64,000 nucleotides of DNA from Solirubrobacterales bacterium (GTDB taxonomy: Bacteria; Actinomycetota; Thermoleophilia; Solirubrobacterales; Solirubrobacteraceae), in the NCBI GenBank assembly GCA_027306855.1, contig DAHUYZ010000001.1, positions 1-64,000 on the forward strand, written 5' to 3'. Below the pieces are notes generated by a model. That model made no database searches. It saw only the letters and a list, made by a program, of their open reading frames with translations, and had not been told where the DNA came from. Shown here piece after piece: positions 1 to 64,000 of the stretch. Both the position numbers and the translations under genes were made by a program. How positions within the stretch are numbered: the stretch's first letter is position 1; every line of letters begins with the position of its first letter.

Positions 1-3000
1 CCCCTCGCCGGGTTTCGCGCCCTGCGCCATCTTGATCTGGAGGTCGGTGCAGTTCGTCAGGTAGTGCGACGTGACGCCGAAACGCGCGGACGCGACCTGC
101 TTGATCGCCGAGCGCCGGCGGTCGCCGTTGGGGTCGGGGCTGAAGCGCGCCGGGTCCTCGCCGCCCTCACCCGTATTCGAGCGCCCGCCGAGGCGGTTCA
201 TCGCGATTGCGAGCGTCTCGTGCGCCTCGCGCGATATCGAGCCGAGGCTCATCGCTCCGGTGCAAAAGCGCCGCACGATCTCCTTGGCAGGCTCGACCTC
301 CTCGAGCGGGATCGGCTCGCAAACGTCGGTCCCGATGCGCAAGAGGCCGCGCAGGGTCGCCTTGCGTGCCGAGTCGTCGTTGACGGCCGCCGCGTACTGC
401 TTGTACTTCGCGAACGCAGGACTCTCTCGCACCTCTGAGTGCGCACGCGTGTCACCGGCAAGCGCCGCGGCGACGTTGCCGTTGGCGTGGCGCACAGCGT
501 GCTGGACGAGCGCGATCGTCTCCGGGTTCCAGATGTGACGCTCGCCGTCGCGCCGCCACGCGTATACGCCGCCAACCGGGAGGAGCTCTTCATAAGAGCC
601 GCCGCTGGCTGAGCGCGCGAGCTCGGCCTCAGCCGGTCGCTTCGGATAGGCGCGCCTGTGGCGCATCAGCGCCTCCGTCGCGAGCACGTCCAGCCCGACT
701 CCGCCGATGCGCGAGGCGGTGCCGGTGAAGTGGCGCTCGATCAGCTCCGGTGCGAGGCCGACCGCCTCAAAGATCTGCGCGCCGCGATAGGACTGGATCG
801 TCGAGATCCCCATCTTGGAGATCGTCTTCAAAAGCCCCTTGCGGATCGCCTTGAGCACGTTCTGAGCTGCTTGCTCGGCGCTCGGCGAGCCTCCTTCCGC
901 CCGGCCGTCGACGCCGCTTGCGCCGCTCGCGGTGACAGGCGCGGGGCTGCCCGCTATCCGTCCTTCGGCGATGAGTTCGTCGAGCGTCTCGAGCATCACA
1001 TACGGATTGACGGCGCTCGCGCCGTACCCGATCAGCGTCGCGAAGTGGTGGACCTCGCGCGGCTCGCCCGACTCGAGCACGATCCCCGCGCGCAGGCGGG
1101 TACCCTCGCGCACTAGATGGTGGTGCACGGCCGCGACCGCCAGCAGCGAAGGGATCGCGACGCGGCGCCGACCGAGCAGCCGGTCGGAGAGGATGATGAT
1201 GTTGACGCCCCGAGCGATCGCCGCGTGCGCCTGCTCGCACACGCGCTCGAGCGCCGCCGTCATGCCATCGGGGCCCTCCTCGGCAGGCCACGTTATATCG
1301 AGCGTCTCGGAGGAGAAGACGTCGTGGTCTATGTGACGCAGCGTCTCGAGCTCGCGGTTGAGCAGGATCGGTTGGTCGAGCAGCAGCTTGTGGGCGTGCT
1401 CGGGCGTCTCGTCGAGCAGGTTGCGCTCGGTGCCGAGCGTAGTCGCGAGGCTCATCACGATCTCCTCGCGGATCGGGTCGATCGGCGGGTTGGTGACCTG
1501 CGCGAAAAGTTGCTTGAAGTAGGAGAACAGCGGCGGCGCCTGATCGGAGAGCGCCGCCAAAGAGAGATCGTTGCCCATCGATCCGACGGGCTCTTCCGCG
1601 TTTCGCGCCATCGGCTCGAGCAGCACGCGCAGATCCTCCTGGGAGTAGCCAAAGGCAAGCCGGCGCGCGTGCAGCGGCTCCTGAGAGAGGGTGACCTGCT
1701 CGGAGCGCTGCAGGTCCGCGAAACGGACCGAGTTGGCCGCGAGCCACTCGCCGTAGGGCTTGCGCGTCGCGACGTCGCGCTTGATCTCCTCGTCCTCGAC
1801 GATGCGGCCCCGCTCGAGATCGACCAGGAACAGCTTGCCCGGCTGCAGACGCCCGAGCCGCTCGATCTGGTCGGCGGGGATGTCGAGTAGGCCGATCTCC
1901 GAGCCGAGCACGACATAGCCGTCCTTCGTCTGCACCCAGCGCCCGGGACGCAGGCCGTTGCGGTCGAGCGTGGCTCCGATCATGCGACCGTTCGTGAAGG
2001 CGACCGCAGCCGGACCGTCCCACGGCTCCATCAGGCAAGCATGAAACGCATAGAAGCTCTTCAGCTCCTCCGGCAGGTCGGCACGGTCGCGGTAGGCCTC
2101 GGGGATCATCATCATGACCGCGTGCGGCAGCGAACGACCCGCGAGCATCAAGAGCTCGAGCACGTTGTCGAACGTCGCGGAATCCGAGTTGCCTTGGGTC
2201 ACGACCGGCAGGATCTTGGGCAGGTCCGCGCCGAACAGCTCGCTCGAGAGCTCTGACTCGCGCGCGCGCATCCAGTTGACGTTGCCCATCACCGTGTTGA
2301 TCTCGCCGTTGTGGCAGATCACGCGATAAGGGTGAGCGAGCTCCCAGCTCGGGAACGTGTTCGTCGAGAAGCGCGAGTGCACGAGCGCCATCGCGCTCTT
2401 GCAGCGCTCGTCGCGCAGGTCGGGATAGAAGGCCGCCAGCTGATAGCTGATCAGCATCCCCTTGTAGTTGATCGTGCGCGAGGAGCTCGACGTCACGTAG
2501 AAGCCCTTGCCGGCGTCCGGCGAGGAGGCGACCGCCTGCTCGGCTATGCGCCTGATCACATAGAGCTTGCGCTCGAAGGCGTCTTGGTCAAAGCCCTCGG
2601 GTAGCCCTTCTTCCTGGCCTACTGCGCCTGCCACGATCGAGTCGGCGCCACTCATCTGAATGGGAGCGACGCTTGGCGAGGGCAAGGGGCCGGCGCCGAC
2701 GAACAGCTGCCGGATCGCCGGGCGACACGATGCGGCCGTCGCGCCGGTGTGCTCGGGAGATACAGGCACCTCGCGCCAGCCGAGCACGCTCTGGCCCTCC
2801 TCGCGCACGGTGCGCTCGAGCAGCTCTCCTATGCGTGCGCAAACGGACTGCTCGGTCGGCAAGAAGCACATGAGCACGCCGTATGAGCCGGGCGGCGGCA
2901 GCTCGAAGTCGACCGTCGCCCGCAGCAGCTCGTCGGGCATCTGCATCAGTATCCCGGCGCCGTCGCCTGTGAGCGGATCGGCGCCCGATGCGCCTCTGTG

Positions 3001-3153
3001 CTCGAGGTTCTCTAGGGCTGTGATCGCGCGCACAATCACCTCATGCGTCGGCTCGTTGTCCAGACGCGCGACCATCCCCACGCCGCACGCGTCGTGCTCG
3101 AAGCGAGGGTCGTACAGTCCAGCGGCCTGTGATGGCGATGTTGGCGAAGTCAT
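1..3153 (-). CDS. gltB: Glutamate synthase large subunit, N-terminal ~1051 residues (runs off the window)
   Basis: The large chain of glutamate synthase makes two glutamates from glutamine and 2-oxoglutarate. The frame is open from ATG 3153 to the window edge, so the C-terminus is missing. Residues 19-26 read EHDACGVG, and Cys23 would become the N-terminal nucleophile of the class II amidotransferase after propeptide removal. The glutaminase motifs CHNGEIN and TQGNSDSATFD follow. Downstream are the central domain (VYAWRRDGERHIWNP) and the start of the FMN/synthase domain (SNTGEGGEDPARF). A GGGAGC ribosome site precedes the ATG. The 249 bp to the next, divergent gene must hold both promoters. 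The family is certain; NADPH- versus ferredoxin-dependence cannot be decided without the C-terminus and a small subunit. Confidence 0.96.
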   Translation of the reverse strand, partial: MTSPTSPSQAAGLYDPRFEHDACGVGMVARLDNEPTHEVIVRAITALENLEHRGASGADPLTGDGAGILMQMPDELLRATVDFELPPPGSYGVLMCFLPTEQSVCARIGELLERTVREEGQSVLGWREVPVSPEHTGATAASCRPAIRQLFVGAGPLPSPSVAPIQMSGADSIVAGAVGQEEGLPEGFDQDAFERKLYVIRRIAEQAVASSPDAGKGFYVTSSSSRTINYKGMLISYQLAAFYPDLRDERCKSAMALVHSRFSTNTFPSWELAHPYRVICHNGEINTVMGNVNWMRARESELSSELFGADLPKILPVVTQGNSDSATFDNVLELLMLAGRSLPHAVMMMIPEAYRDRADLPEELKSFYAFHACLMEPWDGPAAVAFTNGRMIGATLDRNGLRPGRWVQTKDGYVVLGSEIGLLDIPADQIERLGRLQPGKLFLVDLERGRIVEDEEIKRDVATRKPYGEWLAANSVRFADLQRSEQVTLSQEPLHARRLAFGYSQEDLRVLLEPMARNAEEPVGSMGNDLSLAALSDQAPPLFSYFKQLFAQVTNPPIDPIREEIVMSLATTLGTERNLLDETPEHAHKLLLDQPILLNRELETLRHIDHDVFSSETLDITWPAEEGPDGMTAALERVCEQAHAAIARGVNIIILSDRLLGRRRVAIPSLLAVAAVHHHLVREGTRLRAGIVLESGEPREVHHFATLIGYGASAVNPYVMLETLDELIAEGRIAGSPAPVTASGASGVDGRAEGGSPSAEQAAQNVLKAIRKGLLKTISKMGISTIQSYRGAQIFEAVGLAPELIERHFTGTASRIGGVGLDVLATEALMRHRRAYPKRPAEAELARSASGGSYEELLPVGGVYAWRRDGERHIWNPETIALVQHAVRHANGNVAAALAGDTRAHSEVRESPAFAKYKQYAAAVNDDSARKATLRGLLRIGTDVCEPIPLEEVEPAKEIVRRFCTGAMSLGSISREAHETLAIAMNRLGGRSNTGEGGEDPARFSPDPNGDRRRSAIKQVASARFGVTSHYLTNCTDLQIKMAQGAKPGEG

Positions 3154-3402
3154 GTCAGTGCTCCCACGAGGCGGCGCTTCCCAGAGGGGGCTGCGACGCC
3201 CTGCGGGCGTGAGTGGTCGGCACCTGAGGCGGAGCCAAAGCGTAGCATCGCCATGGCCCCGCAAGCGATGGAGCATCGTCCGCTACAGCGCGCAAGCAGG
3301 CGTCCGGCGGCGACTCACGGACGTGTGAAATCGGTCCGGGCCGGGGACCATAATCAACGAGACAGCAACGCAATATCGGCACGGCAGACGCCCGGAGAGG
3401 CA

Positions 3403-3858
3403 ATGAGGCCGGATATAGAGCTCGCGCTGGCCGCGCGGGCGGAGAACATCGCGATAGTCCGTCACGCCCTCGGCGGGCTGGGCGATGCCTTGGCGATTCC
3501 GCCACACAAGCTCGACGACATCCGGATCGCCGTGAGCGAGGCGTGCGCGAACGTGGTGCTGCACGCCTACCCCCCCGGCTCGGACGGGCAGATGGTTCTT
3601 GCCGTGACCGCCGACGCTGGCCGGCTCATCGTGTCCGTGCGCGACTGGGGGCAAGGTATCCGACCACGACCGGACAGTCCCGGGCTCGGCCTCGGTCTGT
3701 CGATGATCGCGGCGCTCGCCGAGGAGGTCCAGCTTGGTCACGACAGCGAGCAGCACACGGAGGTGCGGATGACGTTCTCGCTGAACGGCTCAGGTGAGCA
3801 TGTCGCGACAGGTCAGCGCGCGAGCACCGGCGAGCACGCCGCGACGAGCGAGCGCTGA
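3403..3858 (+). CDS. Anti-sigma serine kinase, RsbW/SpoIIAB-type GHKL ATPase
   Basis: A 151-residue GHKL-fold ATPase of the kind that binds and inhibits SigB/SigF-type sigma factors and phosphorylates an STAS anti-anti-sigma protein. The N box is visible as IAVSEACANVVLHAYP (about residues 43-58), the G1 box as VRDWGQGI and the G2 box as GLGLGLSMI. I chose ATG 3403 because GGAGAGG lies 2-8 bases before it and the conserved domain starts soon after; an in-frame start at 3253 would add unconserved residues. The next gene starts 2 bases after its stop and the matching sigma factor converges at 4409. No STAS antagonist is in the window. A CATAAT at 3349-3354 could be a -10 element, but the -35 is poor. 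The C-terminal 20 residues are a low-complexity Ala/Thr/Glu tail. Confidence 0.88.
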   Translation: MRPDIELALAARAENIAIVRHALGGLGDALAIPPHKLDDIRIAVSEACANVVLHAYPPGSDGQMVLAVTADAGRLIVSVRDWGQGIRPRPDSPGLGLGLSMIAALAEEVQLGHDSEQHTEVRMTFSLNGSGEHVATGQRASTGEHAATSER

Positions 3859-3860
3859 GG

Positions 3861-4283
3861 ATGAGCAGCAACGCTGTCGAACAGTCAGCCCAAGCGACCG
3901 GGACTACCGCTCGTTTGCGGCTCGCGAACGGACCGGGACCGCTGGCGCGGCCGGTCCTGTGTCGCGTCGTATCGATGGCGCTGACTCGCGCCGACTGGCC
4001 GATCGACCGGCTCGATGACGCGCTGCTCGCGTGCGATGCGTTGTGCGCGCACGCGCCCGGCTACACGAGTGACGGCACCCTCACGTTCGACGTAAACGCC
4101 TGCGATGGCACCCTGGAGCTGCGCCTTCGAGATCTGCGCACCGACGGGGCGGCTGCGCTGGTGCGCGACGCGCGGCTGCCCGGCGTCGGAAACGTGCTCG
4201 AGCATGTCGCCGAGCGCGTCTTGATCGAGCCCGATGGGCAGAGCAGCAGCTCACAGCTTGTCCTCGTGATCAGATCGGGCTGA
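3861..4283 (+). CDS. Degenerate GHKL-like protein, probable partner of the anti-sigma kinase
   Basis: A 140-residue protein translated 2 bases after the kinase stop, so almost certainly coupled to it. Residues 26-65 (RPVLCRVVSMALTRADWPID, then DALLACDALCAHAPG) look like the N-terminal helix and N box of an anti-sigma ATPase, but no glycine-rich G1 or G2 box follows, so ATP binding is unlikely. The last third (GVGNVLEHVAERVLIE) could be the remaining helix. I infer a catalytically dead homologue acting as an adaptor or second anti-sigma factor in the SigB/F switch. Solo GHKL relics of this sort beside stress sigma genes are familiar in Actinobacteria, but the exact role is unknown. Confidence 0.7.
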   Translation: MSSNAVEQSAQATGTTARLRLANGPGPLARPVLCRVVSMALTRADWPIDRLDDALLACDALCAHAPGYTSDGTLTFDVNACDGTLELRLRDLRTDGAAALVRDARLPGVGNVLEHVAERVLIEPDGQSSSSQLVLVIRSG

Positions 4284-4408
4284 CCCGATCGACCCGATCG
4301 ACGCTCTCGCGCGGCGCCTTCATCAGGGGGGTCACTTCGGGCATGTTTGGGCCTGGTGGGAATGGACCGTCTCGCTCGTGACCGCGCCGTGATGCTTGGA
4401 CCCAAATG

Positions 4409-5230
4409 TCAACTCGCGGTGCCCGCGCGCAGGCGGGTGAGCGCTTGGCGGATCAAGCGCGAGACCTGCATCTGGGAGACGCCGATACGCTCGCCTATCT
4501 CGGCCTGGGTGAGATCCTCGGTGAAGCGCAGCTCGAGCACGATGCGCTCGCGCTCGGAGATACGCTCGAACAGCGGCGCCAACGTGGCTCGCTCCTCGGC
4601 GCGCTCGAAGCCGCTGTCGTCTGAGCCAAGCGAGTCCGCGACACTTTCCGCTTCCTCTTCCCCGCGCGTGGAGCGAGGCGCATCCAGCGAGCCCGCCCGG
4701 TAGGCGCCCATCGCCTCGAGCGCATCGAGCACCTGTTCCTCCGACGCCCCGACCGCACGGGCGATCTCTCCCACCGACGGCGAGCGGCGCGAGCCGATCG
4801 AGAGCTTCGCGACCGCCTGATCGACGCGCAGCGCGAGCTCCTGCAAATCGCGCGGCACGCGCACCGACCAGGTTCTGTCGCGGAAGTGACGCTTGAGCTC
4901 GCCGAGGATCGTGGGGACGGCGTAGCTGGAGAACATGACCTCGCGCGCACAATCAAAACGGTCGATCGCCTTCAGCAGCCCAATCGAGGCGACCTGGACG
5001 AGATCCTCGAGCGGCTCGTCAGTGTGCTGGTAGCGTCTCGCCAAGCGACGAGCGAGCGGCAGATACCGCCTGATCAGCGCCTCGCGGGCGCGCGCGTCGC
5101 CCTCGAAGCGTGCGCGCCCGAACAGCTCGCCGTCAGAGAGGCCCCCGTTGGAGCGCTCCGCAGAGTATGGCGCTGTCAGCGTCGCCGCCCTCTCGACATT
5201 GGGGATCGCTGTTGGTCTGTCCCGCGCCAT
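4409..5230 (-). CDS. RNA polymerase sigma factor, SigB/SigF/SigG group
   Basis: A 273-residue alternative sigma-70 factor. Region 2 is intact (ALIRRYLPLARRLARRYQ, then DLVQVASIGLLKAIDRFD and FSSYAVPTILGELKRHFRD), with the RVPRDLQEL segment typical of SigB/SigF proteins. A region 3 helix-turn-helix (SVGEIARAVGASEEQVLDAL) and region 4.2 (LTQAEIGERIGVSQMQVSRL) follow. About 30 acidic residues link regions 3 and 4. The ATG is preceded by GAGGAG at 3-8 bases. It converges with the two-gene anti-sigma unit at 3403-4283 and is the likely target of that kinase. It lies 71 bp downstream of the addA-like gene, so basal transcription could come from the DNA-repair run. The expected role is general or osmotic/envelope stress. 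Confidence 0.93.
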   Translation of the reverse strand: MARDRPTAIPNVERAATLTAPYSAERSNGGLSDGELFGRARFEGDARAREALIRRYLPLARRLARRYQHTDEPLEDLVQVASIGLLKAIDRFDCAREVMFSSYAVPTILGELKRHFRDRTWSVRVPRDLQELALRVDQAVAKLSIGSRRSPSVGEIARAVGASEEQVLDALEAMGAYRAGSLDAPRSTRGEEEAESVADSLGSDDSGFERAEERATLAPLFERISERERIVLELRFTEDLTQAEIGERIGVSQMQVSRLIRQALTRLRAGTAS

Positions 5231-5301
5231 CAGCTCCTCGCCCTACCGTTTTGCCCCGCTCATCGCGAAGCCCCGCGCGATTCATCACCGAGCGTAGTCC
5301 T

Positions 5302-8300
5302 TCACGCGTCAGATTCCAATGTGGTGGATCGCTCAGCCAACGTACGTGATTCCCCCCATGAGCAAAGGGCACCGCGACCGGGACAGGTCAGGCACAGCGC
5401 TCTGTGCGGATCGTCGCTGACCGCGTATCCGTTTTCCCGCGCGCGTCGCAGGCGGTCGAGCAGCCGAGCGCGCAACAGATCCCGCTGGGCGGGCTTGTAG
5501 CGGACGGCGATCATGCGCGCGGGTTGCTCGAGGAACCAGTGCGCGATCTCGACTTCCTGTGCCCCCTGCTCGATCGCCGCAAGCGCGTACACCAGGCGCT
5601 GCAGCCCATAGTCGCGGCGAACGAGCTCCTCCAGATCGGCCTCGTCCTCGATCCGGTCGCTCTTGTAGTCGACGATCAGCGTCGTCCCGTTGCGCTCGCG
5701 CAGGATCAGATCGAGCACGCCGCTCGCGAGCGGCTCGTCCGAGGCGAGAGCGAAAGCGAAGGGGATCTCGCGCCGCACTTGCTCGCCGGCACCGATGCGA
5801 CGGGCGGGTTCGGCTTCTAGCGCCCTCTCGATCAGTCGCGCAATCTCCTCGCATTCCGATTCGCCGACATCGGCGCCGGTCGACCTCGCCACAGAGGCCA
5901 CGCTCGCAGTCGTCGGCAGCGCGGGCCGCGTGAAGTCGATCGTCTCGAGCAGCGCGTGCACGATCGTGCCGCGCACGCGCGGGTCAAGCTGCGCTTCGGC
6001 GGTCGCCGTGCGTGCCTCGCCGCGGCGCTCGGGCATGTGCAGCACCCGTTCGAGGTAGAAGCGATACCCGCAGCGCTCGAGCTCAGCGAGCGAGCTGTAG
6101 CTCATCGTCCCGCTTACGCCGCTCAGCGGCTCGGGCGGCCAGGCAACGACCGTCGCAACCGGTCGCCGCGCGTCGACGGCAGCCTGCGCGGCGGTCCCTT
6201 GCGCAATGGACGGGCCGTGCCGTGCTCGGATCTCGTCGTCACCGCCGTTCGGCGCTTGGCGCGTTCGATCCCTCTCTGCGCTCGCCGGCGTGTTGAACAC
6301 GCAGCGCACCTGTAGCTCATCCAGGCCAATCGTGGTCTCTCGAAGCGCAGGATCCTCACGGGCGGCAAACTCGGGGACCTCGGGGACCAGCGCCGGCGCG
6401 AGCCATGCGATCGGCGCGGCGCCCTGCTTGACCTCCGGCCAGCGCTCGAACGAGACCGCGCCGCTCAGCAGCAGCCGCTCGCGTGCACGCGTGCACGCGA
6501 CGTACAGCACGCGATCCTCCTCTTCTTCTTCGGCCGCCTCTCGGCGCTCACGCAACTCCTCGTAGTCGAGCTCAGCCACCGGCTCGCGCCCACCCAGGCG
6601 GCGCAGGCGCAGGCCGAGCTTCGCACTGCCGGCCTCCCCACCGCGCTCCACGATCAGATCAGGCGCGGCGCGGCGCGGCTTGCGGCCGAGGTCAGCCACG
6701 CAAACAACGGGGAACTCGAGGCCCTTAGCCGCGTGAATACTCATCAAGTGCACCGCGTCGAGCTCGCCGTCCGCGACGGGCGCGTCGCTCTCGCGCCCGC
6801 CCCGCGTGCTCGCCATGTGCGCGACATGATCGAGAAAGCCACGCAAATCGCGGTCATTGCGAGCTTCATAGTCGCGCGCCAAGCGTACGAGCTTGCGCAT
6901 GTTCGCGAGGCGCCGCTCTCCGAACGGCAGCGACAGGACGTACGCCTCGTAGCCGCTTGCGGCAATCGCGCTCCGCACCAGGGCAGCAAGCGAGCGCATT
7001 GGAGCAGCGCTTCGTTCGGTGGCGAACCGATCCGCGAACGTCGCGAGGCGCCGGCGGTCGACCTCGGGAAGCGAGGCGCACAGATCGAGATCGTTGTCGA
7101 GGTCGCGGTCTGGGGCGCGCGCCGAGGTCTCCTGCCGTGCCTGCCCGAAGGCGCGCTCGATCTCCTCCCACACCGCGCCTCGATGCTCGTTGGCGGCGAG
7201 CGCGATCAAAGCGAGAGCATCGCTCGACAATCCGACGAGCGGCGAGGCGAGTGCTTCATACAGCGCAAGCTCGTCCATTGGGTTGGCAAGCGCCCTCAGC
7301 CATGCAAGTAGATCGCCGACCTGCCGATCCTTCCAGAAGCCACCGACCGCCGCGACGGCCGGGATACCGAGGCGACGGAGTGCGCTCTCGTATACGGGTA
7401 ACTCGCCAAGCGCTCGCACGAGCACGGCCACCTCGCCGGGACGCACATCGCGGGACTCGACGAGCTCGGCGATCCGCTCGGCTAGCAGACGAGCTTCGGC
7501 GACACGCCAAGCAGCCGCAGTCTGAAGGTCTTCGCCGGATTCGCTGCCCATATCCCACTCGCTCCACCCGCGCTTGTCGGTCAGCAGCAGCTCGACGATC
7601 GGCTCCTTACCGTTTCCTTCCTCGCGGCTCGCTTGGAGGGAGGCGAAGCGCTCCCCCATACGCGCGGCGAATAGCCTCTGAACAGCGTCCATGATCGCCG
7701 GCCTCGAGCGGAAGTTGCGCGCAAGACGTAGGCATGCGCCCGCACGCGCCAGCCGATCGCGCCGATCGCGGAACAGCCCGACATCGGCGTAACGGAAGCC
7801 GTAGATCGACTGCAGCTCATCGCCGACGACGAACAGGTTCTCACGCTCTAGCGCTCCCAATATTTCGAGCTGGCGCGCGTTGCTGTCCTGCAGCTCGTCG
7901 ACCATCACGAGCTGGAAGCGCTCGGCCCACAGCCCGCGGGTCGGCGCGTGCTCGATGAGTAGGTCACGCGCCCGCAGCTCGAGGTCGTCGAAGTCGAGCA
8001 GGCTCCGTTCGCGCTTGCGTAACGCATACGCCTCGCCGAAGCGCACGAGCAGCTCGCCGATCAAGCGCCACGCCCGCGCCGCCTCGGTCGCGCCGTCGAG
8101 GTACGGAAGGCTCGGCGCGGAGTCGCCCTGGCTACGCAACTGGGCGTAGACGTCGAGCACCATCGCGCGCAGGCCGTTCGCGTCGTAGGCGGCCACAAGC
8201 TCCACAGCATCCTCGCGCTCGCCCTCTATGAAACCCGCGAACGCGTCGCCGAAGGCGAGTGCCCGCAGGCGCTCGGCAAGCCCTTCCTCGGCGATCTGGA

Positions 8301-8637
8301 ACGCCGGATCGAGGCCTGCCTGCAGCGGATGATGGCGCAAGAGGCGCGCACAGAAGCCGTGGAAGGTAGACACGTTCGCGCCCTCCGCTGCCTGCGCCGC
8401 CTCGCGCTGGCCGAGCTCCAGTAGCCGCGCCCGTATACGCTCGCGCAGCTCGCCCGCCGCACGCTCGGTGAATGTGATCGCGAGGATCCCACTAGGCGGC
8501 ACTCCGTCCTCGCGCACCGCTCTCGCGAAGCGCTCGACCAGCACGGAGGTCTTGCCGCTGCCCGCTCCGGCCGCCAGCAGCAGAGAGCCCTGTCGCCGCT
8601 CGACCGCCGCCTCCTGCTCGTCGGTCAAGTCCGTCAT
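5302..8637 (-). CDS. addA: AddA-like UvrD-family helicase-nuclease (double-strand break end processing)
   Basis: An 1111-residue ATP-dependent helicase with a C-terminal RecB-family nuclease. Walker A is AAGAGSGKTS (about residues 21-30), motif Ia TFTERAAGELRERIR, motif II VMVDELQDSN (DELQD for the usual DEFQD), motif III VVGDELQSIYGFR, motif IV RNFRS and motif V SIHAAKGLEFPVV. The nuclease core has His894, Asp976, Asp990 and Lys992 (IVDYKSD). Cys856 with Cys1082, Cys1085 and Cys1092 matches the Fe-S frame of AddB/Cas4-type nucleases. ATG 8637 is preferred because a longer reading to 8883 would run into the addB-like gene. It follows that gene by 25 bp. The name follows AddAB, though an actinobacterial AdnAB-like label is also possible. 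Confidence 0.88.
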   Translation of the reverse strand: MTDLTDEQEAAVERRQGSLLLAAGAGSGKTSVLVERFARAVREDGVPPSGILAITFTERAAGELRERIRARLLELGQREAAQAAEGANVSTFHGFCARLLRHHPLQAGLDPAFQIAEEGLAERLRALAFGDAFAGFIEGEREDAVELVAAYDANGLRAMVLDVYAQLRSQGDSAPSLPYLDGATEAARAWRLIGELLVRFGEAYALRKRERSLLDFDDLELRARDLLIEHAPTRGLWAERFQLVMVDELQDSNARQLEILGALERENLFVVGDELQSIYGFRYADVGLFRDRRDRLARAGACLRLARNFRSRPAIMDAVQRLFAARMGERFASLQASREEGNGKEPIVELLLTDKRGWSEWDMGSESGEDLQTAAAWRVAEARLLAERIAELVESRDVRPGEVAVLVRALGELPVYESALRRLGIPAVAAVGGFWKDRQVGDLLAWLRALANPMDELALYEALASPLVGLSSDALALIALAANEHRGAVWEEIERAFGQARQETSARAPDRDLDNDLDLCASLPEVDRRRLATFADRFATERSAAPMRSLAALVRSAIAASGYEAYVLSLPFGERRLANMRKLVRLARDYEARNDRDLRGFLDHVAHMASTRGGRESDAPVADGELDAVHLMSIHAAKGLEFPVVCVADLGRKPRRAAPDLIVERGGEAGSAKLGLRLRRLGGREPVAELDYEELRERREAAEEEEEDRVLYVACTRARERLLLSGAVSFERWPEVKQGAAPIAWLAPALVPEVPEFAAREDPALRETTIGLDELQVRCVFNTPASAERDRTRQAPNGGDDEIRARHGPSIAQGTAAQAAVDARRPVATVVAWPPEPLSGVSGTMSYSSLAELERCGYRFYLERVLHMPERRGEARTATAEAQLDPRVRGTIVHALLETIDFTRPALPTTASVASVARSTGADVGESECEEIARLIERALEAEPARRIGAGEQVRREIPFAFALASDEPLASGVLDLILRERNGTTLIVDYKSDRIEDEADLEELVRRDYGLQRLVYALAAIEQGAQEVEIAHWFLEQPARMIAVRYKPAQRDLLRARLLDRLRRARENGYAVSDDPHRALCLTCPGRGALCSWGESRTLAERSTTLESDA

Positions 8638-8662
8638 GTTCGGTGTTCCGGAGAAGCGGGCG

Positions 8663-11554
8663 TCATGGTTGACACCGGCAGATGGACGGATATGAACAAC
8701 CGCCGTTGTAAGCACACGCCGCCGGCCTCGGCTCCAAGGCCCCCGCTCGCGCCTGCTCGACCGCATCGAGCGCCGCGCCCCGACAACGCTCGAGCAACTC
8801 TGCCACCTCCTCGCTTGCCGCCCTGTCCGTTCTGACGCAGCTGAGCTCGACGCCGCCGTCCTCGTCGAGCACGCCGCGCGCATTGATCTTGCTGGCGGAC
8901 AGCGGCTGATAGAAGCCGCCGATCACTCTATTGCCGAGCAGGCTCTCGACGGCGCTCATGTAGAGCGCGACCTGCAGCGCACCTTCATCGAGCCACTTGC
9001 CACCGGGCGGGGCGTTGCGACCCTTGTAGTCATAGACGATCGCCTCGCCGCCCGGTCCGACGTCGACGCGATCGATCCGGCCGCGCAGCTTCACGTCCCC
9101 ACCAAGCTCGAATGCCGGCAGCTCGGATCCCTCGAAACCGAACTCGAGCTCCAGATAGGTGGGCTCTAGCGGGCTGTCGGTGAGCGCTGCCTGCTCTATG
9201 TAGCGCTCCAGGTCGGCTTGCAGGCGCCTGCGCGCGCCCGGCACTCGCTCGGGCGCGACCGACAGCGCGTGGCTCGCCTCGCCGTCGGCAAGAGCCTCAT
9301 TGAGTATCCGCTTGGCAAGCCCTACGTTCGCCGGAGTCAGGCGCGCGGAGCCGGTGCGCTCCCGCAACCGCTCGAGCATCTCGTGCAGGGCGGTATGCGC
9401 GAGCCCTCCCCTTGCGATCGGCTCCGGCTTGGGCTCGATCTCGCCGGGGGCCAGCCAGCGCTCGACGAACCACTTCACCGGACAGGACGCCCACACCTCT
9501 ATCCCTGAGGCCGACCACAGCTCACGCCCGCGCAGCTCGGCCAGCACGCGCTCGTCGCGTAGGGGCGCGATCGGCCCGCTTTGCGAGCGCTCGCATGGCA
9601 CGACTGGAGTCTCCGGCGGACGGTCCGGACCGGGCCAGTCGGCCGCGCCGGCCGCACGGCGCCTCGTGCTCGCCTGCAGATTCTCGTCGAACAGGTCGCA
9701 CACATCGTCCACAAACAGCGAGCGCGCGAGCGGAGCCCCGTCGTCGTCGGCCGCGTGCCAGCTGAGCGTTAAGCGCTCCTGCGGACGTGAGGCGATCGCG
9801 TACAGCAGATAGCGCTCGGCCGTGAGCGCATCGCGCTCGCCGGGCAGCACGAGACCCGACTCGATCGCAAGCTCACGTCGCTCGTGCTCGGCGAGCAATG
9901 GCCTCGGCCGCGGCGGACGCGGGAAGACGCCCTCGCACATGCCGCACAGGAACAGCATGCGCACGCGTCTGGCCCGCAGCCAGAGCGGGTCGAGAATGCT
10001 CACGGCGCCGTCCTGTGCGGGTTCCCCGCCGGCGATCTCCAGGCCATCGAGCAACTCGATCAGCTCGCGAAGATCGGGGGCCAGCTCGCTCCAGCCGCGC
10101 ACAACCTCACGCAGCTCTTCGAGCGCTCGACTAGCGGCGGTGAACGCGCTTGCCTCCGCCAGCTCCTCCCGCGCGAGCACAGACGCCAGTCGGCGACGCG
10201 GCTCGGCGAACAGACGGTCGAGCTCGTCCGCAATAACGTCTAGGAGGACAAACGGCCCCCGAGCGGACGCTTGCGCAACGCGGTCGATACGCTCGAGCGG
10301 CCAGTGCTCGGCCTCCCACAGAGCGCGTGCCTGCGCGACGCTCAGAGCTCCAGCGCGCCGCGCACGCGCCTCGAGTCGATCAACGAGAGCCTGTCTTTGG
10401 ATGACACCGGGGGTGCGCATCCAGGCGAGCAGGTCACCGAGCTCGCCGCCATCGCATGCACAGCGCAGCAAACCGATCAGCCCGCGCCCGATCGCGGTTT
10501 GGGAGAAGCGCGCGCCGCCACGGCGCTCGTGAGGGATCGCGAAGTCATCGAGCACGTCGCTCAACAGCCCCGCAATGGTCTCGGGCGCACGGTGCACGAT
10601 CGCGATCTCCTGCGCCGCGACACCCTTCTCCAGCAGTGCACTCACCTCGCCGGCGACGAGCTCTAGCTCAGCCCGCGGACTTCCCCCTTCAAGCAGGCTG
10701 ACAGCCGTATCCGCCTCAATGCGCCTCGGCTCCTGCGTGAACAGTGAGCGCTCGAGGTGGTGCAGCGCTTTGCGTGAGCGCCCCGCGTAGTACTCGGTGC
10801 GCGCCTGCAGCGCCGTGTGCGTGCTTGCCCGCGGACGCAAACGCTCATACGTGCTCGCCCTGTCGGCGAACGCGACGCGACCGGGCTCATAGGCGAGTGA
10901 GACGATCACGGGCGCATCGACAACGGCCCCAAGCGTCTCGACCGCATCGAGTTGGATCTCGGTGAAGGAGTCGAAGCCATATAGCGCCACGGCTGTCGCA
11001 CCCCACAGTGCCGGCCGACGGCGCAGCTCGTCGAGCGCCCTTGCTACCCGAGTCTCGCGATCGACTCGCGCAAGCCGTGCGAGCGCACGCTCATAGGACT
11101 CGAACGCGGCACACAGCCGCTCGAGACGCGGATGCTCGTCGGCTGAGCGCTCGACGGCGCCACGCAGGCGCCGGGGCGTGACTCGGCTAGACGACAGCTC
11201 AACGAGCGTCTCACCGAGAGCGCGTATAAGGCCGGCGCCGGCAGGGTGCTCGACACCGCCCGTCAGCTCACGGGCCGCGACTGCCAGTGCTCGCGCGCGC
11301 GCGAATCGACCGAGCGGCATGTCGGAAAGCGCAGCGCGCCGCACGATCTCGGCTAGCAGACCCTCGAAGCGCTCGACCGTCGCGCCGAGCACGAGACCGT
11401 TCTCCGCCAGCTCGCGCCTGTAGCGCGTCTGGTCGGCCTCCGTCGGCACCACGAGCAGTGGCTGCTCGCCGCGCGCCGAGCGCAAACGCACGGCATCCAG
11501 CACAACCTGCGCCTTTCCCGCGTTGGCGGGCCCCGTTACGAGCTCGATAGGCAT
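8663..11554 (-). CDS. addB: AddB-like helicase-nuclease partner subunit
   Basis: About 963 residues. The N-terminus has a weakened Walker A (TGPANAGKAQ, with Ala after the Lys), as expected for the non-translocating AddB-type partner. The C-terminal RecB-family nuclease is clear: GRIDRVDV, then IVYDYKGRN. One cysteine in the GIEVWASCPVKWF segment and a C-terminal cluster (Cys947, 953, 959, 961; ACAYNGGCSYPSICRC) suit a 4Fe-4S staple. GAGGA lies 9 bases before ATG 11554 but only 3 before the GTG at 11560, so the ATG is preferred. It would act with the downstream AddA-like protein as a dimeric exonuclease for recombinational repair. The spacing makes co-transcription near certain. Confidence 0.85.
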   Translation of the reverse strand: MPIELVTGPANAGKAQVVLDAVRLRSARGEQPLLVVPTEADQTRYRRELAENGLVLGATVERFEGLLAEIVRRAALSDMPLGRFARARALAVAARELTGGVEHPAGAGLIRALGETLVELSSSRVTPRRLRGAVERSADEHPRLERLCAAFESYERALARLARVDRETRVARALDELRRRPALWGATAVALYGFDSFTEIQLDAVETLGAVVDAPVIVSLAYEPGRVAFADRASTYERLRPRASTHTALQARTEYYAGRSRKALHHLERSLFTQEPRRIEADTAVSLLEGGSPRAELELVAGEVSALLEKGVAAQEIAIVHRAPETIAGLLSDVLDDFAIPHERRGGARFSQTAIGRGLIGLLRCACDGGELGDLLAWMRTPGVIQRQALVDRLEARARRAGALSVAQARALWEAEHWPLERIDRVAQASARGPFVLLDVIADELDRLFAEPRRRLASVLAREELAEASAFTAASRALEELREVVRGWSELAPDLRELIELLDGLEIAGGEPAQDGAVSILDPLWLRARRVRMLFLCGMCEGVFPRPPRPRPLLAEHERRELAIESGLVLPGERDALTAERYLLYAIASRPQERLTLSWHAADDDGAPLARSLFVDDVCDLFDENLQASTRRRAAGAADWPGPDRPPETPVVPCERSQSGPIAPLRDERVLAELRGRELWSASGIEVWASCPVKWFVERWLAPGEIEPKPEPIARGGLAHTALHEMLERLRERTGSARLTPANVGLAKRILNEALADGEASHALSVAPERVPGARRRLQADLERYIEQAALTDSPLEPTYLELEFGFEGSELPAFELGGDVKLRGRIDRVDVGPGGEAIVYDYKGRNAPPGGKWLDEGALQVALYMSAVESLLGNRVIGGFYQPLSASKINARGVLDEDGGVELSCVRTDRAASEEVAELLERCRGAALDAVEQARAGALEPRPAACAYNGGCSYPSICRCQP

Positions 11555-11660
11555 GCTCACCCATCCTCGCGCACGCTCCTGACGACGCGTCTACGGCCGT
11601 CTTTGGCCGACGCGCATCTCGCTCTATCGTGCCCGCCGCGCCGACCCGGCACGTCCGGCC

Positions 11661-11691
11661 GGCACCGGTCCCCCAACGTCCGGTCGGTGCC
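11661..11691 (-). terminator. Possible stem-loop after the topoisomerase gene
   Basis: GGCACCG (11661-11667) pairs with CGGTGCC (11685-11691), with more complementary bases inside. It lies in the 146 bp between the topoisomerase stop and the addB-like start. There is no U-run, so it may be a weak terminator, a processing site or chance in GC-rich DNA. Nothing else is visible in this gap. Confidence 0.3.
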
Positions 11692-11700
11692 CGCCCGGTG

Positions 11701-14010
11701 CTACGCCGCGTTGGCGGCGACCGTCTCCTCGGCCTCGGCCTCTTCGGTCTCTGACTCGGGCGGCTTGGAGCCCTCCTTTGCCCAGGGCTCGTTGAACTCC
11801 ACCCGCCACTTGCCCTCCTCGTCCTGGGAGAGCGCAAGATGCGCCCGGAAGGAGCGCCCCGCTCGCGACTTGAAGCCGCCGACCGCCTTGGCGGTGTGAC
11901 CGGTCCTGATCAGCTCCCGCGCGATCGCGATCGAGAGCTGCTTGCCCGCCTTGCCCTTCCAGATCACAAACCCACATCCAGGGTCAGTGCGCGACCAGCA
12001 CGAGTAGCCCTTGCGGTTCTCGGCTATGTCGTGCCCGCACACCGGGCACGGCCCGAGATTGGCGCGGGGGATGCGCACGTCCTTGAGTTTCTCGTCGAGC
12101 TCTTTGACGGTCTGCAGCGCGAACCCGGCGATGTCTGACATGAACCGCTCGCGCGAGTCTTCGCCGCGCTCGATCTTCTCCAGTCGATGCTCCCACTCGC
12201 CGGTCATTTCGGGCGAGGTCAGCGCGTGCTCGCCGAGCAGTCTGATCACGTTGAGACCCTTGTCGGTCGCAACGAGCGAGCGGGCTTCGCGTTCGATGTA
12301 GCCGACCTGGATGAGGCGCTCGATGATCGAGGCCCGTGTCGCGGGCGTGCCTATCCCAGAGTCCTTCATCGCCTCGCGCAACTCTTCGTCCTCGACGAGC
12401 TTGCCGGCCGTCTCCATGGCGGCGAGCAGCGAGGCGTCGCTGTAGCGACGCGGGGGCTTGGTCTCCTTGCGTTCGCTCTCCACCTTCAGCGTCTGTACTT
12501 GCTCGCCCTCGTTCAGCTTAGGCAGCTCCTGATCAACACCCTCATCGTCGTCGTCGCCGGAGCGCGCATCGGCCGGAACCTGACCGTACACTCCGCGCCA
12601 CCCTGGCACGAGCAGAAGCTTGCCATGAGTGCGAAACACGCATCCTCCGGCGCGTTCGCCACCCGTAGAGTCGTCGCCTTCCGGGAACACCGTTGTCTCG
12701 ACACGCGTGTTCTCGAACACCGCCTCGGGATGGAACACGGCGAGAAAGCGCCTTACGACCATGTCATAGACACGCTTGTCGTCCTCCCCCATGCGGTCCA
12801 CCATGTGCTCGGACTTCGTCGGGATGATTGCGTGGTGATCGGTGACCTTGCTGTCGTCGACGACGCGCGCGAGCGGAAGAACGTCCAGCGAGGTCACATA
12901 CGCCGCCGCCTTCGAGTACTCGCCGCGAGCGCCCACGAGCTCGGCCGTCGGCTTGATCTCGCCGATCATGTCTTTCGTCAGATAGCGCGAGTTCGTGCGG
13001 GGATAGGTCAGCGCCTTGTGCTCCTCATACAGACGCTGGGCCGCCGCCAGGGTGCGTCGCGCCGAGAAGCCGTAGCGGGTGTTGGCGTCGCGCTGAAGGC
13101 TCGTCAGGTCGTACAGCATCGGCGCGCGCTCGCGCTGCTCCTTGCGCTCGGCCTTCGTGATCGTGCCCTGCCTTCCGCGACACGCCTCGACGATCGCGAG
13201 CGCCTCTTGCTCGCTCGCGATCCGCGGCTTGGCACCCATGTGGAAGCGCCCCTCGTAGACCCGCTCCTCGCCCGAGTCGCCTGACGCTCCAGCCTTTCCG
13301 TTGCCGGAGCCGTTCAGGGGGCCCGCGTCAAACGTTGCGTCGACTATCCAGTAGGGCTCGGGCACGAACGCCTTGATCTCCTCCTCCCGACGGGCGACGA
13401 TCGCCAGCGTCGGGGTCTGCACGCGCCCGAGCGAGACCGCTCCGTCGAAGGACGAACGCAGTCTGATCGTCGCCGCGCGCGTGGAGTTCATGCCAACGAT
13501 CCAGTCCGCCTCCGAGCGTGAGCGCGCGGCGTCCTCGAGGCTGGCGAGCTCCTCGGATGGGCGTAGGCGTCCGAACGCCTCCTTCATGGCGGCGTTGGTC
13601 ATCGAGTTGAGCCACAGCCGCTTCACCGGCTTGCTCGCTTTTGCCTTCTGGTAGAGGTAGGCGAAGATCAGCTCGCCCTCGCGCCCGGCGTCACAGGCGT
13701 TGATCACGACATCGACGTCTTCGCGCCCGAGCTGGGTCGTCACGACGGACATCTGCTTGCGCGAGCGCTCGTCGCGCACGACGAGCTTGAACTTGTCTGG
13801 CACGATCGGCAAGTCGGACATGCGCCAGCTTTTGTATTTCGAGTCGTACTCGTCCGGCTCGGCGAGCTGGGCGAGATGGCCGACGGCCCACGTGATCGCG
13901 TGCTCAGGGCCCTCCAGCCAGCCCTCTTGCTTTGCAAAGGGGCCGGGCAGCACGCGCGCGAGGTCGCGCCCAACCGAGGGCTTCTCGGCTATCACCAAAG
14001 TCTTCGACAC
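11701..14010 (-). CDS. topB: Type IA DNA topoisomerase, topoisomerase III (TopB)-like
   Basis: About 769 residues. It relaxes or decatenates DNA through a single-strand break. The TOPRIM domain starts at once (KTLVIAEKPSVGRDLARVL, with catalytic Glu9) and has INACDAGREGELIF at about 105-118. The nucleophile is Tyr336 in LTYPRTNSRYL, and the SLGRVQTPTLAIV strand is typical of TopB. Near the C-terminus is a four-Cys finger (CPVCG...CW...GCGFVIWKG), followed by a basic repeat-like segment. I prefer GTG 14010, since the protein then begins at the conserved VSKTLVIAEK; an in-frame start at 14046 adds 12 residues. At 769 residues it is longer than E. coli TopB because of inserts around 240-265 and 500-520. 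It sits between marP and addB in one leftward run. Confidence 0.92.
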   Translation of the reverse strand: MSKTLVIAEKPSVGRDLARVLPGPFAKQEGWLEGPEHAITWAVGHLAQLAEPDEYDSKYKSWRMSDLPIVPDKFKLVVRDERSRKQMSVVTTQLGREDVDVVINACDAGREGELIFAYLYQKAKASKPVKRLWLNSMTNAAMKEAFGRLRPSEELASLEDAARSRSEADWIVGMNSTRAATIRLRSSFDGAVSLGRVQTPTLAIVARREEEIKAFVPEPYWIVDATFDAGPLNGSGNGKAGASGDSGEERVYEGRFHMGAKPRIASEQEALAIVEACRGRQGTITKAERKEQRERAPMLYDLTSLQRDANTRYGFSARRTLAAAQRLYEEHKALTYPRTNSRYLTKDMIGEIKPTAELVGARGEYSKAAAYVTSLDVLPLARVVDDSKVTDHHAIIPTKSEHMVDRMGEDDKRVYDMVVRRFLAVFHPEAVFENTRVETTVFPEGDDSTGGERAGGCVFRTHGKLLLVPGWRGVYGQVPADARSGDDDDEGVDQELPKLNEGEQVQTLKVESERKETKPPRRYSDASLLAAMETAGKLVEDEELREAMKDSGIGTPATRASIIERLIQVGYIEREARSLVATDKGLNVIRLLGEHALTSPEMTGEWEHRLEKIERGEDSRERFMSDIAGFALQTVKELDEKLKDVRIPRANLGPCPVCGHDIAENRKGYSCWSRTDPGCGFVIWKGKAGKQLSIAIARELIRTGHTAKAVGGFKSRAGRSFRAHLALSQDEEGKWRVEFNEPWAKEGSKPPESETEEAEAEETVAANAA

Positions 14011-14091
14011 TCGCGCCAGAGTAGCGAGCCTCACGAGAGCCCGCACGGCACGCTCGCGAGCAGCCGACCGTCGCGCACATGGAGCGGCCGC

Positions 14092-15243
14092 TCAGCCCGC
14101 GCTGCATTCGCCGGTACCGACCGGCACACCGGCGCCTTGCAACACTCGTGCGACTGTGGCGTTCGCGACCCCGTATCCGGCCGGCAGACCCCCGTCCGTC
14201 GTGCTCGCGAAGACGGTGGTCAGGACGCGGCCTTCGCGGTCCACCAGCGGCCCGCCGGAGTTTCCGGGGCGCACGAGCCCACGCAGCGGCGTCAGCAGCC
14301 GTGAGACGGGACCGCGTCCGTAGGCGTCGTCGGTGATCACTCGCTGCGTTTCCCCTATGCGGCCTGAGCGCGCGTCGAAGGGGCCATCTTCGGGGTAGCC
14401 GAGGATCGCTCCGCCCTGGCCGGCGGACGGTTCGGAGACGAGCGGCAGCGACGGCAAGCTGAGGCCCGGCACGCGCAGCACCGCGACGTCGTCGGTCGGG
14501 TCAAACGCGATCGCCTGTGCAGGCAGCGCCGGTTCGCGCCCACCGACCTCGACCGTCGTGTCCTGCTCGCCGGCGATCACGTGTGCGTTGGTCACAACCT
14601 CTCCCGGCCTGGCCACCCAGCCCGACCCCTCGACCGACAGGCCACAGGCGGTGCCCGTCACGCGAACCACGCTGCGCGCGGCTGCCCTAACGCCCGGGTC
14701 GCGTGAGATCCCGGTGGGTGGCGGGCCCACGTTGGGAACCGGCCCCGTGATCTGCGGCAGCGGATCCAGGCTGGCGAGCACGTTCAGGATCTTGCCGGTG
14801 GGAGGCAGCAGCTGGTTGAGCTCGCGCAGGATCGCGGAACGCTGGATGTCGGCCCGCAGCTGGCCCCCGCCGACCGTGTCGAGCAGCACCGCCGCGAGTA
14901 TCCAGGCAATCCCGAGTCCGAGCGCGGCGCTGAGCAGCGCGCCGAGCGCGCCGTCCACAACGCCGAGGCCGGGGACGACGAGCCCCCGCCGCAGCCGCAG
15001 GCCGACACCCTCGAAGCCCGTCGCAAGGATCGCGCCGGCCACGAGCGCCCCGACCAGGCCGAACGCGGGCGCATACGGCGAGGCAGACCCGTGGGCGAGC
15101 AGAAGAGGACCAAGGCGGGTTCCGATGAATGAGCCAATTGCAAATCCGCTGAACGAGAGAGCTGCGACAATGAAGCCGCGCCTGAAGCCGAAAATCGCGA
15201 GCACGGCCACAAACGCGACGATGATCCAGTCGAGGCGGGTCAC
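14092..15243 (-). CDS. marP: MarP-type membrane serine protease (CvpA domain plus trypsin-like domain)
   Basis: A 383-residue periplasmic protease on a CvpA-like anchor. Four hydrophobic helices occupy about residues 6-120, beginning MTRLDWIIVAFVAVLAIFG. The protease has His221 (TNAHV), Asp252 (DDVAVL) and Ser329 (PGNSGGP). Cys200 may pair with Cys380, as in M. tuberculosis MarP, whose protease is regulated by a disulfide. The family maintains internal pH and cleaves peptidoglycan hydrolases under acid or oxidative stress. The start is GTG 15243. The PBP gene starts only 24 bp away in the opposite direction, which suggests shared control of two cell-wall functions. Confidence 0.93.
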   Translation of the reverse strand: MTRLDWIIVAFVAVLAIFGFRRGFIVAALSFSGFAIGSFIGTRLGPLLLAHGSASPYAPAFGLVGALVAGAILATGFEGVGLRLRRGLVVPGLGVVDGALGALLSAALGLGIAWILAAVLLDTVGGGQLRADIQRSAILRELNQLLPPTGKILNVLASLDPLPQITGPVPNVGPPPTGISRDPGVRAAARSVVRVTGTACGLSVEGSGWVARPGEVVTNAHVIAGEQDTTVEVGGREPALPAQAIAFDPTDDVAVLRVPGLSLPSLPLVSEPSAGQGGAILGYPEDGPFDARSGRIGETQRVITDDAYGRGPVSRLLTPLRGLVRPGNSGGPLVDREGRVLTTVFASTTDGGLPAGYGVANATVARVLQGAGVPVGTGECSAG

Positions 15244-15267
15244 CGCTATGTTCTACCGTCCCGTCCG

Positions 15268-17112
15268 ATGAGAGCCGTAAGCGCTCCCAGGCCGCAGTCT
15301 TCTGAAGCGGGCTCCGCGAGTGAGCGCGAGCTTCGGCTGCGGCGGGCGCGCCCCGTGATCGCGCTGGCCGCGGTGGCATTTGCGATCGGTGTGATCTTCG
15401 GCGCGATGCGCCACTCCTCGCCCGCCCTCGATCTCGCAGACAGGTTCGTGTCCGCATGGACGACCTCCGATTACGCGACTATGTACGAAAAGATCGACTC
15501 CTCCTCCCAGCGAGCGCTCTCGCCCGGCGCCTTCGCGTCGGAGTACGAGGCGGCGGCGCGGACGGCGACCGCCACGAAGATCGCGCTCGCGGGAAGCCCG
15601 AGGAGCGCAAGCGACGGTAGCGTTGTCGTCCCTGTCCGCGTATCCACGAGATTGTTCGGCACGCTGCGCTCGAGCGTGCGCCTGCGGATCGTGGCCGATA
15701 CGCAAGGGCATCGCATCGCATGGTCGCGCAGTCTGCTGTTCCCGGGGCTCCAGCCAGGCGAGTCGTTGACGCGAAATACCGTGCTTCCGACCCGCGCCGC
15801 ACTGCTCGCAAGCGACGGCTCGGTGCTCGCGGCGGGCCCCGCCGTCTCGGCGGGCACACGCGAATCGCCGCTGGGGGCTGCCGCCGACGGCGTCATCGGC
15901 CATGTCGGACCGATCCCGAGCTCGCGTCTTGCCGAACTGGAAGCGCAGGGAGTGCCCTCCGATGCGATCGTTGGCGTTAGTGGGCTGGAGGGCGCGCTCG
16001 ACGATCGCCTGCGCGGAGCCCCCGGCGGAGAGTTGCTTGCCGGCGAGCGCGTGCTCGCAAGCGTGCCCGCCAAGCCGGCCGCGCCGATCCACACCTCGAT
16101 TGTGCCGGCGGTCCAGCGGGCTGCTGCGACCGTGCTCGGTGGACAGCTGGGCGGGGTCGTCGCGCTCGAACCGTCCAGCGGCAGGATTCTTGCGGTCGAT
16201 GGACTCGGCATCGACGATCTGCAGCCGCCCGGCTCGACGTTCAAGATGGTCACGGTGTCAGGCGTGCTGACCGCCGGAATCGCCGGCGAACACACAAACT
16301 TCCCGTACGCCACATACACAACGCTCGACGGCGTCAAGCTCGAAAACGCAGGTGGCGAGTCCTGCGGCGGGAGCCTCGCGCTTTCGTTCGCCGTCTCCTG
16401 CAACTCCGTGTTCGCGCCACTCGGCGTAAAGCTCGGCGCAGAGAGGCTCGTCGCCACAGCCGAACGGTTCGGCTTCAATCATCCTCCTGGGGTGCCGGGC
16501 GCGGTCGAGAGCACGATCCCATCCGCGTCCCAGATTCAGGGAGAACTGGCACTCGGATCGAGCGCGATCGGTCAGGGCCAGGTCCAGGCATCGGCGCTTC
16601 AGATGGCGATCGTCGCCGCCACGATCGCCGACGGCGGGCGACGGCCAACGCCTACGTTCTCGGCGCAGGAAGGCGCAACCCCGCCTGCGGCCACGGTCAT
16701 AGACCCAAGTGTCGCAAAGACCGTCCGGCGCCTGATGATCGGTGTGGTGCGCGAAGGCACCGGGACCGCCGCGGCGATCCCGGGCGTGGTCGTGGCGGGA
16801 AAGACCGGCACCGCAGAACTGGGCCTACCGCGATGCCAGAGCAAGGGCGAACAAAGCTCCGGCAAGAGCGAATCGGGATCGAGCGAAGAAGCAAACGGCA
16901 CCGGCTCAGGCGGCGAACAGACGAAGGGCTCGTCCGAAAGCGAATGCTCGACCGGGAGCAACGACCCGCGGAACACCGACGCGTGGTTCGCGGCGTTTGC
17001 GCCCGCACTGCATCCAAAGATCGTCGTCGGGGTGATGCTCGTCAAGGACGGCGCGGGCGGAGAAGCGGCAGCGCCGGTCGCACGCCAGGTGCTCGAAGCC
17101 GGGCTGCGCTAG
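15268..17112 (+). CDS. Class B penicillin-binding protein (transpeptidase) with NTF2-like domain
   Basis: A 614-residue D,D-transpeptidase that cross-links peptidoglycan outside the membrane. A single helix (about 29-46) anchors it. An NTF2/MecA_N-like domain covers about 52-158 and a PBP dimerisation segment about 165-270. The catalytic triad of motifs is complete: Ser323-Thr-Phe-Lys326 (PPGSTFKMV), Ser377-Cys-Asn379 and Lys512-Thr-Gly. About 45 Ser/Glu/Gly-rich residues (522-567) are inserted just after KTG, flanked by Cys523 and Cys560, which could form a disulfide. The family resembles the PbpA/PBP2 and MecA groups. It is divergent from marP by 24 bp, so its promoter must lie inside marP or be very compact. 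Confidence 0.93.
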   Translation: MRAVSAPRPQSSEAGSASERELRLRRARPVIALAAVAFAIGVIFGAMRHSSPALDLADRFVSAWTTSDYATMYEKIDSSSQRALSPGAFASEYEAAARTATATKIALAGSPRSASDGSVVVPVRVSTRLFGTLRSSVRLRIVADTQGHRIAWSRSLLFPGLQPGESLTRNTVLPTRAALLASDGSVLAAGPAVSAGTRESPLGAAADGVIGHVGPIPSSRLAELEAQGVPSDAIVGVSGLEGALDDRLRGAPGGELLAGERVLASVPAKPAAPIHTSIVPAVQRAAATVLGGQLGGVVALEPSSGRILAVDGLGIDDLQPPGSTFKMVTVSGVLTAGIAGEHTNFPYATYTTLDGVKLENAGGESCGGSLALSFAVSCNSVFAPLGVKLGAERLVATAERFGFNHPPGVPGAVESTIPSASQIQGELALGSSAIGQGQVQASALQMAIVAATIADGGRRPTPTFSAQEGATPPAATVIDPSVAKTVRRLMIGVVREGTGTAAAIPGVVVAGKTGTAELGLPRCQSKGEQSSGKSESGSSEEANGTGSGGEQTKGSSESECSTGSNDPRNTDAWFAAFAPALHPKIVVGVMLVKDGAGGEAAAPVARQVLEAGLR

Positions 17113-17203
17113 ACGTCCGCTGAACGGCGCGATACGGCGTCCTCCCTCCCTGATGTGCAAAGCACACTTCGGTCGGTGCGTCCTCGTCTCGCTTGTCCAG
17201 CGA

Positions 17204-17242
17204 ACGTCTAGAAGCCTGGGTGATACTGATACTTCTAGACGT
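17204..17242. terminator. Inverted repeat between convergent genes, probable bidirectional terminator
   Basis: ACGTCTAGAAG (17204-17214) and CTTCTAGACGT (17232-17242) form a perfect 11-bp stem with a 17-base loop. The right arm covers the stop codon of the lipoprotein gene and the left arm lies 92 bp after the PBP stop. It is AT-rich for this genome and lacks a long U-run. An operator is the alternative, but the convergent setting favours termination. Confidence 0.5.
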
Positions 17243-17816
17243 CCAGCTCGGCCGACGCGGTCTTCGACGGGTTCGTCGGGTCGACGAGCTTGATCTCGAT
17301 CGGCCTGTTGTCGAGCGAGACGACCTTGATCTTGTAGAGCAGCAGCGCGCCCTGGGTAGGTCCGTTCGCGGCGACGGTGTCCAGTGCGGGGATGCGTTCT
17401 TTGGGCGCGAGCATGCCGGGCCGGTAGACGAATTCGTTCGTAGGACCGGGCACGGTCGGCTGATAAACGTTTCCCTGAGTGTCGCTGATCGTCGGATTCT
17501 GCGCCGAAGGGTGCGCGATGGAGCTTTCGTTGTAGACCTGCAGAAAGACCGCGAACCACTCTTCTCCGGGGTTCAGCTTGCGCTGGGCCGGGGTGAGACC
17601 GGTGAGATAGGCGGCGTCCTCGGTGTCGTACGGGTTGAGCTCGCGCGAGAGCTGGACCTCGTAGATCAGCGGCCCGACGTTCAGGTACGGGGCGTTCTGA
17701 CCGGACTCGCCTGCATACGTGCCGGTCGTGACGCGCGTATGCGAGTTGTCCGAGCAGGCGCTCAAGCCGAGCGCGGCGATCGCGAGGAGGGCCAGAAGAG
17801 CAGTCTTGCGGATCAT
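17235..17816 (-). CDS. Secreted lipoprotein of unknown function
   Basis: 193 residues with a classic lipoprotein signal: MIRKTALLALLAIAALG then LSAC, cleaved before Cys21. The mature part is beta-rich (EWFAVFLQVYNESSIAHPSA; GNVYQPTVPGPTNEFVYRP; ALLLYKIKVVSLDNRPIEIK). Its overall pattern, a conserved charged sheet followed by a C-terminal strand ending in KLVDP, recalls DUF4352-like immunoglobulin-type extracellular domains. That comparison is tentative. Lgt, encoded at 23656-24450, would lipidate it. It follows the SRPBCC gene by 13 bp and is probably co-transcribed with it. Confidence 0.8.
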   Translation of the reverse strand: MIRKTALLALLAIAALGLSACSDNSHTRVTTGTYAGESGQNAPYLNVGPLIYEVQLSRELNPYDTEDAAYLTGLTPAQRKLNPGEEWFAVFLQVYNESSIAHPSAQNPTISDTQGNVYQPTVPGPTNEFVYRPGMLAPKERIPALDTVAANGPTQGALLLYKIKVVSLDNRPIEIKLVDPTNPSKTASAELDV

Positions 17817-17829
17817 GCGAGGCGGCAGT

Positions 17830-18384
17830 CTACCCGGCGGCCAAGGTGACGCGCTGCCCGCGGCCCTCGCCTCGCTCGATGATCGAGCGAAGCCGGTGCA
17901 TCGCCTTCTCGTTCTTGCGCCTCAGCCAAGCCCTCTGACCGAGCGCTTCTAGGATTCGATCGGACAGGAACGGGCTGCGCTCGGACTCGAGCGTGAACCG
18001 CACCCGCGTCGTCCCGGACGGCCCCTGCGAGAGCTCATACGTTCCGAGCGTGCGAATCCGGTTGTTCTTGCCGGTGCGACCCGCCTCGACGATCAAGTGC
18101 GGGCGCTGCACCTCGACGAAAGTCGAGTCGGCCCAGCTGAAGCGGTTACCGGGCGCCTTTACGCGGAAGCGCGCACCGGCGCCGCGGCCAACCGAGACCT
18201 CGCGAGTGAGGCGCCAGTCGACGAGGTAGTGGTCGGTGAACTCGGCGTGATTGGCGATGTCCTGCAGGTAGTCGAACACCTGCTCGCGCGGCGCGCTGAT
18301 CACGGTCGCTACGGTCACTGGCTGCACGGCGCGGAAGTCTAGATGGTGGAGCGGTTTCGCCGCCTGCGAGGCCGGGTAGCTCAC
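17830..18384 (-). CDS. SRPBCC / polyketide-cyclase-like (START fold) protein
   Basis: 184 residues with the helix-grip fold of the SRPBCC superfamily: TVATVISAPREQVFDYLQDI and NHAEFTDHYL at the N-terminus, a central sheet (GAGARFRVKAPGN, RPHLIVEAGRTG), and a long C-terminal helix. This family binds hydrophobic ligands or acts in aromatic cyclisation, but no catalytic residues can be assigned and the ligand is unknown. The start is GTG 18384. The gene heads a two-gene leftward unit with the lipoprotein and diverges from the FHA gene across 136 bp. Confidence 0.82.
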   Translation of the reverse strand: MSYPASQAAKPLHHLDFRAVQPVTVATVISAPREQVFDYLQDIANHAEFTDHYLVDWRLTREVSVGRGAGARFRVKAPGNRFSWADSTFVEVQRPHLIVEAGRTGKNNRIRTLGTYELSQGPSGTTRVRFTLESERSPFLSDRILEALGQRAWLRRKNEKAMHRLRSIIERGEGRGQRVTLAAG

Positions 18385-18520
18385 GAGAAGAGGCGCTTTG
18401 CGTGAAGCTGTCCCTACCTACCATCGACCACCGCCATTTGACACCCTCGTTATGATTCCCGCGAGATTCCAGTCCGCAGAGAGTTCCTGGCAGCATCCAG
18501 AGAGGAAGGGGACGCGAAGC

Positions 18521-19108
18521 ATGGAGTCGCTCACTTCGGGGACGATGGCGGGGGCAGGCTCGTTTCGCTGTCAGCGGTGCGGCTACGTGATGACGCTCAC
18601 CTCGCTCGATCGCCTCGGCGAGTGTCCGGGTTGTGGCGGACGCCGTTTCGCGAGGGCCTCGCTGTTCAACGCGTCACCTCACCCGTCGATTCCTCTCCTC
18701 GCTGCGGACGCACATGCGGACACGCAGCGAATCGCAAGCGCCAGAGAGCAGATCGACGCGCCCGGCGACTACATCCTGTTCGACGATGAAGGCGAGATGC
18801 GCGCTGTGGCGCTCACCCGCGAGTGGACTCGCATCGGGCGCAGCCTCGCCGCCGATGTTCGTTTCGACGACCCGACGGTTTCGCGCCGGCACGCCCTGAT
18901 CGTTCGCCAAGCCGATGGGGTGAGGGTGCTCGATGACCGCAGTCTCAACGGCGTGTTCGTCAATGGCGAGCGCGTAGAGTGGCGCGCCCTGAGCGACGGC
19001 GATGAGATCGTCGTGGGGCGCTATCGCATGACGTTCGTGAGCATTGCCGCCGAGCCCCGCTCTATGCATCCGCTCGACACTACGGCGCCCTACATCCCGT
19101 CCACATAG
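18521..19108 (+). CDS. FHA-domain protein with N-terminal zinc ribbon
   Basis: A 195-residue phosphothreonine-binding signalling protein. A zinc ribbon (CQRCG at about 17-21, CPGCGGRRF at about 37-45) precedes a linker and the FHA domain from about residue 88. There the key residues are visible in TRIGRSLAADVRFDD, SRRHALI and DRSLNGVFVNGERV. ATG 18521 is supported by AGAGGAAGGG 10-20 bases upstream; an in-frame start at 18398 would add unconserved sequence. The FHA fold recognises targets of Ser/Thr kinases, but no such kinase is in the window. Its last 19 bases overlap the convergent thrB 3' end. Confidence 0.88.
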   Translation: MESLTSGTMAGAGSFRCQRCGYVMTLTSLDRLGECPGCGGRRFARASLFNASPHPSIPLLAADAHADTQRIASAREQIDAPGDYILFDDEGEMRAVALTREWTRIGRSLAADVRFDDPTVSRRHALIVRQADGVRVLDDRSLNGVFVNGERVEWRALSDGDEIVVGRYRMTFVSIAAEPRSMHPLDTTAPYIPST

Positions 19109-19941
19109 GCGCCCTGACCCTCGAAAGGCGCGCGGACGAGCGTGGCCCAGCCCTCGACCTTTGGGCTCAGCGCCTCCACCACCGCGCCCGTCTGCTCGTA
19201 GAAGCACCAAACGAGCACAGAGGGGCCGGCGCCTGAGATCGTCGCTCCGAGCGCTCCAAGCGCTTTCGCTTCGCGTAGGAGCTCGCCGGAGCGAGGGTAC
19301 AGGTGCGCGCGCTGGGACTGGTGCAGGCGATCGGCGAGGCCGCTGGAGAGCAGATCCCAGTCGCCCCGAGCGAGCCCGAGCGTGAGCAGCGCACCGTGGG
19401 CTACGTTGAAGACCGCGTCGCCCAGCGGCACGCTGTGCGGGAGGGCCGCCCTCGCGGCGCTCGTGCGCACGGCTTCGTAAGGGACGACGACAAGCGCCTC
19501 GAGACCCGTCGGCGGCTCGAAGCGCACTGCACGACCGTCCGCACAGACGACGAACCCACCTTCAACGCACGCGGCGACGTTATCGGGGTGTCCCTCGATC
19601 TCGCTCGCCAGCTCCAGCACATTCGCGTCGAGCTCGAACAGGTGGTCAGCCGCCATGAGCCCGGCGACGATCGCCGCCGCGCTCGACCCGAGCCCGCCCG
19701 TGAGCGGGATCTCAGAACGGATAGAGAACGTGAAGTCGTCGACGGGATGCAGCGCCTCGAACGCGCGTACACAGAGGTTGGAGCGGTCGCGCGACACGTC
19801 GAGGTCGGTCTCGACGGAGAACGCGCCCGTCTCGCGTACTTCGAGCTCGAGGCGCAGCCCAAGCGCCGCCGCGAGGCAATCGAAGCCGGGGCCAAGGTTC
19901 GCCGACGACGCAGGCGCGCGCACGACGCGCCTACGGACCAC
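19090..19941 (-). CDS. thrB: Homoserine kinase
   Basis: A 283-residue GHMP kinase that phosphorylates homoserine to O-phosphohomoserine, the substrate of the threonine synthase encoded just upstream. The fold markers are ASSANLGPGFDCLAAAL at the N-terminus, the ATP loop PLTGGLGSSAAAIVAG at about 80-95, EGHPDNVAA, and the C-terminal GATISGAGPSVL. Translation appears to start at GTG 19941. It is last in the lgt-lysA-hom-thrC-thrB run, 38 bp after thrC. The protein is slightly short for the family but complete. Confidence 0.95.
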   Translation of the reverse strand: MVRRRVVRAPASSANLGPGFDCLAAALGLRLELEVRETGAFSVETDLDVSRDRSNLCVRAFEALHPVDDFTFSIRSEIPLTGGLGSSAAAIVAGLMAADHLFELDANVLELASEIEGHPDNVAACVEGGFVVCADGRAVRFEPPTGLEALVVVPYEAVRTSAARAALPHSVPLGDAVFNVAHGALLTLGLARGDWDLLSSGLADRLHQSQRAHLYPRSGELLREAKALGALGATISGAGPSVLVWCFYEQTGAVVEALSPKVEGWATLVRAPFEGQGAYVDGM

Positions 19942-19979
19942 CCGAGCCCCCCGCAGCGTGCGCCCGATACCTACAGACC

Positions 19980-21020
19980 CTAGGCGTCACCCAAGACCGC
20001 CTCCTCGATCGCACCCATGTCCGGTGCGCACGAAATGACGGCGCCGTCGTTGCGCTCGATCGCTGTCTCGGGGTCCTTCAGGCCGCGGCCGGTCATCACG
20101 CACACCACTGTCGACGCACCGTCAGCGCCGTACTTGAGCAGCCCCGCTACGCAGGCGGAGGACGCCGGCTCACAGAACATGCCTTCCTTGGAGGCCATCA
20201 GTCTGTATGCGGCGAGGATCTCCTCGTCTGAGACCGTTCTGATGCTCCCGCCCGACTCTGCGGTCGCCGCTAGCGCTTCCTTGCCGCGCGCCGGGTTTCC
20301 GATCCTGATCGCGGAGGCGATCGTTTCGGGGTGCTCGACGGGATGGCCGAGCACCAGCGGCGCGGCACCCTCTGCCTGGAAGCCGAACAGACGAGGCGCG
20401 ACCCCCATCTCGCAGAAGCCGCGCCAGTATGCGGTGATGTTGCCGGCATTGCCGACTGGGATGCAGAGCAGGTCCGGCCCGCCGGCCATGTCCTCGACGA
20501 GCTCGAATGCGCCGGTCTTCTGGCCTTCGAGACGGAACTCGTTGACGGAGTTGACGAGCGAGATGGGATGGCGCTCGACCAGTTCGCGCACGAGCGCGAG
20601 TCCCCGATCGAAGTTGCCCGCGATCGAGACGACGCGCGCGCCATGGATCAACGTCTGTGCAAGCTTGCCCATCGCGACGCGTCCCTCAGGGACGATCACC
20701 GCACAGGTGATGCCGGCGCGAGCGGCATAAGCGGCGGCGCTGGCGGCTGTGTTGCCGGTGGATGCGCAGATGACGGCCTTGGCACCCTCGCGCACGGCGG
20801 CGGACACAGCGCAGGTCATGCCCCGATCCTTGAACGACGCGGTTGGATTGCCGCCCTCGCACTTCAGGTACACCTCGGCGCCAACCATCTCCGAGATGAC
20901 AGGCGCCGGCACGAGCGCGGTGGCTCCCTCGAGCAGCGTGACGATCGGGTCGCCCTCGGCGAATGGCAGGTGCTCGCGCCAGCGCTCGATCAGGGATGGG
21001 CGGGTCTGAACAATCGTCAC
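19980..21020 (-). CDS. thrC: Threonine synthase
   Basis: A 346-residue PLP enzyme converting O-phosphohomoserine to threonine. The Schiff-base lysine is Lys64 in NPTASFKDRGM. The phosphate loop is seen in CIPVGNAGNITAYWRG, and the family marker ASTGNTAASAAAYAARAG lies near residue 105. It is of the short type typical of Actinobacteria. Its start codon overlaps the hom stop by 4 bp, so the two are translationally coupled, and thrB follows. No leader peptide or riboswitch is evident before the operon. Confidence 0.96.
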   Translation of the reverse strand: MTIVQTRPSLIERWREHLPFAEGDPIVTLLEGATALVPAPVISEMVGAEVYLKCEGGNPTASFKDRGMTCAVSAAVREGAKAVICASTGNTAASAAAYAARAGITCAVIVPEGRVAMGKLAQTLIHGARVVSIAGNFDRGLALVRELVERHPISLVNSVNEFRLEGQKTGAFELVEDMAGGPDLLCIPVGNAGNITAYWRGFCEMGVAPRLFGFQAEGAAPLVLGHPVEHPETIASAIRIGNPARGKEALAATAESGGSIRTVSDEEILAAYRLMASKEGMFCEPASSACVAGLLKYGADGASTVVCVMTGRGLKDPETAIERNDGAVISCAPDMGAIEEAVLGDA

Positions 21021-22318
21021 GTGAACTCCTCTTCTATTACGCGTATGGCGCGCGGTGTCGAACGTAGGAAATCGAGCTCGCTGATGCGCAGAAGGGCGTC
21101 GCGCAGGCGCGATTCGAGCAGCGGGTGTATCACCATCACGAGGCGCGCATTATCGCCGAGGCCGTGCTGCACGACCGACTTGATCGAGGCGCCCCGCTCA
21201 CCGAGTACCTGCGCGACCGTCGCAAGCGCGCCGGGCCGGTCGGCGACCTCCATGTGGATATAGAAGGCGCTCTCGACGTCCTCCACGAGCGGCAGCGGAT
21301 CGGGAGACGACACGCCAAGACCGCGCGGCGCGCCATGCCGATCGCCGCCGGCTGCCGGCGGAAGCATCACGCTGACGAGATCTCCGAGGACTGCGCTCGC
21401 GGTCTGGGGACCACCGGCACCGGGGCCGGACATCGTGATCTCGGTGATCGCCTGCGACTCGACCGTGACGGCGTTGTAGGGACCGTTGACCGAAGCAAGC
21501 GGATGGCCCGAGTAGAGGAAGGCTGGATGCACGCGAACCGATAGGCCTCCGTCGCGGCGCTCGGCGGCGCCGACCAGCTTGAGCCCGAGGCCGAGCTCGC
21601 GCGCATACTGGAGGTCATCCGTTTGGAGATGCTCGATCCCCTCGTAGGAGACCTGGTCGAGGTGCACAGGCGTCCCGAACGCCAGCCGCGCGAGGATCGC
21701 CATCTTCGCGGCGGCGTCCTTTCCCGAGACGTCCTCGCTGGGATCGGCCTCGGCGAAGCCGCGGCGCTGTGCCTCGGCAAGCGCCTGCTCGTAGCTGGAC
21801 CCGCCTGCCATCTCGCTGAGCACGAAGTTGGTCGTCCCGTTGACGATCCCGTGAATACGCTCGACGTGGGCACCGGCGAGCGACTCGCACAGCACACGGA
21901 TGACGGGCACGACGCCCGCGACCGCGGCCTCGAAGCGAAGCTGCACTCCGGCGCGGCGCGCCGCGTCGAACAGCTCCTCGCCGTGCTGCGAGAGAAGCTG
22001 CTTGTTGGCCGTTATGACGTGTCTGCCGCTCGCGAGGGCAGCGAGCACGTACTCGCGGGCGGGCTCGATGCCGCCGATCAGCTCGACGATCGCCTCGGCG
22101 CCATCGAGGATCTCATGGAAGCTGCCGCTCGAGCGCGTCAGGGCGCCGGTCAGAACCGGTCGGCGGCCCGTGATCGCCTCGATCTGGGGGGCGCGCTCTT
22201 GCAGCAGTGCGGCGAAAGCCGACCCGACGGTCCCGAAGCCGAGCAATCCAACACTGAAGGCGCCCGCACCGGCCGCGCCGGCAAGCGCGCTCTCGCGCGA
22301 GGCCTCGCTAGCGGACAT
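21017..22318 (-). CDS. hom: Homoserine dehydrogenase
   Basis: A 433-residue NAD(P)-dependent enzyme that reduces aspartate semialdehyde to homoserine at the branch to Thr and Met. The Rossmann loop is VGLLGFGTVGSAF at about residue 22. The catalytic domain has GIVNGTTNFVLSEM, and Lys is found in DVSGKDAAAKMAIL. A C-terminal ACT domain (FYIHMEVADRPGALATVAQV, from about residue 345) indicates feedback inhibition, usually by threonine. ATG 22318 overlaps the lysA 3' end by 11 bp. Coupled expression with lysA and thrC fits one aspartate-family operon. Confidence 0.96.
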   Translation of the reverse strand: MSASEASRESALAGAAGAGAFSVGLLGFGTVGSAFAALLQERAPQIEAITGRRPVLTGALTRSSGSFHEILDGAEAIVELIGGIEPAREYVLAALASGRHVITANKQLLSQHGEELFDAARRAGVQLRFEAAVAGVVPVIRVLCESLAGAHVERIHGIVNGTTNFVLSEMAGGSSYEQALAEAQRRGFAEADPSEDVSGKDAAAKMAILARLAFGTPVHLDQVSYEGIEHLQTDDLQYARELGLGLKLVGAAERRDGGLSVRVHPAFLYSGHPLASVNGPYNAVTVESQAITEITMSGPGAGGPQTASAVLGDLVSVMLPPAAGGDRHGAPRGLGVSSPDPLPLVEDVESAFYIHMEVADRPGALATVAQVLGERGASIKSVVQHGLGDNARLVMVIHPLLESRLRDALLRISELDFLRSTPRAIRVIEEEFT

Positions 22319-23609
22319 CTCTAGCGGTCAAATCCTCGTAGCGCTCGCGCCTGACCACGACACGCGCATCGCCGTCCTTGCAGAAGATGACCGGCGGGCG
22401 AGGCACGCCGTTGTAGTTGCTCGCCATCGCATACCCATACGCGCCGGTTGCGGGGGTGACGATCACATCGCCCGCTTTCGGGTCGTCGAGCAGCGCCTCG
22501 CGCACGATCACATCGCCAGACTCGCAGTGCTTGCCCGCCAGCACACACGGCACTAGGCCGGCGGCGTCAGCAGACTCGGGGAAGCGGTCGGCAACGTGGG
22601 CTTCGTAGCGCGCGCCGTAGAGCATCGGACGCATGTTGTCCGACATGCCGCCGTCGACGGCGACCCAGGTGCGGACGTTGCGCTTGACGCTCTGCACCGT
22701 ATAGAGCGTGACACCCGCGTTCGCCGTGAGAGCGCGCCCAGGCTCGACGAGCAGGCGCGCGGCCTGGGCGATCCCGCACTCGCGGGCGGCCTCGAGGACC
22801 GCGACGACCCAATCCTCGATGTCGGGGGGATGCTCCTCAGCTGTGTATGCGACCCCAAGCCCGCCACCGAGATCGTAGACGGAGAACCCGCCCACCCCGT
22901 CGCCGATCTCTTGCAATGCGGGCGCGATGCGCCGGAACGGGTCGAGCTCCATGATCTGGGAGCCGATGTGAGCGTGGATGCCTTGCAGCGCGAGCCCGTC
23001 GATGGCGCGCACGCGCTCGATCGCCTTCGGCACATCCGCCATCGAGAAGCCGAACTTCGAGTCCGCCTGCCCTGTGGAGATCTTCTCGTGCGTATCGCCC
23101 CTCACGTCGGGGGTCGCGCGGATCAAGACGCCCTGTCGCGGCGCGCCTCCTTCAACCAGACGCGCCAAACGCTCGATCTCGTCGAAGTTGTCGAGCACGA
23201 TCAACGCGACTTTCGAGGCGAGCGCCATCTGAAGCTCGGGGATGCTCTTGGCGTTGCCGTGCATGAGGATCCGCTCGGGCGGGAAGCCCGCGCCCGTCGC
23301 GAGGTGCAGCTCCCCGCCGGAGGCCACGTCGCACCACAGGCCCTCTTCGGCGAACAGGGTCAGCACTGCGGTGCACGGGAAGGCCTTGGAGGCGAACACG
23401 ACGTGGAAGTCCTCATGGCCGGCATCGCGACCGGCCTGCAGATACGCGCGCGCACGCGCGCGAAGATCGTCCTCGGCGATCACGTACGCGGGCGTGCCAA
23501 ACTCACGGGCCAGCTCGATCGTGTCGCAGCCGCCCACCTCGACACGACCGCGCTGGTTGAGGCGGCTGCCTAGCGGGAAAACGTGCGAAAGGCTGGTCCC
23601 GATGGCCAT
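22308..23609 (-). CDS. lysA: Diaminopimelate decarboxylase
   Basis: A 433-residue fold-III PLP enzyme making lysine from meso-DAP. PLP Lys75 is in VVFASKAFPC. Further markers are HAHIGSQ, a glycine-rich LGGGLGVAY phosphate loop, EPGRALTANAG and the CESGD loop that contributes an active-site cysteine. ATG 23609 (MAIGTSLSHVFPLG) is chosen because a longer reading would overlap lgt in another frame; the ribosome site is weak. DAP also feeds peptidoglycan, so placement beside lgt in a Thr/Lys operon joins amino-acid and envelope supply. Confidence 0.95.
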   Translation of the reverse strand: MAIGTSLSHVFPLGSRLNQRGRVEVGGCDTIELAREFGTPAYVIAEDDLRARARAYLQAGRDAGHEDFHVVFASKAFPCTAVLTLFAEEGLWCDVASGGELHLATGAGFPPERILMHGNAKSIPELQMALASKVALIVLDNFDEIERLARLVEGGAPRQGVLIRATPDVRGDTHEKISTGQADSKFGFSMADVPKAIERVRAIDGLALQGIHAHIGSQIMELDPFRRIAPALQEIGDGVGGFSVYDLGGGLGVAYTAEEHPPDIEDWVVAVLEAARECGIAQAARLLVEPGRALTANAGVTLYTVQSVKRNVRTWVAVDGGMSDNMRPMLYGARYEAHVADRFPESADAAGLVPCVLAGKHCESGDVIVREALLDDPKAGDVIVTPATGAYGYAMASNYNGVPRPPVIFCKDGDARVVVRRERYEDLTARDVR

Positions 23610-23655
23610 GTCGAGATTATGGCGGCTCGCCTTGGCCGAAACCGATTCGGGATGC

Positions 23656-24450
23656 TCACACGAGCGCCGGGGCGCCGCGGTGCGAGGCACCATTCGCGCG
23701 CGAGAGGCCGCCACGCCGGGACAGGAGCGCGAGCACGAGCGATCCGAGCAAGATCGCAACCACGCTCTCCAGTTGCGCGGCTGTGAGGCCGAGCAGGACC
23801 TCTTTGTTGCGGCGTATGAACTCGATGAGCAGACGCTCCAGACCGCTGAGCATTAGGTACAGCCCTAACACGACCCCCGGGCGCACGCGGTCGCGCAGCC
23901 TCCATAAGAGCCAGGCGACGAGCCCCATCGCGAGCGTCTCGTAGATCGGCGTCGGCTGCACGGTGACGCCCGGCGGCGTCGGCACCGTCCCGTGCGGATA
24001 CCCCATCGCCCACGGCAGTTTCGAGGGGATCCCATAGTCGCCGTCCCCTGAGACCTGACAGCCGATCCTGCCGATCGCGTAGCCGAGCGCGAGCACCGTC
24101 ACGCACATATCGATCGCTACGAGGCTCAGCATCTTGCGCCAATACATCCACGCGAGCACGGCGATGGCGCCCCCGATCGCACCGCCGTACCAGATCAGGC
24201 CCGAGCCCGAGAAGATGTGGCCGATCAGGTCGCCCTTGACTTCGTTGTAGTTCTGCAAGATGAAATAGACGCGGGCGCCCACGACGCCGCCGATGAGCGC
24301 AGCGAACACGATCTCGTATGCCCAGTCGACCGGCTTATCCAGCTCGCGAAGACGGTGCGCGATCACGAGACCACACGCAAGGAATCCGAGCGCGAACACG
24401 ACGCCGAACGTCTTGATCGAGACTCCGAGGAGGATGACTTCAGGCTTCAT
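23656..24450 (-). CDS. lgt: Prolipoprotein diacylglyceryl transferase
   Basis: A 264-residue multi-pass membrane enzyme that transfers diacylglycerol from phosphatidylglycerol to the lipobox cysteine of prolipoproteins. About seven hydrophobic helices are visible. The family markers are GLIWYGGAIGG (with the essential His/Tyr region before it), GYAIGRIGCQVSGDGDYG as a variant Lgt signature, and RNKEVLLGLTAAQ near the C-terminus. ATG 24450 has GAGGGC just upstream and MKPEVILLGVSIKTFG as a natural N-terminus. It starts the lysine/threonine run and lies 28 bp from the divergent htpX start. Its substrates here include the proteins at 17235-17816 and 28130-29356. Confidence 0.95.
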   Translation of the reverse strand: MKPEVILLGVSIKTFGVVFALGFLACGLVIAHRLRELDKPVDWAYEIVFAALIGGVVGARVYFILQNYNEVKGDLIGHIFSGSGLIWYGGAIGGAIAVLAWMYWRKMLSLVAIDMCVTVLALGYAIGRIGCQVSGDGDYGIPSKLPWAMGYPHGTVPTPPGVTVQPTPIYETLAMGLVAWLLWRLRDRVRPGVVLGLYLMLSGLERLLIEFIRRNKEVLLGLTAAQLESVVAILLGSLVLALLSRRGGLSRANGASHRGAPALV

Positions 24451-24478
24451 TGCCCTCGTGACTCTACAATCACGCGTG

Positions 24479-25393
24479 ATGGCCAAGCGACACTCGAGCT
24501 TCGGCAAAGACACGGGCCTGCAGGCGCGGATGTTGCTGACGATGTTCCTGCTGGGACTCGTCTACGTGGTGTTCATCGGCGTGCTGTTCGCCGCGGGCGC
24601 CGCCGCTGGACTGATCGTGGCGGTCGCCGGGTTCATGCTGCTGATGCAGCTGTTCGCCTCCGACAAGATCGCGCTCGCCACGCTCGGGGCCAAAGAGGTG
24701 TCGCCGGAGGAGGAGCCAGAGCTGCACGGCATCATCGAGCGGCTGTGCGTCCAGGCTGACCTGCCCAAGCCAAGGGTCTGCGTGATGGACACCTCGATGC
24801 CCAACGCGTTCGCGATGGGCCGCTCGCAGAAGTCGGCGACGGTGTGCGCCACGACCGGCATCCTGCGCATGCTCGACAGCCACGAGCTCGAAGGCGTGAT
24901 GGCGCACGAGCTGACGCACGTGATCAACCGCGACGTGATGGTGATGACGATGGCGAGCTTCTTCGCCACGCTCGCCGCACTGATCGCCCAGTTCGCGCTG
25001 TTCTTCGGCGGTGGCTTCGGCGGCGGCTACGGACGCAGCCAGGAAGAGGAGGAGGAGGTGATGCTCGTGCTGCTCGTCTCCGTGCTCGTCTACGCAATCT
25101 CCTTCCTGCTGCTGCAGGCCCTGTCGCGCTACCGCGAGTTCGCCGCCGACCGCGGCTCTGCGGTATTGACGGGCCGCCCAAGCGCCCTGTCTTCCGCGCT
25201 GATCAAGATCAGCGGCACGATGGAACGTATTCCCAGCCAGGACATGCGCACCGCCGAAGGGATGAGCGCCTTCTTCATCATTCCGGCGCGCACCAAGAAG
25301 TCGCTGATGAACCTCTTCTCCGATCATCCCTCGCTGGAAAAGCGCCTGGAAGCACTGAGCCGGCTCGAGTCCCAGCTGCAGAGCGCCGCGTAG
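24479..25393 (+). CDS. htpX: HtpX-type M48 membrane metalloprotease
   Basis: A 304-residue zinc protease that degrades damaged membrane proteins. Two helices (about 17-60) precede the catalytic HELTH (His143, Glu144, His147). A hydrophobic hairpin follows (FALFFGGGFGGGYG region and LLVSVLVYAISFLLLQAL), and the third zinc ligand is Glu in SRYREFAADRGS. ATG 24479 is preceded by an in-frame GTG; both give the same protein but for one residue. The pspAB gene starts 4 bp after the stop, so the protease belongs to the Psp envelope-stress block. It diverges from lgt. Confidence 0.95.
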   Translation: MAKRHSSFGKDTGLQARMLLTMFLLGLVYVVFIGVLFAAGAAAGLIVAVAGFMLLMQLFASDKIALATLGAKEVSPEEEPELHGIIERLCVQADLPKPRVCVMDTSMPNAFAMGRSQKSATVCATTGILRMLDSHELEGVMAHELTHVINRDVMVMTMASFFATLAALIAQFALFFGGGFGGGYGRSQEEEEEVMLVLLVSVLVYAISFLLLQALSRYREFAADRGSAVLTGRPSALSSALIKISGTMERIPSQDMRTAEGMSAFFIIPARTKKSLMNLFSDHPSLEKRLEALSRLESQLQSAA

Positions 25394-25397
25394 AGAC

Positions 25398-26012
25398 GTG
25401 GGCCTCAAAGACATCCTGACCGGCCGCCACGAGGTGAAGGGCCCCGCGCCTGACCGCCTGTTCGCGATCTCCACGGCCTACATAACGCTGCAGAGCGAGC
25501 ACCAGATCGAACCGGCGGGCACCGCTGCGATCGTGTTCCAGGCGCTGCAGACGAGCGAGTTCGAAGCGACGATCAAGGAGATGGAAGAAGTGGTGGTGGC
25601 CACGGGCGGCGAGAGCGGCACGCGGGTCCATACACAGGACGACAGCTTCGGCTATCGCTGGATGGTGCTGCGCGACGGGTCGATCGAAGACCTTGCGGTG
25701 GGCATCAACGCCGTCTCAGGCTCGATCGAGACGGCGGGCCACGGCGAGCGACTGCTGTGCGCGGTGTTCGCGTTCAAGGACGCAGGCGGCAAGCCGATCT
25801 ACTTCATCTACAACTACAAGCGCGGCTACTGGTACCCCTTCGTGCCCGCAGGCGTTACCGCCGCAACCAGCACCGCCGGCGGCTCGCTCGCCGCGCACAC
25901 GGGAGAACGCTCGACAGAGCGCGAGCTTCAGCTCAAGGCCCAGATGGCGGACGAGCTGCCGATCGAGCCGGAACTGGAGCGGTGGTTCCCCCTGTGGGGT
26001 ATACCCATCTAG
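25398..26012 (+). CDS. pspAB: PspA-associated protein PspAB
   Basis: A 204-residue cytoplasmic protein with the actinobacterial PspAB pattern: N-terminal GLKDILTGRHEVKGPAPDRL, then GYRWMVLRDG, FIYNYKRGYWYPFVP, and C-terminal ELPIEPELERWFPLWGIP. The family accompanies PspA/PspAA in the membrane-stress response, but its molecular role is not established. It starts with GTG 4 bp after htpX and is surely co-transcribed with it. Its last 4 bases overlap the 3' end of the convergent pspAA, so the two halves of the Psp system meet tail to tail. Confidence 0.88.
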   Translation: MGLKDILTGRHEVKGPAPDRLFAISTAYITLQSEHQIEPAGTAAIVFQALQTSEFEATIKEMEEVVVATGGESGTRVHTQDDSFGYRWMVLRDGSIEDLAVGINAVSGSIETAGHGERLLCAVFAFKDAGGKPIYFIYNYKRGYWYPFVPAGVTAATSTAGGSLAAHTGERSTERELQLKAQMADELPIEPELERWFPLWGIPI

Positions 26013-26287
26013 TCCGGGATCAAGCCTTCGCCGGTGAACTCGACGCCGGCTTCCGCAAGTGTCGTGTCGCTGGGCGGGAGGATCACGTCGGAGGTCTCGA
26101 TCTCCTCGTCTGGAACGAGTGTGCCGTTGGATCGCACGAAGTCGAGCAGCTCGGTAAGCGACCGCACGAAGGCGTCCTCATCGCCCGCGTCGACGGCGTC
26201 ATGGGCGGTGCCCGCGAGTCTGTCGAGCTGGTCGTGGAGGTCGTCGGCGAGCCGGTACTGGTCCTCGCCGGAGATGCGCACGATCAT
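26009..26287 (-). CDS. pspAA: PspA-associated protein PspAA
   Basis: A 92-residue protein beginning MIVRISGEDQYRLADDLHDQ, the hallmark of the PspAA domain, with an acidic C-terminus (DTTLAEAGVEFTGEGLIPD). PspAA pairs with PspA in Actinobacteria and related phyla and is thought to tune PspA oligomers at the membrane. It overlaps the pspA stop by 4 bp, so it is translationally coupled to pspA. It faces pspAB across another 4-bp overlap. Confidence 0.88.
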   Translation of the reverse strand: MIVRISGEDQYRLADDLHDQLDRLAGTAHDAVDAGDEDAFVRSLTELLDFVRSNGTLVPDEEIETSDVILPPSDTTLAEAGVEFTGEGLIPD

Positions 26288-27075
26288 GACGACTGCTCCG
26301 CGCCGGAGCCGCCCGCGGGCGGAGCGGCCTCCGCACCTGCGCCGAGCGCACCGGCGCCCGGAGCGCCCTGGCCGATTTCGCTCTTGAGCTTCTCGAGATC
26401 GTCGTCGACCGCAGACTTGCTGGAGAGCGACTTCAGCTGTCGGTCGATGTCGTCTTCGCCGGGACCGAGCGCGGTGATGTCTTCGAAGGTTCCCGCCGCT
26501 TCGAGCTCTTGCACAGCGTCGGCGCGGGCCTTCATGTTTTCGGTCTTGTCAACCGCGCGCTGCATCGCGAGGCCCACGTCGGCCATCTGCTCGCCGACGC
26601 CGGTTGCCGCCTCGGAGATCCGCACCTGGGCCTCGGCCGCGGAGTACTGGGCCTTGATGACCTCCTTCTTGGTGCGGAACGATTCGATCTTGGCGCGCAG
26701 CTTCTGCTCGGAGTCGGTCAGCTTCTGCTGCTGCTCTTCGAGTTCGGCGACCTGGGTGTCGAGCGACTGCAGCTCGGTCTGCGCGACGTTCTTGCGCTCG
26801 AGGGCCTGGCGCGCGAGGTCTTCCTGCCCCGAGGCGAGCGCCTGACGCGCTTGGGTGTCGAGCTTGACTAGTTGCTGCTGGAGCGTCGTCTCCTGAAGTT
26901 GGAGGCGCTTCTTGGCGGTGACTACGTCGGCGATCCCCTTCTTGACGTTCTGGAGCTGTTCGACCTGCTTCTGATAGCTGTAGTCGAGCGTCTCGGCGGG
27001 ATCTTCGGCGCGGTCGAGCAGCTTCGAGACCTTGGCCTTCACGACGGTGGACATGCGCCCGGTCAAACCGGCCAT
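26284..27075 (-). CDS. pspA: PspA/IM30 (Vipp1)-family membrane-stress protein
   Basis: 263 residues, almost wholly coiled coil. The amphipathic start MAGLTGRMSTVVKAKVSKLL is followed by DRAEDPAETLDYSYQKQVEQ, the standard PspA opening, and by heptad helices to about residue 215. The C-terminus is a low-complexity Gly/Ala/Pro tail. PspA-type (ESCRT-III-like) proteins polymerise on the inner leaflet to stabilise damaged membrane. A strong GGAGGATC precedes ATG 27075. The 54 bp upstream follow an unrelated NlpC/P60 gene, so either a compact promoter lies there or the c-di-AMP-regulated transcript reads through. Confidence 0.94.
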   Translation of the reverse strand: MAGLTGRMSTVVKAKVSKLLDRAEDPAETLDYSYQKQVEQLQNVKKGIADVVTAKKRLQLQETTLQQQLVKLDTQARQALASGQEDLARQALERKNVAQTELQSLDTQVAELEEQQQKLTDSEQKLRAKIESFRTKKEVIKAQYSAAEAQVRISEAATGVGEQMADVGLAMQRAVDKTENMKARADAVQELEAAGTFEDITALGPGEDDIDRQLKSLSSKSAVDDDLEKLKSEIGQGAPGAGALGAGAEAAPPAGGSGAEQSS

Positions 27076-27129
27076 CTGATCCTCCTGGGGAGCGGGAACG
27101 GTGGGACTCTAAGCGTATCCCACCGGCGA

Positions 27130-27942
27130 CTACAGCCCGGTGGGGTGGCGCACGACGAATCCGGGGTTCGCCGGGCGCAGCGGACGCCAGCGGGGGCCCT
27201 GCTGGTTGGAGGGGTCGTCCGCGGAGCTCGTGTCGAGGCGTAGGCCGGCGACGGTCATGTAGGCGTGGCCACCGTTGGCGAAGATCGTGACCCACATGCC
27301 GGGGCCGCCGGCTGACCATCCTTCGAATTCGGTCGAGTCCATCGGTGTGGAGAGCAGGCCCGCGCCGTGCAAGGCGAAGGAGACGGTGCCCGAGCAGTCG
27401 TAGCCGGGTGAGATGAACGAGGCGTGGCCGCCGCCATAGATGTATGGCAGGCCGATGATCTCATTCGCTGCCCAGATCATGTTTTGGACCGCGGCCGGCG
27501 CGCTCATAGGCGCCGCCGCGTAGCCGTCGACGATGTGCCCGAGACGTCCCGGTACGAGCAGCTGCGGCTTCGTCGCCGCGACTACCCCGACAGGGCTTCC
27601 GCCCGTGAGCGCCTTCTCTGCGCTGACCGTCTGGGGCGTCTGGGTCGTGTACGGGACTACCTGTCCGGTCGCGGTCCTCTCATAGACAGGGCCTGTGTAC
27701 GCGATGTTCGGCGTGGCCGCCGTGATCGGGGCCGCTCCGGGCGCCAGCACGTAGCTTGCCGGCCTGCGCTTCGAGCGGCGGTGCTTGGAGCTTGGGCGCC
27801 GCCCCTTGGAGGGAGCGCTATTGACGAGATTCCCCGCCGCCACACCGCCGGTGACGCCGCTCGCCAAGGCGCCCACAGGCATGGCGAGCATCGCTGCCAT
27901 CGTCATGCATGTAAGCGTCGTACCCAGCGCTCGCAACCGCAC
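27130..27942 (-). CDS. Secreted NlpC/P60-like peptidoglycan hydrolase under a c-di-AMP riboswitch
   Basis: 270 residues with a signal peptide (hydrophobic to about residue 28, ALAS cleavage region), a basic Lys/Arg/Ser linker (43-62), and a C-terminal cysteine-hydrolase domain. Catalytic Cys183 is in SPGYDCSGTVSFAL and His226 in NGGHAYMTVAG, both in the NlpC/P60 pattern. Such enzymes cut stem-peptide bonds for growth or resuscitation. Translation starts at GTG 27942, five bases after GAGG. The riboswitch ends about 14 bases before the start, so c-di-AMP should control expression directly. The middle segment (63-140) is unassigned. Confidence 0.85.
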   Translation of the reverse strand: MRLRALGTTLTCMTMAAMLAMPVGALASGVTGGVAAGNLVNSAPSKGRRPSSKHRRSKRRPASYVLAPGAAPITAATPNIAYTGPVYERTATGQVVPYTTQTPQTVSAEKALTGGSPVGVVAATKPQLLVPGRLGHIVDGYAAAPMSAPAAVQNMIWAANEIIGLPYIYGGGHASFISPGYDCSGTVSFALHGAGLLSTPMDSTEFEGWSAGGPGMWVTIFANGGHAYMTVAGLRLDTSSADDPSNQQGPRWRPLRPANPGFVVRHPTGL

Positions 27943-27956
27943 AGCAACCTCTTTCG

Positions 27957-28083
27957 TCGGCCTGCGGGGTTAGCTGACGGGCTAGCGCTGAAAGAGCCTG
28001 CGCTTTCCACGACTTATGCGTGGAACTCGCCCCAACAACTTGGGTCCCCCGCTCCTTGGCTTCTGACCAAGGATTCGGCGTAT
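27957..28083 (-). promoter_or_regulatory. c-di-AMP riboswitch (ydaO/yuaA class)
   Basis: Read on the minus strand the leader contains CGCCGAATCC, then GCGGGGGACCCAAG, TTGGGGCGAGTT, a variable hairpin (TTCCACGCATAAGTCGTGGAA), and finally CCCGTCAGCTAACCCCGCAG. The last is the diagnostic GUCAGCUAACC..CGUAGGC block of the ydaO element, and the others match its GGGGGAACC and GGGGUGAAUC motifs. The element sits directly before the NlpC/P60 start, a familiar arrangement in Actinobacteria. In known members c-di-AMP binding turns the gene off. Outer limits are approximate. Confidence 0.9.
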
Positions 28084-28129
28084 CGCGCGGCACCCTATCA
28101 AAGCGCAACGACGGTTGCAGAGGGAGGTA

Positions 28130-29356
28130 ATGTGCGCGCCCGTGAAGATCCCGCGCAGACCGCGCTATTTCGCCGCCACTGTCGCGCTGTGCTGCGCGCT
28201 GGCGGGCTGCGGCAAGACGCTGCCGCAAGGCGCCGAACAAGGCGGCCCGCTCAGCGCGGTCGGCCCGAAGGGCGCGGGAGGGCTCATCACGAAGAACACG
28301 ACAAGACTCGGGGGGTCGAGCGCGGTCGTCGACGCCGCCGCAGTCGCGCTGACCGTGTACCCGAGCGCGACTGCCACCACCCGCCCGCAGACGGCGGTGC
28401 TGGTAGACGCAAACGACTGGCCTGCGGCGCTTGCCGCCTCGACGCTTGCGGGCGCGCCGCTGCATGCGCCGCTGCTCTACACCGAAGGAACCACTCTGCC
28501 CGAAGCGAGCGCGAATGCGCTTGCGACGATGCACCCGAGCGGCGCGCCCATGCTGGAAGGCGCGCAGACACTCTCGATCGGGACGGCCGCACCGAGCGGC
28601 TACCGCGCGAAGCAGCTCTCAGGAAGAAGCCCGGCGGCGCTAGCGGTCGCCGTCGAGCGCCTGGCGAGCTCGCTGCGCAAAGCGCGCCCGTCCAAGCTGA
28701 TCGTGACGGCCTTGGACGCACCAGGAGCGATGACCGCGCCGGCCGCGGGGCTCGCCGCCCAGGAGGGCGCACCGATCTTGTTCGTCGAAGCAGACGCGAT
28801 CCCGCACGCCACGCTCGCCGAGCTGACCCGCCTGGGGCACGCCTCGATCTACGTGATCGGTCCAAGCAGCCTGATCAGCGAAGCGGTCGTTACACACCTG
28901 CAGCGCTTTGGCCCCGTCACGCGGATCTCAGGCGCCGATCCGGCCTCGAACGCGATCGCGGTAGCGCGCTTCACGGATGGCTCTTTCGGCTGGGGAGTCG
29001 AGGAAGCGGGACACGGCTTCGCGTTCGCCAACCCTTCGCGCCCGCTCGACGGCCCGGCGGCGGCGCCGCTTGCGGCAAACGGCGACTATGCGCCGCTGTT
29101 GCTGCTCGGCGAAGCGGGCCGCCCCACGAGGTCGCTCGTGCAGTACGTCAACGACCTCCAACCCGGCTATCCAAGCTCGGGCCCCGTACACGGCGTCTAC
29201 AATCACGCCTGGCTAATCGGCGACGAGCGCGCCATCTCACTCGCAACACAGGCCCAGCTCGACGCGATGCTCGAGATAAGCCCGCGCAGATCAACCCAAG
29301 AACCGGCGGCGCCCGAACTGGAAACTTCAACGCCCACTACGACGACAGGACCATGA
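28130..29356 (+). CDS. Cell-wall-binding-repeat (CWB2-like) lipoprotein
   Basis: About 408 residues. A lipobox (CCALAGC) ends the signal peptide, so the mature protein is membrane-anchored. The body has repeated CWB2-like units: TAVLVDANDWPAALAASTLA with APLLYTEGTTLPEASANAL, then APILFVEADAIPHATLAELT with IYVIGPSSLISEAVV, then FADGSFGW-like segments. The Thr/Pro-rich C-terminus (ELETSTPTTTTGP) looks disordered. CWB2 proteins bind anionic cell-wall polymers. ATG 28130 lies 2 bases after GGGAGG, and GTG 28142 is an equally plausible start giving MKIPRRP. It diverges from the riboswitch leader, so both promoters share about 50-150 bp. Confidence 0.75.
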   Translation: MCAPVKIPRRPRYFAATVALCCALAGCGKTLPQGAEQGGPLSAVGPKGAGGLITKNTTRLGGSSAVVDAAAVALTVYPSATATTRPQTAVLVDANDWPAALAASTLAGAPLHAPLLYTEGTTLPEASANALATMHPSGAPMLEGAQTLSIGTAAPSGYRAKQLSGRSPAALAVAVERLASSLRKARPSKLIVTALDAPGAMTAPAAGLAAQEGAPILFVEADAIPHATLAELTRLGHASIYVIGPSSLISEAVVTHLQRFGPVTRISGADPASNAIAVARFTDGSFGWGVEEAGHGFAFANPSRPLDGPAAAPLAANGDYAPLLLLGEAGRPTRSLVQYVNDLQPGYPSSGPVHGVYNHAWLIGDERAISLATQAQLDAMLEISPRRSTQEPAAPELETSTPTTTTGP

Positions 29357-29634
29357 GCCAAGCAGAGGACCCTAGGCGCGTCGAGAGAGAGCGCGCCGGA
29401 ACAGTAGGCGTCGAGGACGTGCGCGAGCTGATCGGGCCGTCGACTCCACACTTCGCCCTGCAATTGCGCGAACGCATCGCGCAGCTGATCGACGGACTGC
29501 CCGAGGGGCATCCTGCGCGCGTGGAGGGCGAGCGCGAGATAGAACGCCTAGAGCGAGTCGCCTACTCGGGTCAGGCCGCCGGCGAGGCGAACGACATGGG
29601 CGAGCGCCCGATGCCGTCAGTCAGCCTCGCTTGA
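29353..29634 (+). CDS. Small protein of unknown function, coupled to the CWB2-like gene
   Basis: A 93-residue soluble protein (MSQAEDPRRVERERAGTVG at the start) whose ATG overlaps the previous TGA as ATGA, so it is translationally coupled. It is charged and helical in the middle (HFALQLRERIAQLIDGLPEG, then ARVEGEREIERLERVAYSGQ). I recognise no family. Its coupling to a cell-wall-binding lipoprotein suggests a cytoplasmic accessory role. Its 3' end overlaps the convergent membrane-protein gene by 14 bp. Confidence 0.7.
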   Translation: MSQAEDPRRVERERAGTVGVEDVRELIGPSTPHFALQLRERIAQLIDGLPEGHPARVEGEREIERLERVAYSGQAAGEANDMGERPMPSVSLA

Positions 29635-30178
29635 GGCGAGCATGCGAGAAGCTCAGCCGCAGCGCCCGCAGCAGGAACCAGACGAGCGCCGCGTCCACGG
29701 CTAGAAAGCCGATCGTGAGTGCGCGCGGGGGCGTCGTGAACGCGCCTACGCCCAGCACGACCGCCGTGTGCAGGGCGATCACGGGCAGCAGCGTCAGCAG
29801 GAGCGTGTGCGAGCGAAAGCCCGAGCGGTGCTCGCGCCAGCTCACCTCGATCGTGCCGAGCGCAACCGCGCCGAAGCCCACGAGCACCAGCGCACCCGCA
29901 TGAGCTAGGCGGCCGAGCACGGCGATCGCGACGGCAGCCGCGCCTGCGAAGATCAGGACCTCCGAGAGCGGCAAGGGGTGCCATGGCGCCTGCGGGCGCT
30001 CCCCAAAGGTCGCTTTGCCCGAGCGCCGCGCCGTTGCCGAGGACCCTTCGATTCGTGGCGACGCGCTTGATCGGTTTGGCGTCGACGCGGACTCGGCAGT
30101 GCTCGCGGACCGGTGAGCTGCCTCCGTCCTGCGCGGTTTGCGCGTGTGCTTGCGGGGACCTCTCGTGTGCGCGGCCAC
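29621..30178 (-). CDS. Predicted four-helix membrane protein, function unknown
   Basis: 185 residues. The first 68 are basic, Ser/Thr/Arg-rich and probably disordered in the cytoplasm. Four hydrophobic helices follow (LSEVLIFAGAAAVAIAVLG, GALVLVGFGAVALGTIEV, HTLLLTLLPVIALHTAVVLG, LTIGFLAVDAALVWFLLRAL). No catalytic motif is seen. It starts at GTG 30178, only 25 bp from the divergent enolase-family gene. The true start could be further in, at the end of the basic region. Confidence 0.7.
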   Translation of the reverse strand: MAAHTRGPRKHTRKPRRTEAAHRSASTAESASTPNRSSASPRIEGSSATARRSGKATFGERPQAPWHPLPLSEVLIFAGAAAVAIAVLGRLAHAGALVLVGFGAVALGTIEVSWREHRSGFRSHTLLLTLLPVIALHTAVVLGVGAFTTPPRALTIGFLAVDAALVWFLLRALRLSFSHARLKRG

Positions 30179-30203
30179 AGGCCTAGTCTAAGCTGGCCCC
30201 GCC

Positions 30204-31289
30204 ATGGGAACCCCGCCCGAGACGCCGGACGGCGAGAGATCCGAGCACTGGGAGCGCCTTGCGGGGTTGCCACTGCAGATCGACGGCTTTCAACTCGAAG
30301 GGCTGAGCGCGCTCGTATCGAGCTCGTTCGAGCGCAAGACGACCGTGATCCGCATGTATGGCGCCGGACAGGAGGGGCTCGGAGAGGACGTCACCTACGA
30401 CGGTGTCGACCACGACATCTTTCAGGCGACGGGCCCGAGTCTGCCGCTCGCGGGACGCTGGACGATCAACTCCTTCTGCAAGCGCCTATCAACGCTCGAG
30501 CTGTTCCCGGAGCCGCCCCAGCGCGAGGTTTCGAAGCGCTATCGCACATGGGCATATGAGTCAGCCGCGCTCGATCTTGCGCTGCGCCAGGCCGGTACAA
30601 CACTGCACGAAGCGCTCGGCCTGACGCCCAGGCCGGTGCGCTTCGTCGTCTCGCTGCGCCTTGGCGAGCCGCCGAGCCTGCACCCGATCCGCCGCCGCCT
30701 CGACCTGTACCCCTCGCTGCGCTTCAAGCTCGACCCGACAAGCTCCTGGGATGAGGATCTGATCGCGCAGCTCGTCGCGACGGGAGCCGTCGACTCGGTC
30801 GACTTCAAGGGCTACTACTCAGGCTCGATCGTCGACCAGGCCCCCGACCCCGTGCTCTACCGGCGTGTCGCGGAGGCCCTCCCGGACGCCTGGATCGAGG
30901 ACCCCGCGCTCACCCCTGAGACGGATGCGGCGCTGGCGACGCATCGCGCGCGCTTCTCCTGGGACGCCCCGATCCACTCGGTCGCCGACATTCAGGCACT
31001 GCCGTACCCGCCGAAGATGGTCAACATCAAGCCTTCGCGCCTCGGCAGCCTTGCCAATCTGCTCGAAGCGTTCCAATGGTGCGCAGCGCACGGGATCGGC
31101 AACTACGGCGGCGGGCAGTTCGAGCTGGGAGTCGGTCGCGGCCAGATCCAGTACCTCGCCTCGCTCTTTCACGGCGATGCCCCCAACGACGTCGCGCCAA
31201 GCGGCTACAACCTCCCGGACCCCGCGCCGGGCCTGCCAGAGAGCCCGCTCGAGCCGGCGCCCGCCCCGCTCGGCTTTCGCTGGGGCTGA
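30204..31289 (+). CDS. Enolase-superfamily enzyme (muconate cycloisomerase / mandelate racemase-like)
   Basis: A 361-residue protein with an N-terminal capping domain and a C-terminal barrel. Barrel motifs visible in order are PSLRFKLDPTSSWDEDLIAQ (second strand lysine), SVDFKGYYSG (acidic ligand), WIEDPALTPET (second acidic ligand), and VNIKPSRLGSLANLLEAF (catalytic lysine). The end has GNYGGGQFELGVGRGQIQYL. Metal ligands and the two lysines can be placed, but the substrate cannot. The acid-ligand spacing differs somewhat from textbook enzymes, and no aromatic-catabolism or o-succinylbenzoate genes lie nearby to help. Confidence 0.78.
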   Translation: MGTPPETPDGERSEHWERLAGLPLQIDGFQLEGLSALVSSSFERKTTVIRMYGAGQEGLGEDVTYDGVDHDIFQATGPSLPLAGRWTINSFCKRLSTLELFPEPPQREVSKRYRTWAYESAALDLALRQAGTTLHEALGLTPRPVRFVVSLRLGEPPSLHPIRRRLDLYPSLRFKLDPTSSWDEDLIAQLVATGAVDSVDFKGYYSGSIVDQAPDPVLYRRVAEALPDAWIEDPALTPETDAALATHRARFSWDAPIHSVADIQALPYPPKMVNIKPSRLGSLANLLEAFQWCAAHGIGNYGGGQFELGVGRGQIQYLASLFHGDAPNDVAPSGYNLPDPAPGLPESPLEPAPAPLGFRWG

Positions 31290-31306
31290 GAAGCGCGTCT
31301 CAAACC

Positions 31307-31380
31307 ATCTGGCGCGCTCCGACGCAACTTATCTGGCGCGCGCCGGTTGGGAGGTCCGTAGCCTCTACTTTGCTACGGAC
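31307..31380 (+). promoter_or_regulatory. Direct repeats and perfect hairpin in the leader of the secreted PG-binding gene
   Basis: ATCTGGCGCGC occurs twice (31307-31317 and 31331-31341), 24 bp apart start to start, on one helical face. It is followed by a perfect 9-bp stem, GTCCGTAGC (31354-31362) and GCTACGGAC (31372-31380), with a 9-base loop. The hairpin ends 10 bases before the AAGGAG ribosome site. Function is inferred: an operator pair plus an mRNA-stabilising or regulatory leader hairpin. Confidence 0.45.
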
Positions 31381-31402
31381 AAACTCCCTCAAGGAGCTCT
31401 CC

Positions 31403-33007
31403 GTGTCAACGCCAATCGACCTTCGATCGAAGACCTTCGCCCCTCGGGCGGCGTTGATCGCGCTGCTGTGCGTCGGCGGCACAACATTGAGCCTCGCGAC
31501 AGTCGCGGGCGCTTCCTCTGGGGGAGGGACAGCGGCGCCCTCGACGGGGACACCGCCTGCTAGCCCATCGGGGCACGCGACCAAAGCGGCACCGAAGCCG
31601 CCCGCGCCCCACAGAACGAAGCGGCCGATCCGCAGACGTGCGCCCTACTACCCCGTGACCATCGCCAGCGCGAGTTGCTACCCGGCGGGCAGCTGCTCGA
31701 CGAACCCCCATGAGGTCTCGATCAGGGGCGGCGAGCTGCTCTTGAAGGGCAGGGGCCTGAAGAGCGGCATGGCGGTCGCTTTCCCGCACAGCTTCGGAGC
31801 CCGCATCGCCCGCAACTCGCCGATGGCGCGCCTGAACGCATCCAAGCTCGGGCTCGTAGTGCGCGTCCCGAGAAGCGCGCATTCGGGACGGATCATGGTG
31901 CTGCTGAGCCACAGCCGCCACTCCAATTCTTACGGCCCGATCCAGGTCGTGCGCTACTCCCTGCATCCCCCCCGTCCACCGGCGCCGACGACGACGCCTG
32001 TGGCGAGCGCTCCGAGCGGCAGTCCGTTCGACGGGCAGGGCATGTGGATCTGGTACGTGAGCAAATCAGACGGCGGCAGCGTCCCCGCGATCATCGCCCA
32101 GGCGCACGCGGCGGGCGTGACCACGCTGTTCATCAAGAGCTCCGACGGCTCGAGCAACTACTGGAGCCAGTTCAGCCCCCAGCTCGTCGCCGAACTGCAC
32201 GCGGGCGGGTTGAAGGCGTGCGCTTGGCAATACGTGTACGGCACGAGCCCAGCCGGCGAGGCGGAAATGGGCGCCGAGGCGGTCGCCAGCGGCGCGGACT
32301 GCCTCGTAATCGACGCCGAGGCTGAGTACGAAGGCAAGTACGGCGCCGCCCAGACGTACATAGCCGATCTGAGGGCAAAGATCGGGCCGAGCTATCCGCT
32401 CGGACTGGCCGGCTTCCCCTACGTCTACGACCACACGTCCTTCCCCTACTCGGTCTTCTTGGGGCCGAACGGCGCCCAGTACAACGCGCCGCAGATGTAC
32501 TGGAAGGCGATCGGCGATCGCGTCGACACGGTCTATGCGAACACGTACATCGCAAACCGCATCTACGGCCGTCCGATCTTCCCGCTCGGGCAGACCTACG
32601 AAAACCCGTCGAGTAGCGACCTGATCCGCTTCCGTGAGGAGGCGCCGCTCTACGGCGCGACGGGCATCTCGTGGTGGGACTTCCAGGAGACCTCGTCTTC
32701 CGGATGGTCGGCTCTGGCGGCCCCGCTGGAACCGCTCTCGAGCGTGACGCCCGACCCATCCTTCACCGAACTATCGCAGGGCAACAAGGGCGATCCGGTG
32801 CTGTGGATGCAGGAGCACCTTGCGACCGCGATCCCCACCCAGGCGACGACGGGCATCTTCGACGCGACGACGAAGACCAACCTCGAACAGTTCCAGGCCG
32901 CCCACGGCATCACCCCGAGCGGCCACACCGAAGCAGCGACATGGCAGGCGCTTCTGGCCCTGTCGCCGGTCGCAGTCGATTGGACGGGGGCAGGGCCAAA
33001 GGGATGA
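31403..33007 (+). CDS. Secreted TIM-barrel-like protein with C-terminal peptidoglycan-binding domain
   Basis: 534 residues from GTG 31403, with AAGGAG 6-11 bases upstream. A signal peptide (helix about 16-36) and a Pro/Ala/Lys linker lead to a beta-sandwich segment (about 82-185). A glycosidase-like barrel follows (GMWIWYVSKSDGGSVPAIIA at about 210, LFIKSSDGSSNYW, CLVIDAEAEYEGKY, QMYWKAIGD, TGISWWDFQ). The C-terminal 70 residues form a PG_binding_1 unit (LSQGNKGDPVLWMQEHLA, ATTKTNLEQFQAAHGI). The Asp/Glu pair in VIDAEAEYEG is a candidate active site, as in GH25-like or DUF1906-like barrels. Likely wall-attached; the substrate is unknown. Confidence 0.82.
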   Translation: MSTPIDLRSKTFAPRAALIALLCVGGTTLSLATVAGASSGGGTAAPSTGTPPASPSGHATKAAPKPPAPHRTKRPIRRRAPYYPVTIASASCYPAGSCSTNPHEVSIRGGELLLKGRGLKSGMAVAFPHSFGARIARNSPMARLNASKLGLVVRVPRSAHSGRIMVLLSHSRHSNSYGPIQVVRYSLHPPRPPAPTTTPVASAPSGSPFDGQGMWIWYVSKSDGGSVPAIIAQAHAAGVTTLFIKSSDGSSNYWSQFSPQLVAELHAGGLKACAWQYVYGTSPAGEAEMGAEAVASGADCLVIDAEAEYEGKYGAAQTYIADLRAKIGPSYPLGLAGFPYVYDHTSFPYSVFLGPNGAQYNAPQMYWKAIGDRVDTVYANTYIANRIYGRPIFPLGQTYENPSSSDLIRFREEAPLYGATGISWWDFQETSSSGWSALAAPLEPLSSVTPDPSFTELSQGNKGDPVLWMQEHLATAIPTQATTGIFDATTKTNLEQFQAAHGITPSGHTEAATWQALLALSPVAVDWTGAGPKG

Positions 33008-33055
33008 CCTGGGCCCGCTGGACCTGCCCGGGCGCGTTGCGCTTGAGGCGCTGCC

Positions 33056-33080
33056 GGGCCGGCCCCGATCGGGCCGGCCC
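33056..33080. terminator. GC-rich hairpin between convergent genes
   Basis: GGGCCGGCCC (33056-33065), loop CGATC, GGGCCGGCCC (33071-33080). It lies 48 bp after the PG-binding gene and 21 bp before the thiolase 3' end, so it can serve both strands. No U-run is present, as is common for terminators in high-GC Actinobacteria. Confidence 0.65.
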
Positions 33081-33101
33081 ATCCAGCATTGGATCAGGGG
33101 A

Positions 33102-34274
33102 TCAGATGCGCTGAATCAGCGTGCCCGTGCCTAACCCGCCGCCGCAGCACATCGTGACGAAGCCGATCTCCTTGTCGGAGCGCTCGAGCTCGTGCAGCAG
33201 CGTCGTGATCAGGCGCGCGCCCGTCGACCCGAGCGGGTGGCCGAGCGCCATCGCGCCGCCGTTGACGTTGACGCGGTCCATGTCCGGGCTGTGCTCCCGC
33301 GCCCATGCGGCGATGACCGGCGCGAAAGCCTCGTTGATCTCGATCAGATCGATGTCGTCGATGCTCATGCCGTTACGCTCGAGGATCTTCGCGGTCGCGG
33401 GGATCGGGCCTTCGAGCATCTTGACCGGGTCGCAACCAACGGTCGTCTGATCGACGATCCGCGCGCGCGCCTTCAAGCCAAGCTCGCTTGCCTTCTGCGC
33501 CGACATCAACAGCACCGCCGCGGCGCCGTCCGAGATCTGCGAGCTGTTGCCCGCCGTGATCTTGCCGTCCGGCTTGAACGCGGGCTTCAGCTGCGACAGC
33601 GTCTCGAGGTTCGTGTCTGGCCTGATGCCCTGGTCGGTGACGAACGTGTCGCCGTTAACCGAGATCGGCACTATCTCGCGCTCGAAGCGGCCCTCCTCGG
33701 TGGCCTGATGAGCGAGCTTGTGGGAGCGCACCGCGAGCTCGTCGAGCTCTGCGCGCGAGATCTCCCACTTATCGGCGATCATCTCGGCACCGAGGCCCTG
33801 GCCGACGATGTTGTGCTTGGCCATCAGCTCGGGCGTGAAGGCGAAGCCGAACTCCTGCTGGGTCTGCATGCCGGCGGAGAACGGGAAGTGGCCCATGTGC
33901 TCGACCCCGCCGCCGATCATCGCGTCGTGGATTCCCGCCGCTATCAGAGCCGCCGCGAAGTTGACGGCCTGCTGGGCCGAGCCGCACTGGCGGTCGACGG
34001 TCGTGCCGGGAGTCTCGATCGGCAACCCTGCCTGCAGCCAGGCGTTGCGCGCGATGTTGAAGCCTTGCTCGCCGAACTGCTGTACGCAGCCCGCGATCAC
34101 GTCCTCCACGACAGCCGGCTCGATGCCCGCGCGGTCGATCACCTCGGTGTAGCACTTCGCGAGCAGCGCGTTCGGGTGGGTGTCCTTGTAGTAGCCCTTC
34201 TCCTTGTGCCCGCGACCGATTGGCGTGCGCACCGCCTCGACGATCACGACCTCACGACCCTCTTGTTGCCTCAT
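33102..34274 (-). CDS. Acyl-CoA thiolase (acetyl-CoA acetyltransferase family)
   Basis: A 390-residue thiolase catalysing CoA-dependent cleavage of 3-ketoacyl-CoA, or condensation in reverse. The nucleophile is Cys97 in TTVDRQCGSAQQAV, His346 is in ALGHPLGSTGARL and Cys376 in TMCCGGGLGTGTL. The HNIVGQGLGAEMIADKW segment and NEAFAPVIAAWAREH are typical of the FadA5/steroid-type thiolases of Actinobacteria, so a sterol or long-chain substrate is possible. It diverges from the 3-hydroxyacyl-CoA dehydrogenase with a palindrome between them, which implies joint control of beta-oxidation steps. Confidence 0.93.
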   Translation of the reverse strand: MRQQEGREVVIVEAVRTPIGRGHKEKGYYKDTHPNALLAKCYTEVIDRAGIEPAVVEDVIAGCVQQFGEQGFNIARNAWLQAGLPIETPGTTVDRQCGSAQQAVNFAAALIAAGIHDAMIGGGVEHMGHFPFSAGMQTQQEFGFAFTPELMAKHNIVGQGLGAEMIADKWEISRAELDELAVRSHKLAHQATEEGRFEREIVPISVNGDTFVTDQGIRPDTNLETLSQLKPAFKPDGKITAGNSSQISDGAAAVLLMSAQKASELGLKARARIVDQTTVGCDPVKMLEGPIPATAKILERNGMSIDDIDLIEINEAFAPVIAAWAREHSPDMDRVNVNGGAMALGHPLGSTGARLITTLLHELERSDKEIGFVTMCCGGGLGTGTLIQRI

Positions 34275-34332
34275 GATTGAAGTCCTTTAGTCGGCTTTGC
34301 CGGGCATACTGTAGCGCCCGGCCGGACACGAT

Positions 34333-34346
34333 TGACTGGCCAGTCA
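34333..34346. promoter_or_regulatory. Palindromic operator between thiolase and dehydrogenase genes
   Basis: TGACTGGCCAGTCA is a perfect 14-bp palindrome, flanked by T on the left and GCCAA on the right. It is centred in the 188-bp divergent intergenic region. The TGAC-N6-GTCA form resembles sites of TetR-type fatty-acid regulators (FadR-like). The regulator itself is not in the window. Confidence 0.6.
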
Positions 34347-34462
34347 GCCAAACGGTCTCGCTGACAGGATACCCGCACTACCCAGGCAGATCCGAAGCCA
34401 ACACGGCGCACGATCGACACCAACACAACAAACTGTCCCGTACCCAAGAAGGAGCACTACGC

Positions 34463-35257
34463 GTGAACGAGCAACTAGCCATCGTCGGAAGCGGCACGAT
34501 CGCCTGCGGACTCGCGTCCACCGCCGCACATCACGGGCCCGTACGGCTGCTCGCGCGCTCCCAGGAGTCGGCCGACCGCGCAAAGGCGACCGTCGAGAAG
34601 ACGCTCAGCCGCATAGAAGCCGAGGTCGACCCCGAGCACGTCCAGGTCGTCACCGACACCGCGGCGATCGCAGACGCGACGTTCGTCGTCGAGGCCGTCG
34701 TCGAGGAGATGAGCGTCAAGGGCCCGCTCTTGACAGAGCTCGGCGCGCTGATCGGACCCGACGCCGTACTCGCCTCCACGACCAGCTCTCTGTCGGTCGA
34801 GGAGCTGGCTAAGGCGTCGGGCAGGCCGGAGAGCTTCCTTGGGCTGCACGTCTTCAACCCCGTGACCCGCATGAAGCTGGTCGAGCTGATCTTTCCGAAG
34901 GCCGCCTCCGATGACACCCGCGCGCGCGCGCTGTCGCTGTGCGAGACGTTCGAGAAGACCCCCGTCGAGGTGCCCGACACGCCCGGGTTCGTCGTCAACC
35001 GACTGCTCTTCCCCTATCTGTTCAGCGCGGTGCGCCTCCAGGAAGAGACGGGCCTCGATTCAGAGGCGATCGACACGTGCATGAAGCTCGGCTCCGGCCA
35101 CCAGATGGGTCCGATCGCATTGCTCGACCTCGTCGGCCTGGACGTCTCCAAGGCGATCGGCGAGACGATCGGCGAGACGATCCCTCCGCGCGTAGACGAG
35201 CTGATCGCCGAGGGCGCGCTCGGGCGCAAGAGCAAGCGCGGGTTCTTGAGCTACTGA
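34463..35257 (+). CDS. 3-hydroxyacyl-CoA (3-hydroxybutyryl-CoA) dehydrogenase
   Basis: A 264-residue NAD-dependent dehydrogenase oxidising 3-hydroxyacyl-CoA to 3-ketoacyl-CoA, the substrate of the divergent thiolase. The NAD loop is LAIVGSGTIACGLA. Markers are FVVEAVVEEMSVKGPLL, STTSSLSVEELA, the catalytic HVFNPV (His) and PGFVVNRLLFPYL. The end GALGRKSKRGFLSY is typical. GTG 34463 has AAGAAGGAG 9 bases upstream. An in-frame start at 34277 would cover the operator and is rejected. The glycine loop carries Ala in place of the third Gly. Confidence 0.92.
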   Translation: MNEQLAIVGSGTIACGLASTAAHHGPVRLLARSQESADRAKATVEKTLSRIEAEVDPEHVQVVTDTAAIADATFVVEAVVEEMSVKGPLLTELGALIGPDAVLASTTSSLSVEELAKASGRPESFLGLHVFNPVTRMKLVELIFPKAASDDTRARALSLCETFEKTPVEVPDTPGFVVNRLLFPYLFSAVRLQEETGLDSEAIDTCMKLGSGHQMGPIALLDLVGLDVSKAIGETIGETIPPRVDELIAEGALGRKSKRGFLSY

Positions 35258-35367
35258 TATTTCGCTTAGCCTGAACGAACTTTTATGTGCCGTACATCGG
35301 GCGCGCGATACTGGTAGTTGCGACAAAGATCGCAACGCACAACCCGCCTCCTCCCAGTGCACACGCT

Positions 35368-35400
35368 CCGGCCCGCACCCCCGCGGGCCGGACGTGTTTT
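35368..35400 (+). terminator. Rho-independent terminator of the dehydrogenase gene
   Basis: CCGGCCCGC (35368-35376), loop ACCCCC, GCGGGCCGG (35383-35391), followed by ACGTGTTTT. It lies 110 bp after the stop codon. The 9-bp GC stem with a T-rich tail is a conventional terminator. Confidence 0.75.
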
Positions 35401-35429
35401 CGGGCTCGTTCGGGCGCGCCTCCGCTCAA

Positions 35430-35450
35430 AACGCGTCTGGAAGACGCGTT
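35430..35450 (-). terminator. Terminator of the CNNM/CorC gene
   Basis: AACGCGTCT (35430-35438), loop GGA, AGACGCGTT (35442-35450) is a perfect 9-bp stem beginning one base after the minus-strand stop codon. On that strand it continues into TTTTGAG. Confidence 0.75.
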
Positions 35451-35451
35451 C

Positions 35452-36786
35452 TCAGGCGGCGGGCGGAGCGTCGACGGGCTCCCGTCGCGCCGGCACGGGG
35501 CGGCGCTCGCGGATGCGGACGGCCTCGATGCGGTTGTGCTGGACGGACTCGACCCTGATCGAGAAGCCGCCCGAACTGATCGTGTCCCCACGCCTCGGCA
35601 GGCGGCCGAGCTCGGCGAAGACGAAGCCGCCAACCGAGTTATAGGCGTCGCTGTCGATCGGGAGCTCCACGCCATGGTCGACGAGGTCCGCGATCGAAAC
35701 ATGGCCTCTCGCGAACAGGTCGCCGTTGGCGAGCCTGCGGATCTCGCCGGCAGCGGTGTCCGTCTCATCGGCGATCTCCCCGACGACCTCCTCGATGATG
35801 TCCTCGATCGTCACGATCCCGACGACCCGCCCATACTCGTCGACGACGACGGCCATAGAGGTGCGCCTTCGCTGCAGATCGGCGAGCAGGTCATCGAGCG
35901 GCTTCGTCTCGGGCACGATCGTCGCGTCGTGCATGATCGGCTCGATCGACGCCTCGGGGCCGTCCTGCATGAGCCGCCGCGCGAGCGAGTTGGCATGCAC
36001 GATGCCCCTCACCCTGTCGCGGTTCTCGCCCTCGATCACGACCAGGCGCGTATGCCCGCTCGTGACGCACAGCTCGAGCGCCCCGTGCACGTCCTGGGAG
36101 ACGTCGACCGTGACGACCGCCGGAATCGGCGTCATCACCTGCCTCGCCTCCTGCTCATGCAGGTGGAACACGCCTGTCAGCATCCCCGCCTCGCCGGGGT
36201 CCAGATGGCCGCCCGCGTAGGACTCCGCGATCAGGCGCTTCAGCTCGTCAGGCGAGCCGCCGCTGCGCTCACCGGCAGCCTCCACGCCGAATAGCCGCAG
36301 GATGCGCGTCGAGACGACCGTCAGCGCGACGATCACCGGATGAAACACCGCGCTGAACGCTTGCAGGGGACGGGCTATGCGACGCGCGATCGCCTCTGAG
36401 CGGTCGATCGCGTACAGCTTCGGCACCATCTCGCCGGCGATCAGCTGCGTAGCGGCGATGATCACGAACGCGATGACCACCGCGATCGCGACTGCCACGT
36501 CGTGTGCGAGCGCGTTGCCGAAGACGCCCTCGAGGATGTGTGCGAGCGCAGGCTCGGCGAGTGCGCCGATCGCGATCGAAGTCATCGTCACACCGATCTG
36601 GACGGCCGAGATGTACTCGTTGATGTTCTCGAGCTGGCTGAGCGCGAGCGATGCCCCACGGGAGCCCTCGTCGCGCATCACTTCCAGGCGTGCCCTACGC
36701 GAGCGCACGAGCGCGTACTCCGCGACAACGAAGAACGCGTTCACGCCGACCAGGACGGCCGCGAGGATCAACTTCAGCCCGTTCAC
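35452..36786 (-). CDS. CNNM/CorC (HlyC) family transporter or hemolysin-like membrane protein
   Basis: A 444-residue protein with the DUF21/CNNM membrane domain (about 1-150, helices at LILAAVLVGVNAFFVVAEYA, ISAVQIGVTMTSIAIGAL, VAVAIAVVIAFVIIAATQLI). A CBS pair follows (RLVVIEGENRDRVRGIVH; MAVVVDEYGRVVGIVTIEDI), then a C-terminal CorC_HlyC domain (IDSDAYNSVGGFVFAELGRL). The family is linked to Mg2+/Co2+ efflux or Na+-coupled Mg2+ transport, with CBS domains sensing nucleotides. Starts at GTG 36786. It stands alone with its own terminator. Confidence 0.92.
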   Translation of the reverse strand: MNGLKLILAAVLVGVNAFFVVAEYALVRSRRARLEVMRDEGSRGASLALSQLENINEYISAVQIGVTMTSIAIGALAEPALAHILEGVFGNALAHDVAVAIAVVIAFVIIAATQLIAGEMVPKLYAIDRSEAIARRIARPLQAFSAVFHPVIVALTVVSTRILRLFGVEAAGERSGGSPDELKRLIAESYAGGHLDPGEAGMLTGVFHLHEQEARQVMTPIPAVVTVDVSQDVHGALELCVTSGHTRLVVIEGENRDRVRGIVHANSLARRLMQDGPEASIEPIMHDATIVPETKPLDDLLADLQRRRTSMAVVVDEYGRVVGIVTIEDIIEEVVGEIADETDTAAGEIRRLANGDLFARGHVSIADLVDHGVELPIDSDAYNSVGGFVFAELGRLPRRGDTISSGGFSIRVESVQHNRIEAVRIRERRPVPARREPVDAPPAA

Positions 36787-36892
36787 GCCTGGGGGAAGGC
36801 GACCCGTGCGGCCTCTATGGGCGGCCTACTTCGAGGAGGTTTTTCTTCGTCGTCGTTCATGCGTGGCCGACCCGCACAACCGTAGCAGGGCC

Positions 36893-37171
36893 TCAGGCTA
36901 GATCGTCTATGCGCGTGGCCATGTCGAGGTCGGCCTGCGTGACTCCGCCCTGCGAGTGCGTCGAGAGCTCTAAGCGCACCTTGTTCCAGCCGTGGATGAG
37001 TATGTCCGGGTGGTGGTTGGCGGCCTCGGCGGCGTCCGCAACCTCGTTGACGAAAGCGACAGCCTGCTTGAAGTCCTCGAGTCCGTACTCGCGCACGATC
37101 GCATCGCCCTCGCGCCGCCACTCGCTCGCGCTCAGGCCCTCATCGATCTCGGCTTCGCTCAGGACGGCCAC
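36893..37171 (-). CDS. 4a-hydroxytetrahydrobiopterin dehydratase (PCD/PhhB-like)
   Basis: A 92-residue pterin-4a-carbinolamine dehydratase fold: DFKQAVAFVNEVADAAEAA, then NHHPDILIHGWNKVRLELST and GGVTQADLDMATRID. The conserved His-His-Pro-Asp is intact. The enzyme recycles tetrahydropterin after aromatic hydroxylation, and in bacteria lacking phenylalanine hydroxylase it may serve molybdopterin or unknown pterins. No hydroxylase is nearby. It starts at GTG 37171, 64 bp downstream of the rhomboid gene and on the same strand. Confidence 0.92.
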   Translation of the reverse strand: MAVLSEAEIDEGLSASEWRREGDAIVREYGLEDFKQAVAFVNEVADAAEAANHHPDILIHGWNKVRLELSTHSQGGVTQADLDMATRIDDLA

Positions 37172-37235
37172 AGACCGCTCCTACCCTACCTGCGCCGGCC
37201 GCCAAACCTTCTCTCAGGCCCACCGACTGAGGCCC

Positions 37236-38099
37236 TCATTCGGGTGTGACGAGCTGCCCCTGTCCGGGCGCGACCGTTTCGGTCTTGCTCGCCTGGGCCA
37301 CCGCGATCGAGCCGGCAAAGCACGCCACCACGACCGCGACGCACCCGGCGATCGCGACGACTTCCGAGCGGTAGCGCTCGCCGAGCTGCAGGATCACGGC
37401 CGCAAGCGCCCCGCCGATCAGGCCGCCGATGTGACCGCCGATCGAGACGCCCGACACGGCGAAGCTGAAGGCGAGGTTGATCAGGATCAGAATGCCGATC
37501 CCGCTCTGCATGATGGGGATACGCCGCGCACGCATCTCGACAGCCGCGGCGCCCATCAGCCCGAACACCGCGCCCGAGGCGCCGACGGTGAAGGCGTGCG
37601 GTGTTAGCAGCAGCGCCCCCAACGAGCCGGCGATGAGCGAGACGAAATAGACGAGCGCGAACTTGACGTGCCCGATCGCCGGCTCGAGCATCACGCCGAG
37701 CAGGTAGAGGATGTACATGTTGACCGCGATGTGCAGGAAGTTGGCATGCAAGAAGCCGCCTGTGACGATCCGCCACCACTGCCCATATGCCACCCCTTCG
37801 CCCGCGAAGCTCCCGAGCAGCGCGCCTTCGCCGTAGACCGTGTTGCCGCCCGCCGCGCCGACCGCGCTGAACCGACCCTCGGCGAGGAACGCGATCACGT
37901 TGATCGCGATCAGCGAATACGTGACGCGCGGCTGGGTCGCCATGTTGCGCATCCGCACCACCTTCGTTCGCTGTTTGGCGCACTCCGGGCAGCGCATCCC
38001 CACCTGGGTCGGCGTCATGCAGTCCGGGCAGATCGGGCGCCCACACGAGGAGCACGAGACGCCGGTCTCGCGCGAAGGGTGGCGGTAGCAGGTGGCCAT
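37236..38099 (-). CDS. Rhomboid-family intramembrane serine protease with N-terminal zinc finger
   Basis: 287 residues. A B-box-like zinc finger (Cys4, His7, Cys16, Cys19, Cys24, Cys27, Cys37, Cys40) lies in the cytoplasm. Six or seven helices follow. The catalytic dyad is Ser175 in VGASGAVFGLMG and His223 in SIGGHIGGLIGG; GGFLHANFLHIAVNMY supplies the oxyanion loop residues. Rhomboids cleave membrane-spanning substrates; the target is unknown. ATG 38099 opens directly at the zinc finger. Confidence 0.94.
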   Translation of the reverse strand: MATCYRHPSRETGVSCSSCGRPICPDCMTPTQVGMRCPECAKQRTKVVRMRNMATQPRVTYSLIAINVIAFLAEGRFSAVGAAGGNTVYGEGALLGSFAGEGVAYGQWWRIVTGGFLHANFLHIAVNMYILYLLGVMLEPAIGHVKFALVYFVSLIAGSLGALLLTPHAFTVGASGAVFGLMGAAAVEMRARRIPIMQSGIGILILINLAFSFAVSGVSIGGHIGGLIGGALAAVILQLGERYRSEVVAIAGCVAVVVACFAGSIAVAQASKTETVAPGQGQLVTPE

Positions 38100-38182
38100 G
38101 AGACGCGCGTCAGAATAGACGGTGGGATCGACGTGGTCGGGCCGCGAGGGGGTCCCTCAAGCCCCCTCCGGTCTCCAACCGA

Positions 38183-38536
38183 CTACCTGCCTCCGCCGAG
38201 CAGCCTGCGCGTCTGCGCGCGCAGATCGCCGAGAGCGCGCTCCGTGGACACGCGGGCGCCATGCAGCCCGCCGGGTGGCTCCGTCGCTCGACGACGGGCG
38301 CGCAGGAGGACGAGAGCCGCGCCGGCGCCGCCGCCGACGAGGATCGCCGCCGCCGGTCTCGCCCAGTTGCGAGGATCGCGCATCGAGGACAGCTCCCAGG
38401 CCTCCAGCTCCTCGGCTGCGATCTCCGTCAGGTTCGTCAGCGTCACCTCCAAGCGGCCGGCGAGATCATCGGGCGGGTCGATCGGCGAGAGCGCCTGCCG
38501 CAGGAGACCCTCGATGTTCGACGCAGCCTCACTCAT
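38183..38536 (-). CDS. Small single-helix membrane protein, candidate anti-sigma partner
   Basis: 117 residues: a soluble helical N-terminus (NIEGLLRQALSPIDPPDDLA, LEVTLTNLTEIAAEELEAWE), one membrane helix (about 60-77, PAAAILVGGGAGAALVLL) and a basic C-terminal tail ending LRAQTRRLLGGGR. It overlaps the ECF sigma stop by 8 bp, the usual place for an anti-sigma gene. It lacks the HxxxCxxC zinc motif, so assignment as an anti-sigma factor rests on position and topology only. Confidence 0.65.
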   Translation of the reverse strand: MSEAASNIEGLLRQALSPIDPPDDLAGRLEVTLTNLTEIAAEELEAWELSSMRDPRNWARPAAAILVGGGAGAALVLLRARRRATEPPGGLHGARVSTERALGDLRAQTRRLLGGGR

Positions 38537-39122
38537 CGCCGTCCTCCTCGCCGGGCGCCTCGCCGCGCTCCACGCTCTCCTCCTGTCCCGGCGCCTCGAT
38601 CAAACCCTGGAGCTGCTTGATAGCGCGATGGATGAGCACCTTCGTCGCGCCGTCCGAGCGACCCATCGCCCGCGCGATCTCGCGGTTGTCCATGCCGAGC
38701 GCGAACCGCATGATCAACGCCTCCCTGCGGTCGTCCGGCAGGTGCTGGACACCATCGAGCACCCGTCCCAGCTCGTCGCGTCCCTCGACGAGATCCTCCG
38801 TGGTGTGCACGCTCGCAAGCTCGGCCGTCTCCTCCAGCGGACGTGACGGCTTGCGCGAACGATCGCGATAGAGGTTGGCGGCAAGGTTGTGGGCGATCCG
38901 GATCAGCCATGGGCGCAGCGGCCTGCCATGCGACTCGAGCTGTGCCCGCTCGAAGTGCCTGTAGGCCTGCAGGAAAGTCTGCTCGGTCAAATCCTCGGCG
39001 TCGTGGTGGTTGCCGACGCGATAGTAGGCATAGCTGTAGACGTCGCGCAGATGCGCCCCATATAGCTGCGAGAACTCTGCGTCGAGCTGCGCCTTGGACT
39101 TCGGCTCGGTGGGCTCGGCCAT
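38529..39122 (-). CDS. ECF-type RNA polymerase sigma factor
   Basis: A 197-residue sigma factor with region 2 (FSQLYGAHLRDVYSYAYYRV, HDAEDLTEQTFLQAYRHF, RPWLIRIAHNLAANLYRDRS) and region 4 (LPDDRREALIMRFALGMDNR, EIARAMGRSDGATKVLIHRA). Regions 1 and 3 are absent, as in ECF factors. The C-terminal 25 residues are a Glu/Gly-rich tail. ATG 39122 is clear. The overlapping downstream gene may encode its anti-sigma factor. The acyltransferase gene begins 26 bp beyond, upstream on the same strand. Confidence 0.93.
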   Translation of the reverse strand: MAEPTEPKSKAQLDAEFSQLYGAHLRDVYSYAYYRVGNHHDAEDLTEQTFLQAYRHFERAQLESHGRPLRPWLIRIAHNLAANLYRDRSRKPSRPLEETAELASVHTTEDLVEGRDELGRVLDGVQHLPDDRREALIMRFALGMDNREIARAMGRSDGATKVLIHRAIKQLQGLIEAPGQEESVERGEAPGEEDGDE

Positions 39123-39148
39123 TCATCGCACCCTATCCTCCGGTCCGC

Positions 39149-39826
39149 TCAGGCCGCTCGTACTCGTCGCCTCGGCGCATCCAAGATGGCCTGCTCGCGC
39201 GGTGTCACGCCCGCCCCTCCAAGCCATTCCCACTGCAGGGAGATGCACGTCCATACGCGCTGCGTCACAATCGCCGCAAGCCCAGGGGAAGGCGCCTGCG
39301 CGATCGGAAACCCTAGAGCTCGCCCGCAGCGCACCTTGACCTTGCACGGCCGCACGCACCATCCGCGCCTTGCGTCTTCGGTGCCGATAACCGCGACGGG
39401 GACGACTCTCGCGCCCGTCTGAAGCGCCAGCCGGCCGATTCCTCTGCGTGGCTCGCCGAGCGCGCCGCGGCGAACCCTGGTGCCCTCGGGGAAGATCACG
39501 ACGCAGTCGCCGCGCTCGAGGATCGCGCGGGCCGTGTCCATCGCCTGCTCGTCACCTGCTCCGCGATCGATCGGGAATGCGCCGAGGCTGCTGAGCAGCC
39601 ACGCCTGCCAGCGTCGCTCAAACAGCTCGCGCTTGGCCATGTAATAGACGGGGCGCTTCGCGGTCGCGCCGATCACGAACGGGTCGAGGAAGCTGCGATG
39701 GTTCGAGGCGATCAGCACCGGGCCGCTGCGCGGGATGTGCTCCCGGCCGATCCGCTGCAGGCGGAAGTAGAGCAAGAAGAACGGCACGAGCGCGCTCCGC
39801 GCGATCCTGTAGACGATCGGGTTCAC
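39149..39826 (-). CDS. 1-acyl-sn-glycerol-3-phosphate acyltransferase (PlsC family)
   Basis: A membrane-bound acyltransferase of phospholipid synthesis. The acyl-acceptor motifs are intact: NHRSFLDPFV (NHx4D), GAFPIDRG, and VVIFPEGTRVRRGALGEPRRG. About 225 residues if GTG 39826 (MNPIVYRIARSALVPFFLL) is used, which matches the usual N-terminus. A TTG at 39919 would add 31 residues without conservation. The C-terminal 50 residues (WTCISLQWEWLGGAG) are unusual for PlsC and may be a local extension. It precedes the ECF sigma unit on the same strand. Confidence 0.88.
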   Translation of the reverse strand: MNPIVYRIARSALVPFFLLYFRLQRIGREHIPRSGPVLIASNHRSFLDPFVIGATAKRPVYYMAKRELFERRWQAWLLSSLGAFPIDRGAGDEQAMDTARAILERGDCVVIFPEGTRVRRGALGEPRRGIGRLALQTGARVVPVAVIGTEDARRGWCVRPCKVKVRCGRALGFPIAQAPSPGLAAIVTQRVWTCISLQWEWLGGAGVTPREQAILDAPRRRVRAA

Positions 39827-40028
39827 ACCCCTAACGCGCGAGCGCTCGCACAGCGCGTCGAGGCTCGCTCTGTCAGTCGCTGTCGAGGAGCTCGCTGCCA
39901 CGTACCGGGATACCCGCAACAGTCCTGCTCGTTACAGGCCGCACGATTGCGCCCGCAAGGAGGGAGGGCGATACGATCAAGCGACGCGCGGCCTGGATCG
40001 ATCGAGGGCCGCGTTCGCGCATCGATGC

Positions 40029-40102
40029 GCCGGAGTAGCTCAGTTGGCCAGAGCACCTGTCTTGTAAACAGGGGGTCAGGGGTTCGAATCCCCTCTCCGG
40101 CT
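40029..40102 (+). tRNA. tRNA-Thr (anticodon TGT)
   Basis: A 74-base cloverleaf. The acceptor GCCGGAG (40029-40035) pairs with CTCCGGC (40095-40101). The D-loop contains AGCTCAGTTGGC. The anticodon stem-loop is CCTGT-CTTGTAA-ACAGG with anticodon TGT, and the T-arm is GGGGTTCGAATCCCC. The 3' CCA is not encoded. It stands between the acyltransferase and the sigma-fusion gene. Confidence 0.97.
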
Positions 40103-40153
40103 CTCGTTAGGCCCTAACCTTCAGGCATCGGTCGCGTTATTGGGATGTGAGGA

Positions 40154-41806
40154 ATGAGCGATATCGCGCTCCCCATCACAGGAGTGCCCAGCCGGCCGCG
40201 AGCGCGGCGGCTGCTGAGCGACGAGCGCCTTGCGAAGCTCGCCGGCCGCGGCGACGCGCGCGCGTTCGCGGCGCTCTACGAGCGCAACCACCAAGCCATC
40301 TACCGCTACTGCCGTTCGATCGTGCGCCACGATCAGGACGCCCAGGATGCACTGCAGAACACGATGATGCGCGCCTACGCCGCACTGCGGGCGGATGAGC
40401 GCGACCTCGCGGTGAGACCGTGGCTGTTCCGCATCGCTCACAACGAGTCGATCTCGATCCTGCGACGGCGCCGGGACTCGGCCGAGCTCGACGAGCGCCA
40501 GGAGCACCCGTCCGGGGCCGTGGACGGCACGGTGGAGTCGCGCGAGCGCTTCTCGACGCTCGTGTCCGACCTGCGCTCCTTGCCGGAGCGCCAGCGCGGG
40601 GCGCTGCTGATGCGCGAGCTGAGTGGCCTTTCGGTCGAGGAAATAGCGCAAGCGCTTTCGATCTCGCAGGGCGCCGCCAAGCAAACGATCTTCGAAGCTC
40701 GCAACTCGCTGCACGAGCTGGCCGAGGGCAGGGACATGCGGTGTGAGGCGGTCAGAGAAGCGATCTCAGCCCGCGACGGCCGTGTCTTGCGCGCGCGTCG
40801 AATGCGTGCGCATCTGTGCGCATGCGCGGACTGTCGATCGTTCGACGAGGCGATCGGCACGCGTCGCGCCGACCTGCACGCGCTTGCGCCGGCGCTGCCG
40901 GCCCCGGCGGCGGGCGCGCTGCTTGCTCGTCTGCTCGCTCACGGCGCCGGCCACAGCGGCGGTGCGTCGGTAGCGGGAGCCTCGTTTGGTGGACAGCTCG
41001 GCGGGCAGGGAGGCTTGCTTGGCGGACAGGGGGCCTCGCTTGGCGCGCACGCGACAAGCTCGCTGTTCGTAAAGGGCCTCGCAGGTATCGCGATCGCCGC
41101 CGCCGCCGCGGCCGGAACGGCGCACTTGGCGGCACAGCATCACGGCGCTCACGGCTCGCCCGGCCAAGCCGACTCGACGAAGGCGTTGAGCGCAAGGCCG
41201 TCATACCGCTCCTCGTCCGGGCTCGCCGCGGATACGGTAGGCAAGCTGAGCCAGTCTCATTCCGTGCGATCAACCGCAAGTCCAGGGTTCGGCGCATCAG
41301 CTCCCGCAACCGACTCGGGCGGCCACATATCGGCATCGATCTTCGGCACTGTGCCCTCCCCCGCCGCCGGCCCAAACGGCTCCGTCCAAGGACACTCAAA
41401 CGTCACGGGCCACGCTCGGGGAAACGCTCATATACATACGAATGGCACGGGCAGCGACCAGCCGGGCGGACGAGGCCACGATCGCCACCACTCCTCGAGC
41501 CATCGCGGCCCGAGCGCAACCGGACGAGCCCACCATCAGAGCAGAGCACACGGCACGAGCCCCGGTCGACCATCGGGGGAGCCTCGCCATGAAGGCCATA
41601 GCGAAGCCGAACATGACTCGAGCGCTTCGGGGTCACCGGCCCGCGAGCCTGCGACGCCTGCGACTGGAGCCGGCGAAGCGTCGAGGCACAGTACCGGCGC
41701 GAACGAAGGCCATACCGCTCAGAGTCCGCAAAACGCAGGCGGACAGGGAACGGGTCGGCCAGAAGAAGCCCGGCATACGACCCCCTCATCCCGGTCGGCT
41801 ACATAG
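40154..41806 (+). CDS. ECF sigma factor fused to zinc anti-sigma motif, membrane helix and long disordered tail
   Basis: 550 residues. Region 2 (AFAALYERNHQAIYRYCRSI, RPWLFRIAHNESISILRRRR) and region 4 (LPERQRGALLMRELSGLSVE, EIAQALSISQGAAKQTIFEA) fill about 25-195. A zinc anti-sigma-like motif follows: Cys197...His220-x3-Cys224-x2-Cys227. After a Gly-rich linker a membrane helix lies at about 303-325, then about 220 residues rich in Gly/Ser/His, presumably outside the cell. Similar sigma-anti-sigma fusions (ECF53-type groups) are known in Actinobacteria. GAGGA precedes ATG 40154. No separate anti-sigma gene is adjacent. The sigma would be membrane-tethered and need release. Confidence 0.88.
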   Translation: MSDIALPITGVPSRPRARRLLSDERLAKLAGRGDARAFAALYERNHQAIYRYCRSIVRHDQDAQDALQNTMMRAYAALRADERDLAVRPWLFRIAHNESISILRRRRDSAELDERQEHPSGAVDGTVESRERFSTLVSDLRSLPERQRGALLMRELSGLSVEEIAQALSISQGAAKQTIFEARNSLHELAEGRDMRCEAVREAISARDGRVLRARRMRAHLCACADCRSFDEAIGTRRADLHALAPALPAPAAGALLARLLAHGAGHSGGASVAGASFGGQLGGQGGLLGGQGASLGAHATSSLFVKGLAGIAIAAAAAAGTAHLAAQHHGAHGSPGQADSTKALSARPSYRSSSGLAADTVGKLSQSHSVRSTASPGFGASAPATDSGGHISASIFGTVPSPAAGPNGSVQGHSNVTGHARGNAHIHTNGTGSDQPGGRGHDRHHSSSHRGPSATGRAHHQSRAHGTSPGRPSGEPRHEGHSEAEHDSSASGSPAREPATPATGAGEASRHSTGANEGHTAQSPQNAGGQGTGRPEEARHTTPSSRSAT

Positions 41807-41933
41807 CGCCTGACTTCTATCGCCGCGGAGCGTTGATGCCGTTGAGAGCCGGCCTGACCGGATGAGGCGCGGAGCCGGCTTCGCCGAAGTTGAGCTTCTG
41901 TAGACCGCACAAAGCAACGTAAGGAGAGCTCGA

Positions 41934-42638
41934 ATGATCGTTCGCAAGACCTTGCTGGCTACGGCGGCGGCCGCGCTGATGAGCACGCCGGCGTGGGCGC
42001 TGCCGAGCCAGACCCCCTCCAACCAGGGGACCGAACACGCGCCGGCCACGACCCCGGTGGGCCCGCCGAGCGAAACGCCCAACAATGCCGACAACCCGGG
42101 CAGCGCCAACCGCAACCCCAAAGCCAACCAAAGCGATAAAGGGTCGAATGGCTCCAACCACGGCGACAACGGGCAGGGCAACCAAGGGAACGGGGAAGGC
42201 AAAGGCGACAAAGGGCACGGGAGGCCGAGTCATCCCGGCAAGTCGCACAGGTGCGTCCCCCACGGCGTCGCCTATGTGGCGAGCGGATCGCTCGTCAAGT
42301 GGACGCTGACGAAGGACGAAAACGCCAACACGTACAGTGGCGAAGTCGAAGTCGAAGTCACGCGAACCAACCACCACGCCATCGCCGACATGGGCAAGGC
42401 CGTCGACTATAAGGTTTCGAAAGTCCACGTCACCTTCGCCGTGCCGGACATGAACAAAGACGGGACCGTTGGCCCCGACGATCTCGTCAAGAACGACGGA
42501 ACGCGCCTGATCGGCAAGATCACAATGCTCCCGAAGAGGTGCAGCCAGACCGGCTTCACCGCTGAAGAGACGATCCACAGGATCGTGTTCCACGCGCCAC
42601 CCCCGACACCCCCGACGCCCCCAGCACCGAAAAGCTAG
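41934..42638 (+). CDS. Secreted Asn/Gly/Lys-rich protein, function unknown
   Basis: 234 residues with a signal peptide ending at about PAWA (residue 22). Residues 30-100 are low complexity (Asn, Gly, Lys, Ser, Pro). A conserved-looking beta domain spans about 105-222, with two cysteines (HRCVPHG and LPKRCSQTG) that could pair, and strands NTYSGEVEVEVTRTNHHAI and KVSKVHVTFAVPDMNKDG. DMNKDGTVGPDD resembles a single calcium-binding loop. It ends in a Pro/Thr tail. AAGGAGAG 7-14 bases before ATG 41934 is strong. It follows the sigma-fusion gene and may be its target. Confidence 0.75.
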   Translation: MIVRKTLLATAAAALMSTPAWALPSQTPSNQGTEHAPATTPVGPPSETPNNADNPGSANRNPKANQSDKGSNGSNHGDNGQGNQGNGEGKGDKGHGRPSHPGKSHRCVPHGVAYVASGSLVKWTLTKDENANTYSGEVEVEVTRTNHHAIADMGKAVDYKVSKVHVTFAVPDMNKDGTVGPDDLVKNDGTRLIGKITMLPKRCSQTGFTAEETIHRIVFHAPPPTPPTPPAPKS

Positions 42639-42680
42639 AGGCGCTGGAGATTCGCATAGTTGAGAGGAGTGCGCAGGCTC

Positions 42681-42712
42681 ACGCACCGGCCGAGATCAGG
42701 CGGCCGGTGCGT
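42681..42712. terminator. Strong hairpin between convergent genes
   Basis: ACGCACCGGCCG (42681-42692), loop AGATCAGG, CGGCCGGTGCGT (42701-42712). The 12-bp perfect stem lies between the secreted-protein stop and the histone-like 3' end. It can end transcription on both strands, and no U-run is seen. Confidence 0.75.
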
Positions 42713-42732
42713 CTGCGCTCTGCATGGCAGCT

Positions 42733-43107
42733 CTACTTCGCCGTGCCGCGACGCGCGGTCCGGGCACGTGAACGGCTCGTGGTCGTAGCGCGCGTGCCGC
42801 CGCGACGAGCGCGGGTCGCCGGCGGTTTGGCGGCCGAGGTGAGGTCCTTCTGAACGCGCTCCAGATCGCGGCGGATCGCCTTGCTCAGCTTGCCGACGTC
42901 GCGACGGGCATCGCGCACGAGGCGCGTGAGGTCCTTGCGCAGATCGGAAGCGCCCGCCCCCATCGTTCCGCGCAGCACCGAGAGGTCGGCCTGCGCATGC
43001 TCGAGCGACTTCGCGACGCGGTCGATGGCGCGACCGTTCTCCTGGTAGCGCTTGCGCGCGGCCTCCGTGGCGCGCGGCTTGGCGGCTGAACGTCGAGTGG
43101 CAGGCAT
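42733..43107 (-). CDS. Small histone-like coiled-coil protein with basic tail
   Basis: 124 residues. A helical middle (about 20-90: YQENGRAIDRVAKSLEHAQA, then DLRKDLTRLVRDARRDVGKL and RRDLERVQKDLTSAAK) is flanked by Ala/Lys/Arg/Thr-rich ends (MPATRRSAAKPRAT; TRARRGGTRATTTSRSRART). The tail is like histone H1/HupS-type nucleoid proteins. ATG 43107 is preferred because AAAGGAGC precedes it, so a start at 43185 is unlikely. It may bind DNA, but no defined DNA-binding fold is seen. Confidence 0.72.
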   Translation of the reverse strand: MPATRRSAAKPRATEAARKRYQENGRAIDRVAKSLEHAQADLSVLRGTMGAGASDLRKDLTRLVRDARRDVGKLSKAIRRDLERVQKDLTSAAKPPATRARRGGTRATTTSRSRARTARRGTAK

Positions 43108-43120
43108 CGAAGCTCCTTTG

Positions 43121-43164
43121 CTCGTGTGCTCGTGCGAGATTTCTCGTGTGCTCGTGCGAGATTT
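43121..43164. repeat. Two perfect 22-bp tandem repeats before the histone-like gene
   Basis: The 22-bp unit beginning CTCGTGTGCTCGTGC occurs at 43121-43142 and again at 43143-43164 without mismatch. It lies immediately upstream of the ribosome site of the histone-like gene, so it is in its leader or promoter. Each unit contains a short CTCG...CGAG inverted repeat. It may be an autoregulatory site or a recent slippage duplication. Confidence 0.7.
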
Positions 43165-43398
43165 CGGATCGCGGCTGCGACGCAAGCCGCCTCGTTCGCC
43201 CGTCGAAGCTATTCAACGGCGAGCGCTCCCACCAGCGGCGTTTGCCACAAGGACGCACCGGAGAACTACGCAGAGCGCTCGATCCGTAGTACGCCACGCG
43301 TAGAGGGGGCGTTCTTCGGAGGTATGTACGGTTCGGAGCAAGGATGATCGGGTAGTGCTCCACCGAGGTTCCACCTTAGACATGAAGGTCGATCGCTG

Positions 43399-43617
43399 AT
43401 GCACCAGCGCGTACGCTGCCCTCACTGCCATCACTGGACCGACGCGCTGCTCGTATGGGCCGCCGGCGACTGCTGCCCGAGCTGCAACCGGCCGATGAGC
43501 GGCCTTGCGAGGACATTCGCCGAGGAAGAGGAGCAGCCGCTACGCACGCCGCCTGACCTGTCACGATCTCGGCCTGACCGCATCTACGGAGCCACGCGCA
43601 TCTCAGGCGGCGCATAG
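43399..43617 (+). CDS. Possible small zinc-ribbon protein
   Basis: 72 residues with two knuckles, CPHCHHW at 8-14 and CCPSCNRP at about 25-32, suitable for one zinc ion, and an acidic then basic C-terminus. It overlaps the next gene by about 113 bp if that gene starts at 43505, so one of the two starts is wrong or they genuinely overlap. No clear ribosome site. Codon use fits the genome. Confidence 0.4.
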   Translation: MHQRVRCPHCHHWTDALLVWAAGDCCPSCNRPMSGLARTFAEEEEQPLRTPPDLSRSRPDRIYGATRISGGA

Positions 43618-45325
43618 CCGAGCGGTCGCGGCCACCGATCGCGGGGCGAGCCCGCTCGGAGGACGCCTACCCGCGGGCCGCCTGCTCGAGGGCACTGTCC
43701 TGACACTGCTGGCCGGGCTGGCGGCATCGCTGCCCGTCATCGCCTCGACGGTCAAAGGGCTCGGCGAAGGCCTGACGCCTACAGGCGACAGGGCGATCAT
43801 CGCCACGCGCGCCTACGACGTCTTCAGCTCGCACACGCCGCTCGTCGGCCAGTACTCGGCCTCGACGGTGCTCTACAGCCACATAGTCCACAGCCTCGGG
43901 CCGATGCTCTACTGGCTGATTGCGCTCCCCTCGCGGTTCGGGTCCGCGACCACTCCGGACGTCGTGATCGCGGCGGTCAACGTGCTCGCGATCTTTGCGA
44001 CGGTCGCGCTTGCGCGCCGGCGAGGCGGGGTCCCGCTGATGCTCGCCACGGCGGGGACGCTCGCGCTGATGTGCAACTCCTTCTCGCCCGAGACCCTGCA
44101 TGACATCTGGAACCCATCGGCTGGGCTGCTGCCGTTCACGCTGCTGTTGTTCGTGTCTTGGTCGCTCGCGTGCGGCGAATACCGGCTGCTGCCGGCTGGG
44201 ATCGTGCTGGCGAGCTTCGCGGCACAGTGCGAGCTCGTGTTCCTGCTACCCAGCGTTGGCGTGCTCGCGGTCGGGGTCTTTGGGCTCCTGACTCATGCCG
44301 CAGGCCGCGCCAAGGCCTGGCCCTGGTGGATCGCCGCGCTGGTCGCGGGTCTTGCCTGCTGGAGCGCGCCGATCGTCAATGAGCTGACCAGCCATCCGGG
44401 CAACCTGACGCTCGCTGCCGAAGCGGCGCTATCGCACGGGCCGACGCTGGGACTGACGGCCGGATGGAGAGCGGTCGTGCACGCGATCGGGATCCCGCCG
44501 TGGTGGCTTCAGTCGCCGAGCAATCCGTTCGGACGGGCGGGCGACGTGCGCTCGCCTGCCAGCGCACTGGCGACGATCTCGTGCTTGGTCATCCTCTGCG
44601 GGCTGCTCATCGTCGGCATGGCCGGGCTGCGTCGCCGTCGCCGTGACGTGCCCGCCGCGGCCATGATCGGCCTCCTGCTGTGCCTCAGTCTCGCCGCGGT
44701 GACGTCATCCAACCCGACGCGCCCGTCGCTGATCCCGTCGCTCGGCTACACGCTGTGGTTCGGGTCGGCTGCGGGCATGTGGGTGTGGCTGACGATCGGG
44801 TGGTCGATCGCGACCCTCTACGGCGTGCGGTTGAGACGCCCTGCGCCGGCGGGTGCCTCGAGGGCGCGGGCGCTCGCAGGGCGCGCGCCCGCAGCTGGTA
44901 TCGCTCTGGGACTGCTCGCAGTTCTCGCCGTCGGAACGGCTGTCGCTCTCGGCGAGGGACGCGATCAGGACGGCGACGAGTACAAGCCCGTCAAGACGGT
45001 CAACGCCGCCATCGAGCATGCGCTGGGGCCCTCCGATCGGGTGGTGCTCGTGCTGGGAGCGCACGACTTCACCGCGTTCGACTTCAGGGCCGCCGTCGTC
45101 TATGACCTGCGTAGGCGCGGCATACGCGTCTACGACCCGGCGGCGAGCGTGCGGCTCGGATCGTGGTACGAGCCGGGCAAACACAACGTCGACGCGACGG
45201 TGTACGTGTATGACGAAACGCGGCCTCCAATGCATGGGCGCGTGATCGCCAAGGTCTCCTATGGCGTCCGCCCGCACCACACGATCACCGTGATGGTCGC
45301 AAGGGCGCGACGCGCTTCGGGTTGA
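43505..45325 (+). CDS. Multi-pass membrane protein, paralogue of the convergent 45285-47108 gene
   Basis: Up to 606 residues with about ten hydrophobic helices. Segments shared with the neighbour are TRAYDVFSSHTPLVGQYS, GPMLYWLIALPSRFGS, LHDIWNPSAGLLPFTLL and HPGNLTLAAE. A soluble C-terminal domain (about 490-600) follows, with KTVNAAIEHALGPSDRVVLV and RGIRVYDPAASVRLGSWYEP. The layout recalls membrane glycosyltransferases of the GT-C type (first periplasmic loop with an acidic residue, then a C-terminal extracytoplasmic domain), but no DXD is certain. The start is uncertain: only a TTG at 43505 is available, and homology with the paralogue begins at about residue 62. Confidence 0.78.
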   Translation: MRGHSPRKRSSRYARRLTCHDLGLTASTEPRASQAAHSRAVAATDRGASPLGGRLPAGRLLEGTVLTLLAGLAASLPVIASTVKGLGEGLTPTGDRAIIATRAYDVFSSHTPLVGQYSASTVLYSHIVHSLGPMLYWLIALPSRFGSATTPDVVIAAVNVLAIFATVALARRRGGVPLMLATAGTLALMCNSFSPETLHDIWNPSAGLLPFTLLLFVSWSLACGEYRLLPAGIVLASFAAQCELVFLLPSVGVLAVGVFGLLTHAAGRAKAWPWWIAALVAGLACWSAPIVNELTSHPGNLTLAAEAALSHGPTLGLTAGWRAVVHAIGIPPWWLQSPSNPFGRAGDVRSPASALATISCLVILCGLLIVGMAGLRRRRRDVPAAAMIGLLLCLSLAAVTSSNPTRPSLIPSLGYTLWFGSAAGMWVWLTIGWSIATLYGVRLRRPAPAGASRARALAGRAPAAGIALGLLAVLAVGTAVALGEGRDQDGDEYKPVKTVNAAIEHALGPSDRVVLVLGAHDFTAFDFRAAVVYDLRRRGIRVYDPAASVRLGSWYEPGKHNVDATVYVYDETRPPMHGRVIAKVSYGVRPHHTITVMVARARRASG

Positions 45326-47108
45326 CGACCGGGGCGATCGACACCGTTACGGTTCTGATCCCCCCTAGGCCCTGCCCGGAGGGCGTAAAGCCTCTTGGTT
45401 CGCGCATGGCCACGTGGGCAACGATCCTTGCGTGGGGATCGTGAGACGCAAGACGGTCATAGGCATAGACGACGTACCGGTAGGGGTTGTGGTCGAGCTC
45501 ATACCACGGCCCGAGTCGCGCGATCGCCCCGTACTGGAGGATGCGCAGGCGTTCGCGGCGCAATAGGAACTTGATCGCCTGGTCCAGTGGAGCGGCGACG
45601 CCGCCGAGCGAGGCACGCAGGTTGATCGTCGCTCCGTGCGGGAGCTTCGCCCCTTCCAATTGGCTCTCGATCGATGCGATCGGGCCGTACTCCGCGCGGT
45701 GTGCGTCTCTCGGCTGGGCGATCGCCACCGATCCCGCGATCGGCACGGCCGCGCAGATACCGAGCACGGTGAGACCGGCGGCCGACACCGGGTGCCCGAG
45801 CGATGCAGGCCACGAGCGAGCCGACAGGGCTTCGCGCGCGAACTCGACCACGGAGAAGCCAAGCGCCAACCACACGAACATGCCCGCGACCGAACCCCAC
45901 CAGAGCGTGTAGCCGAGAACTTTGAACGAACCGACAGGCGTGCTCGCAGCGACGGCAGCGAAGGCAGCGCACAGCAGCAGGCCGATCGCGGCGGCCGATG
46001 CGATGTCGACGCGCCTGCGCCACGCGCCCGCCGTTCCCGCCGTAAGCAGCGCCGCCAGGATGGCTATGCACGAGATGACCGCGAGCGCGCTCGGCGCGGT
46101 CGTGACGTCACTCAACCGCGTGTCATAGAGGTCGCCGGGCGTGCGCAGCCAACGCGGCGGGATCCCTATTGCGCGAACGACCGCACGTGCTCCGGCGGTC
46201 GTACCCATCTTCTTGGAATGCATCGTCGCCGCCTGGTAGAGCAGCGTCAGGTTCCCCGGGCTGTGCTCGATCTCGTCGATCGCCGCAGGGGCCCAGCAGA
46301 GCATGAGCACCGCGAGCGCCGCCAGCAGCCATGGCCACAACGGACCCGGCCGCGCCCGACCTCGACGCACCGCCCGCGATGCGCTTGGAAGGGCCGGCAT
46401 CTCACGAGTGTCGGGCTCGCCGCTTTCGAGACCCCTCTTGCCTCGGGGACGCCGGCGGGAGATCGGCAGCCCAATCAGACCGACTGCTGCCAGTCCGAGC
46501 GTCGGGGCCAGGAACGCGACCTGACACTGCGCGGTGAAGCTCGCGAGAAGCGCAACGGCCGGGAGCAGCCGGTGCTCACCGCACGCGAGCGACCAGCACA
46601 GGAAGACGAGCAGAGCGAACGGGAGCAGACCGGCGGATGGGTTCCACGGGTCGTGTAGGGCCTCGGGCATGAACGAGCGGCACATGACGGCGACCGCGAC
46701 GCAGGCGACGAGCATCAGGACGATGCCTCCCCGTTTGCGTGCGAGCGCCACGATCGCGATCGCGCAGAGGGCGTTGGCGATCCCCATCGCAAGCGCGATC
46801 GTGTGAGGCGAGCCGAAGCGGGCGGGCAACGCGATCAGCCAATAGAGCATCGGCCCAGGGCTGTAGGTCAGGTGGCCGACGACTTCCGAGACGAGCGAAT
46901 ACTGTCCTACGAGCGGGCTGTGTGAGCTGAAGACGTCATAGGCGCGCGTGGCGATGATCCCCTGATCGCCTGCGGGCATCCACAGATCGGACAGCGCTCT
47001 CGCCAGCGAGACGACGATCGGAAGCGCTGCGATCAGGCCAGCCAGCAACGTCAGCGGCCACCCCGCGATCCAGCTTCGCGAGCGAGCTTCGACGTCGTTG
47101 GGAAGCAC
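45285..47108 (-). CDS. Multi-pass membrane protein, paralogue of the convergent 43505-45325 gene
   Basis: 607 residues with the same plan as its neighbour: ATRAYDVFSSHSPLVGQYS after the first helix, GPMLYWLIALPARFGS, ALHDPWNPSAGLLPFALL, SPGNLTLLYQAA, and a C-terminal soluble domain (about 495-605). A basic insert rich in Arg and Pro (about 225-260) is peculiar to this copy. It looks like a GT-C-type glycosyltransferase by topology only, and the substrate is unknown. The two genes overlap tail to tail by 41 bp, so each mRNA has an antisense 3' end. Confidence 0.8.
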   Translation of the reverse strand: MLPNDVEARSRSWIAGWPLTLLAGLIAALPIVVSLARALSDLWMPAGDQGIIATRAYDVFSSHSPLVGQYSLVSEVVGHLTYSPGPMLYWLIALPARFGSPHTIALAMGIANALCAIAIVALARKRGGIVLMLVACVAVAVMCRSFMPEALHDPWNPSAGLLPFALLVFLCWSLACGEHRLLPAVALLASFTAQCQVAFLAPTLGLAAVGLIGLPISRRRPRGKRGLESGEPDTREMPALPSASRAVRRGRARPGPLWPWLLAALAVLMLCWAPAAIDEIEHSPGNLTLLYQAATMHSKKMGTTAGARAVVRAIGIPPRWLRTPGDLYDTRLSDVTTAPSALAVISCIAILAALLTAGTAGAWRRRVDIASAAAIGLLLCAAFAAVAASTPVGSFKVLGYTLWWGSVAGMFVWLALGFSVVEFAREALSARSWPASLGHPVSAAGLTVLGICAAVPIAGSVAIAQPRDAHRAEYGPIASIESQLEGAKLPHGATINLRASLGGVAAPLDQAIKFLLRRERLRILQYGAIARLGPWYELDHNPYRYVVYAYDRLASHDPHARIVAHVAMREPRGFTPSGQGLGGIRTVTVSIAPVVNPKRVAPLRPSR

Positions 47109-47206
47109 TATTTCCGCGGTTGACTGGACCGTTCAAGCGTAAAGGCTCGACCGGCGAGCCAGAGGCAAACAGGGGTAGGGGCGAAAGACTCGAGAACGTG
47201 GATTCG

Positions 47207-47854
47207 TCAGGCGGTGACGAGGCGCGCCTGGAGATGCGTGCCGACCTTGCGCTTGACTCGCTGCAGGGCGTTGTCGACCGTCTTTGTGTCGCAGCCCAAC
47301 CGCTCGCCGACCTGCTCGTAGGAGCAGCCGTCGAGGTAGAGCGACAGGACCCGGCTCTCGAGCTCCGACAGCGCGGTCGACAGGCAGCCGACCAGCGAGC
47401 GCAGCTCCTCTGAGGAGATCACCCGATTGACGGGGTCGTTGACGCTCGGCCCGGCGATCGTCTGGTCGAGCGTCGGCACGTCATCGCCGGAGGCCGCAGG
47501 CGTCGAGGAGAACGACACGTACTGGTTCAGCGGGGTGTGCTTGTTGCGGGTCGCGGTCTTGACGGCCGTGATGATCTGGCGCGTAATGCAGAGCTCGGCG
47601 AAGTTGCGGAAGCTCGACTCGCGGTCGGTCCGGTAGTCGCGGATCGCCTTGTAAAGCCCGACGAGCCCCTCTTGTATCAGGTCGTCGGAATCCCCACCCG
47701 CAAGAAAGTAAGAGGAGGCCTTCAGGCGCACGAACCCGTGGTAGCGGCGCACGAGGCGGTCGTAGGCAGTGCGATCGCCCTGCTTGGCAAGAGCGATCAA
47801 GAAACCGTCATCAACCTTGACTTCAGATTGAGTGTTTTGGAAGATCCGTGCCAC
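47207..47854 (-). CDS. sigH: Sigma factor of the SigH/Spo0H type
   Basis: 215 residues. Region 2 (DDGFLIALAKQGDRTAYDRL, GDSDDLIQEGLVGLYKAIRD, RNFAELCITRQIITAVKTAT) and region 4 (LSELESRVLSLYLDGCSYEQ, VGERLGCDTKTVDNALQRVK) match the Spo0H/SigH group, which lacks regions 1 and 3. It starts at GTG 47854 with AAAGGAAAG upstream. It lies 118 bp after rlmB, as in Bacillus, where rlmB and sigH are close neighbours. The organism need not sporulate; in Actinobacteria SigH-like factors of this type are of unknown role. Confidence 0.9.
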   Translation of the reverse strand: MARIFQNTQSEVKVDDGFLIALAKQGDRTAYDRLVRRYHGFVRLKASSYFLAGGDSDDLIQEGLVGLYKAIRDYRTDRESSFRNFAELCITRQIITAVKTATRNKHTPLNQYVSFSSTPAASGDDVPTLDQTIAGPSVNDPVNRVISSEELRSLVGCLSTALSELESRVLSLYLDGCSYEQVGERLGCDTKTVDNALQRVKRKVGTHLQARLVTA

Positions 47855-47931
47855 GAGCTTTCCTTTCTTGGCCTTTTCCGGCCAAAATGGGCTCTGTGGC
47901 GCACTCCTCCCCTGGCGCCAAAGCTATGAAG

Positions 47932-47946
47932 TCAACCTTAGGTTGA
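47932..47946. promoter_or_regulatory. 15-bp palindrome in the rlmB-sigH intergenic region
   Basis: TCAACCTTAGGTTGA is a perfect palindrome about a central T, centred 85 bp before the sigH start. A TTGACA at 47984-47989, read leftward, lies inside the rlmB 3' end and could be a -35 element. The factor that binds the palindrome is unknown. The leader also has a TTGGCC/GGCCAA hairpin near the ribosome site. Confidence 0.5.
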
Positions 47947-47972
47947 GCGTTATGGGCGGCAGCTTGGCATAG

Positions 47973-48758
47973 TTATGGAGTCTTGTCAAGACCTTTTTCG
48001 CGGTCTTGCAAGATCCCGTACAAGAGCGCCGCGGCCGCCGCAGCCACGCCAAGCGACTCGATCTGGCCGCGCAACGGCAATGAGACGAGCTGATCGCAAC
48101 TCGAGGCGACACGCAGACGCAGACCGACGCCCTCGCTGCCGAGCACTAGCACGACCCCGCCGCTGTAGTCGGGGACTGTGTAGTCCACGGTCGGGCCGGC
48201 CTCCCCCCGGCTGTCTCGACGGCCTTCTTTGCGATCCTTCCCGCCGCCTCGCCCGGCATGAGGCGCCGGCGCGCTTGCCCCGTAGCACCAGCACCCTGCG
48301 CGGCGGGCCTGGGCAAGGAAGTCGGAAATGTTGCGAACGCGCGCGATCTTCAGATGCTCGACCGCGCCCGCGGACGCCTTGCAGACGGCGGGGGTCACCT
48401 CTGCGGAGCGGCGCTCCGCGATGACGAGGCCGCTCGCCCCGGCGCATTCGGCAGTGCGGGCGATCGAGCCGAGGTTCTGGGGATCCTGGATCTGGTCGAG
48501 CGCGACGATCAGGGGGGAAGCGACGGCAAGCAGCTCATCTGAGCCTACGTACGGGTATCCGCCGGCGTCAGCGCAGACGCCCTGATGGGCAGAGGATCCG
48601 CAACGTCGCTCGATCTCCTCTGCAGGGCGAACGCTGAGCCGAACGCCTTCCGGCCAATGCTCACGCGCGGCCCCGGCCGTGGCCCACACATCCGCGACCT
48701 GATGAGCCCGCCGCCCGCGCAACGCCTCGTGCACGGGGTTGCGACCATAGATCACCAT
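47973..48758 (-). CDS. rlmB: 23S rRNA (guanosine-2'-O-)-methyltransferase RlmB-like (SpoU/TrmH)
   Basis: A 261-residue SPOUT methyltransferase. The N-terminal substrate domain has VIYGRNPVHEALRGRR. The knotted domain shows IVALDQIQDPQNLGSIARTA (motif 1), GGVVLVLGSEGVGLRLR (motif 2) and VSLPLRGQIESLGVAAAAAA (motif 3). A Gly/Lys-rich insert (HAGRGGGKDRKEGRR region, about 165-185) lies before motif 2. The gene follows cysS by 3 bp, as in many bacteria. The modified guanosine is inferred from the family (G2251 in E. coli numbering). Confidence 0.93.
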   Translation of the reverse strand: MVIYGRNPVHEALRGRRAHQVADVWATAGAAREHWPEGVRLSVRPAEEIERRCGSSAHQGVCADAGGYPYVGSDELLAVASPLIVALDQIQDPQNLGSIARTAECAGASGLVIAERRSAEVTPAVCKASAGAVEHLKIARVRNISDFLAQARRAGCWCYGASAPAPHAGRGGGKDRKEGRRDSRGEAGPTVDYTVPDYSGGVVLVLGSEGVGLRLRVASSCDQLVSLPLRGQIESLGVAAAAAALLYGILQDREKGLDKTP

Positions 48759-48761
48759 CGT

Positions 48762-50177
48762 TCACCGCTCGGCTACAAGCGCGATCAGGTCCGGTCCGTC
48801 GGGCCCGTCGCGCACCTCCCAGCCGCGCGCCCTGATCTGCTCACGAAGGGCATCGGCGCGGTCGAAGTCCCGCTCTTGCCGCGCCCGCTCACGCTCCTGG
48901 GCAAGCTCGTAGGCCTCGGGATCGCTCGCCCGAGCGTCGTCCGCGCCAAGCGCATCTAGGTCGCCCAGCCCAACCACCCCCAGCATCTCCCGCAGATCGC
49001 CGTCCCCCGCCTCATCGCCCTCCTCGGCGCGACGGTTGGCGTCGCGAACCCATTCGAACAGGCACGCGAGCGCCTTCGGCGTGTTGAAGTCGTCGGCAAG
49101 CGCATCGAAGAAGGCCTCCTTATGGAGCGTCATCTCGGCCGGGCTCAGCTCGCCCGCGCGCAGGCGCCGCAGCGCGTCGCGGATGCGGTACACGCGCCGC
49201 TCGGCGTCATCGAGCTCAGAAGGCGAGAACGCGAGCGGCTGGCGGTAATGGCCGCCGATCAGGTACATGACGACCGCATCCCGCCCCCACCGCTCGACGA
49301 CCTCGTGCAAAGGCGCGATGTTGCCGGCCGACTTGGCCATCTTCTCGCCCGTCAACTGGATCATCCCGTTGTGCATCCAGATCTTGGCAAGCTCATGTCC
49401 GCGCGCGCAGCGAGTCTGGGCGGCCTCGTTCTCGTGATGAGGGAACACCAGGTCGGACCCACCGCCGTGGATGTCGAAGCCGACGCCCAGCAGCGACTCG
49501 GCCATCGCTGAGCACTCGATGTGCCAGCCTGGACGGCCGGGGGCCCAAACGGGCTTCTCGGGTACGTCGGTGAGGAAGCTCGCTGGGTCCCACCAGCTGT
49601 CCTCGCCCTCCTTGCGGCCCTTCCAGAGGGCGAAGTCGAGCGGGTCCTCCTTGCGCTCTGAGCCTTCGACGCCCTCGCCCTGGTCCATGTCGTCGATGCG
49701 CCGGTGGGAGAGCGAGCCGTAGGCGGGGTCGGAGCGCACCCTGAAGAAGACGTCGCCGCCGCTCGCGTACGCATGGCCCGAGTCGATCAGGTCGTTGATG
49801 TAGGCGACGATGGCGCCCATAGTCTGTGAGGCAAGGGGCTCATGGTCGGGGCGACCGAGGCCCAGAGCGTCGGTGTCGGCGGTGTAGTGGCCGATCATCC
49901 GGCAGGCAAGCTCGCCGCTTGAGATTCCCTGCTCATGCGCGGCGTCGTAGATCTTGTCGTTGACGTCGGTGACGTTCGCGACGAGGGTCGTCTGAAGGCC
50001 CTCATGCTGGAGGAAGCGCTTGAGCAGGCTGAACACGACGTAGGGCCGTGCGTTGCCGATGTGGATGCGGCTGTAGACGGTCGGGCCGCAGGCGTAGATG
50101 CCGACCCTGCCCGGGTCGCGCGGCTTCAGCGGGACGACATGCCCGCTGCGCGTGTCGTGCAGTCGAATCTCGCGCAT
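48762..50177 (-). CDS. cysS: Cysteinyl-tRNA synthetase
   Basis: A 471-residue class I synthetase. The HIGH-type signature is SRIHIGNARPYVVF at about 37-50, with zinc Cys in YACGPTV and the C-H-H/E set further on (HIECSAMAE, HHENEAAQT). The KMSKS loop is present as EKMAKSAGN. The C-terminal helical and anticodon domains are complete. No separate mshC is seen. It lies 25 bp downstream of ispF and is co-transcribed with the run ispF-cysS-rlmB. Confidence 0.96.
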   Translation of the reverse strand: MREIRLHDTRSGHVVPLKPRDPGRVGIYACGPTVYSRIHIGNARPYVVFSLLKRFLQHEGLQTTLVANVTDVNDKIYDAAHEQGISSGELACRMIGHYTADTDALGLGRPDHEPLASQTMGAIVAYINDLIDSGHAYASGGDVFFRVRSDPAYGSLSHRRIDDMDQGEGVEGSERKEDPLDFALWKGRKEGEDSWWDPASFLTDVPEKPVWAPGRPGWHIECSAMAESLLGVGFDIHGGGSDLVFPHHENEAAQTRCARGHELAKIWMHNGMIQLTGEKMAKSAGNIAPLHEVVERWGRDAVVMYLIGGHYRQPLAFSPSELDDAERRVYRIRDALRRLRAGELSPAEMTLHKEAFFDALADDFNTPKALACLFEWVRDANRRAEEGDEAGDGDLREMLGVVGLGDLDALGADDARASDPEAYELAQERERARQERDFDRADALREQIRARGWEVRDGPDGPDLIALVAER

Positions 50178-50202
50178 GGCCGGCCAACAGTAGCGACGAC
50201 GG

Positions 50203-50685
50203 TCAGTCGGCCACGCGTAGACTCACCACCGCAACGGCGGCGACGCCCTCACCGCGGCCGACGAAGCCGATACCCTCGCCGGTGCTGGCCTTGACGTTCA
50301 CGCGCGCGAGCGCGATGCCCAGGACGGCGGCCAAGCTCTCACGGATGGCGTCCCGGTGGGGCGCCAGCTTGGGCCGCTCCATGACGACCGTCGCGTCGAC
50401 GTTGACCAGCTCGAGGCCCTGCGCGTGCACGAGCGGCAGTACGGCTGCCAGCAGCTCGAGCGAATCGGCGTCGCGATAGCGCTCCTCGCTGTCGGGGAAG
50501 TGCTGGCCTATGTCCCCGAGCCCCGACGCGCCGAGTAGCGCATCGATGACCGCGTGCGTGAGCACGTCGGCGTCGGAGTGGCCCTCGAGGCCCAGGTCAC
50601 CGGGTATCTGGACACCACCGAGGATGAGCTTGCGGCCCCGCGCCAGCCGGTGTGAGTCATAGCCGATGCCGCTCAACACCGTCAT
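50203..50685 (-). CDS. ispF: 2-C-methyl-D-erythritol 2,4-cyclodiphosphate synthase
   Basis: A 160-residue MEP-pathway enzyme. The metal ligands Asp and His lie in GIGYDSHRL (about residues 7-11) and EGHSDADVLTHAVIDALLGA (about 33-52). The active-site loop has DIGQHFPDSEERYRDADS, and the C-terminus has NVKASTGEGIGFVGRGEGVA. ATG 50685 overlaps the PHP gene stop by 4 bp, giving coupling. Its usual neighbour ispD is about 8.3 kb upstream, beyond the Hyf cluster. Confidence 0.96.
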   Translation of the reverse strand: MTVLSGIGYDSHRLARGRKLILGGVQIPGDLGLEGHSDADVLTHAVIDALLGASGLGDIGQHFPDSEERYRDADSLELLAAVLPLVHAQGLELVNVDATVVMERPKLAPHRDAIRESLAAVLGIALARVNVKASTGEGIGFVGRGEGVAAVAVVSLRVAD

Positions 50686-51521
50686 GTCACGCCCGCCCCA
50701 ATCGGCTCCTGGTGCCGGCTGCGGCGCTCGAACACGCACAGCTCAGTCACACCCGCTCCCTCTAGCAGCTCGACTGCCTGCTCGTAGTCGGCACCGACCT
50801 CGGCGGGCCGGTGGGCGTCGCTGGAGAGCGCAAATGAAGCACCGGCTTCGACGCACATCTCGAGAAAGGCCGGCGCTGGATAGATCTGGCCCGCGCGCTT
50901 GCGTAGTCCGGCGGTCGACACCTCGACGGCGATACCGGACTCCGCGATTGCTTCGACGGCGGGCTCGTAGTAGCGACGCAGGTCACCTTCGGGCACAGGC
51001 CGCTCGTTGCCCCACACCTTCACGAGATCGGGGTGAGCGAGTATGTCGAACAGGCAGCTGCGCGCCGCCTCGGCGAGCGTCTGGAAATAGCGCGTCCAGA
51101 TCTCCTCGGCACTGCGGCCACTACCCCAGATGCTGTAGTCGTCCATGTCGATCGCATGGTCGCGGATGAAGTGGACCGAACCGACGACGTAGTCGAAGTC
51201 GCGCGCCTGCAGCAGGTTTGCTGTGCGGTCCTCCGCCCCAACTATGAAGTCCGCCTCGACGCCGAGCCGCAGGTCGGTCTGATTGCGCACGAACGCGCAG
51301 TACTCGTCGAGGTCGTCGACCGCATTCTCGCGCCAGAACGGGTGTTGCCAGATCGACAGGGCCTGACTGAAGCGGTAGATGTGCTCTGAGACGCCCAGCT
51401 CCGCGATGCCGAGCTCGCGCGCGACCGTGCGGTAGCGCTCGGCATTGGCCGCGGTGAAGTGCGCGGCTGCCGTGGCGCCCAGGTCGTCGGGGCGCAAGTG
51501 CAGGTGGTAGTCGGTGAGCAC
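50682..51521 (-). CDS. PHP-family phosphatase, histidinol-phosphatase-like
   Basis: 279 residues with the PHP trinuclear-metal pattern: DYHLHLRPDD at the N-terminus, VSEHIYRF, GVEADFIVG, SVHFIRDHAIDMDDY, DILAHPDLVKVWGN and FALSSDAHRPAEVG. This matches HisK/HisJ-type histidinol phosphatases or related sugar phosphatases. Its place between the arsR gene and ispF is not explained by histidine synthesis, so a nucleotide or phosphodiester substrate remains open. GTG 51521 follows the ArsR stop by one base. Confidence 0.85.
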   Translation of the reverse strand: MLTDYHLHLRPDDLGATAAAHFTAANAERYRTVARELGIAELGVSEHIYRFSQALSIWQHPFWRENAVDDLDEYCAFVRNQTDLRLGVEADFIVGAEDRTANLLQARDFDYVVGSVHFIRDHAIDMDDYSIWGSGRSAEEIWTRYFQTLAEAARSCLFDILAHPDLVKVWGNERPVPEGDLRRYYEPAVEAIAESGIAVEVSTAGLRKRAGQIYPAPAFLEMCVEAGASFALSSDAHRPAEVGADYEQAVELLEGAGVTELCVFERRSRHQEPIGAGVT

Positions 51522-51522
51522 G

Positions 51523-51894
51523 CTAGCCCGGGCCGGTGAGCTCGCCGAGGACCGCTTGCGACTCCGTGAGGCTCGAGGTGAGGATCTGCCTGGATATGTC
51601 CAGGAGCTGGAAGACGCGGGGGTCGCGAACCGCGTAGTAGACGTTCGTGCCCTCGCGACGAGCCTCGAGGATGCCGTGCGTGCGAAGCACCCCTAGATGC
51701 TGGGAGGTTCCACTCGAGTCCATCTTCAACTGATGCTGCAGGTCGCCGACCGTGCGCTCACCGTCTCTGAGAAGCTCGAGGATGCGCACGCGCACAGGGT
51801 GACCGAGGATCCGGAAGAATTCGGCCTTCATCTGGTAGACGGCACTGCGCTGGACGGCCTCCCCAGGCGCCTTGCCTCCTGACGGCGGACTCAC
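51523..51894 (-). CDS. ArsR-family regulator of the Hyf-like operon (Rv0081-like)
   Basis: 123 residues with the winged helix of ArsR/SmtB proteins: MKAEFFRILGHPVRVRILEL, then GERTVGDLQHQLKMDSSGTS, QHLGVLRTHGILEARREGTN and VYYAVRDPRVFQLL. The metal-box cysteines (ELCVC) are absent, so it should sense something other than metal, or act as a hub. GTG 51894 is preferred over TTG 51948 because GGAGAG sits at the right distance. It lies at the 3' end of the complex operon. In M. tuberculosis a homologous gene, Rv0081, begins the hyc-like locus. Confidence 0.86.
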   Translation of the reverse strand: MSPPSGGKAPGEAVQRSAVYQMKAEFFRILGHPVRVRILELLRDGERTVGDLQHQLKMDSSGTSQHLGVLRTHGILEARREGTNVYYAVRDPRVFQLLDISRQILTSSLTESQAVLGELTGPG

Positions 51895-51925
51895 CGTACG
51901 GCTCTCCAAACGCGAGGCGAAAAAG

Positions 51926-52414
51926 TCAAGGGCATCCGCAACGGGCAATCTTAGAAGAGCGTGAACTGAGCATCAAATCAACCAGCGCGTCCGCAATCTG
52001 TTGTGGAGTGGGTGGGCAGCCGGGGATGCGCAGGCTCACAGGCAGGATCCCCTCCAGTGGCCCGGCAAGCTGGGCGGGGTCGCCGAGGGTATTGTGGCCG
52101 ATCGCACAGTCCCCCAGCGCGGCGACGAGGCGCGGCTCGGGCATCGCGTCATAGGCGCGACGCAGCGGATCGACCATGCGAGTGGTGATCTGACCCGTGA
52201 CGAGCAGCACATCGGCATGCCGAGGGGAGGCGACTATGCCCAGCCCGTGGCGCTGCAGGTCGTAATAGGGATTGGCGCTCGCCGCAAGCTCGTGCTCGCA
52301 GCCGTTGCACGAGCCGGCGTCGACGTGGCGCAACGCGAGCGAGCCGCAGCGCTGGGCGCGGGGGAGCGCGATCTCGCGGCGGACGCGCCCTAGGTGTCTG
52401 AGCAGCACGAACAT
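51926..52414 (-). CDS. hyfI: Hyf/Hyc-type small subunit (NuoB-like 4Fe-4S protein)
   Basis: A 162-residue electron-transfer subunit. The four ligands of the proximal 4Fe-4S cluster are Cys36 and Cys39 (SCNGCEHE), Cys103 (GDCAIG) and Cys133 (PGCPPTP). It corresponds to HyfI/HycG and to M. tuberculosis Rv0082. It would pass electrons to or from the large subunit at 52418-53899. ATG 52414 starts 3 bp after the large-subunit stop. No separate ferredoxin-like subunit (HycB/HyfA type) is encoded here. Confidence 0.88.
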   Translation of the reverse strand: MFVLLRHLGRVRREIALPRAQRCGSLALRHVDAGSCNGCEHELAASANPYYDLQRHGLGIVASPRHADVLLVTGQITTRMVDPLRRAYDAMPEPRLVAALGDCAIGHNTLGDPAQLAGPLEGILPVSLRIPGCPPTPQQIADALVDLMLSSRSSKIARCGCP

Positions 52415-52417
52415 GCC

Positions 52418-53899
52418 CTAGCGATCCACGCAGGCGTAGCAGAGCTCGAAGCTCTTGTTGATCAGGGGAAAGTCCGGGAGCAGGTTGTCGCGGGTAGCGC
52501 ACACCAGCACCGGCCAGTTCGCGTAGGACCCCGTGCGCAGGTGCAGACGCTCGACGGCGCGTCGATCGGTCTTTACGACGCACACCGTCTCACCGCGCGG
52601 GCTCTCCACCCTGGCCACGCCGAGGCCGGTCAGAGCCGCGTCCCCTGGCTTGAAGTCGCCCGGCTCGGCACCTCCCGGCTTGACGCCGCCCGGCGTGACG
52701 CGAGAGCTGAGCAGCTGATCGAGGATCGCGAAGGTCTGCTCGAGCTCTATCTGGCGAACGTTTAGGCGAGCGCTCACGTCGCCTGTGGCACGCAACAGGG
52801 TGGCGGGCGTAAAGGAGCGGTAGGCCAGCCGCGGGCTTTCGCTGCGCGTATCGTGGCGCAAGCCCGTTGCGCGCGCGACGGGTCCTGTCGCGCCAAGGCG
52901 CTCGGCGTCTGCCCGGGTGAGCGCCCCGACGCCGTCAAGGCGGTCCTGTAGCGAAGCGGCGAACTGCAGCTCGCGCCACACGCGACCCTCTTCTTGATGC
53001 AGCGCTGCCAGCTCCTCGCGGGCCGCGAGGGCGTCGGCTTGCCCGATACGCAGCGTGCTGGCACCGAGCGCAACGGTGTCGAACAGGAAGCGGTGGCCGC
53101 TCAGGCGCTGGTTGAGACGTTGCGCGCGCTCTTTGAATCCGGCGAACGCCGTCGCGCCCGGAGCGAAGCCGACGCCGGCGCAGATCGCGGAGATGTCATT
53201 GAGGTGGTTGTAGAGCCGCTCGAGCTCCAGCAGCAGCGTACGGGCTTGACGCAGTTGCCGGTCCGGTGTGAAGCCGAGCGCCGACTCGCACGCCTGCGCG
53301 TAGGCCACCGTGTTGGTCACCGCGCAGGCCCCGCACACGCGCTGGACGTGGCGCAGTCCCTCGGCCAGCGACCGCCCCTCGGCGGCGATCTGCAGGCCCC
53401 GATGCTTGTAGAAGAGACGCAGGTCGAGATGCAGGATCCGCTCGCCGACGACCGCGAAGAGGAAGTGCCCGGACTCGATCACCCCGGCATGGATCGGCCC
53501 GACCGCGACCCGGTAGGCGTCGTGACCGTGGATGGGAACCGTCCACGCATCCGGCTCGGCGGGATGGTCGATCAGCGAACGTAAAGGCTCGTGCCCGTCG
53601 AAGCGCAGCCCGTAGCAGTCGTGCGCCTCGCGCTCGTCCCACTCCGCCGCAGCGAACAGGTCGACGATCGTGTCGATCTCCCCGCCCGGCGCAGACGCGC
53701 ATACGACGTGGTCCTGATCGGCATGGGCGAACACGCAATTCGCCTGCAAGCCCATAGGACCGCGACCGGCGAACAATCCGCAGAAGCGCCCGCCGGCCCC
53801 GGACTGGCGTTCGCACGCCATGCGCCACTCTCGTGCTCTGACGTACTCGACCGCCGCCGGCGCGAGACCCGGCACGATGGACACGTGGCGTGTGCTCAC
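52418..53899 (-). CDS. hyfG: Hydrogenase-like large subunit (NuoCD/HyfG/HycE type)
   Basis: 493 residues. A NuoC-like part (about 20-115, with DEREAHDCYGLRFDGHEPLR) is fused to a NuoD/hydrogenase part starting PIHAGVIESGHFLF. The L1 cysteines are Cys189 and Cys192 (RVCGAC), and L2 is Cys487-Tyr-Ala-Cys490 (ELCYACVDR) at the extreme C-terminus. NuoD lacks these cysteines, so a metal site like that of group 4 [NiFe]-hydrogenases is suggested. The His of L1 and the Asp-Pro of L2 are not conserved. Residues 402-420 are a Pro/Gly-rich insert. GTG 53899 overlaps the hyfF stop (GTGA). It corresponds to Rv0087 in length. Confidence 0.87.
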   Translation of the reverse strand: MSTRHVSIVPGLAPAAVEYVRAREWRMACERQSGAGGRFCGLFAGRGPMGLQANCVFAHADQDHVVCASAPGGEIDTIVDLFAAAEWDEREAHDCYGLRFDGHEPLRSLIDHPAEPDAWTVPIHGHDAYRVAVGPIHAGVIESGHFLFAVVGERILHLDLRLFYKHRGLQIAAEGRSLAEGLRHVQRVCGACAVTNTVAYAQACESALGFTPDRQLRQARTLLLELERLYNHLNDISAICAGVGFAPGATAFAGFKERAQRLNQRLSGHRFLFDTVALGASTLRIGQADALAAREELAALHQEEGRVWRELQFAASLQDRLDGVGALTRADAERLGATGPVARATGLRHDTRSESPRLAYRSFTPATLLRATGDVSARLNVRQIELEQTFAILDQLLSSRVTPGGVKPGGAEPGDFKPGDAALTGLGVARVESPRGETVCVVKTDRRAVERLHLRTGSYANWPVLVCATRDNLLPDFPLINKSFELCYACVDR

Positions 53900-55371
53900 G
53901 CGATGCCTCGCATGATGGCGACGCCGGCGTGTGAAGCGACGAGCAGATACGCGCCCGCCGACAGCGCCAGCAGGCCGAGCGCGATCGCAACGGTCAGCCG
54001 GCTCGCCAGGCGCACCGTGCGCCCGACAGCCCAGCGGCGGCCATGACTGTCGCCGGCGAGCGTCTCGATCAGCGCGTGCGCAAGCCCGAGAAAGCCGAGC
54101 GCCAACAACACGGCGGCGATCGTCACGAGAGCTGTCTCGTGGGCCGTGACACCGCCGAGCAGGATCAGCAGCTCGCTGAAGAACAGCGGCGATGGCGGCA
54201 ATCCGGCGAGGGCGCCGAGGCTTATGCCAACCGCGGCGGCGGTCGCGGGGCTCTGCCTGCTGAGCCCACGGGGCGCGCGGCGCGCACTGTCGGGGTCGTG
54301 GCGCGCGAGCGGCAACGCCGTGTAGAAGGCGAGCGACTTGGCCAGGCCGTGCCCTGCGACATGGACGATCACGCCGATGGCTGCGAGCGGGGTGGCGAAG
54401 CCGACCCCTAGCGCAAGGATGCCCATGTGCTCGAGGCTCGAGTAGGCAAGCAGCCGCTTCCAGGCCATCCTCCGCCACAGGAACGGCACGGCGATCGCGA
54501 GCGAGGCGAGCCCGAAGGCGAGCATCAGGTCCCGGGCCAGATGGTGGGAGACGGTCGCGCCGAGTGTGAGCGCCACACGCCAGGCGATCAGCATCACCGT
54601 CGGCAGCAGGGCGGCCGAGAGCAGCGCGCTGACCGGCGGCGGCGCCTCGCTGTGAGCGTCGGGTAGCCAGTTGTGCACCGGCGCCAGCCCGATCTTCGCG
54701 GCCAGCCCGACGAGGATCAGGATCAGCGATACGACGGCCGTCCGGTCGGACAGGTGCGCGGAGTGCGCTGCCAGGCTCTGCCAGTCGAGCGTCGCAAGCG
54801 TCCCTCCGTGCGGGGAGAGGCCGACAAACAGGATCAGTATCCCCAGCAGCGCGACGGCGAGGCCGAAGGTCGTCAGCACGAGGTACTTCCAGCCGGCCTC
54901 CAAAGCGTTCGTGCTGCCGCTGAAGGCGACCAGCAACGCCGAGGCGCCGGTGGTTGCCTCGACCAGCAGCCAAGCGACGCCGAGGTTCTTCACCAACGCA
55001 AGTGCGAGCAGCGCTGCCCAGAAGAGATGAAAGCCCGTGTAGTACCACTCGCGCGCGCGGCGCGCGGTAAAGAAGCTCCTGCCGGATCCGGCCAGGTAGG
55101 TGGGCGAGACCACCGCGCTGAGCCAGCCGATCGCCGCGATCACCGCCAGGAAGCTCGCCCCGCCACGGTCGAGCAGGTACCAGGAGCCCCCGAGTCCGTG
55201 CCCGCTCTGGACCACGCCGAGTGCGCTTGCGGCAAGCGCCACGGCGGCGGTGACGCTCGCGCTGAAGATGTTCAACCGGTCGGCCCAGACAGGCGTGCGC
55301 ACCGCCGCCCGTATGAGCAGCGCCCCCAGCAGGGGTGCCGCCGGCACGGCGATGAGCAGTGCGCTCGTCAT
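53896..55371 (-). CDS. hyfF: Hyf-type antiporter-like membrane subunit (HyfF/HycQ-like)
   Basis: A 491-residue NuoL/M/N-like protein with about 14 helices. The conserved charged residues fall in IGLAPVHNWLPDAHSEAPPP (TM7-8 lysine and histidine region) and HVAGHGLAKSLAFYTALPLA (TM12 Lys). It also has KNLGVAWLLVEATTGASALL. It would pump protons or Na+ in the membrane arm. The start ATG 55371 lies 72 bp after the hyfE stop and has no strong ribosome site. The corresponding M. tuberculosis gene is Rv0086. Confidence 0.86.
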   Translation of the reverse strand: MTSALLIAVPAAPLLGALLIRAAVRTPVWADRLNIFSASVTAAVALAASALGVVQSGHGLGGSWYLLDRGGASFLAVIAAIGWLSAVVSPTYLAGSGRSFFTARRAREWYYTGFHLFWAALLALALVKNLGVAWLLVEATTGASALLVAFSGSTNALEAGWKYLVLTTFGLAVALLGILILFVGLSPHGGTLATLDWQSLAAHSAHLSDRTAVVSLILILVGLAAKIGLAPVHNWLPDAHSEAPPPVSALLSAALLPTVMLIAWRVALTLGATVSHHLARDLMLAFGLASLAIAVPFLWRRMAWKRLLAYSSLEHMGILALGVGFATPLAAIGVIVHVAGHGLAKSLAFYTALPLARHDPDSARRAPRGLSRQSPATAAAVGISLGALAGLPPSPLFFSELLILLGGVTAHETALVTIAAVLLALGFLGLAHALIETLAGDSHGRRWAVGRTVRLASRLTVAIALGLLALSAGAYLLVASHAGVAIMRGIA

Positions 55372-55443
55372 GTCGCGCAACCACCACAGCCGGCACGAGG
55401 GCGCCGGTGACGGGACCCAACGGGCGCGGCGAGGATCAGAGCG

Positions 55444-56061
55444 TCAGTCACGGAGCACCTCCAGCAGGGAGCTGTCGCCGCTGCCGAGCCGCTCGTGGAT
55501 CTTGGCGGCAAACGCGGCCGCCACCGACACGACCACGACAAGGTCGAACACGAGTCCGAGCTCGATGAACGCCGGCAGGCCGGACGGCAGGGAGAGACCC
55601 GCCAGATAGACCCCGTTCTCGGCGATCAGGAACCCCAGCGCCTGGAAGAGCACCGCGCGGCGGACGACTGCGACGAGGATGCCGAGCACCAGCACGCCGA
55701 CCGCGGCATGTTCCACGCCGGCTTCGAGCAGCCCGAAGCGCGGAATCAGCTGCTCGATGGCAAGCGCCACGCTAACCGCGATCGCCAGCCGCGCCAGCGC
55801 GTTAGGCTCGCTGACGATCAGCCGCTCCTTGCGGGCACGCCGGGTCGTGATCAGCAGCAGCGCCGGTAGCAGCAGGCCCTTCGTGATCAGGATCGTCCCG
55901 GCTACCATCGGCGCGGGAGAGGCGGACGGCTCGTGGGTGAGCGCGTACAGACCCAACCCGAGGGCTTGCGCCCCGACGAGCACGATCGCCGTCGAACGGC
56001 GACGCACCACGATAACCGCCAGCGAGCTGACGACCAACCCCCAGATAGCCGCGCCGGTCAT
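55444..56061 (-). CDS. hyfE: Hyf-type small membrane subunit (HyfE/HycP-like, NuoK-related)
   Basis: A 205-residue protein with about six helices. It begins MTGAAIWGLVVSSLAVIVVR and ends with ELGLVFDLVVVVSVAAAFAA. The conserved acidic residue of the NuoK fold may be the Glu in AENGVYLAGLSLPSG. M. tuberculosis Rv0085 (hycP) has a similar length. ATG 56061 overlaps the hyfC stop as ATGA, so translation is coupled. Confidence 0.84.
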   Translation of the reverse strand: MTGAAIWGLVVSSLAVIVVRRRSTAIVLVGAQALGLGLYALTHEPSASPAPMVAGTILITKGLLLPALLLITTRRARKERLIVSEPNALARLAIAVSVALAIEQLIPRFGLLEAGVEHAAVGVLVLGILVAVVRRAVLFQALGFLIAENGVYLAGLSLPSGLPAFIELGLVFDLVVVVSVAAAFAAKIHERLGSGDSSLLEVLRD

Positions 56062-56990
56062 CCACCGCCCCCCACGGCAAGCCAGCTTGCCAGTCCGAGC
56101 AAGCAGAGCGCCGCCCCGGAGCCGAGCAGGAGCGGCACGCGCAGCACCCCCATCTTCGCCTGCACCGTCTCGCACACCGCAAGCGCCACGCTGAGCGCCA
56201 GCACGCCACCCGTCAGCACACCGATTTGCGCCGCGAACGACCCGGGGTGAGGGAACGCCAGTTCGCACGCGAGCACGAGCATGATCCAGTGCCGCGCCGC
56301 AGCGGACCACTGGAGGTAAACCAACTCGCGCCCGGCGTACTCGAGCAGCGGTCCCTCGTGGATCATCGTGAGCTCCAGGTGCGTGTCCGGGTTATCAACA
56401 GGCTGTCGGCCTATCTCGGCCAGCACGACCAGACACAGCCCGATCATGGCTACCCAATGCGCGGGCTTCTCCCACACCTCCGGCAGGGTCGCCGCGTGGC
56501 TCATCGAGAGCAGGTCAGTGCTGCCAGGGGGGAGCGCGAACAGGAGCAGCACGAGCAGCAAGAGCCCCTCGACGAACACCGAGAGCATCAGATCCCGCGC
56601 TGACCCCATCAGCCCGAACGCGCCGGCGGTGTCCCATGCCGCGAGAGCAAGTGCGAAGCGCGCGAGCGCAAGCAGCCCGACCAGGACGAGCGCGTCGTGG
56701 CCGAGTCCCCATTCCGGGGCGAGGTCTGCGATCGGCAGTAACAGGAGCGCGAGCCCTGTGCAGGCCGCCGCAACGGCGGGTGCGAGCGTGTAGATAAGCG
56801 TCCTGGGCTCGGGCGCCACGCCGCTCTTGCCCCACAGCCGGCGAAGCTCGCGGTAGGGCTGGAGAACGGAGGGTCCGCACCTGCCTTGAAGACGCGCCTT
56901 CACTTGCTGGATCAGCCCGACGATCGCCGGACCGAGCAGCACGCCTCCGACCAGCTGGACGGCGCCCGCCGCTACTGTCGCACCGCTCAT
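56058..56990 (-). CDS. hyfC: Hyf-type NuoH-like membrane subunit (HyfC/HycD-like)
   Basis: 310 residues with eight helices. NuoH landmarks are KARLQGRCGPSVLQPYRELR, RLWGKSGVAPEPRTLIY, AEIGRQPVDNPDTHLELTMI and HEGPLLEYAGRELVYLQWS. The charged pathway residues Glu and Asp in the loop are present. It connects the large/small subunit module to the membrane arm. ATG 56990 overlaps the hyfB stop by 4 bp. Corresponds to Rv0084 (hycD). Confidence 0.88.
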   Translation of the reverse strand: MSGATVAAGAVQLVGGVLLGPAIVGLIQQVKARLQGRCGPSVLQPYRELRRLWGKSGVAPEPRTLIYTLAPAVAAACTGLALLLLPIADLAPEWGLGHDALVLVGLLALARFALALAAWDTAGAFGLMGSARDLMLSVFVEGLLLLVLLLFALPPGSTDLLSMSHAATLPEVWEKPAHWVAMIGLCLVVLAEIGRQPVDNPDTHLELTMIHEGPLLEYAGRELVYLQWSAAARHWIMLVLACELAFPHPGSFAAQIGVLTGGVLALSVALAVCETVQAKMGVLRVPLLLGSGAALCLLGLASWLAVGGGG

Positions 56991-58933
56991 CCCAAGACGC
57001 CGATGCGCGCCAGCGCCAGCAGAGCGCCAAGCAAGGCGAGGAGATAGATCAGATAGGCGCGCAGGCTGCCCGACTGCAACCGCCGTGCGACCCGTGCGCC
57101 CCGCAGCGCTCCGCGTGACACGGGCCCGTAGAGCAGCGTGTCGAACAGATGCGGCACCTCCGCGCTGTAGGCGACCGCTTCGACGATCCCAGTCGAGGAG
57201 ACGATGATCTGCGCCTCGCGCCGTGGGCGCAAGAACCCCTCCAGTACCAGCCGCAGCGGCTTGGTGAACCCGGCCGACGTCCATGCCAGCGCTGCTGCGG
57301 GCGGCTGACCGCACGTCCAGGTCGGCGCGGCCGCGATCCGGTGAGCGTGCGCGAGACGGGCAAGCGCTGCCACCAGCGCCACGAGCGCCAGCGCGAGGGC
57401 GAGTGTCGGCAGCGAGCCCGTTCCGGGTACCTCCAGGCTTGTGCTCCCGCCCAGCGAGACACTTCCCGGCGAGAGGGCGGCGAGCCTTCCCACGAGTGGC
57501 CCGGGTAGCACTCCCAGCAGGACACACCCCGCAGCGAGGAAGACCATGCTCGCGCGGATCGCGCCGGGAGCCTCGCTTGCCTGGGCGCACTCTGGGCGAC
57601 GTGGAAGGCCGAGCAACACCAGCCCGATCACCTTCACGAAGCAGTACACCGCCAGAGCCGCCGTCCCGGCCAGCGCGGCCGTCGCGATCGTGCCGGCGAA
57701 GGCCACACCCAGATGAGTGACGCCCCCGAGATGCAGAAGCGATTGCAGCGTCAGCCACTCCGAGGCGAATCCGTTCAGCGGAGGAAGGCCCGCGATCGCC
57801 ATCGCGCCGAGCGCGAACGTCGTGCCCGTCCATGGCATCCGCCGTAACAGGCCCCCCATCCGATCGAGTTCGAGGCTGCCGACCGCCTGAGCTAGAGCCC
57901 CAGCGCCCAGGAACAGCAGCCCCTTGAACAGCGCGTGATTGAGGGCGTGAAGCAGCGCCGCCGCGAACGCGATCGCGCTCCAGGTGTCCGCTCCGATGTC
58001 GCGGAGCACGAGCGAGGCCCCCAGCCCGAGCGCCACGATCCCGACGTTCTCGATCGAGTGAAACGCGAGCAGTCGCTTGAGCTCGTGCTGCATCAGTGCG
58101 TACAGCACTCCGCCAAGGCACGACAGGGAGCCAAGCGCCATCAGCGTGATGCCGACCCATGGCCCAGGCGCTGCCAGCCAATCGAACAGCACGCGCACGA
58201 GCCCGTAGATGGCCAGCTTGATCATCACCCCCGACATCAGGGCAGAGATGTGCGCGGGCGCGAGCGGGTGCGCGCGCGGCAGCCAGGAGTGAAGCGGCAT
58301 GAGGCCGGCCTTCGTCGAGAAGCCGACGAGCGAGGCGCAGGCGACGAACGCCGCGAGACCGCCACCAAGGGAGTGGCCGCCCAAGGCTCCGTGCCAGGCC
58401 AGCGCGAGCATCGACGCCCACACGCAGGCGCCGCCGATGTGGGTGATGGCGAGATAGACGAACACGCCGTGGCGGGCCTCGGTGTCTTGGCGGGCGATCA
58501 GGATCGCGCCCGCCGGGACGAGCGTCATCAGCTCCCAGAACTCCAAGAACGTGCTGACGTCACGCGCGCTCACGAACCCGATCAGCGCCAGCAGGAACGT
58601 TCCCGTCGCGACGGCCAGTGCACGACCACTGCCGTCGGCGCGAAGCGAGTCGCGCGCGAACCAGGCCGCCGGTGCGCCGACGGCGGCGATGATCACGAGG
58701 AAGAACCCGCTGAGCGGATCGAGCCCGAACGCCGGGTGTATGTCGCTGCGAAACGCGGCGCCAAGGGCATGGCCCGAAGCGAGCACCCAAACGCCTGCCG
58801 CACCTGCGAAAAGGACTCCGGTCGACTGGAGCGCCAAGCCGGTGCGTGGCGAGCGACTGGAGCCTGCGTTTATAGCGCCGAGGAAGATCGCGAGCACGCC
58901 GGCGATGGCGAGCGCCTGCGGAGCACCCGTCAA
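56987..58933 (-). CDS. hyfB: Hyf-type NuoL-like proton/Na+ antiporter subunit (HyfB-like)
   Basis: 648 residues with about 16 helices. The family marks are FLEFWELMTLVPAGAILIAR, TKAGLMPLHSWLPRAHPLAP, AALLHALNHALFKGLLFLGA and GTTFALGAMAIAGLPPLNGF. It is the first gene of the complex operon and corresponds to Rv0083 (640 residues). The only standard start in frame is TTG 58933; a stop codon lies further upstream. A palindrome 71-96 bp upstream may bind the ArsR regulator. Confidence 0.86.
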   Translation of the reverse strand: MTGAPQALAIAGVLAIFLGAINAGSSRSPRTGLALQSTGVLFAGAAGVWVLASGHALGAAFRSDIHPAFGLDPLSGFFLVIIAAVGAPAAWFARDSLRADGSGRALAVATGTFLLALIGFVSARDVSTFLEFWELMTLVPAGAILIARQDTEARHGVFVYLAITHIGGACVWASMLALAWHGALGGHSLGGGLAAFVACASLVGFSTKAGLMPLHSWLPRAHPLAPAHISALMSGVMIKLAIYGLVRVLFDWLAAPGPWVGITLMALGSLSCLGGVLYALMQHELKRLLAFHSIENVGIVALGLGASLVLRDIGADTWSAIAFAAALLHALNHALFKGLLFLGAGALAQAVGSLELDRMGGLLRRMPWTGTTFALGAMAIAGLPPLNGFASEWLTLQSLLHLGGVTHLGVAFAGTIATAALAGTAALAVYCFVKVIGLVLLGLPRRPECAQASEAPGAIRASMVFLAAGCVLLGVLPGPLVGRLAALSPGSVSLGGSTSLEVPGTGSLPTLALALALVALVAALARLAHAHRIAAAPTWTCGQPPAAALAWTSAGFTKPLRLVLEGFLRPRREAQIIVSSTGIVEAVAYSAEVPHLFDTLLYGPVSRGALRGARVARRLQSGSLRAYLIYLLALLGALLALARIGVLG

Positions 58934-59003
58934 GCGCTGCGTCCGCCGCGCTCGGCCGGCGTTGAGATCGGGGCAGCCATGGCCCCGCGCAGACTACACT
59001 ATG

Positions 59004-59029
59004 GCTTCTAAGTAGAGAGTCTTAGAAGC
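59004..59029 (-). promoter_or_regulatory. Probable operator of the Hyf-like operon
   Basis: GCTTCTAAG (59004-59012) and CTTAGAAGC (59021-59029) form a 9-8-9 inverted repeat, AT-rich for this genome. It lies across the ispD stop codon and before hyfB. Leftward, CATAGTGT just beyond the repeat could supply a -10. ArsR-type dimers bind inverted repeats of this size. A low-GC terminator of ispD is the alternative, but there is no U-run. Confidence 0.6.
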
Positions 59030-59705
59030 TTGTAAGATGCTTTAGTCGTTGGCCGACCAGACCAGCCAGCAACATCTCGGCAAGCGCAAGATCGAGCGGG
59101 CTCGTCACCTTCAGGTTCTCTCGCTCGGACGGCACGATCGTGACCCGGCCGCCAGAGCGCTCGACGAGCCAGGCGTCGTCGGTGGCGGCGGCGAGCACGT
59201 CGGCCGGCACATCCAGAGCGCGCTCGAGAGACGCCCGCCTGAAGACCTGCGGCGTCTGCACGGCCCACAGCCCGGAGCGGTCGAGCGTGCGTGTGACAAC
59301 GCCCTCGCCGTCCGTCTGCTTGATCGTGTCGGTGACGGGCGACGCCGCGATCGCGGCGTCGACGCCCTCGCGCGAAACGGCATCGAGCGTCGCCTGGACG
59401 AGTTCGGCGGTCAGCAGCGGGCGGGCCGCGTCGTGTACGAGCACCGGATCCCCCGGTCCGGCGGCGGCGAGTGCACGCTTGACGGACTCCGAGCGAACGC
59501 TGCCTCCTGGAGCCCCGATCGTCCCCGCCGGCGCCGGCATATCGGGGGGGAGCGCCACGACGATTTGCTCGATGTCGCCGAGCGCGTTCAGCGCCTCGAC
59601 GCTCCATTGCACGAGCGGCTTGCCCCCCAGTTGCACGAACGCCTTGGGCCGATCCGCCCCGAGGCGCTCACCCCGTCCGGCGGCCAGCAAAAGCGCTATG
59701 GCCAT
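59022..59705 (-). CDS. ispD: 2-C-methyl-D-erythritol 4-phosphate cytidylyltransferase
   Basis: A 227-residue MEP-pathway enzyme making CDP-ME from MEP and CTP. The nucleotide loop is ALLLAAGRGERLGADRPKAF with the catalytic Arg and Lys. VLVHDAARPLL (about 87-97), SPVTDTIKQT and WAVQTPQVFRRASL are typical. The last residues follow LDLALAEMLL and extend about 15 past the usual end. It lies 114 bp downstream of carD and its stop falls within the inverted repeat of the next operon. Confidence 0.95.
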   Translation of the reverse strand: MAIALLLAAGRGERLGADRPKAFVQLGGKPLVQWSVEALNALGDIEQIVVALPPDMPAPAGTIGAPGGSVRSESVKRALAAAGPGDPVLVHDAARPLLTAELVQATLDAVSREGVDAAIAASPVTDTIKQTDGEGVVTRTLDRSGLWAVQTPQVFRRASLERALDVPADVLAAATDDAWLVERSGGRVTIVPSERENLKVTSPLDLALAEMLLAGLVGQRLKHLTSF

Positions 59706-59819
59706 CGCCCGTTACCAGCTGTATGCGGCGTCGCGGCTGAGACGCCCAAATCTTCGGAGCTGTCGCGCACGCGGCGGGTCACGGTACTCGGCTAACTGCC
59801 GCGTGCGCGATAGTCCGGT

Positions 59820-60401
59820 CTACTTGGCTGCGAGCGCCAGCTGGCTCGACGCGGAGTTGGCGAGCAGCTCGTCGAGGTACTCTTCGGCCTCGGACTCGTC
59901 CTTGTCGAGCGCGTACATCAGCTCGGAGGCGAGGATCTTCTTGGCGCGCGTGAACATCTGCTTCTCGCCCGTGGAGAGTCCCTTCTCGGACTCGCGCAGG
60001 GCAAGGTTGCGTACGACCTCGGCCAGCTCGTAGATGTCGCCGGTCTTGATCTTGTCGCGGTTGTGCTTGAAGCGGCGGTTCCAGTTCTTGGGCATCTCAG
60101 ACACTTCGTCTTGAAGGACGTCGAGCACCTTCTTGACCGTCTCCTCGTCGATCACCCTGCGCAGGCCCGCGAGAGCCGCGTTCTCGGTGGGAACCTTGAC
60201 GGTCATGTCGTTGTGGAGGATCTTGATCGTCAGGTACTCGCGCGTGGTGCCGAGAACCTCCATGTCTTCCTTGCTCATGACCTTGCCGGCGCCGTGGTGG
60301 GGGTAGACGACATGGTCTCCGAGCTCGAACTCGATGTGCTCGACCTCTCGGGTCGCCTCGAGCTCCTCGATGAGATCTGCCTCTTGGATTGCTTGGGGAA
60401 T
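59820..60401 (-). CDS. carD: CarD-family transcription factor, probable ATT start
   Basis: A 193-residue RNA-polymerase-binding protein. The RNAP-interacting Tudor-like domain reads ELGDHVVYPHHGAGKVMSKE (about 29-48), then TTREYLTIKILHNDMTVKVP. The helical DNA-binding C-domain has VSEMPKNWNRRFKHNRDKIK and GEKQMFTRAKKILASELMYA. Reading from ATG 60278 would delete the first 41 residues and break the RNAP-binding domain. The frame upstream has no ATG, GTG or TTG near, but an ATT at 60399-60401 lies 5 bases after GGAGG and gives I-PQAIQEADL. Initiation at ATT is therefore inferred. It sits between disA and ispD. Confidence 0.93.
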   Translation of the reverse strand: MPQAIQEADLIEELEATREVEHIEFELGDHVVYPHHGAGKVMSKEDMEVLGTTREYLTIKILHNDMTVKVPTENAALAGLRRVIDEETVKKVLDVLQDEVSEMPKNWNRRFKHNRDKIKTGDIYELAEVVRNLALRESEKGLSTGEKQMFTRAKKILASELMYALDKDESEAEEYLDELLANSASSQLALAAK

Positions 60402-60405
60402 GGTG

Positions 60406-60414
60406 TCCTCCTTT
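60406..60414 (-). promoter_or_regulatory. Strong Shine-Dalgarno that sets the carD ATT start
   Basis: Read leftward, AAAGGAGGA at 60406-60414 is close to a perfect anti-16S match and ends 4 bases before the ATT. No other start codon lies within reach, so this site fixes the start of carD. Confidence 0.8.
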
Positions 60415-60439
60415 GATCGAGCCGGCGCGCCGGCCGCTG

Positions 60440-61549
60440 TCAGGTCTGTAGGTAGCGGTCCACGAGGTTGATCTCCTGTAGGCGCCGAAGGCCCTCGCGG
60501 ATGTCCTTCGCGCGTATCTCCCCCACTCCCTCAACTGTCTCGAGCTCTGAGTCCGTGGCGGCGAGCAGCTCATCCAGGCCTCCAAACTCGCTGACGATCT
60601 GCGCCACGACGAGCTTGGGCAAGCGTGGGATGCGCCCGAGGATCCGGTAGCCGCGCGGAGCGGCGGGGTAGTCGAGCGTGTTGAGCTTGCGATCGAAGCC
60701 GAGCAGTTCGGCGAGCCGGCCGAAGTCGAGCAGATCTTGATGGGGCAGGCGCCCGACCTGGTCGAGCGCCACTGTATACGCCTCGTCGGTGTGGTCGGCG
60801 AGGTAGTCCTGCACGAGCGCGGCCTTCTCGGCGGCCGTGCCGAGGATCGTCTCCTCCAGCTGCATCTCGATCAGGCGCCCCTCGCTGCCGAGCTCGACGA
60901 TGTAGCGCTCGATCTCAACGGCCATGCGGGTCACCAGCTCCGAGCGCTGCAGCACGGTCAGCACATCGTGTAGGGTCACGCCGCCCTCGAACTCCAGAGC
61001 GGTCAGACGTGTTGATACTTGATCGAGGCGCTGACGGTACTTGTCTAGGGTGGCGAGCGCCTGATTGGCCTTCGACAGCACGACGGTGATGTCTTCGAGG
61101 ATGTACTTGAAGCCGTCGACGTACAGCGAGACGACCTCGCGGCGCTGGGAGATCGCGATCACGAGCGCGTCGGTCTGCTTGGAGACGCGCTCGGCCGTGC
61201 GGTGGCGGGTGCCCGTCTCGTGCGAGAGGATCGTCGGATCGGGCATCAGCTGGACGTTGGCCATCGCGATCTTGGTGGCGTTGGCGTTGAGGATGATCGC
61301 CCCGTCCATCTTGGCCACCTGGTAGAGGTAGGCGGGGGTGTAGTCGATCTCGAGCTTGATCCCGCCAGAGAACAGGAAGCTGAGGTCCTCGGGCTCGCCT
61401 ATCACGATCAGACCGCCGGTGCGCGCGTGCAGGATGCTCTCGATCCCCTCGCGCAGCGCGGTGCCCGGAGCGACCATCTCCAGCGCCCTCACAAGGCGAG
61501 GCTCCAAACGTGCGTCAGTGTCGAAGTCTTCACCGGATCGTGAGGCCAC
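60440..61549 (-). CDS. disA: DNA-integrity-scanning diadenylate cyclase DisA
   Basis: 369 residues. It makes cyclic di-AMP from two ATP. The DAC domain has Asp82-Gly-Ala (AKMDGAIILNANATKIAMA) and the Arg115-His-Arg117 motif (SHETGTRHRTAERV). A long helical linker (about 150-290) and a C-terminal helix-hairpin-helix DNA-binding part (ELETVEGVGEIRAKDIREGL) follow. In the family the activity is curbed at branched DNA. GTG 61549 is the start. It lies between radA and carD; radA commonly neighbours disA and modulates it. Its product should act on the riboswitch at about 28 kb. Confidence 0.95.
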   Translation of the reverse strand: MASRSGEDFDTDARLEPRLVRALEMVAPGTALREGIESILHARTGGLIVIGEPEDLSFLFSGGIKLEIDYTPAYLYQVAKMDGAIILNANATKIAMANVQLMPDPTILSHETGTRHRTAERVSKQTDALVIAISQRREVVSLYVDGFKYILEDITVVLSKANQALATLDKYRQRLDQVSTRLTALEFEGGVTLHDVLTVLQRSELVTRMAVEIERYIVELGSEGRLIEMQLEETILGTAAEKAALVQDYLADHTDEAYTVALDQVGRLPHQDLLDFGRLAELLGFDRKLNTLDYPAAPRGYRILGRIPRLPKLVVAQIVSEFGGLDELLAATDSELETVEGVGEIRAKDIREGLRRLQEINLVDRYLQT

Positions 61550-61609
61550 GACAGCTAATTCTACGGCATTTAGCGTCCGTTTACCCCGCCCGCCGGAAAC
61601 GAGACGGGC

Positions 61610-63019
61610 TCAGGCGGCGGCGCGGGCGGGCCGACTCCCGGCGACCGGCAGCGCCGCGGCGAGCGCCTCGCGCAAGGTGGGCGCCTCGCACGCTCCATGT
61701 CCGCTGCCGGTGGGCGCGATCACGTCTTGTAGCCCGTGTCTGGCGGCCTCTTGGAGCCGGCGTTCGGGATGGCCTACCCAGCGCAGCTCGCCGGTGAGAC
61801 CGAGCTCGCCGAAGCAGGCGCGCGGCGCTCCGCCGACGGCGACCCCACGCGCGGCGGACGCAACCGCGAGCGCGAGCGCGAGGTCTACGCCGGGCTCCTC
61901 GACGCGGACGCCGCCGACGACGTTGACGAATACATCGTGACCGCCGACACTGACGCGGCCGTGGCGTCCGAGGATCGCGAGCACAAGCGCGAGGCGGTTG
62001 CGATCGAGTCCAGAGACCACACGACGGGGCTGTTCGAGCTCTGAGGGCGCTACAAGCGCCTGCACCTCGACGAGCAGCGGCCGCGAGCCCTCCATTGCGG
62101 CGAGCACCACGCTTCCTGGAGCGCGCGTCGCCTCGGCTACGAAGCGCGCGGAGGCGTCGAGCACCTCGACGAGCCCACCTTGGCGCATCTCGAACAGGCC
62201 GGCCTCGTTGGTCGAGCCGAAACGGTTCTTCAGCGCGCGCAGCTCGCGGTAGGGGCGCTCGCGTTCACCCTCGAACTGCAGGACGCAGTCGACCAGGTGC
62301 TCGAGCACTCGCGGGCCCGCGAGTGCCCCGTCCTTGGTGACGTGGCCGACGAGCATGACTGCGATATCGCGCGCCTTGGCAAAGTCCATGAGCGCAGCGG
62401 CGACCTCTCTGACCTGGCCGACCGAGCCGGCCGAGCCGGACAGCTCGCCGCAGCGCAGCGTCTGGACGGAGTCGATCACGCAGACGGCGGGCGCATGAGC
62501 GGCGAGCGAATCGAGCACGACGTCGAGGTCTGTCTCGGCGAGCACGGGCACATCGAGCGCGGCGCAGGCCGAGCCCGAGCAAAGTCGCTGTGCCCGCAGG
62601 CGGACCTGCTCGGCCGACTCCTCGGCGCTTACGTACAGCGTCCGGTGCCCGGTGCCCGCGAGGTTGCCGAGCGCCATGTTCGTGAGCGTCGACTTGCCGA
62701 TCCCAGGGGAGCCGCCGAGCAGCACGAGCGAGCCGGGCACGAGACCGCCGCCGAGCACGCGGTCGAGCTCGCCGATGCCGGTTTGAAGGCGCTCTACGGC
62801 AGTGCTTGCGACCTCGCGCAGAGGGACGGGCGGCGCCGGCGCGACCCCCTGGGCGGACCCGCCGCCGCGTCTGGGCGCCCCCTTGCCGTTAGCGCCCCCC
62901 GCGGGAGCGCGCTCCTCGACGAGCGTGTTCCAGGCCCCGCACCCCTGGCACTGCCCGTGCCAGCGAGCGGACGAGAAGCCGCACTGGGAGCAGATGTGGA
63001 TCGTCTGGGGTCGGGCCAC
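61610..63019 (-). CDS. radA: DNA repair protein RadA (Sms)
   Basis: A 469-residue RecA-related branch-migration protein. The zinc finger has Cys10, Cys13, Cys24 and Cys27 (CSQCG, CQGCG). Walker A is LLGGSPGIGKSTLTNMAL, and the family motif LKNRFGSTNE is present. The Lon-like C-terminal domain shows NVVGGVRVEEPGVDLALALA without the catalytic Ser-Lys. GTG 63019 is the start. It precedes disA by 60 bp. The protein acts in recombinational repair and, with DisA, in DNA-integrity signalling. Confidence 0.95.
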   Translation of the reverse strand: MARPQTIHICSQCGFSSARWHGQCQGCGAWNTLVEERAPAGGANGKGAPRRGGGSAQGVAPAPPVPLREVASTAVERLQTGIGELDRVLGGGLVPGSLVLLGGSPGIGKSTLTNMALGNLAGTGHRTLYVSAEESAEQVRLRAQRLCSGSACAALDVPVLAETDLDVVLDSLAAHAPAVCVIDSVQTLRCGELSGSAGSVGQVREVAAALMDFAKARDIAVMLVGHVTKDGALAGPRVLEHLVDCVLQFEGERERPYRELRALKNRFGSTNEAGLFEMRQGGLVEVLDASARFVAEATRAPGSVVLAAMEGSRPLLVEVQALVAPSELEQPRRVVSGLDRNRLALVLAILGRHGRVSVGGHDVFVNVVGGVRVEEPGVDLALALAVASAARGVAVGGAPRACFGELGLTGELRWVGHPERRLQEAARHGLQDVIAPTGSGHGACEAPTLREALAAALPVAGSRPARAAA

Positions 63020-63050
63020 CCCAAGCAGACTAAGGACCCGCGGGGACGGT

Positions 63051-63548
63051 TCAGTCTCGCCCGACGATCTCGCTGCGGCGCTCGAACAGCATCACGTCGC
63101 GCCAGCTGCCGTCGGCCATGCGACCGACGCGCTCGTGGGTGCCGAGCAGACGAAAGCCGCAGCCTTCGTGCAGGGCGATCGACGCTTCGTTCTCGGGGAA
63201 GATGCCGGCTTGCAGCGTCCAGAAGCCTGCACGCTCGGAGCCGTCGATCAGGGCGTGCAGCAGGGCGCGCCCGATCCCGCGGCGGGCGTGGGAACGATCG
63301 ACGTAGATGCTGACGGCGCCGACGCCGCGATAGACCTCGCGTGAAGAGACGGGACTGAGCGCAGCCCAGCCGGTCACCTCACCCGCCTGATCGCGCGCCA
63401 CAAGGCAGGGCTCCTGAACGCGCGCGGCGCGCCAGTGCGCGTAGCTGGGGACCTCGTTCTCGAACGTGGCGGCGCCGGTTGCGATCCCTTCGGCGTATAT
63501 GCGCGCGACCGAAGGCCAGTCTTCGTCGACCATCTGTGCGATCGACAC
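63051..63548 (-). CDS. GNAT-family N-acetyltransferase, phosphinothricin-acetyltransferase-like
   Basis: A 165-residue GNAT enzyme: DEDWPSVARIYAEGIATGAA, TFENEVPSYAHW, VSIYVDRSHARRGIGRALLH (the acetyl-CoA loop R/Q-x-x-G-x-G/A), and NEASIALHEGCGFRLLGTHE. The pattern is that of phosphinothricin or methionine sulfoximine acetyltransferases. The substrate in the cell is unknown. Starts at GTG 63548, between clpC and radA. Not part of the canonical clpC-radA pair in Bacillus, so an insertion. Confidence 0.86.
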   Translation of the reverse strand: MSIAQMVDEDWPSVARIYAEGIATGAATFENEVPSYAHWRAARVQEPCLVARDQAGEVTGWAALSPVSSREVYRGVGAVSIYVDRSHARRGIGRALLHALIDGSERAGFWTLQAGIFPENEASIALHEGCGFRLLGTHERVGRMADGSWRDVMLFERRSEIVGRD

Positions 63549-63599
63549 GCGTGCGCTCCGCGCGCCGGCTGCGTGGGGTGAGGCGCTCAGCGTTGCTGC

Positions 63600-64000
63600 C
63601 TACGGCTCGGCGGGGTGCTCGTCGTCGGTCTCGGACAGTGCGTCGCCCGTAGGCCCGCCGTCGTCCTCGCCCTCGGGCAGCGACCCGCCGGCCCCCGCGC
63701 CGACGCCGACCGGCGTCTTCTGCTTCTTGGGCTTGACGATCGTCAGGCGCACCTCGTCCTCGCCGTCGGGAGCGGGCTTGACGACGACGGTGGCGCCGGG
63801 GGTGAGCTTCTCGCGCAGAACGAAGTCGGCGAGCGGGTCCTCGATGTAGCGTTGGATCGCCCTGCGCAGCGGACGCGCGCCCATCGCGGGGTCCCAGCCC
63901 TTCTCGACGAGCATGTCCTTGGCGGGGTCGGTCAGCTCGAGCTGCAGCTCGCGCTCGGCCATCGACTCTCGGATGCGCAGCAAGAGCAGCTCGACGATCT
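63600..64000 (-). CDS. clpC: ClpC-type AAA+ unfoldase, C-terminal ~132 residues (5' end outside window)
   Basis: The frame is open to the window edge. It ends the second AAA+ domain and carries the small domain: IVELLLLRIRESMAERELQ, then GWDPAMGARPLRRAIQRYIE and DPLADFVLREKLTPGATVVV, which is highly typical of ClpC/ClpB D2 small domains. The last 40 residues are an acidic Gly/Glu/Asp tail. ClpC with ClpP degrades tagged or unfolded proteins. Its position before radA and disA matches the Bacillus clpC-radA-disA order. The D2 sensor-2 Arg lies in the GARPLRR segment. Confidence 0.9.
   Translation of the reverse strand, partial: IVELLLLRIRESMAERELQLELTDPAKDMLVEKGWDPAMGARPLRRAIQRYIEDPLADFVLREKLTPGATVVVKPAPDGEDEVRLTIVKPKKQKTPVGVGAGAGGSLPEGEDDGGPTGDALSETDDEHPAEP

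What the first reader, a model, noticed from the sequence alone, without database searches (positions are those of the whole stretch)
27957..28083. c-di-AMP riboswitch and the disA synthase in one window
The leader of the NlpC/P60 gene carries the GTCAGCTAACCCCGCAGG core and other ydaO motifs, and disA lies 32 kb away. Together they predict that c-di-AMP, made when DNA is intact, restrains a secreted peptidoglycan hydrolase. The riboswitch leader also shares its upstream region with a divergent cell-wall-binding lipoprotein gene.
Basis: partly seen in the sequence, partly recalled or inferred. Interest (0 to 1): 0.6.

Follow-up and report, generated by a model that had tools for sequence, protein, structure and literature searches.

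The report
c-di-AMP riboswitch before a wall hydrolase
A soil actinobacterium carries a textbook RNA sensor for the signal c-di-AMP in front of a secreted cell-wall-cutting enzyme; the sensor's own knot covers the enzyme's ribosome-binding site, much as already proposed in related bacteria, so it is a well-conserved but ordinary member of a known kind.

Summary
RF00379 (c-di-AMP, ydaO/yuaA) matches window 28090-27944, minus strand, at 78.4 bits (cut-off 38), one base from the GTG start of a secreted NlpC/P60-type protein. disA, the only diadenylate cyclase found in this genome, lies 32 kb away. The genome has five such riboswitches and all 61 genomes searched in its order (Solirubrobacterales) have at least one, so the find is ordinary there. 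Best mechanism: the aptamer's pseudoknot pairs loop CTCTTTC with GAAAGAG, the Shine-Dalgarno sequence of nlpC, so bound c-di-AMP should block translation. Pairing is kept in 19 of 21 orthologues and, with compensatory changes, in 59 of 71 riboswitches of other genera. The same idea is in print for Corynebacterium and Streptomyces. The divergent CWB2 lipoprotein gene is a conserved partner but looks leaderless (18 of 19 orthologues) and starts about 57 bp upstream, so its transcript should not overlap the leader, though the core promoters interleave here. Riboswitch-disA linkage is conserved synteny (9 of 9 family genomes with both on one contig), not evidence of circuitry. Novelty: new member of a known kind. 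Side results: the genus's other riboswitches mostly lack the pseudoknot; one type has a CRP-like site upstream.

The parts
27944..28090 (-). c-di-AMP (ydaO/yuaA) riboswitch aptamer
   Evidence: RF00379, 78.4 bits, full length
27990..27996 (-). pseudoknot 5' strand (anti-Shine-Dalgarno loop CTCTTTC)
   Evidence: 7 Watson-Crick pairs with 27955-27949
27949..27955 (-). pseudoknot 3' strand GAAAGAG; with G27948 it forms the Shine-Dalgarno sequence of nlpC
   Evidence: 6 nt before the GTG; pairing kept in 19 of 21 orthologues
27130..27942 (-). secreted NlpC/P60-type hydrolase, GTG start
   Evidence: profile and fold matches to NlpC/P60; Pfam E 0.059 only
28092..28097 (-). -10 element TAGGGT of the riboswitch promoter
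   Evidence: TANNNT found in 25 of 25 type A loci; at the aptamer 5' end in 131 of 173 riboswitches vs 103 of 7126 background windows
28115..28120 (-). candidate -35 (CTGCAA), 17 nt from the -10
   Evidence: conserved TGCAA in the promoter alignment; role inferred
28104..28119 (-). imperfect palindrome TGCAACCGTCGTTGCG inside the promoter
   Evidence: conserved columns -22 to -7; not a genome-wide motif (6 sites vs 5 in the reversed control)
28128..28133 (+). -10 element TAATGT of the divergent lipoprotein gene
   Evidence: TANNNT 13-16 nt before the start in 18 of 19 orthologues
28142..29356 (+). CWB2-domain lipoprotein, probably leaderless, GTG start (protein begins MKIPRRPRYFAATVALCCALAGCGK)
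   Evidence: PF04122; start
60440..61549 (-). disA, diadenylate cyclase
   Evidence: PF02457, PF10635; DGA and RHR motifs
61610..63019 (-). radA-like gene next to disA (name by recall)
   Evidence: KaiC/AAA/ChlI and rubredoxin-type Zn-ribbon matches

Best explanation
A true ydaO-type c-di-AMP riboswitch that acts as a translational OFF switch on a secreted NlpC/P60 hydrolase. Transcription starts at about 28085, so the mRNA opens directly with the aptamer. When c-di-AMP made by DisA binds, the compact aptamer fold holds its pseudoknot, loop CUCUUUC (27996-27990) with GAAAGAG (27955-27949). The 3' strand of that pseudoknot is the Shine-Dalgarno sequence of nlpC, 6 nt before its GTG. The ribosome cannot bind and less hydrolase is made; when c-di-AMP falls the pseudoknot opens. 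Shown by sequence: aptamer, pairing and its covariation, overlap with the Shine-Dalgarno sequence, lack of a terminator-like site, promoter-like element at the aptamer's edge. Inferred: ligand binding by this copy, direction of control, and that ligand drives the pseudoknot. The divergent CWB2 lipoprotein gene has its own leaderless promoter and is a conserved neighbour, not part of the switch.
For: RF00379 78.4 bits. Loop/tail pairing of 6 or more Watson-Crick pairs: 19 of 21 orthologues (shuffled tails mean 1.3, max 4) and 59 of 71 riboswitches of other genera (shuffled mean 5.0, max 11; tails swapped between loci mean 36, max 43), with compensatory variants such as CTCCTTT/AAAGGAG, CTTCTTC/GAAGAAG, TCACTCG/CGAGTGA. 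The gap from pseudoknot to start codon is 5-9 nt in 19 of the 20 orthologues listed. The start codon lies within 45 nt of the core in 144 of 169 parsed riboswitches. No terminator-like site at 27800-28300. The crystallised ydaO RNA printed in PMC5393176 ends with the same kind of pair, CUCCUUCG/CGAAGGAG, and the paper describes a pseudoknot (passages; the assignment of strands is mine). C. glutamicum nlpC ydaO riboswitch: c-di-AMP lowers reporter protein, not transcript, and a CTCC:GGAG pseudoknot is proposed (PMC9960051, passages). DisA is the only DAC found in the genome.
Against: No ligand or expression data for this organism. Without pseudoknots, RNAfold already pairs CUCUUUC with GAAAGAG in the minimum-energy fold, so the Shine-Dalgarno sequence might be hidden without ligand too. 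Two of 21 orthologues do not reach 6 Watson-Crick pairs (G017 and G006). In G036 the pairing is kept though its 3' strand (AACGA) is not Shine-Dalgarno-like, so the pseudoknot is partly a structural need. For Streptomyces rpfA premature termination is reported (PMC10117811, passages). One conserved A of the GAAU stretch is G here; 27 of 167 readable riboswitches share this.
Confidence: 0.75

Rival explanations
1. The riboswitch works by premature transcription termination inside the leader or early coding region, as reported for Streptomyces rpfA and Bacillus ydaO.
For: PMC10117811 describes c-di-AMP-induced premature termination of rpfA. RNA polymerase pausing or Rho cannot be judged from sequence.
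Against: No intrinsic-terminator-like site at 27800-28300. The aptamer ends within about 20 nt of the start codon, leaving little room for a terminator; start codons are within 45 nt of the core in 144 of 169 riboswitches. The Shine-Dalgarno strand is inside the aptamer.
Confidence: 0.15
2. The aptamer is a relic or an ON switch: the family fold is kept but c-di-AMP does not lower hydrolase synthesis.
For: No ligand data; one conserved A to G change.
Against: 78.4 bits is within the usual range for the order. Promoter edge, pseudoknot and start spacing are conserved in orthologues. C. glutamicum nlpC is an OFF switch.
Confidence: 0.07
3. The main regulation at this site is competition between two interleaved divergent promoters (nlpC leader versus CWB2 lipoprotein), and the riboswitch only fine-tunes.
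For: In this genome the lipoprotein start is 51 nt from the aptamer, against 85-276 nt in the other orthologues, so each inferred -35 falls in the other promoter's spacer.
Against: The close spacing is special to this genome, while riboswitch, pseudoknot and both promoter elements are conserved. The -35 elements are weak guesses; no consensus sigma-70 promoter was found.
Confidence: 0.15

Closest known systems
ydaO riboswitch of Corynebacterium glutamicum nlpC (cg2402), PMC9960051 (passages read)
   Same: Same aptamer family, same kind of target gene (NlpC/P60), DisA as c-di-AMP source, no terminator, proposed loop:Shine-Dalgarno pseudoknot.
   Different: Different order; there nlpC heads a seven-gene operon with GlxR, MtrA and EsrR control; here it is paired with a divergent, probably leaderless CWB2 lipoprotein gene, and the pairing is CUCUUUC:GAAAGAG.
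ydaO-type leaders of Streptomyces cell-wall hydrolases (rpfA; six leaders in S. lividans, one before an NLPC/P60 gene, PMC8079986, passages read)
   Same: Several riboswitches per genome before wall-hydrolase genes; blocking of the ribosome site suggested in print.
   Different: Termination is reported for rpfA (PMC10117811, passages read); the divergent lipoprotein partner is not mentioned in the passages read.
Bacillus subtilis ydaO (kimA) riboswitch
   Same: Same aptamer family RF00379 (it rings in the B. subtilis control).
   Different: Controls a potassium importer by a terminator stem (as told in PMC9960051).

Membership tests
c-di-AMP riboswitch (RF00379) | covariance-model score above the curated cut-off over the full model | tested here: met
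   78.4 bits vs 38, model 1-134
c-di-AMP riboswitch (RF00379) | aptamer pseudoknot between hairpin loop and 3' tail | tested here: met
   7 Watson-Crick pairs
c-di-AMP riboswitch (RF00379) | leader position, same strand, before a regulated gene | tested here: met
   match ends one base from the nlpC GTG; -10 element at its 5' edge
c-di-AMP riboswitch (RF00379) | binds c-di-AMP and changes expression | not testable with these tools
   needs bench work
NlpC/P60 peptidase | Pfam PF00877 above its cut-off | tested here: not met
   13.8 bits vs 23, E 0.059; 5 of 12 proteins of a related set, which also holds five M23 proteins, reach E 0.01
NlpC/P60 peptidase | papain-like NlpC/P60 fold | tested here: met
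   Foldseek: RipB 3pbi E 1.6e-04, 3h41 9.0e-04, 4hpe 1.1e-03, 2hbw 0.027; modest TM 0.26-0.32 on the query, whose N-terminal part is low-confidence
NlpC/P60 peptidase | catalytic Cys and His | tested here: met
   Cys183 invariant, His226 nearly invariant in 14 sequences
DisA | DAC domain, DisA linker and HhH region, DGA and RHR motifs | tested here: met
   the HhH match is below its own cut-off

The most novel reading that the evidence does not exclude
In this genus one aptamer class has split into several switch designs within a genome. The window's type keeps the family pseudoknot and uses its 3' strand as the Shine-Dalgarno sequence. The other riboswitch types have lost the loop:tail pseudoknot (4 of 77 vs 2.5 in shuffles) and must gate the start codon in another way, for instance by P1 next to the ribosome site. 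One of these types adds a CRP-like operator, so cAMP and c-di-AMP would meet on one hydrolase leader.
Probability: 0.35. Interest if true: 0.5.

Novelty: new member of a known kind. Interest (0 to 1): 0.28.

Why it matters
It extends the link between c-di-AMP and wall hydrolases to a poorly studied soil order. The comparative data give broad sequence support to a mechanism proposed in print for single genes: the aptamer's own pseudoknot hides the ribosome site. That can be tested by two-sided mutations. The lineage also offers natural pseudoknot-less variants for asking what the pseudoknot is for.

Tried and rejected
disA linkage as evidence of a local circuit: rejected. The window alone gives chance 0.14 for five riboswitches. 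The linkage is conserved in 9 of 9 family genomes with both on one contig (G000, G002, G008, G016, G025, G031, G033, G035, G036; 22.8-116 kb, always the same strand, riboswitch downstream of disA). In the other family genomes the two are on different contigs or one was not found, so they cannot be judged; in G017 the riboswitch is about 89 kb or more from the ends of its contig, which does not hold disA. Gene-order conservation explains it.

Antisense overlap of the lipoprotein mRNA with the aptamer: considered because ATG 28130 has a Shine-Dalgarno-like GGGAGG. Rejected as the less likely reading once GTG 28142 with TAATGT at -14 matched the pattern of 18 of 19 orthologues (G001 lacks it). 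ATG 28130 is not excluded.

TGCAA-N6-TTGCA as a regulon operator: 6 sites vs 5 in the reversed control, rejected as genome-wide; local function open.

The first pseudoknot scan with a wide region was blurred: 92 of 174 at score 15 or more vs 58 with swapped tails. It was replaced by loop-bounded scans. In one search, 19 of 60 long loops without CTCTTT paired with 6 or more, vs mean 6.6 (max 13) after swapping. Rows dropped: 5 of 174 riboswitches whose hairpin could not be parsed. The 174 are all 121 plus 53 of those listed, which favours high scores. The type A set of 21 was picked by gene neighbourhood and sequence, not by pairing.

The riboswitch beside CWB2 in other families is not the same gene pair: in G037, G040, G044, G046 and G050 it precedes an M23/PcsB-like peptidase; in G039, G042 and G045 the downstream gene was not resolved.

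Consensus promoter scan: nothing. RNAfold of the leader: nested fold only.

Full report
What is there. The only riboswitch in the window is an RF00379 match at 28090-27944 on the minus strand, 78.4 bits against a cut-off of 38. It ends one base from the GTG (27942) of a 270-aa secreted protein. Pfam puts that protein below its NlpC/P60 cut-off. disA is at 60440-61549, has the DGA and RHR motifs, and is the only DAC-domain gene found in this 92% complete genome; each of seven relatives also has just one.

How common. The genome has five such riboswitches; all 61 genomes searched, the window's own among them, have at least one. Downstream products of 30 chosen riboswitches include NlpC/P60, M23, PG-binding, DPBB and transglycosylase families, in line with the published statement that actinobacterial ydaO targets are wall-related (PMC9960051, passages; PMC8079986, passages). 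Of nine named records with close relatives of the host protein, eight are Solirubrobacterales or Solirubrobacteraceae MAGs and one is labelled Actinobacteria.

Mechanism. The aptamer hairpin loop CTCTTTC pairs with GAAAGAG in the tail. With the next G this is a Shine-Dalgarno sequence with a normal gap to the GTG. Across 169 parsed riboswitches, at least six Watson-Crick pairs occur in 19 of 21 orthologues, in 59 of 71 riboswitches from other genera and in only 4 of 77 paralogues of the same genus; shuffled tails give means of 1.3, 5.0 and 2.5. In other genera the true pairing beats tails swapped between loci (59 vs at most 43 in 100 swaps), which is covariation; among the 21 orthologues the sequence hardly varies, so swapping tells nothing there (19.6). 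The crystallised ydaO RNA printed in PMC5393176 carries the same kind of pair. There is no terminator-like site and little room for one. C. glutamicum nlpC was shown to be lowered at the level of translation, with the same type of pairing proposed; ribosome-site blocking is also suggested for Streptomyces, while termination is reported for rpfA. I therefore favour a translational OFF switch. Against it, a nested fold without ligand also pairs these strands, and ligand response is untested.

Promoters. In 25 aligned loci of this type a -10 TANNNT ends 9-19 nt before the aptamer's P1. Over all riboswitches such an element sits at the aptamer's 5' edge in 131 of 173, against 103 of 7126 background windows. 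So the mRNA probably starts with the aptamer. The divergent lipoprotein gene shows TANNNT 13-16 nt before its start in 18 of 19 orthologues, and also in G003 (N-terminus only) and G016: a probable leaderless gene. In the window this moves the start from ATG 28130 to GTG 28142 and puts the -10 at 28128-28133. The transcripts should start about 57 bp apart and not overlap. The window's gap is the shortest seen (51 nt vs 85-276), so the two core promoters interleave here.

Conservation of the neighbourhood. The riboswitch type of the window is present in 21 of 24 same-genus genomes; the three without it are 58-72% complete. The lipoprotein gene lies divergently next to it in 20 of these 21 (one, G003, seen only as an N-terminus at a contig end) and 1.8 kb away in G016. 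The pair also occurs in other genera of the family, for example G026, G031, G033, G035 and G036. disA lies on the same contig in nine family genomes, always on the same strand as the riboswitch, 22.8-116 kb away. In G037, G039, G040 and G042 of two other families the lipoprotein gene is 24-29 kb from disA. This is old gene order.

Literature. Searches (listings) showed no paper on c-di-AMP riboswitches in this order or on this lipoprotein pairing; the library lacks most subscription papers, and four structure or discovery papers were not held.

Verdict. Real, well conserved, with a likely mechanism, and a new member of a known kind.

Noticed in passing
L005 (G000:C55:7402-7596) and its counterparts in other same-genus genomes: A CRP-like TGTGA-N6-TCACA site (at most 1 mismatch; consensus recalled) lies 49-53 nt before the aptamer in 18 riboswitches and at 85 nt in one more: 19 of 174, against 0 of 1697 background windows. 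It suggests joint cAMP and c-di-AMP control, as reported for C. glutamicum nlpC (GlxR).
   Followed up: partly
Genus paralogues, e.g. L002, L003, L004: 77 other riboswitches of the genus mostly lack the loop:tail pseudoknot (4 of 77 vs 2.5 in shuffles); several have loops of 3-6 nt, and some start codons lie 16-20 nt after the aptamer core without a clear Shine-Dalgarno sequence.
   Followed up: partly
window 28104-28119: Conserved imperfect palindrome TGCAANCGTCNTTGCA in the spacer of the riboswitch promoter, with CRP-like 5-6-5 spacing; not enriched in the genome.
   Followed up: partly
L185, L186, L192-L194: In other families the riboswitch near the CWB2 gene precedes an M23/PcsB-like peptidase instead of NlpC/P60.
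   Followed up: partly
window 28142-29356: The CWB2 lipoprotein is encoded as a probable leaderless mRNA throughout the genus, with the same signal in several other genera.
   Followed up: yes
window 26284-27075: A PspA/IM30-family gene (envelope stress, by recall) lies directly downstream of the hydrolase gene on the same strand.
   Followed up: no

What the first reader, a model, noticed from the sequence alone, without database searches (positions are those of the whole stretch)
52418..52490. Large subunit ends exactly at the site where HycE-type precursors are cut
The protein ends ...ELCYACVDR. In E. coli HycE the HycI protease removes the tail after the Arg that follows the last Cys pair. 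Here the gene stops at that Arg, so no tail is present. Retained Cys189/192 and Cys487/490 suggest a metal centre, yet the insertion checkpoint that depends on the tail is absent. L1 His and L2 Asp-Pro are also lost. Either a simplified maturation or a non-[NiFe] role is implied.
Basis: partly seen in the sequence, partly recalled or inferred. Interest (0 to 1): 0.75.

Follow-up and report, generated by a model that had tools for sequence, protein, structure and literature searches.

The report
Hydrogenase-like proton pump without hydrogenase maturation
This gene encodes the core subunit of a membrane complex that looks like a hydrogen-making enzyme and still carries its four metal-holding cysteines, but it is made without the usual maturation tail, in a genome where none of the searched genes for building the nickel-iron centre was found, so it is probably an ion pump of unknown chemistry rather than a hydrogenase.

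Summary
The large subunit (52418-53899, minus strand, 493 aa) ends ...SFELCYACVDR-stop. E. coli HycE runs 32 residues further. There is no frameshift.

The tail-less end is not a local quirk. All 84 alignable relatives with the same ending stop there, and so do relatives that have lost all four cysteines. The literature already reports natural tail-lessness for [NiFe] groups 2b, 2d, 4c, 4e and 4g, so a missing tail alone shows neither simplified maturation nor loss of [NiFe].

The stronger evidence is that the complex ignores the maturation machinery. HypD, HypC, HycI and canonical [NiFe] large subunits were not found in the window's genome. Among 229 class members at least 90% complete, HypD occurs in 15 of 43 genomes with the complex and 61 of 186 without it (p=0.86). 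Yet Cys189, Cys487 and Cys490 are invariant; Cys192 is conserved in 79 of 85, otherwise Asp (5) or Gly (1).

A tree places it with cysteine-less Ehr-like (energy-converting hydrogenase-related) complexes, apart from HycE. Best reading: a cysteine-retaining Ehr-type proton pump with a Hyp-independent Cys4/Cys3Asp site. The metal or thiol chemistry and the substrate are inferred, not shown. New variant of a known kind.

The parts
52418..53899 (-). Large subunit, fused 30-kDa (NuoC-like) and 49-kDa (NuoD/HycE-like) domains, 493 aa from GTG 53899; ends ...SFELCYACVDR
   Evidence: best PDB sequence and fold match is HycE of E. coli FHL, 7z0s_E
52418..52447 (-). C-terminal motif E485-L486-C487-Y-A-C490-V-D-R493-stop (replaces DPCxxC-x-D-R plus tail)
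   Evidence: C487 80/80, C490 80/80, no residue beyond the Arg in 84/84 relatives
53312..53341 (-). L1 motif R187-x-C189-G-A-C192-x-x-x-N196 (His of RxCGxCxxxH replaced by Asn)
   Evidence: C189 85/85, C192 79/85 (5 Asp, 1 Gly); position 196 mostly Asn, His in Chloroflexota and part of Bacillota relatives
51926..52414 (-). Small subunit (NuoB/HycG-like) with CNGC...C...C for one proximal [4Fe-4S] cluster
   Evidence: PF01058 E=1.2e-25; Cys36, 39, 103, 133 conserved in 78-80 of 80 relatives
53896..55380 (-). HyfF-like antiporter-type membrane subunit
   Evidence: PF00361 and NCBIfam hydrogenase 4 subunit F models, below the equivalog cut-off
55444..56103 (-). HyfE-like membrane subunit (start codon uncertain)
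   Evidence: NF008556 E=1.9e-16, below cut-off
56058..56989 (-). HyfC/HycD/NuoH-like membrane subunit
   Evidence: PF00146 E=4.7e-28; most E-channel acidic residues and R100 conserved
56987..58933 (-). HyfB-like antiporter-type membrane subunit
   Evidence: NF005086 E=3e-149, below cut-off; E134, K208, H222, E295, H333, K337, E392 conserved
51523..51948 (-). ArsR-family regulator, last gene of the operon, without any cysteine
   Evidence: PF01022, NF033788; ArsR-type genes also next to the operon in many relatives

Best explanation
The gene is the large subunit of a six-subunit complex, HyfB-C-E-F-large-small, of the complex I / group 4 hydrogenase superfamily. [quoted passage not shown] The tail is missing because the whole clade lacks it, including members with no cysteines, and not as a local shortcut in [NiFe] insertion. 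Shown: Hyp-independent distribution, conserved cysteines, conserved small-subunit cluster ligands and conserved proton-pump residues. Inferred: the four-cysteine pocket (Cys4, in one branch Cys3Asp) holds a simple metal ion or works as a redox-active thiol site, not NiFe(CN)2CO. Electrons from an unidentified carrier would enter through the single [4Fe-4S] cluster of the small subunit, react at this site under the conserved Glu142/Arg435/Glu485 residues, and drive proton movement through HyfC and the antiporter-like HyfB and HyfF.
For: Same end in all 84 alignable relatives and in the cysteine-less ones. HypD, HycI, HypC and canonical PF00374 not found in the window's genome. HypD in 15/43 genomes with the complex against 61/186 without, Fisher p=0.86; HypD-negative cases include single-contig genomes. 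HypC absent in 28 of 29 HypD-negative genomes with the complex, while both controls ring. HypD instead tracks canonical hydrogenases: these are found in 17/21 HypD-positive against 2/32 HypD-negative genomes. C189 85/85, C487 80/80, C490 80/80, E142 and R435 invariant, also in HypD-negative genomes; C192 to Asp in at least two independent branches, a two-base change to a possible metal ligand. Cysteine-retaining and cysteine-less members form one clade (100/99) apart from HycE, a canonical tail-less relative (L161) and NuoD. Antiporter and E-channel residues conserved.
Against: No metal, redox partner or substrate has been identified. The AlphaFold model is unreliable exactly at the C-terminal end (pLDDT below 50 for 475-490), so the geometry of the four cysteines is untested. 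A third of the host genomes do have HypD, so a [NiFe] centre in those is not excluded. C192 to Gly in one member weakens a strict metal-site reading. The window's genome is 92% complete.
Confidence: 0.6

Rival explanations
1. A genuine tail-less [NiFe] hydrogenase, like groups 4c, 4e or the H2-sensing hydrogenases, matured by the normal Hyp machinery.
For: Four cysteines, Glu142 and Arg435 retained; natural tail-less hydrogenases exist (PMC7294309); a third of the host genomes have HypD; some relatives keep the L1 His.
Against: HypD and HypC not found in the window's genome and HypD absent in 28/43 class members with the complex; no association with HypD; L1 His to Asn, DPC to ELC, bridging Cys192 to Asp/Gly in six relatives.
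Confidence: 0.1
2. A sulfane-sulfur or quinone reductase of the MBS / complex I kind, with chemistry at the proximal [4Fe-4S] cluster; the large-subunit cysteines are bystanders.
For: MBS (6u8y_L) also ends at the same Arg and keeps one cysteine of each pair, and those two are not needed for its catalysis (PMC7684303). L1 Asn is also the residue of the genome's own NuoD at that position.
Against: The small subunit has the hydrogenase-type CxxC spacing, whereas MBS catalysis rests on a shortened loop leaving three cluster ligands (PMC7684303). The glutamate equivalent to the MbhL proton donor is invariant here and absent in MBS. Three cysteines are invariant here rather than two. The position of the quinone-binding Tyr of complex I lies in CGAC here.
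Confidence: 0.13
3. A non-redox ion-translocation complex in which the hydrophilic arm is a regulatory or structural remnant.
For: No 2x[4Fe-4S] input subunit in the operon; some cysteine-less relatives (L155, L159) have no small-subunit gene next to the operon at all; pump residues are conserved.
Against: Four small-subunit cluster cysteines (78-80 of 80) and three large-subunit cysteines (all readable sequences) are strongly conserved in this branch, which a remnant would not explain.
Confidence: 0.12
4. Gene decay, frameshift or assembly error removed a tail.
For: None beyond the missing tail.
Against: Relatives end at the same codon across Actinomycetota, Chloroflexota and Bacillota, and the small-subunit gene starts 3 nt later.
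Confidence: 0.01

Closest known systems
[quoted passage not shown] 2013; described in PMC4378227 and PMC10284858)
   Same: Same kind of gene set (HyfB/E, NuoH/L and large-subunit homologues); one clade with cysteine-less Ehr-like large subunits, which share the tail-less C-terminus
   Different: Described Ehr complexes lack the CxxC motifs; here both CxxC motifs are present
Formate hydrogenlyase-1 / hydrogenase 3 of E. coli (HycE, HycG, HycC, HycD)
   Same: Best PDB sequence and fold match; four cysteines, Glu193 and Arg478 equivalents, antiporter residues
   Different: HycE has the L1 His, DPCxxC and a 32-residue tail, with HycI, Hyp and the HycB/HycF electron subunits; the window protein lacks the first three, no HycI, HypC or HypD was found in its genome and no two-cluster electron subunit in its operon
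Tail-less [NiFe] hydrogenases (groups 2b, 2d, 4c, 4e, 4g)
   Same: Large subunit ends at the residue where others are cleaved
   Different: They are reported to rely on the Hyp machinery, which is missing in most genomes with this complex
Membrane-bound sulfane sulfur reductase MBS of Pyrococcus furiosus (6u8y)
   Same: Non-[NiFe] relative whose large subunit ends at the same Arg and keeps part of the cysteines
   Different: Only two cysteines, no proton-donor Glu, three-ligand proximal cluster, Mrp-type membrane arm
Mycobacterium tuberculosis Rv0081-Rv0088 locus (predicted formate hydrogenlyase, with ArsR-type Rv0081)
   Same: A hydrogenase-like locus coregulated by Rv0081 (title of ref. 33 in PMC6177252; ArsR type and gene roles from memory)
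   Different: Not compared directly. The Rhodococcus plasmid relative (L173) has the gene order I recall for Rv0082-Rv0087 and a cysteine-less NKSFNLSYAGNDL end, so Rv0087 may belong to the cysteine-less branch

Membership tests
Group 4 [NiFe] hydrogenase | L1 motif RxCGxCxxxH | tested here: not met
   R-V-C-G-A-C-A-V-T-N: cysteines present, His replaced by Asn
Group 4 [NiFe] hydrogenase | L2 motif DPCxxCxxH/R | tested here: not met
   E-L-C-Y-A-C-V-D-R; Glu-Leu in nearly all relatives of the branch with a readable end
Group 4 [NiFe] hydrogenase | Hyp maturation genes in the genome | tested here: not met
   HypD, HypC, HycI not found in G000; HypD absent in 28/43 class members with the complex
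Group 4 [NiFe] hydrogenase | C-terminal tail removed by an endopeptidase (not required in groups 4c, 4e, 4g) | tested here: not met
   No tail
Group 4 [NiFe] hydrogenase | NiFe(CN)2CO centre and H2 activity | not testable with these tools
   Needs protein and spectroscopy
Ehr complex | Hydrogenase-4-type gene set with complex I-like membrane subunits | tested here: met
   HyfB-C-E-F-large-small in the window and nearly all sufficiently long relative loci
Ehr complex | Large subunit lacks the CxxC ligand motifs | tested here: not met
   Both CxxC motifs present; second Cys of L1 lost in 6 of 85 relatives
Ehr complex | Phylogenetic grouping with Ehr large subunits, outside HycE-type hydrogenases and NuoD | tested here: inconclusive
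MBS sulfane sulfur reductase | Shortened small-subunit loop leaving a three-cysteine proximal cluster | tested here: not met
   CNGC spacing as in hydrogenases (PMC7684303)
Complex I (NuoD) | Quinone-headgroup Tyr and His in the 49-kDa subunit | tested here: not met
   The alignment to Aquifex NuoCD places its Asp-Tyr over C189-Gly190; Glu142 lies at the His position named in PMC9474812; NuoD model score 140.9 against a cut-off of 360

The most novel reading that the evidence does not exclude
A branch of the complex I superfamily, spread over Actinomycetota, Chloroflexota and Bacillota, uses the old [NiFe] pocket with a Hyp-independent Cys4 or Cys3Asp metal site for a so far unknown redox reaction coupled to proton pumping.
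Probability: 0.4. Interest if true: 0.75.

Novelty: new variant of a known kind. Interest (0 to 1): 0.5.

Why it matters
These proteins are easily annotated as formate hydrogenlyase or [NiFe] hydrogenase from their cysteines, and H2 metabolism may be credited to soil Actinomycetota that apparently cannot make the cofactor. The branch also gives an intermediate between group 4 hydrogenases and the cysteine-less Ehr-like complexes: tail gone, L1 His and DPC changed, cysteines kept. The long-standing question of what Ehr complexes do could be approached through a member with a probable catalytic site.

Tried and rejected
Frameshift or assembly artefact hiding a tail: rejected; one apparent longer relative (L093) is a run of N that joins it to the small subunit. 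Stop-codon read-through into the in-frame small subunit: not conserved, since several relatives have an overlapping TGATG in another frame. HypD absence due to incomplete genomes: rejected, since it recurs in 28 genomes of at least 90% completeness, several of them single contigs. The 35-38% relatives in family f5 were first taken as HypD-positive controls; their cysteines turned out to be lost, so they were dropped as controls. Association of Cys192 loss with HypD absence: suggestive only (5 vs 0 entered in the test, p=0.08). That test undercounted by one, since six HypD-negative relatives have lost it, and it ignores kinship. AlphaFold model: good fold match to HycE but disordered at the cysteine end, so not used for site geometry. 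Direct comparison with CooH, EchE and Rv0087 sequences was not made; they were not found in the collections used. A group 4g literature search gave no functional data.

Full report
OBSERVATION. The gene on the minus strand at 52418-53899 encodes a fused 30-kDa/49-kDa subunit that ends SFELCYACVDR-TAG; the small-subunit ATG follows 3 nt after the stop. E. coli HycE, taken from NC_000913, is 569 aa and continues 32 residues past the aligned Arg537. The L1 His is Asn196, and the L2 Asp-Pro is Glu485-Leu486.

SURROUNDINGS. The operon runs HyfB (56987-58933), HyfC/NuoH (to 56058), HyfE, HyfF (53896-55380), large subunit, small subunit (51926-52414), ArsR (51523-51948). In the loci of the family long enough to show it, the order HyfB-C-E-F-large-small is kept, apart from two Bacillota/Chloroflexota loci where HyfE was not detected. 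A two-cluster ferredoxin subunit, the HycF/NuoI type, was not found in the Actinomycetota and Chloroflexota operons; one hit in L088 lies about 4 kb away from the large-subunit gene. It is a separate gene in Alicyclobacillus tolerans (L141), and in Sporomusa (L147) it is fused in front of the small subunit; two related Bacillota loci have a hit of similar length at the same place.

THE TAIL. No residue follows the Arg in 84 of 84 relatives; the one exception, L093, is an N-run artefact. Relatives at 31-38% identity that have lost all four cysteines also stop at the same column...GFAR...GADR...NLSYSGNDL, and on plasmids of Rhodococcus, Allomeiothermus and Azospirillum ...NKSFNLSYAGNDL...NKSFDLSYAGCDL...NKSFNCSYAGHDL. 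So does a canonical DPCYSCTDR relative in a HypD-positive genome (L161). Published work lists natural tail-less [NiFe] large subunits in groups 2b, 2d, 4c, 4e and 4g, and shows that an engineered tail-less R. eutropha MBH still receives the cofactor (PMC7294309; PMC12134894). A missing tail is therefore not evidence for or against a [NiFe] centre.

MATURATION GENES. HypD (PF01924) and HycI (PF01750) were not found in the window's genome, which is 92% complete, nor were HypC (PF01455) or a canonical PF00374 protein. In 229 class members of at least 90% completeness, the close family (E of 1e-99 or better) is in 43, of which 15 have HypD; of the 186 others, 61 have HypD (Fisher p=0.86). HypC is absent in 28 of 29 HypD-negative genomes with the complex, and both positive controls ring. 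HypD instead follows canonical hydrogenases, which were found in 17 of 21 HypD-positive and 2 of 32 HypD-negative genomes. The 2 are metagenome assemblies and may simply lack the HypD contig.

THE SITE. Across up to 85 sequences C189 is 85/85, C487 80/80, C490 80/80 and C192 79/85; E142 (the HycE Glu193 equivalent), R435 (Arg478) and E485 (Asp529) are invariant or nearly so, equally in HypD-negative genomes. Most other cysteines of the protein are poorly conserved; C240 (82/85) and C440 (60/83) are exceptions. C192 became Asp at least twice and Gly once on the tree, all in HypD-negative genomes. Cys to Asp needs two base changes and keeps a possible metal ligand; this is an inference, not a proof of metal binding. 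The small-subunit cluster cysteines are conserved in 78-80 of 80, with the hydrogenase-type CxxC spacing. HyfB keeps E134, K208, H222, E295, H333, K337 and E392, and HyfC most of the E-channel.

KINSHIP. In a maximum-likelihood tree with the C-terminal motif left out, cysteine-retaining and cysteine-less members are one clade (100/99), with HycE, L161 and NuoD outside. His-to-Asn in L1 arose twice. Those papers define Ehr by the loss of the CxxC motifs, a feature tested here and not met. The protein is therefore a cysteine-retaining relative within that clade, not a textbook Ehr member.

HOW IT PROBABLY WORKS. Shown by sequence: a proton-pump membrane arm, one proximal cluster, a conserved cysteine pocket, no tail, and a distribution independent of Hyp. 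Inferred: the pocket holds a simple metal or works as a thiol redox site; electrons come from an unknown carrier; the reaction drives proton translocation. MBS-type chemistry is less likely because of the small-subunit spacing and the retained glutamate (PMC7684303); complex I-type quinone chemistry is less likely because the quinone-site residues are missing. A non-redox role cannot be excluded, since relatives without a neighbouring small-subunit gene exist.

VERDICT. The tail-less end is old and already explained as a class of phenomenon. The open point of interest is why the cysteines persist without the Hyp machinery.

Noticed in passing
L155:5211-10933 and L159:16-6192: Relatives in another family of the class have the operon HyfB-C-E-F-large with all four large-subunit cysteines lost and no small-subunit gene beside it, so possibly no redox centre at all.
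   Followed up: partly
L147:10296-11033 (also L138, L143): In Sporomusa malonica (L147) a two-cluster ferredoxin domain is fused in front of the small subunit; L138 and L143 have a matching hit at the same place that was not scanned.
   Followed up: partly
L174:8266-9138: In Allomeiothermus silvanus plasmid pMESIL01 the small subunit appears to have lost all its cluster cysteines and keeps a degenerate ferredoxin-like front part.
   Followed up: no
window 51523-51948: The ArsR-family regulator overlaps the small-subunit gene and has no cysteine, so it is unlikely to be a cysteine-based metal or sulfide sensor.
   Followed up: no
window 56987-58933: The HyfB-like subunit has a Lys at the position where E. 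coli HycC has Leu208, so its antiporter residue set looks more complete than that of E. coli hydrogenase 3.
   Followed up: partly
L173:1119-8407: A Rhodococcus plasmid carries the operon in the order small-HyfB-C-E-F-large, with a cysteine-less large subunit, close to an IS110 transposase and integrases.
   Followed up: no
window 43505-45325 and 45285-47108: Two similar long membrane-protein ORFs (shared stretch like ATRAYDVFSSHTPLVGQYS) lie on opposite strands end to end, looking like an inverted duplication.
   Followed up: no
genome G255, contig C7:259-447: This genome has the complex and a HypC match near a contig end but no HypD match.
   Followed up: no
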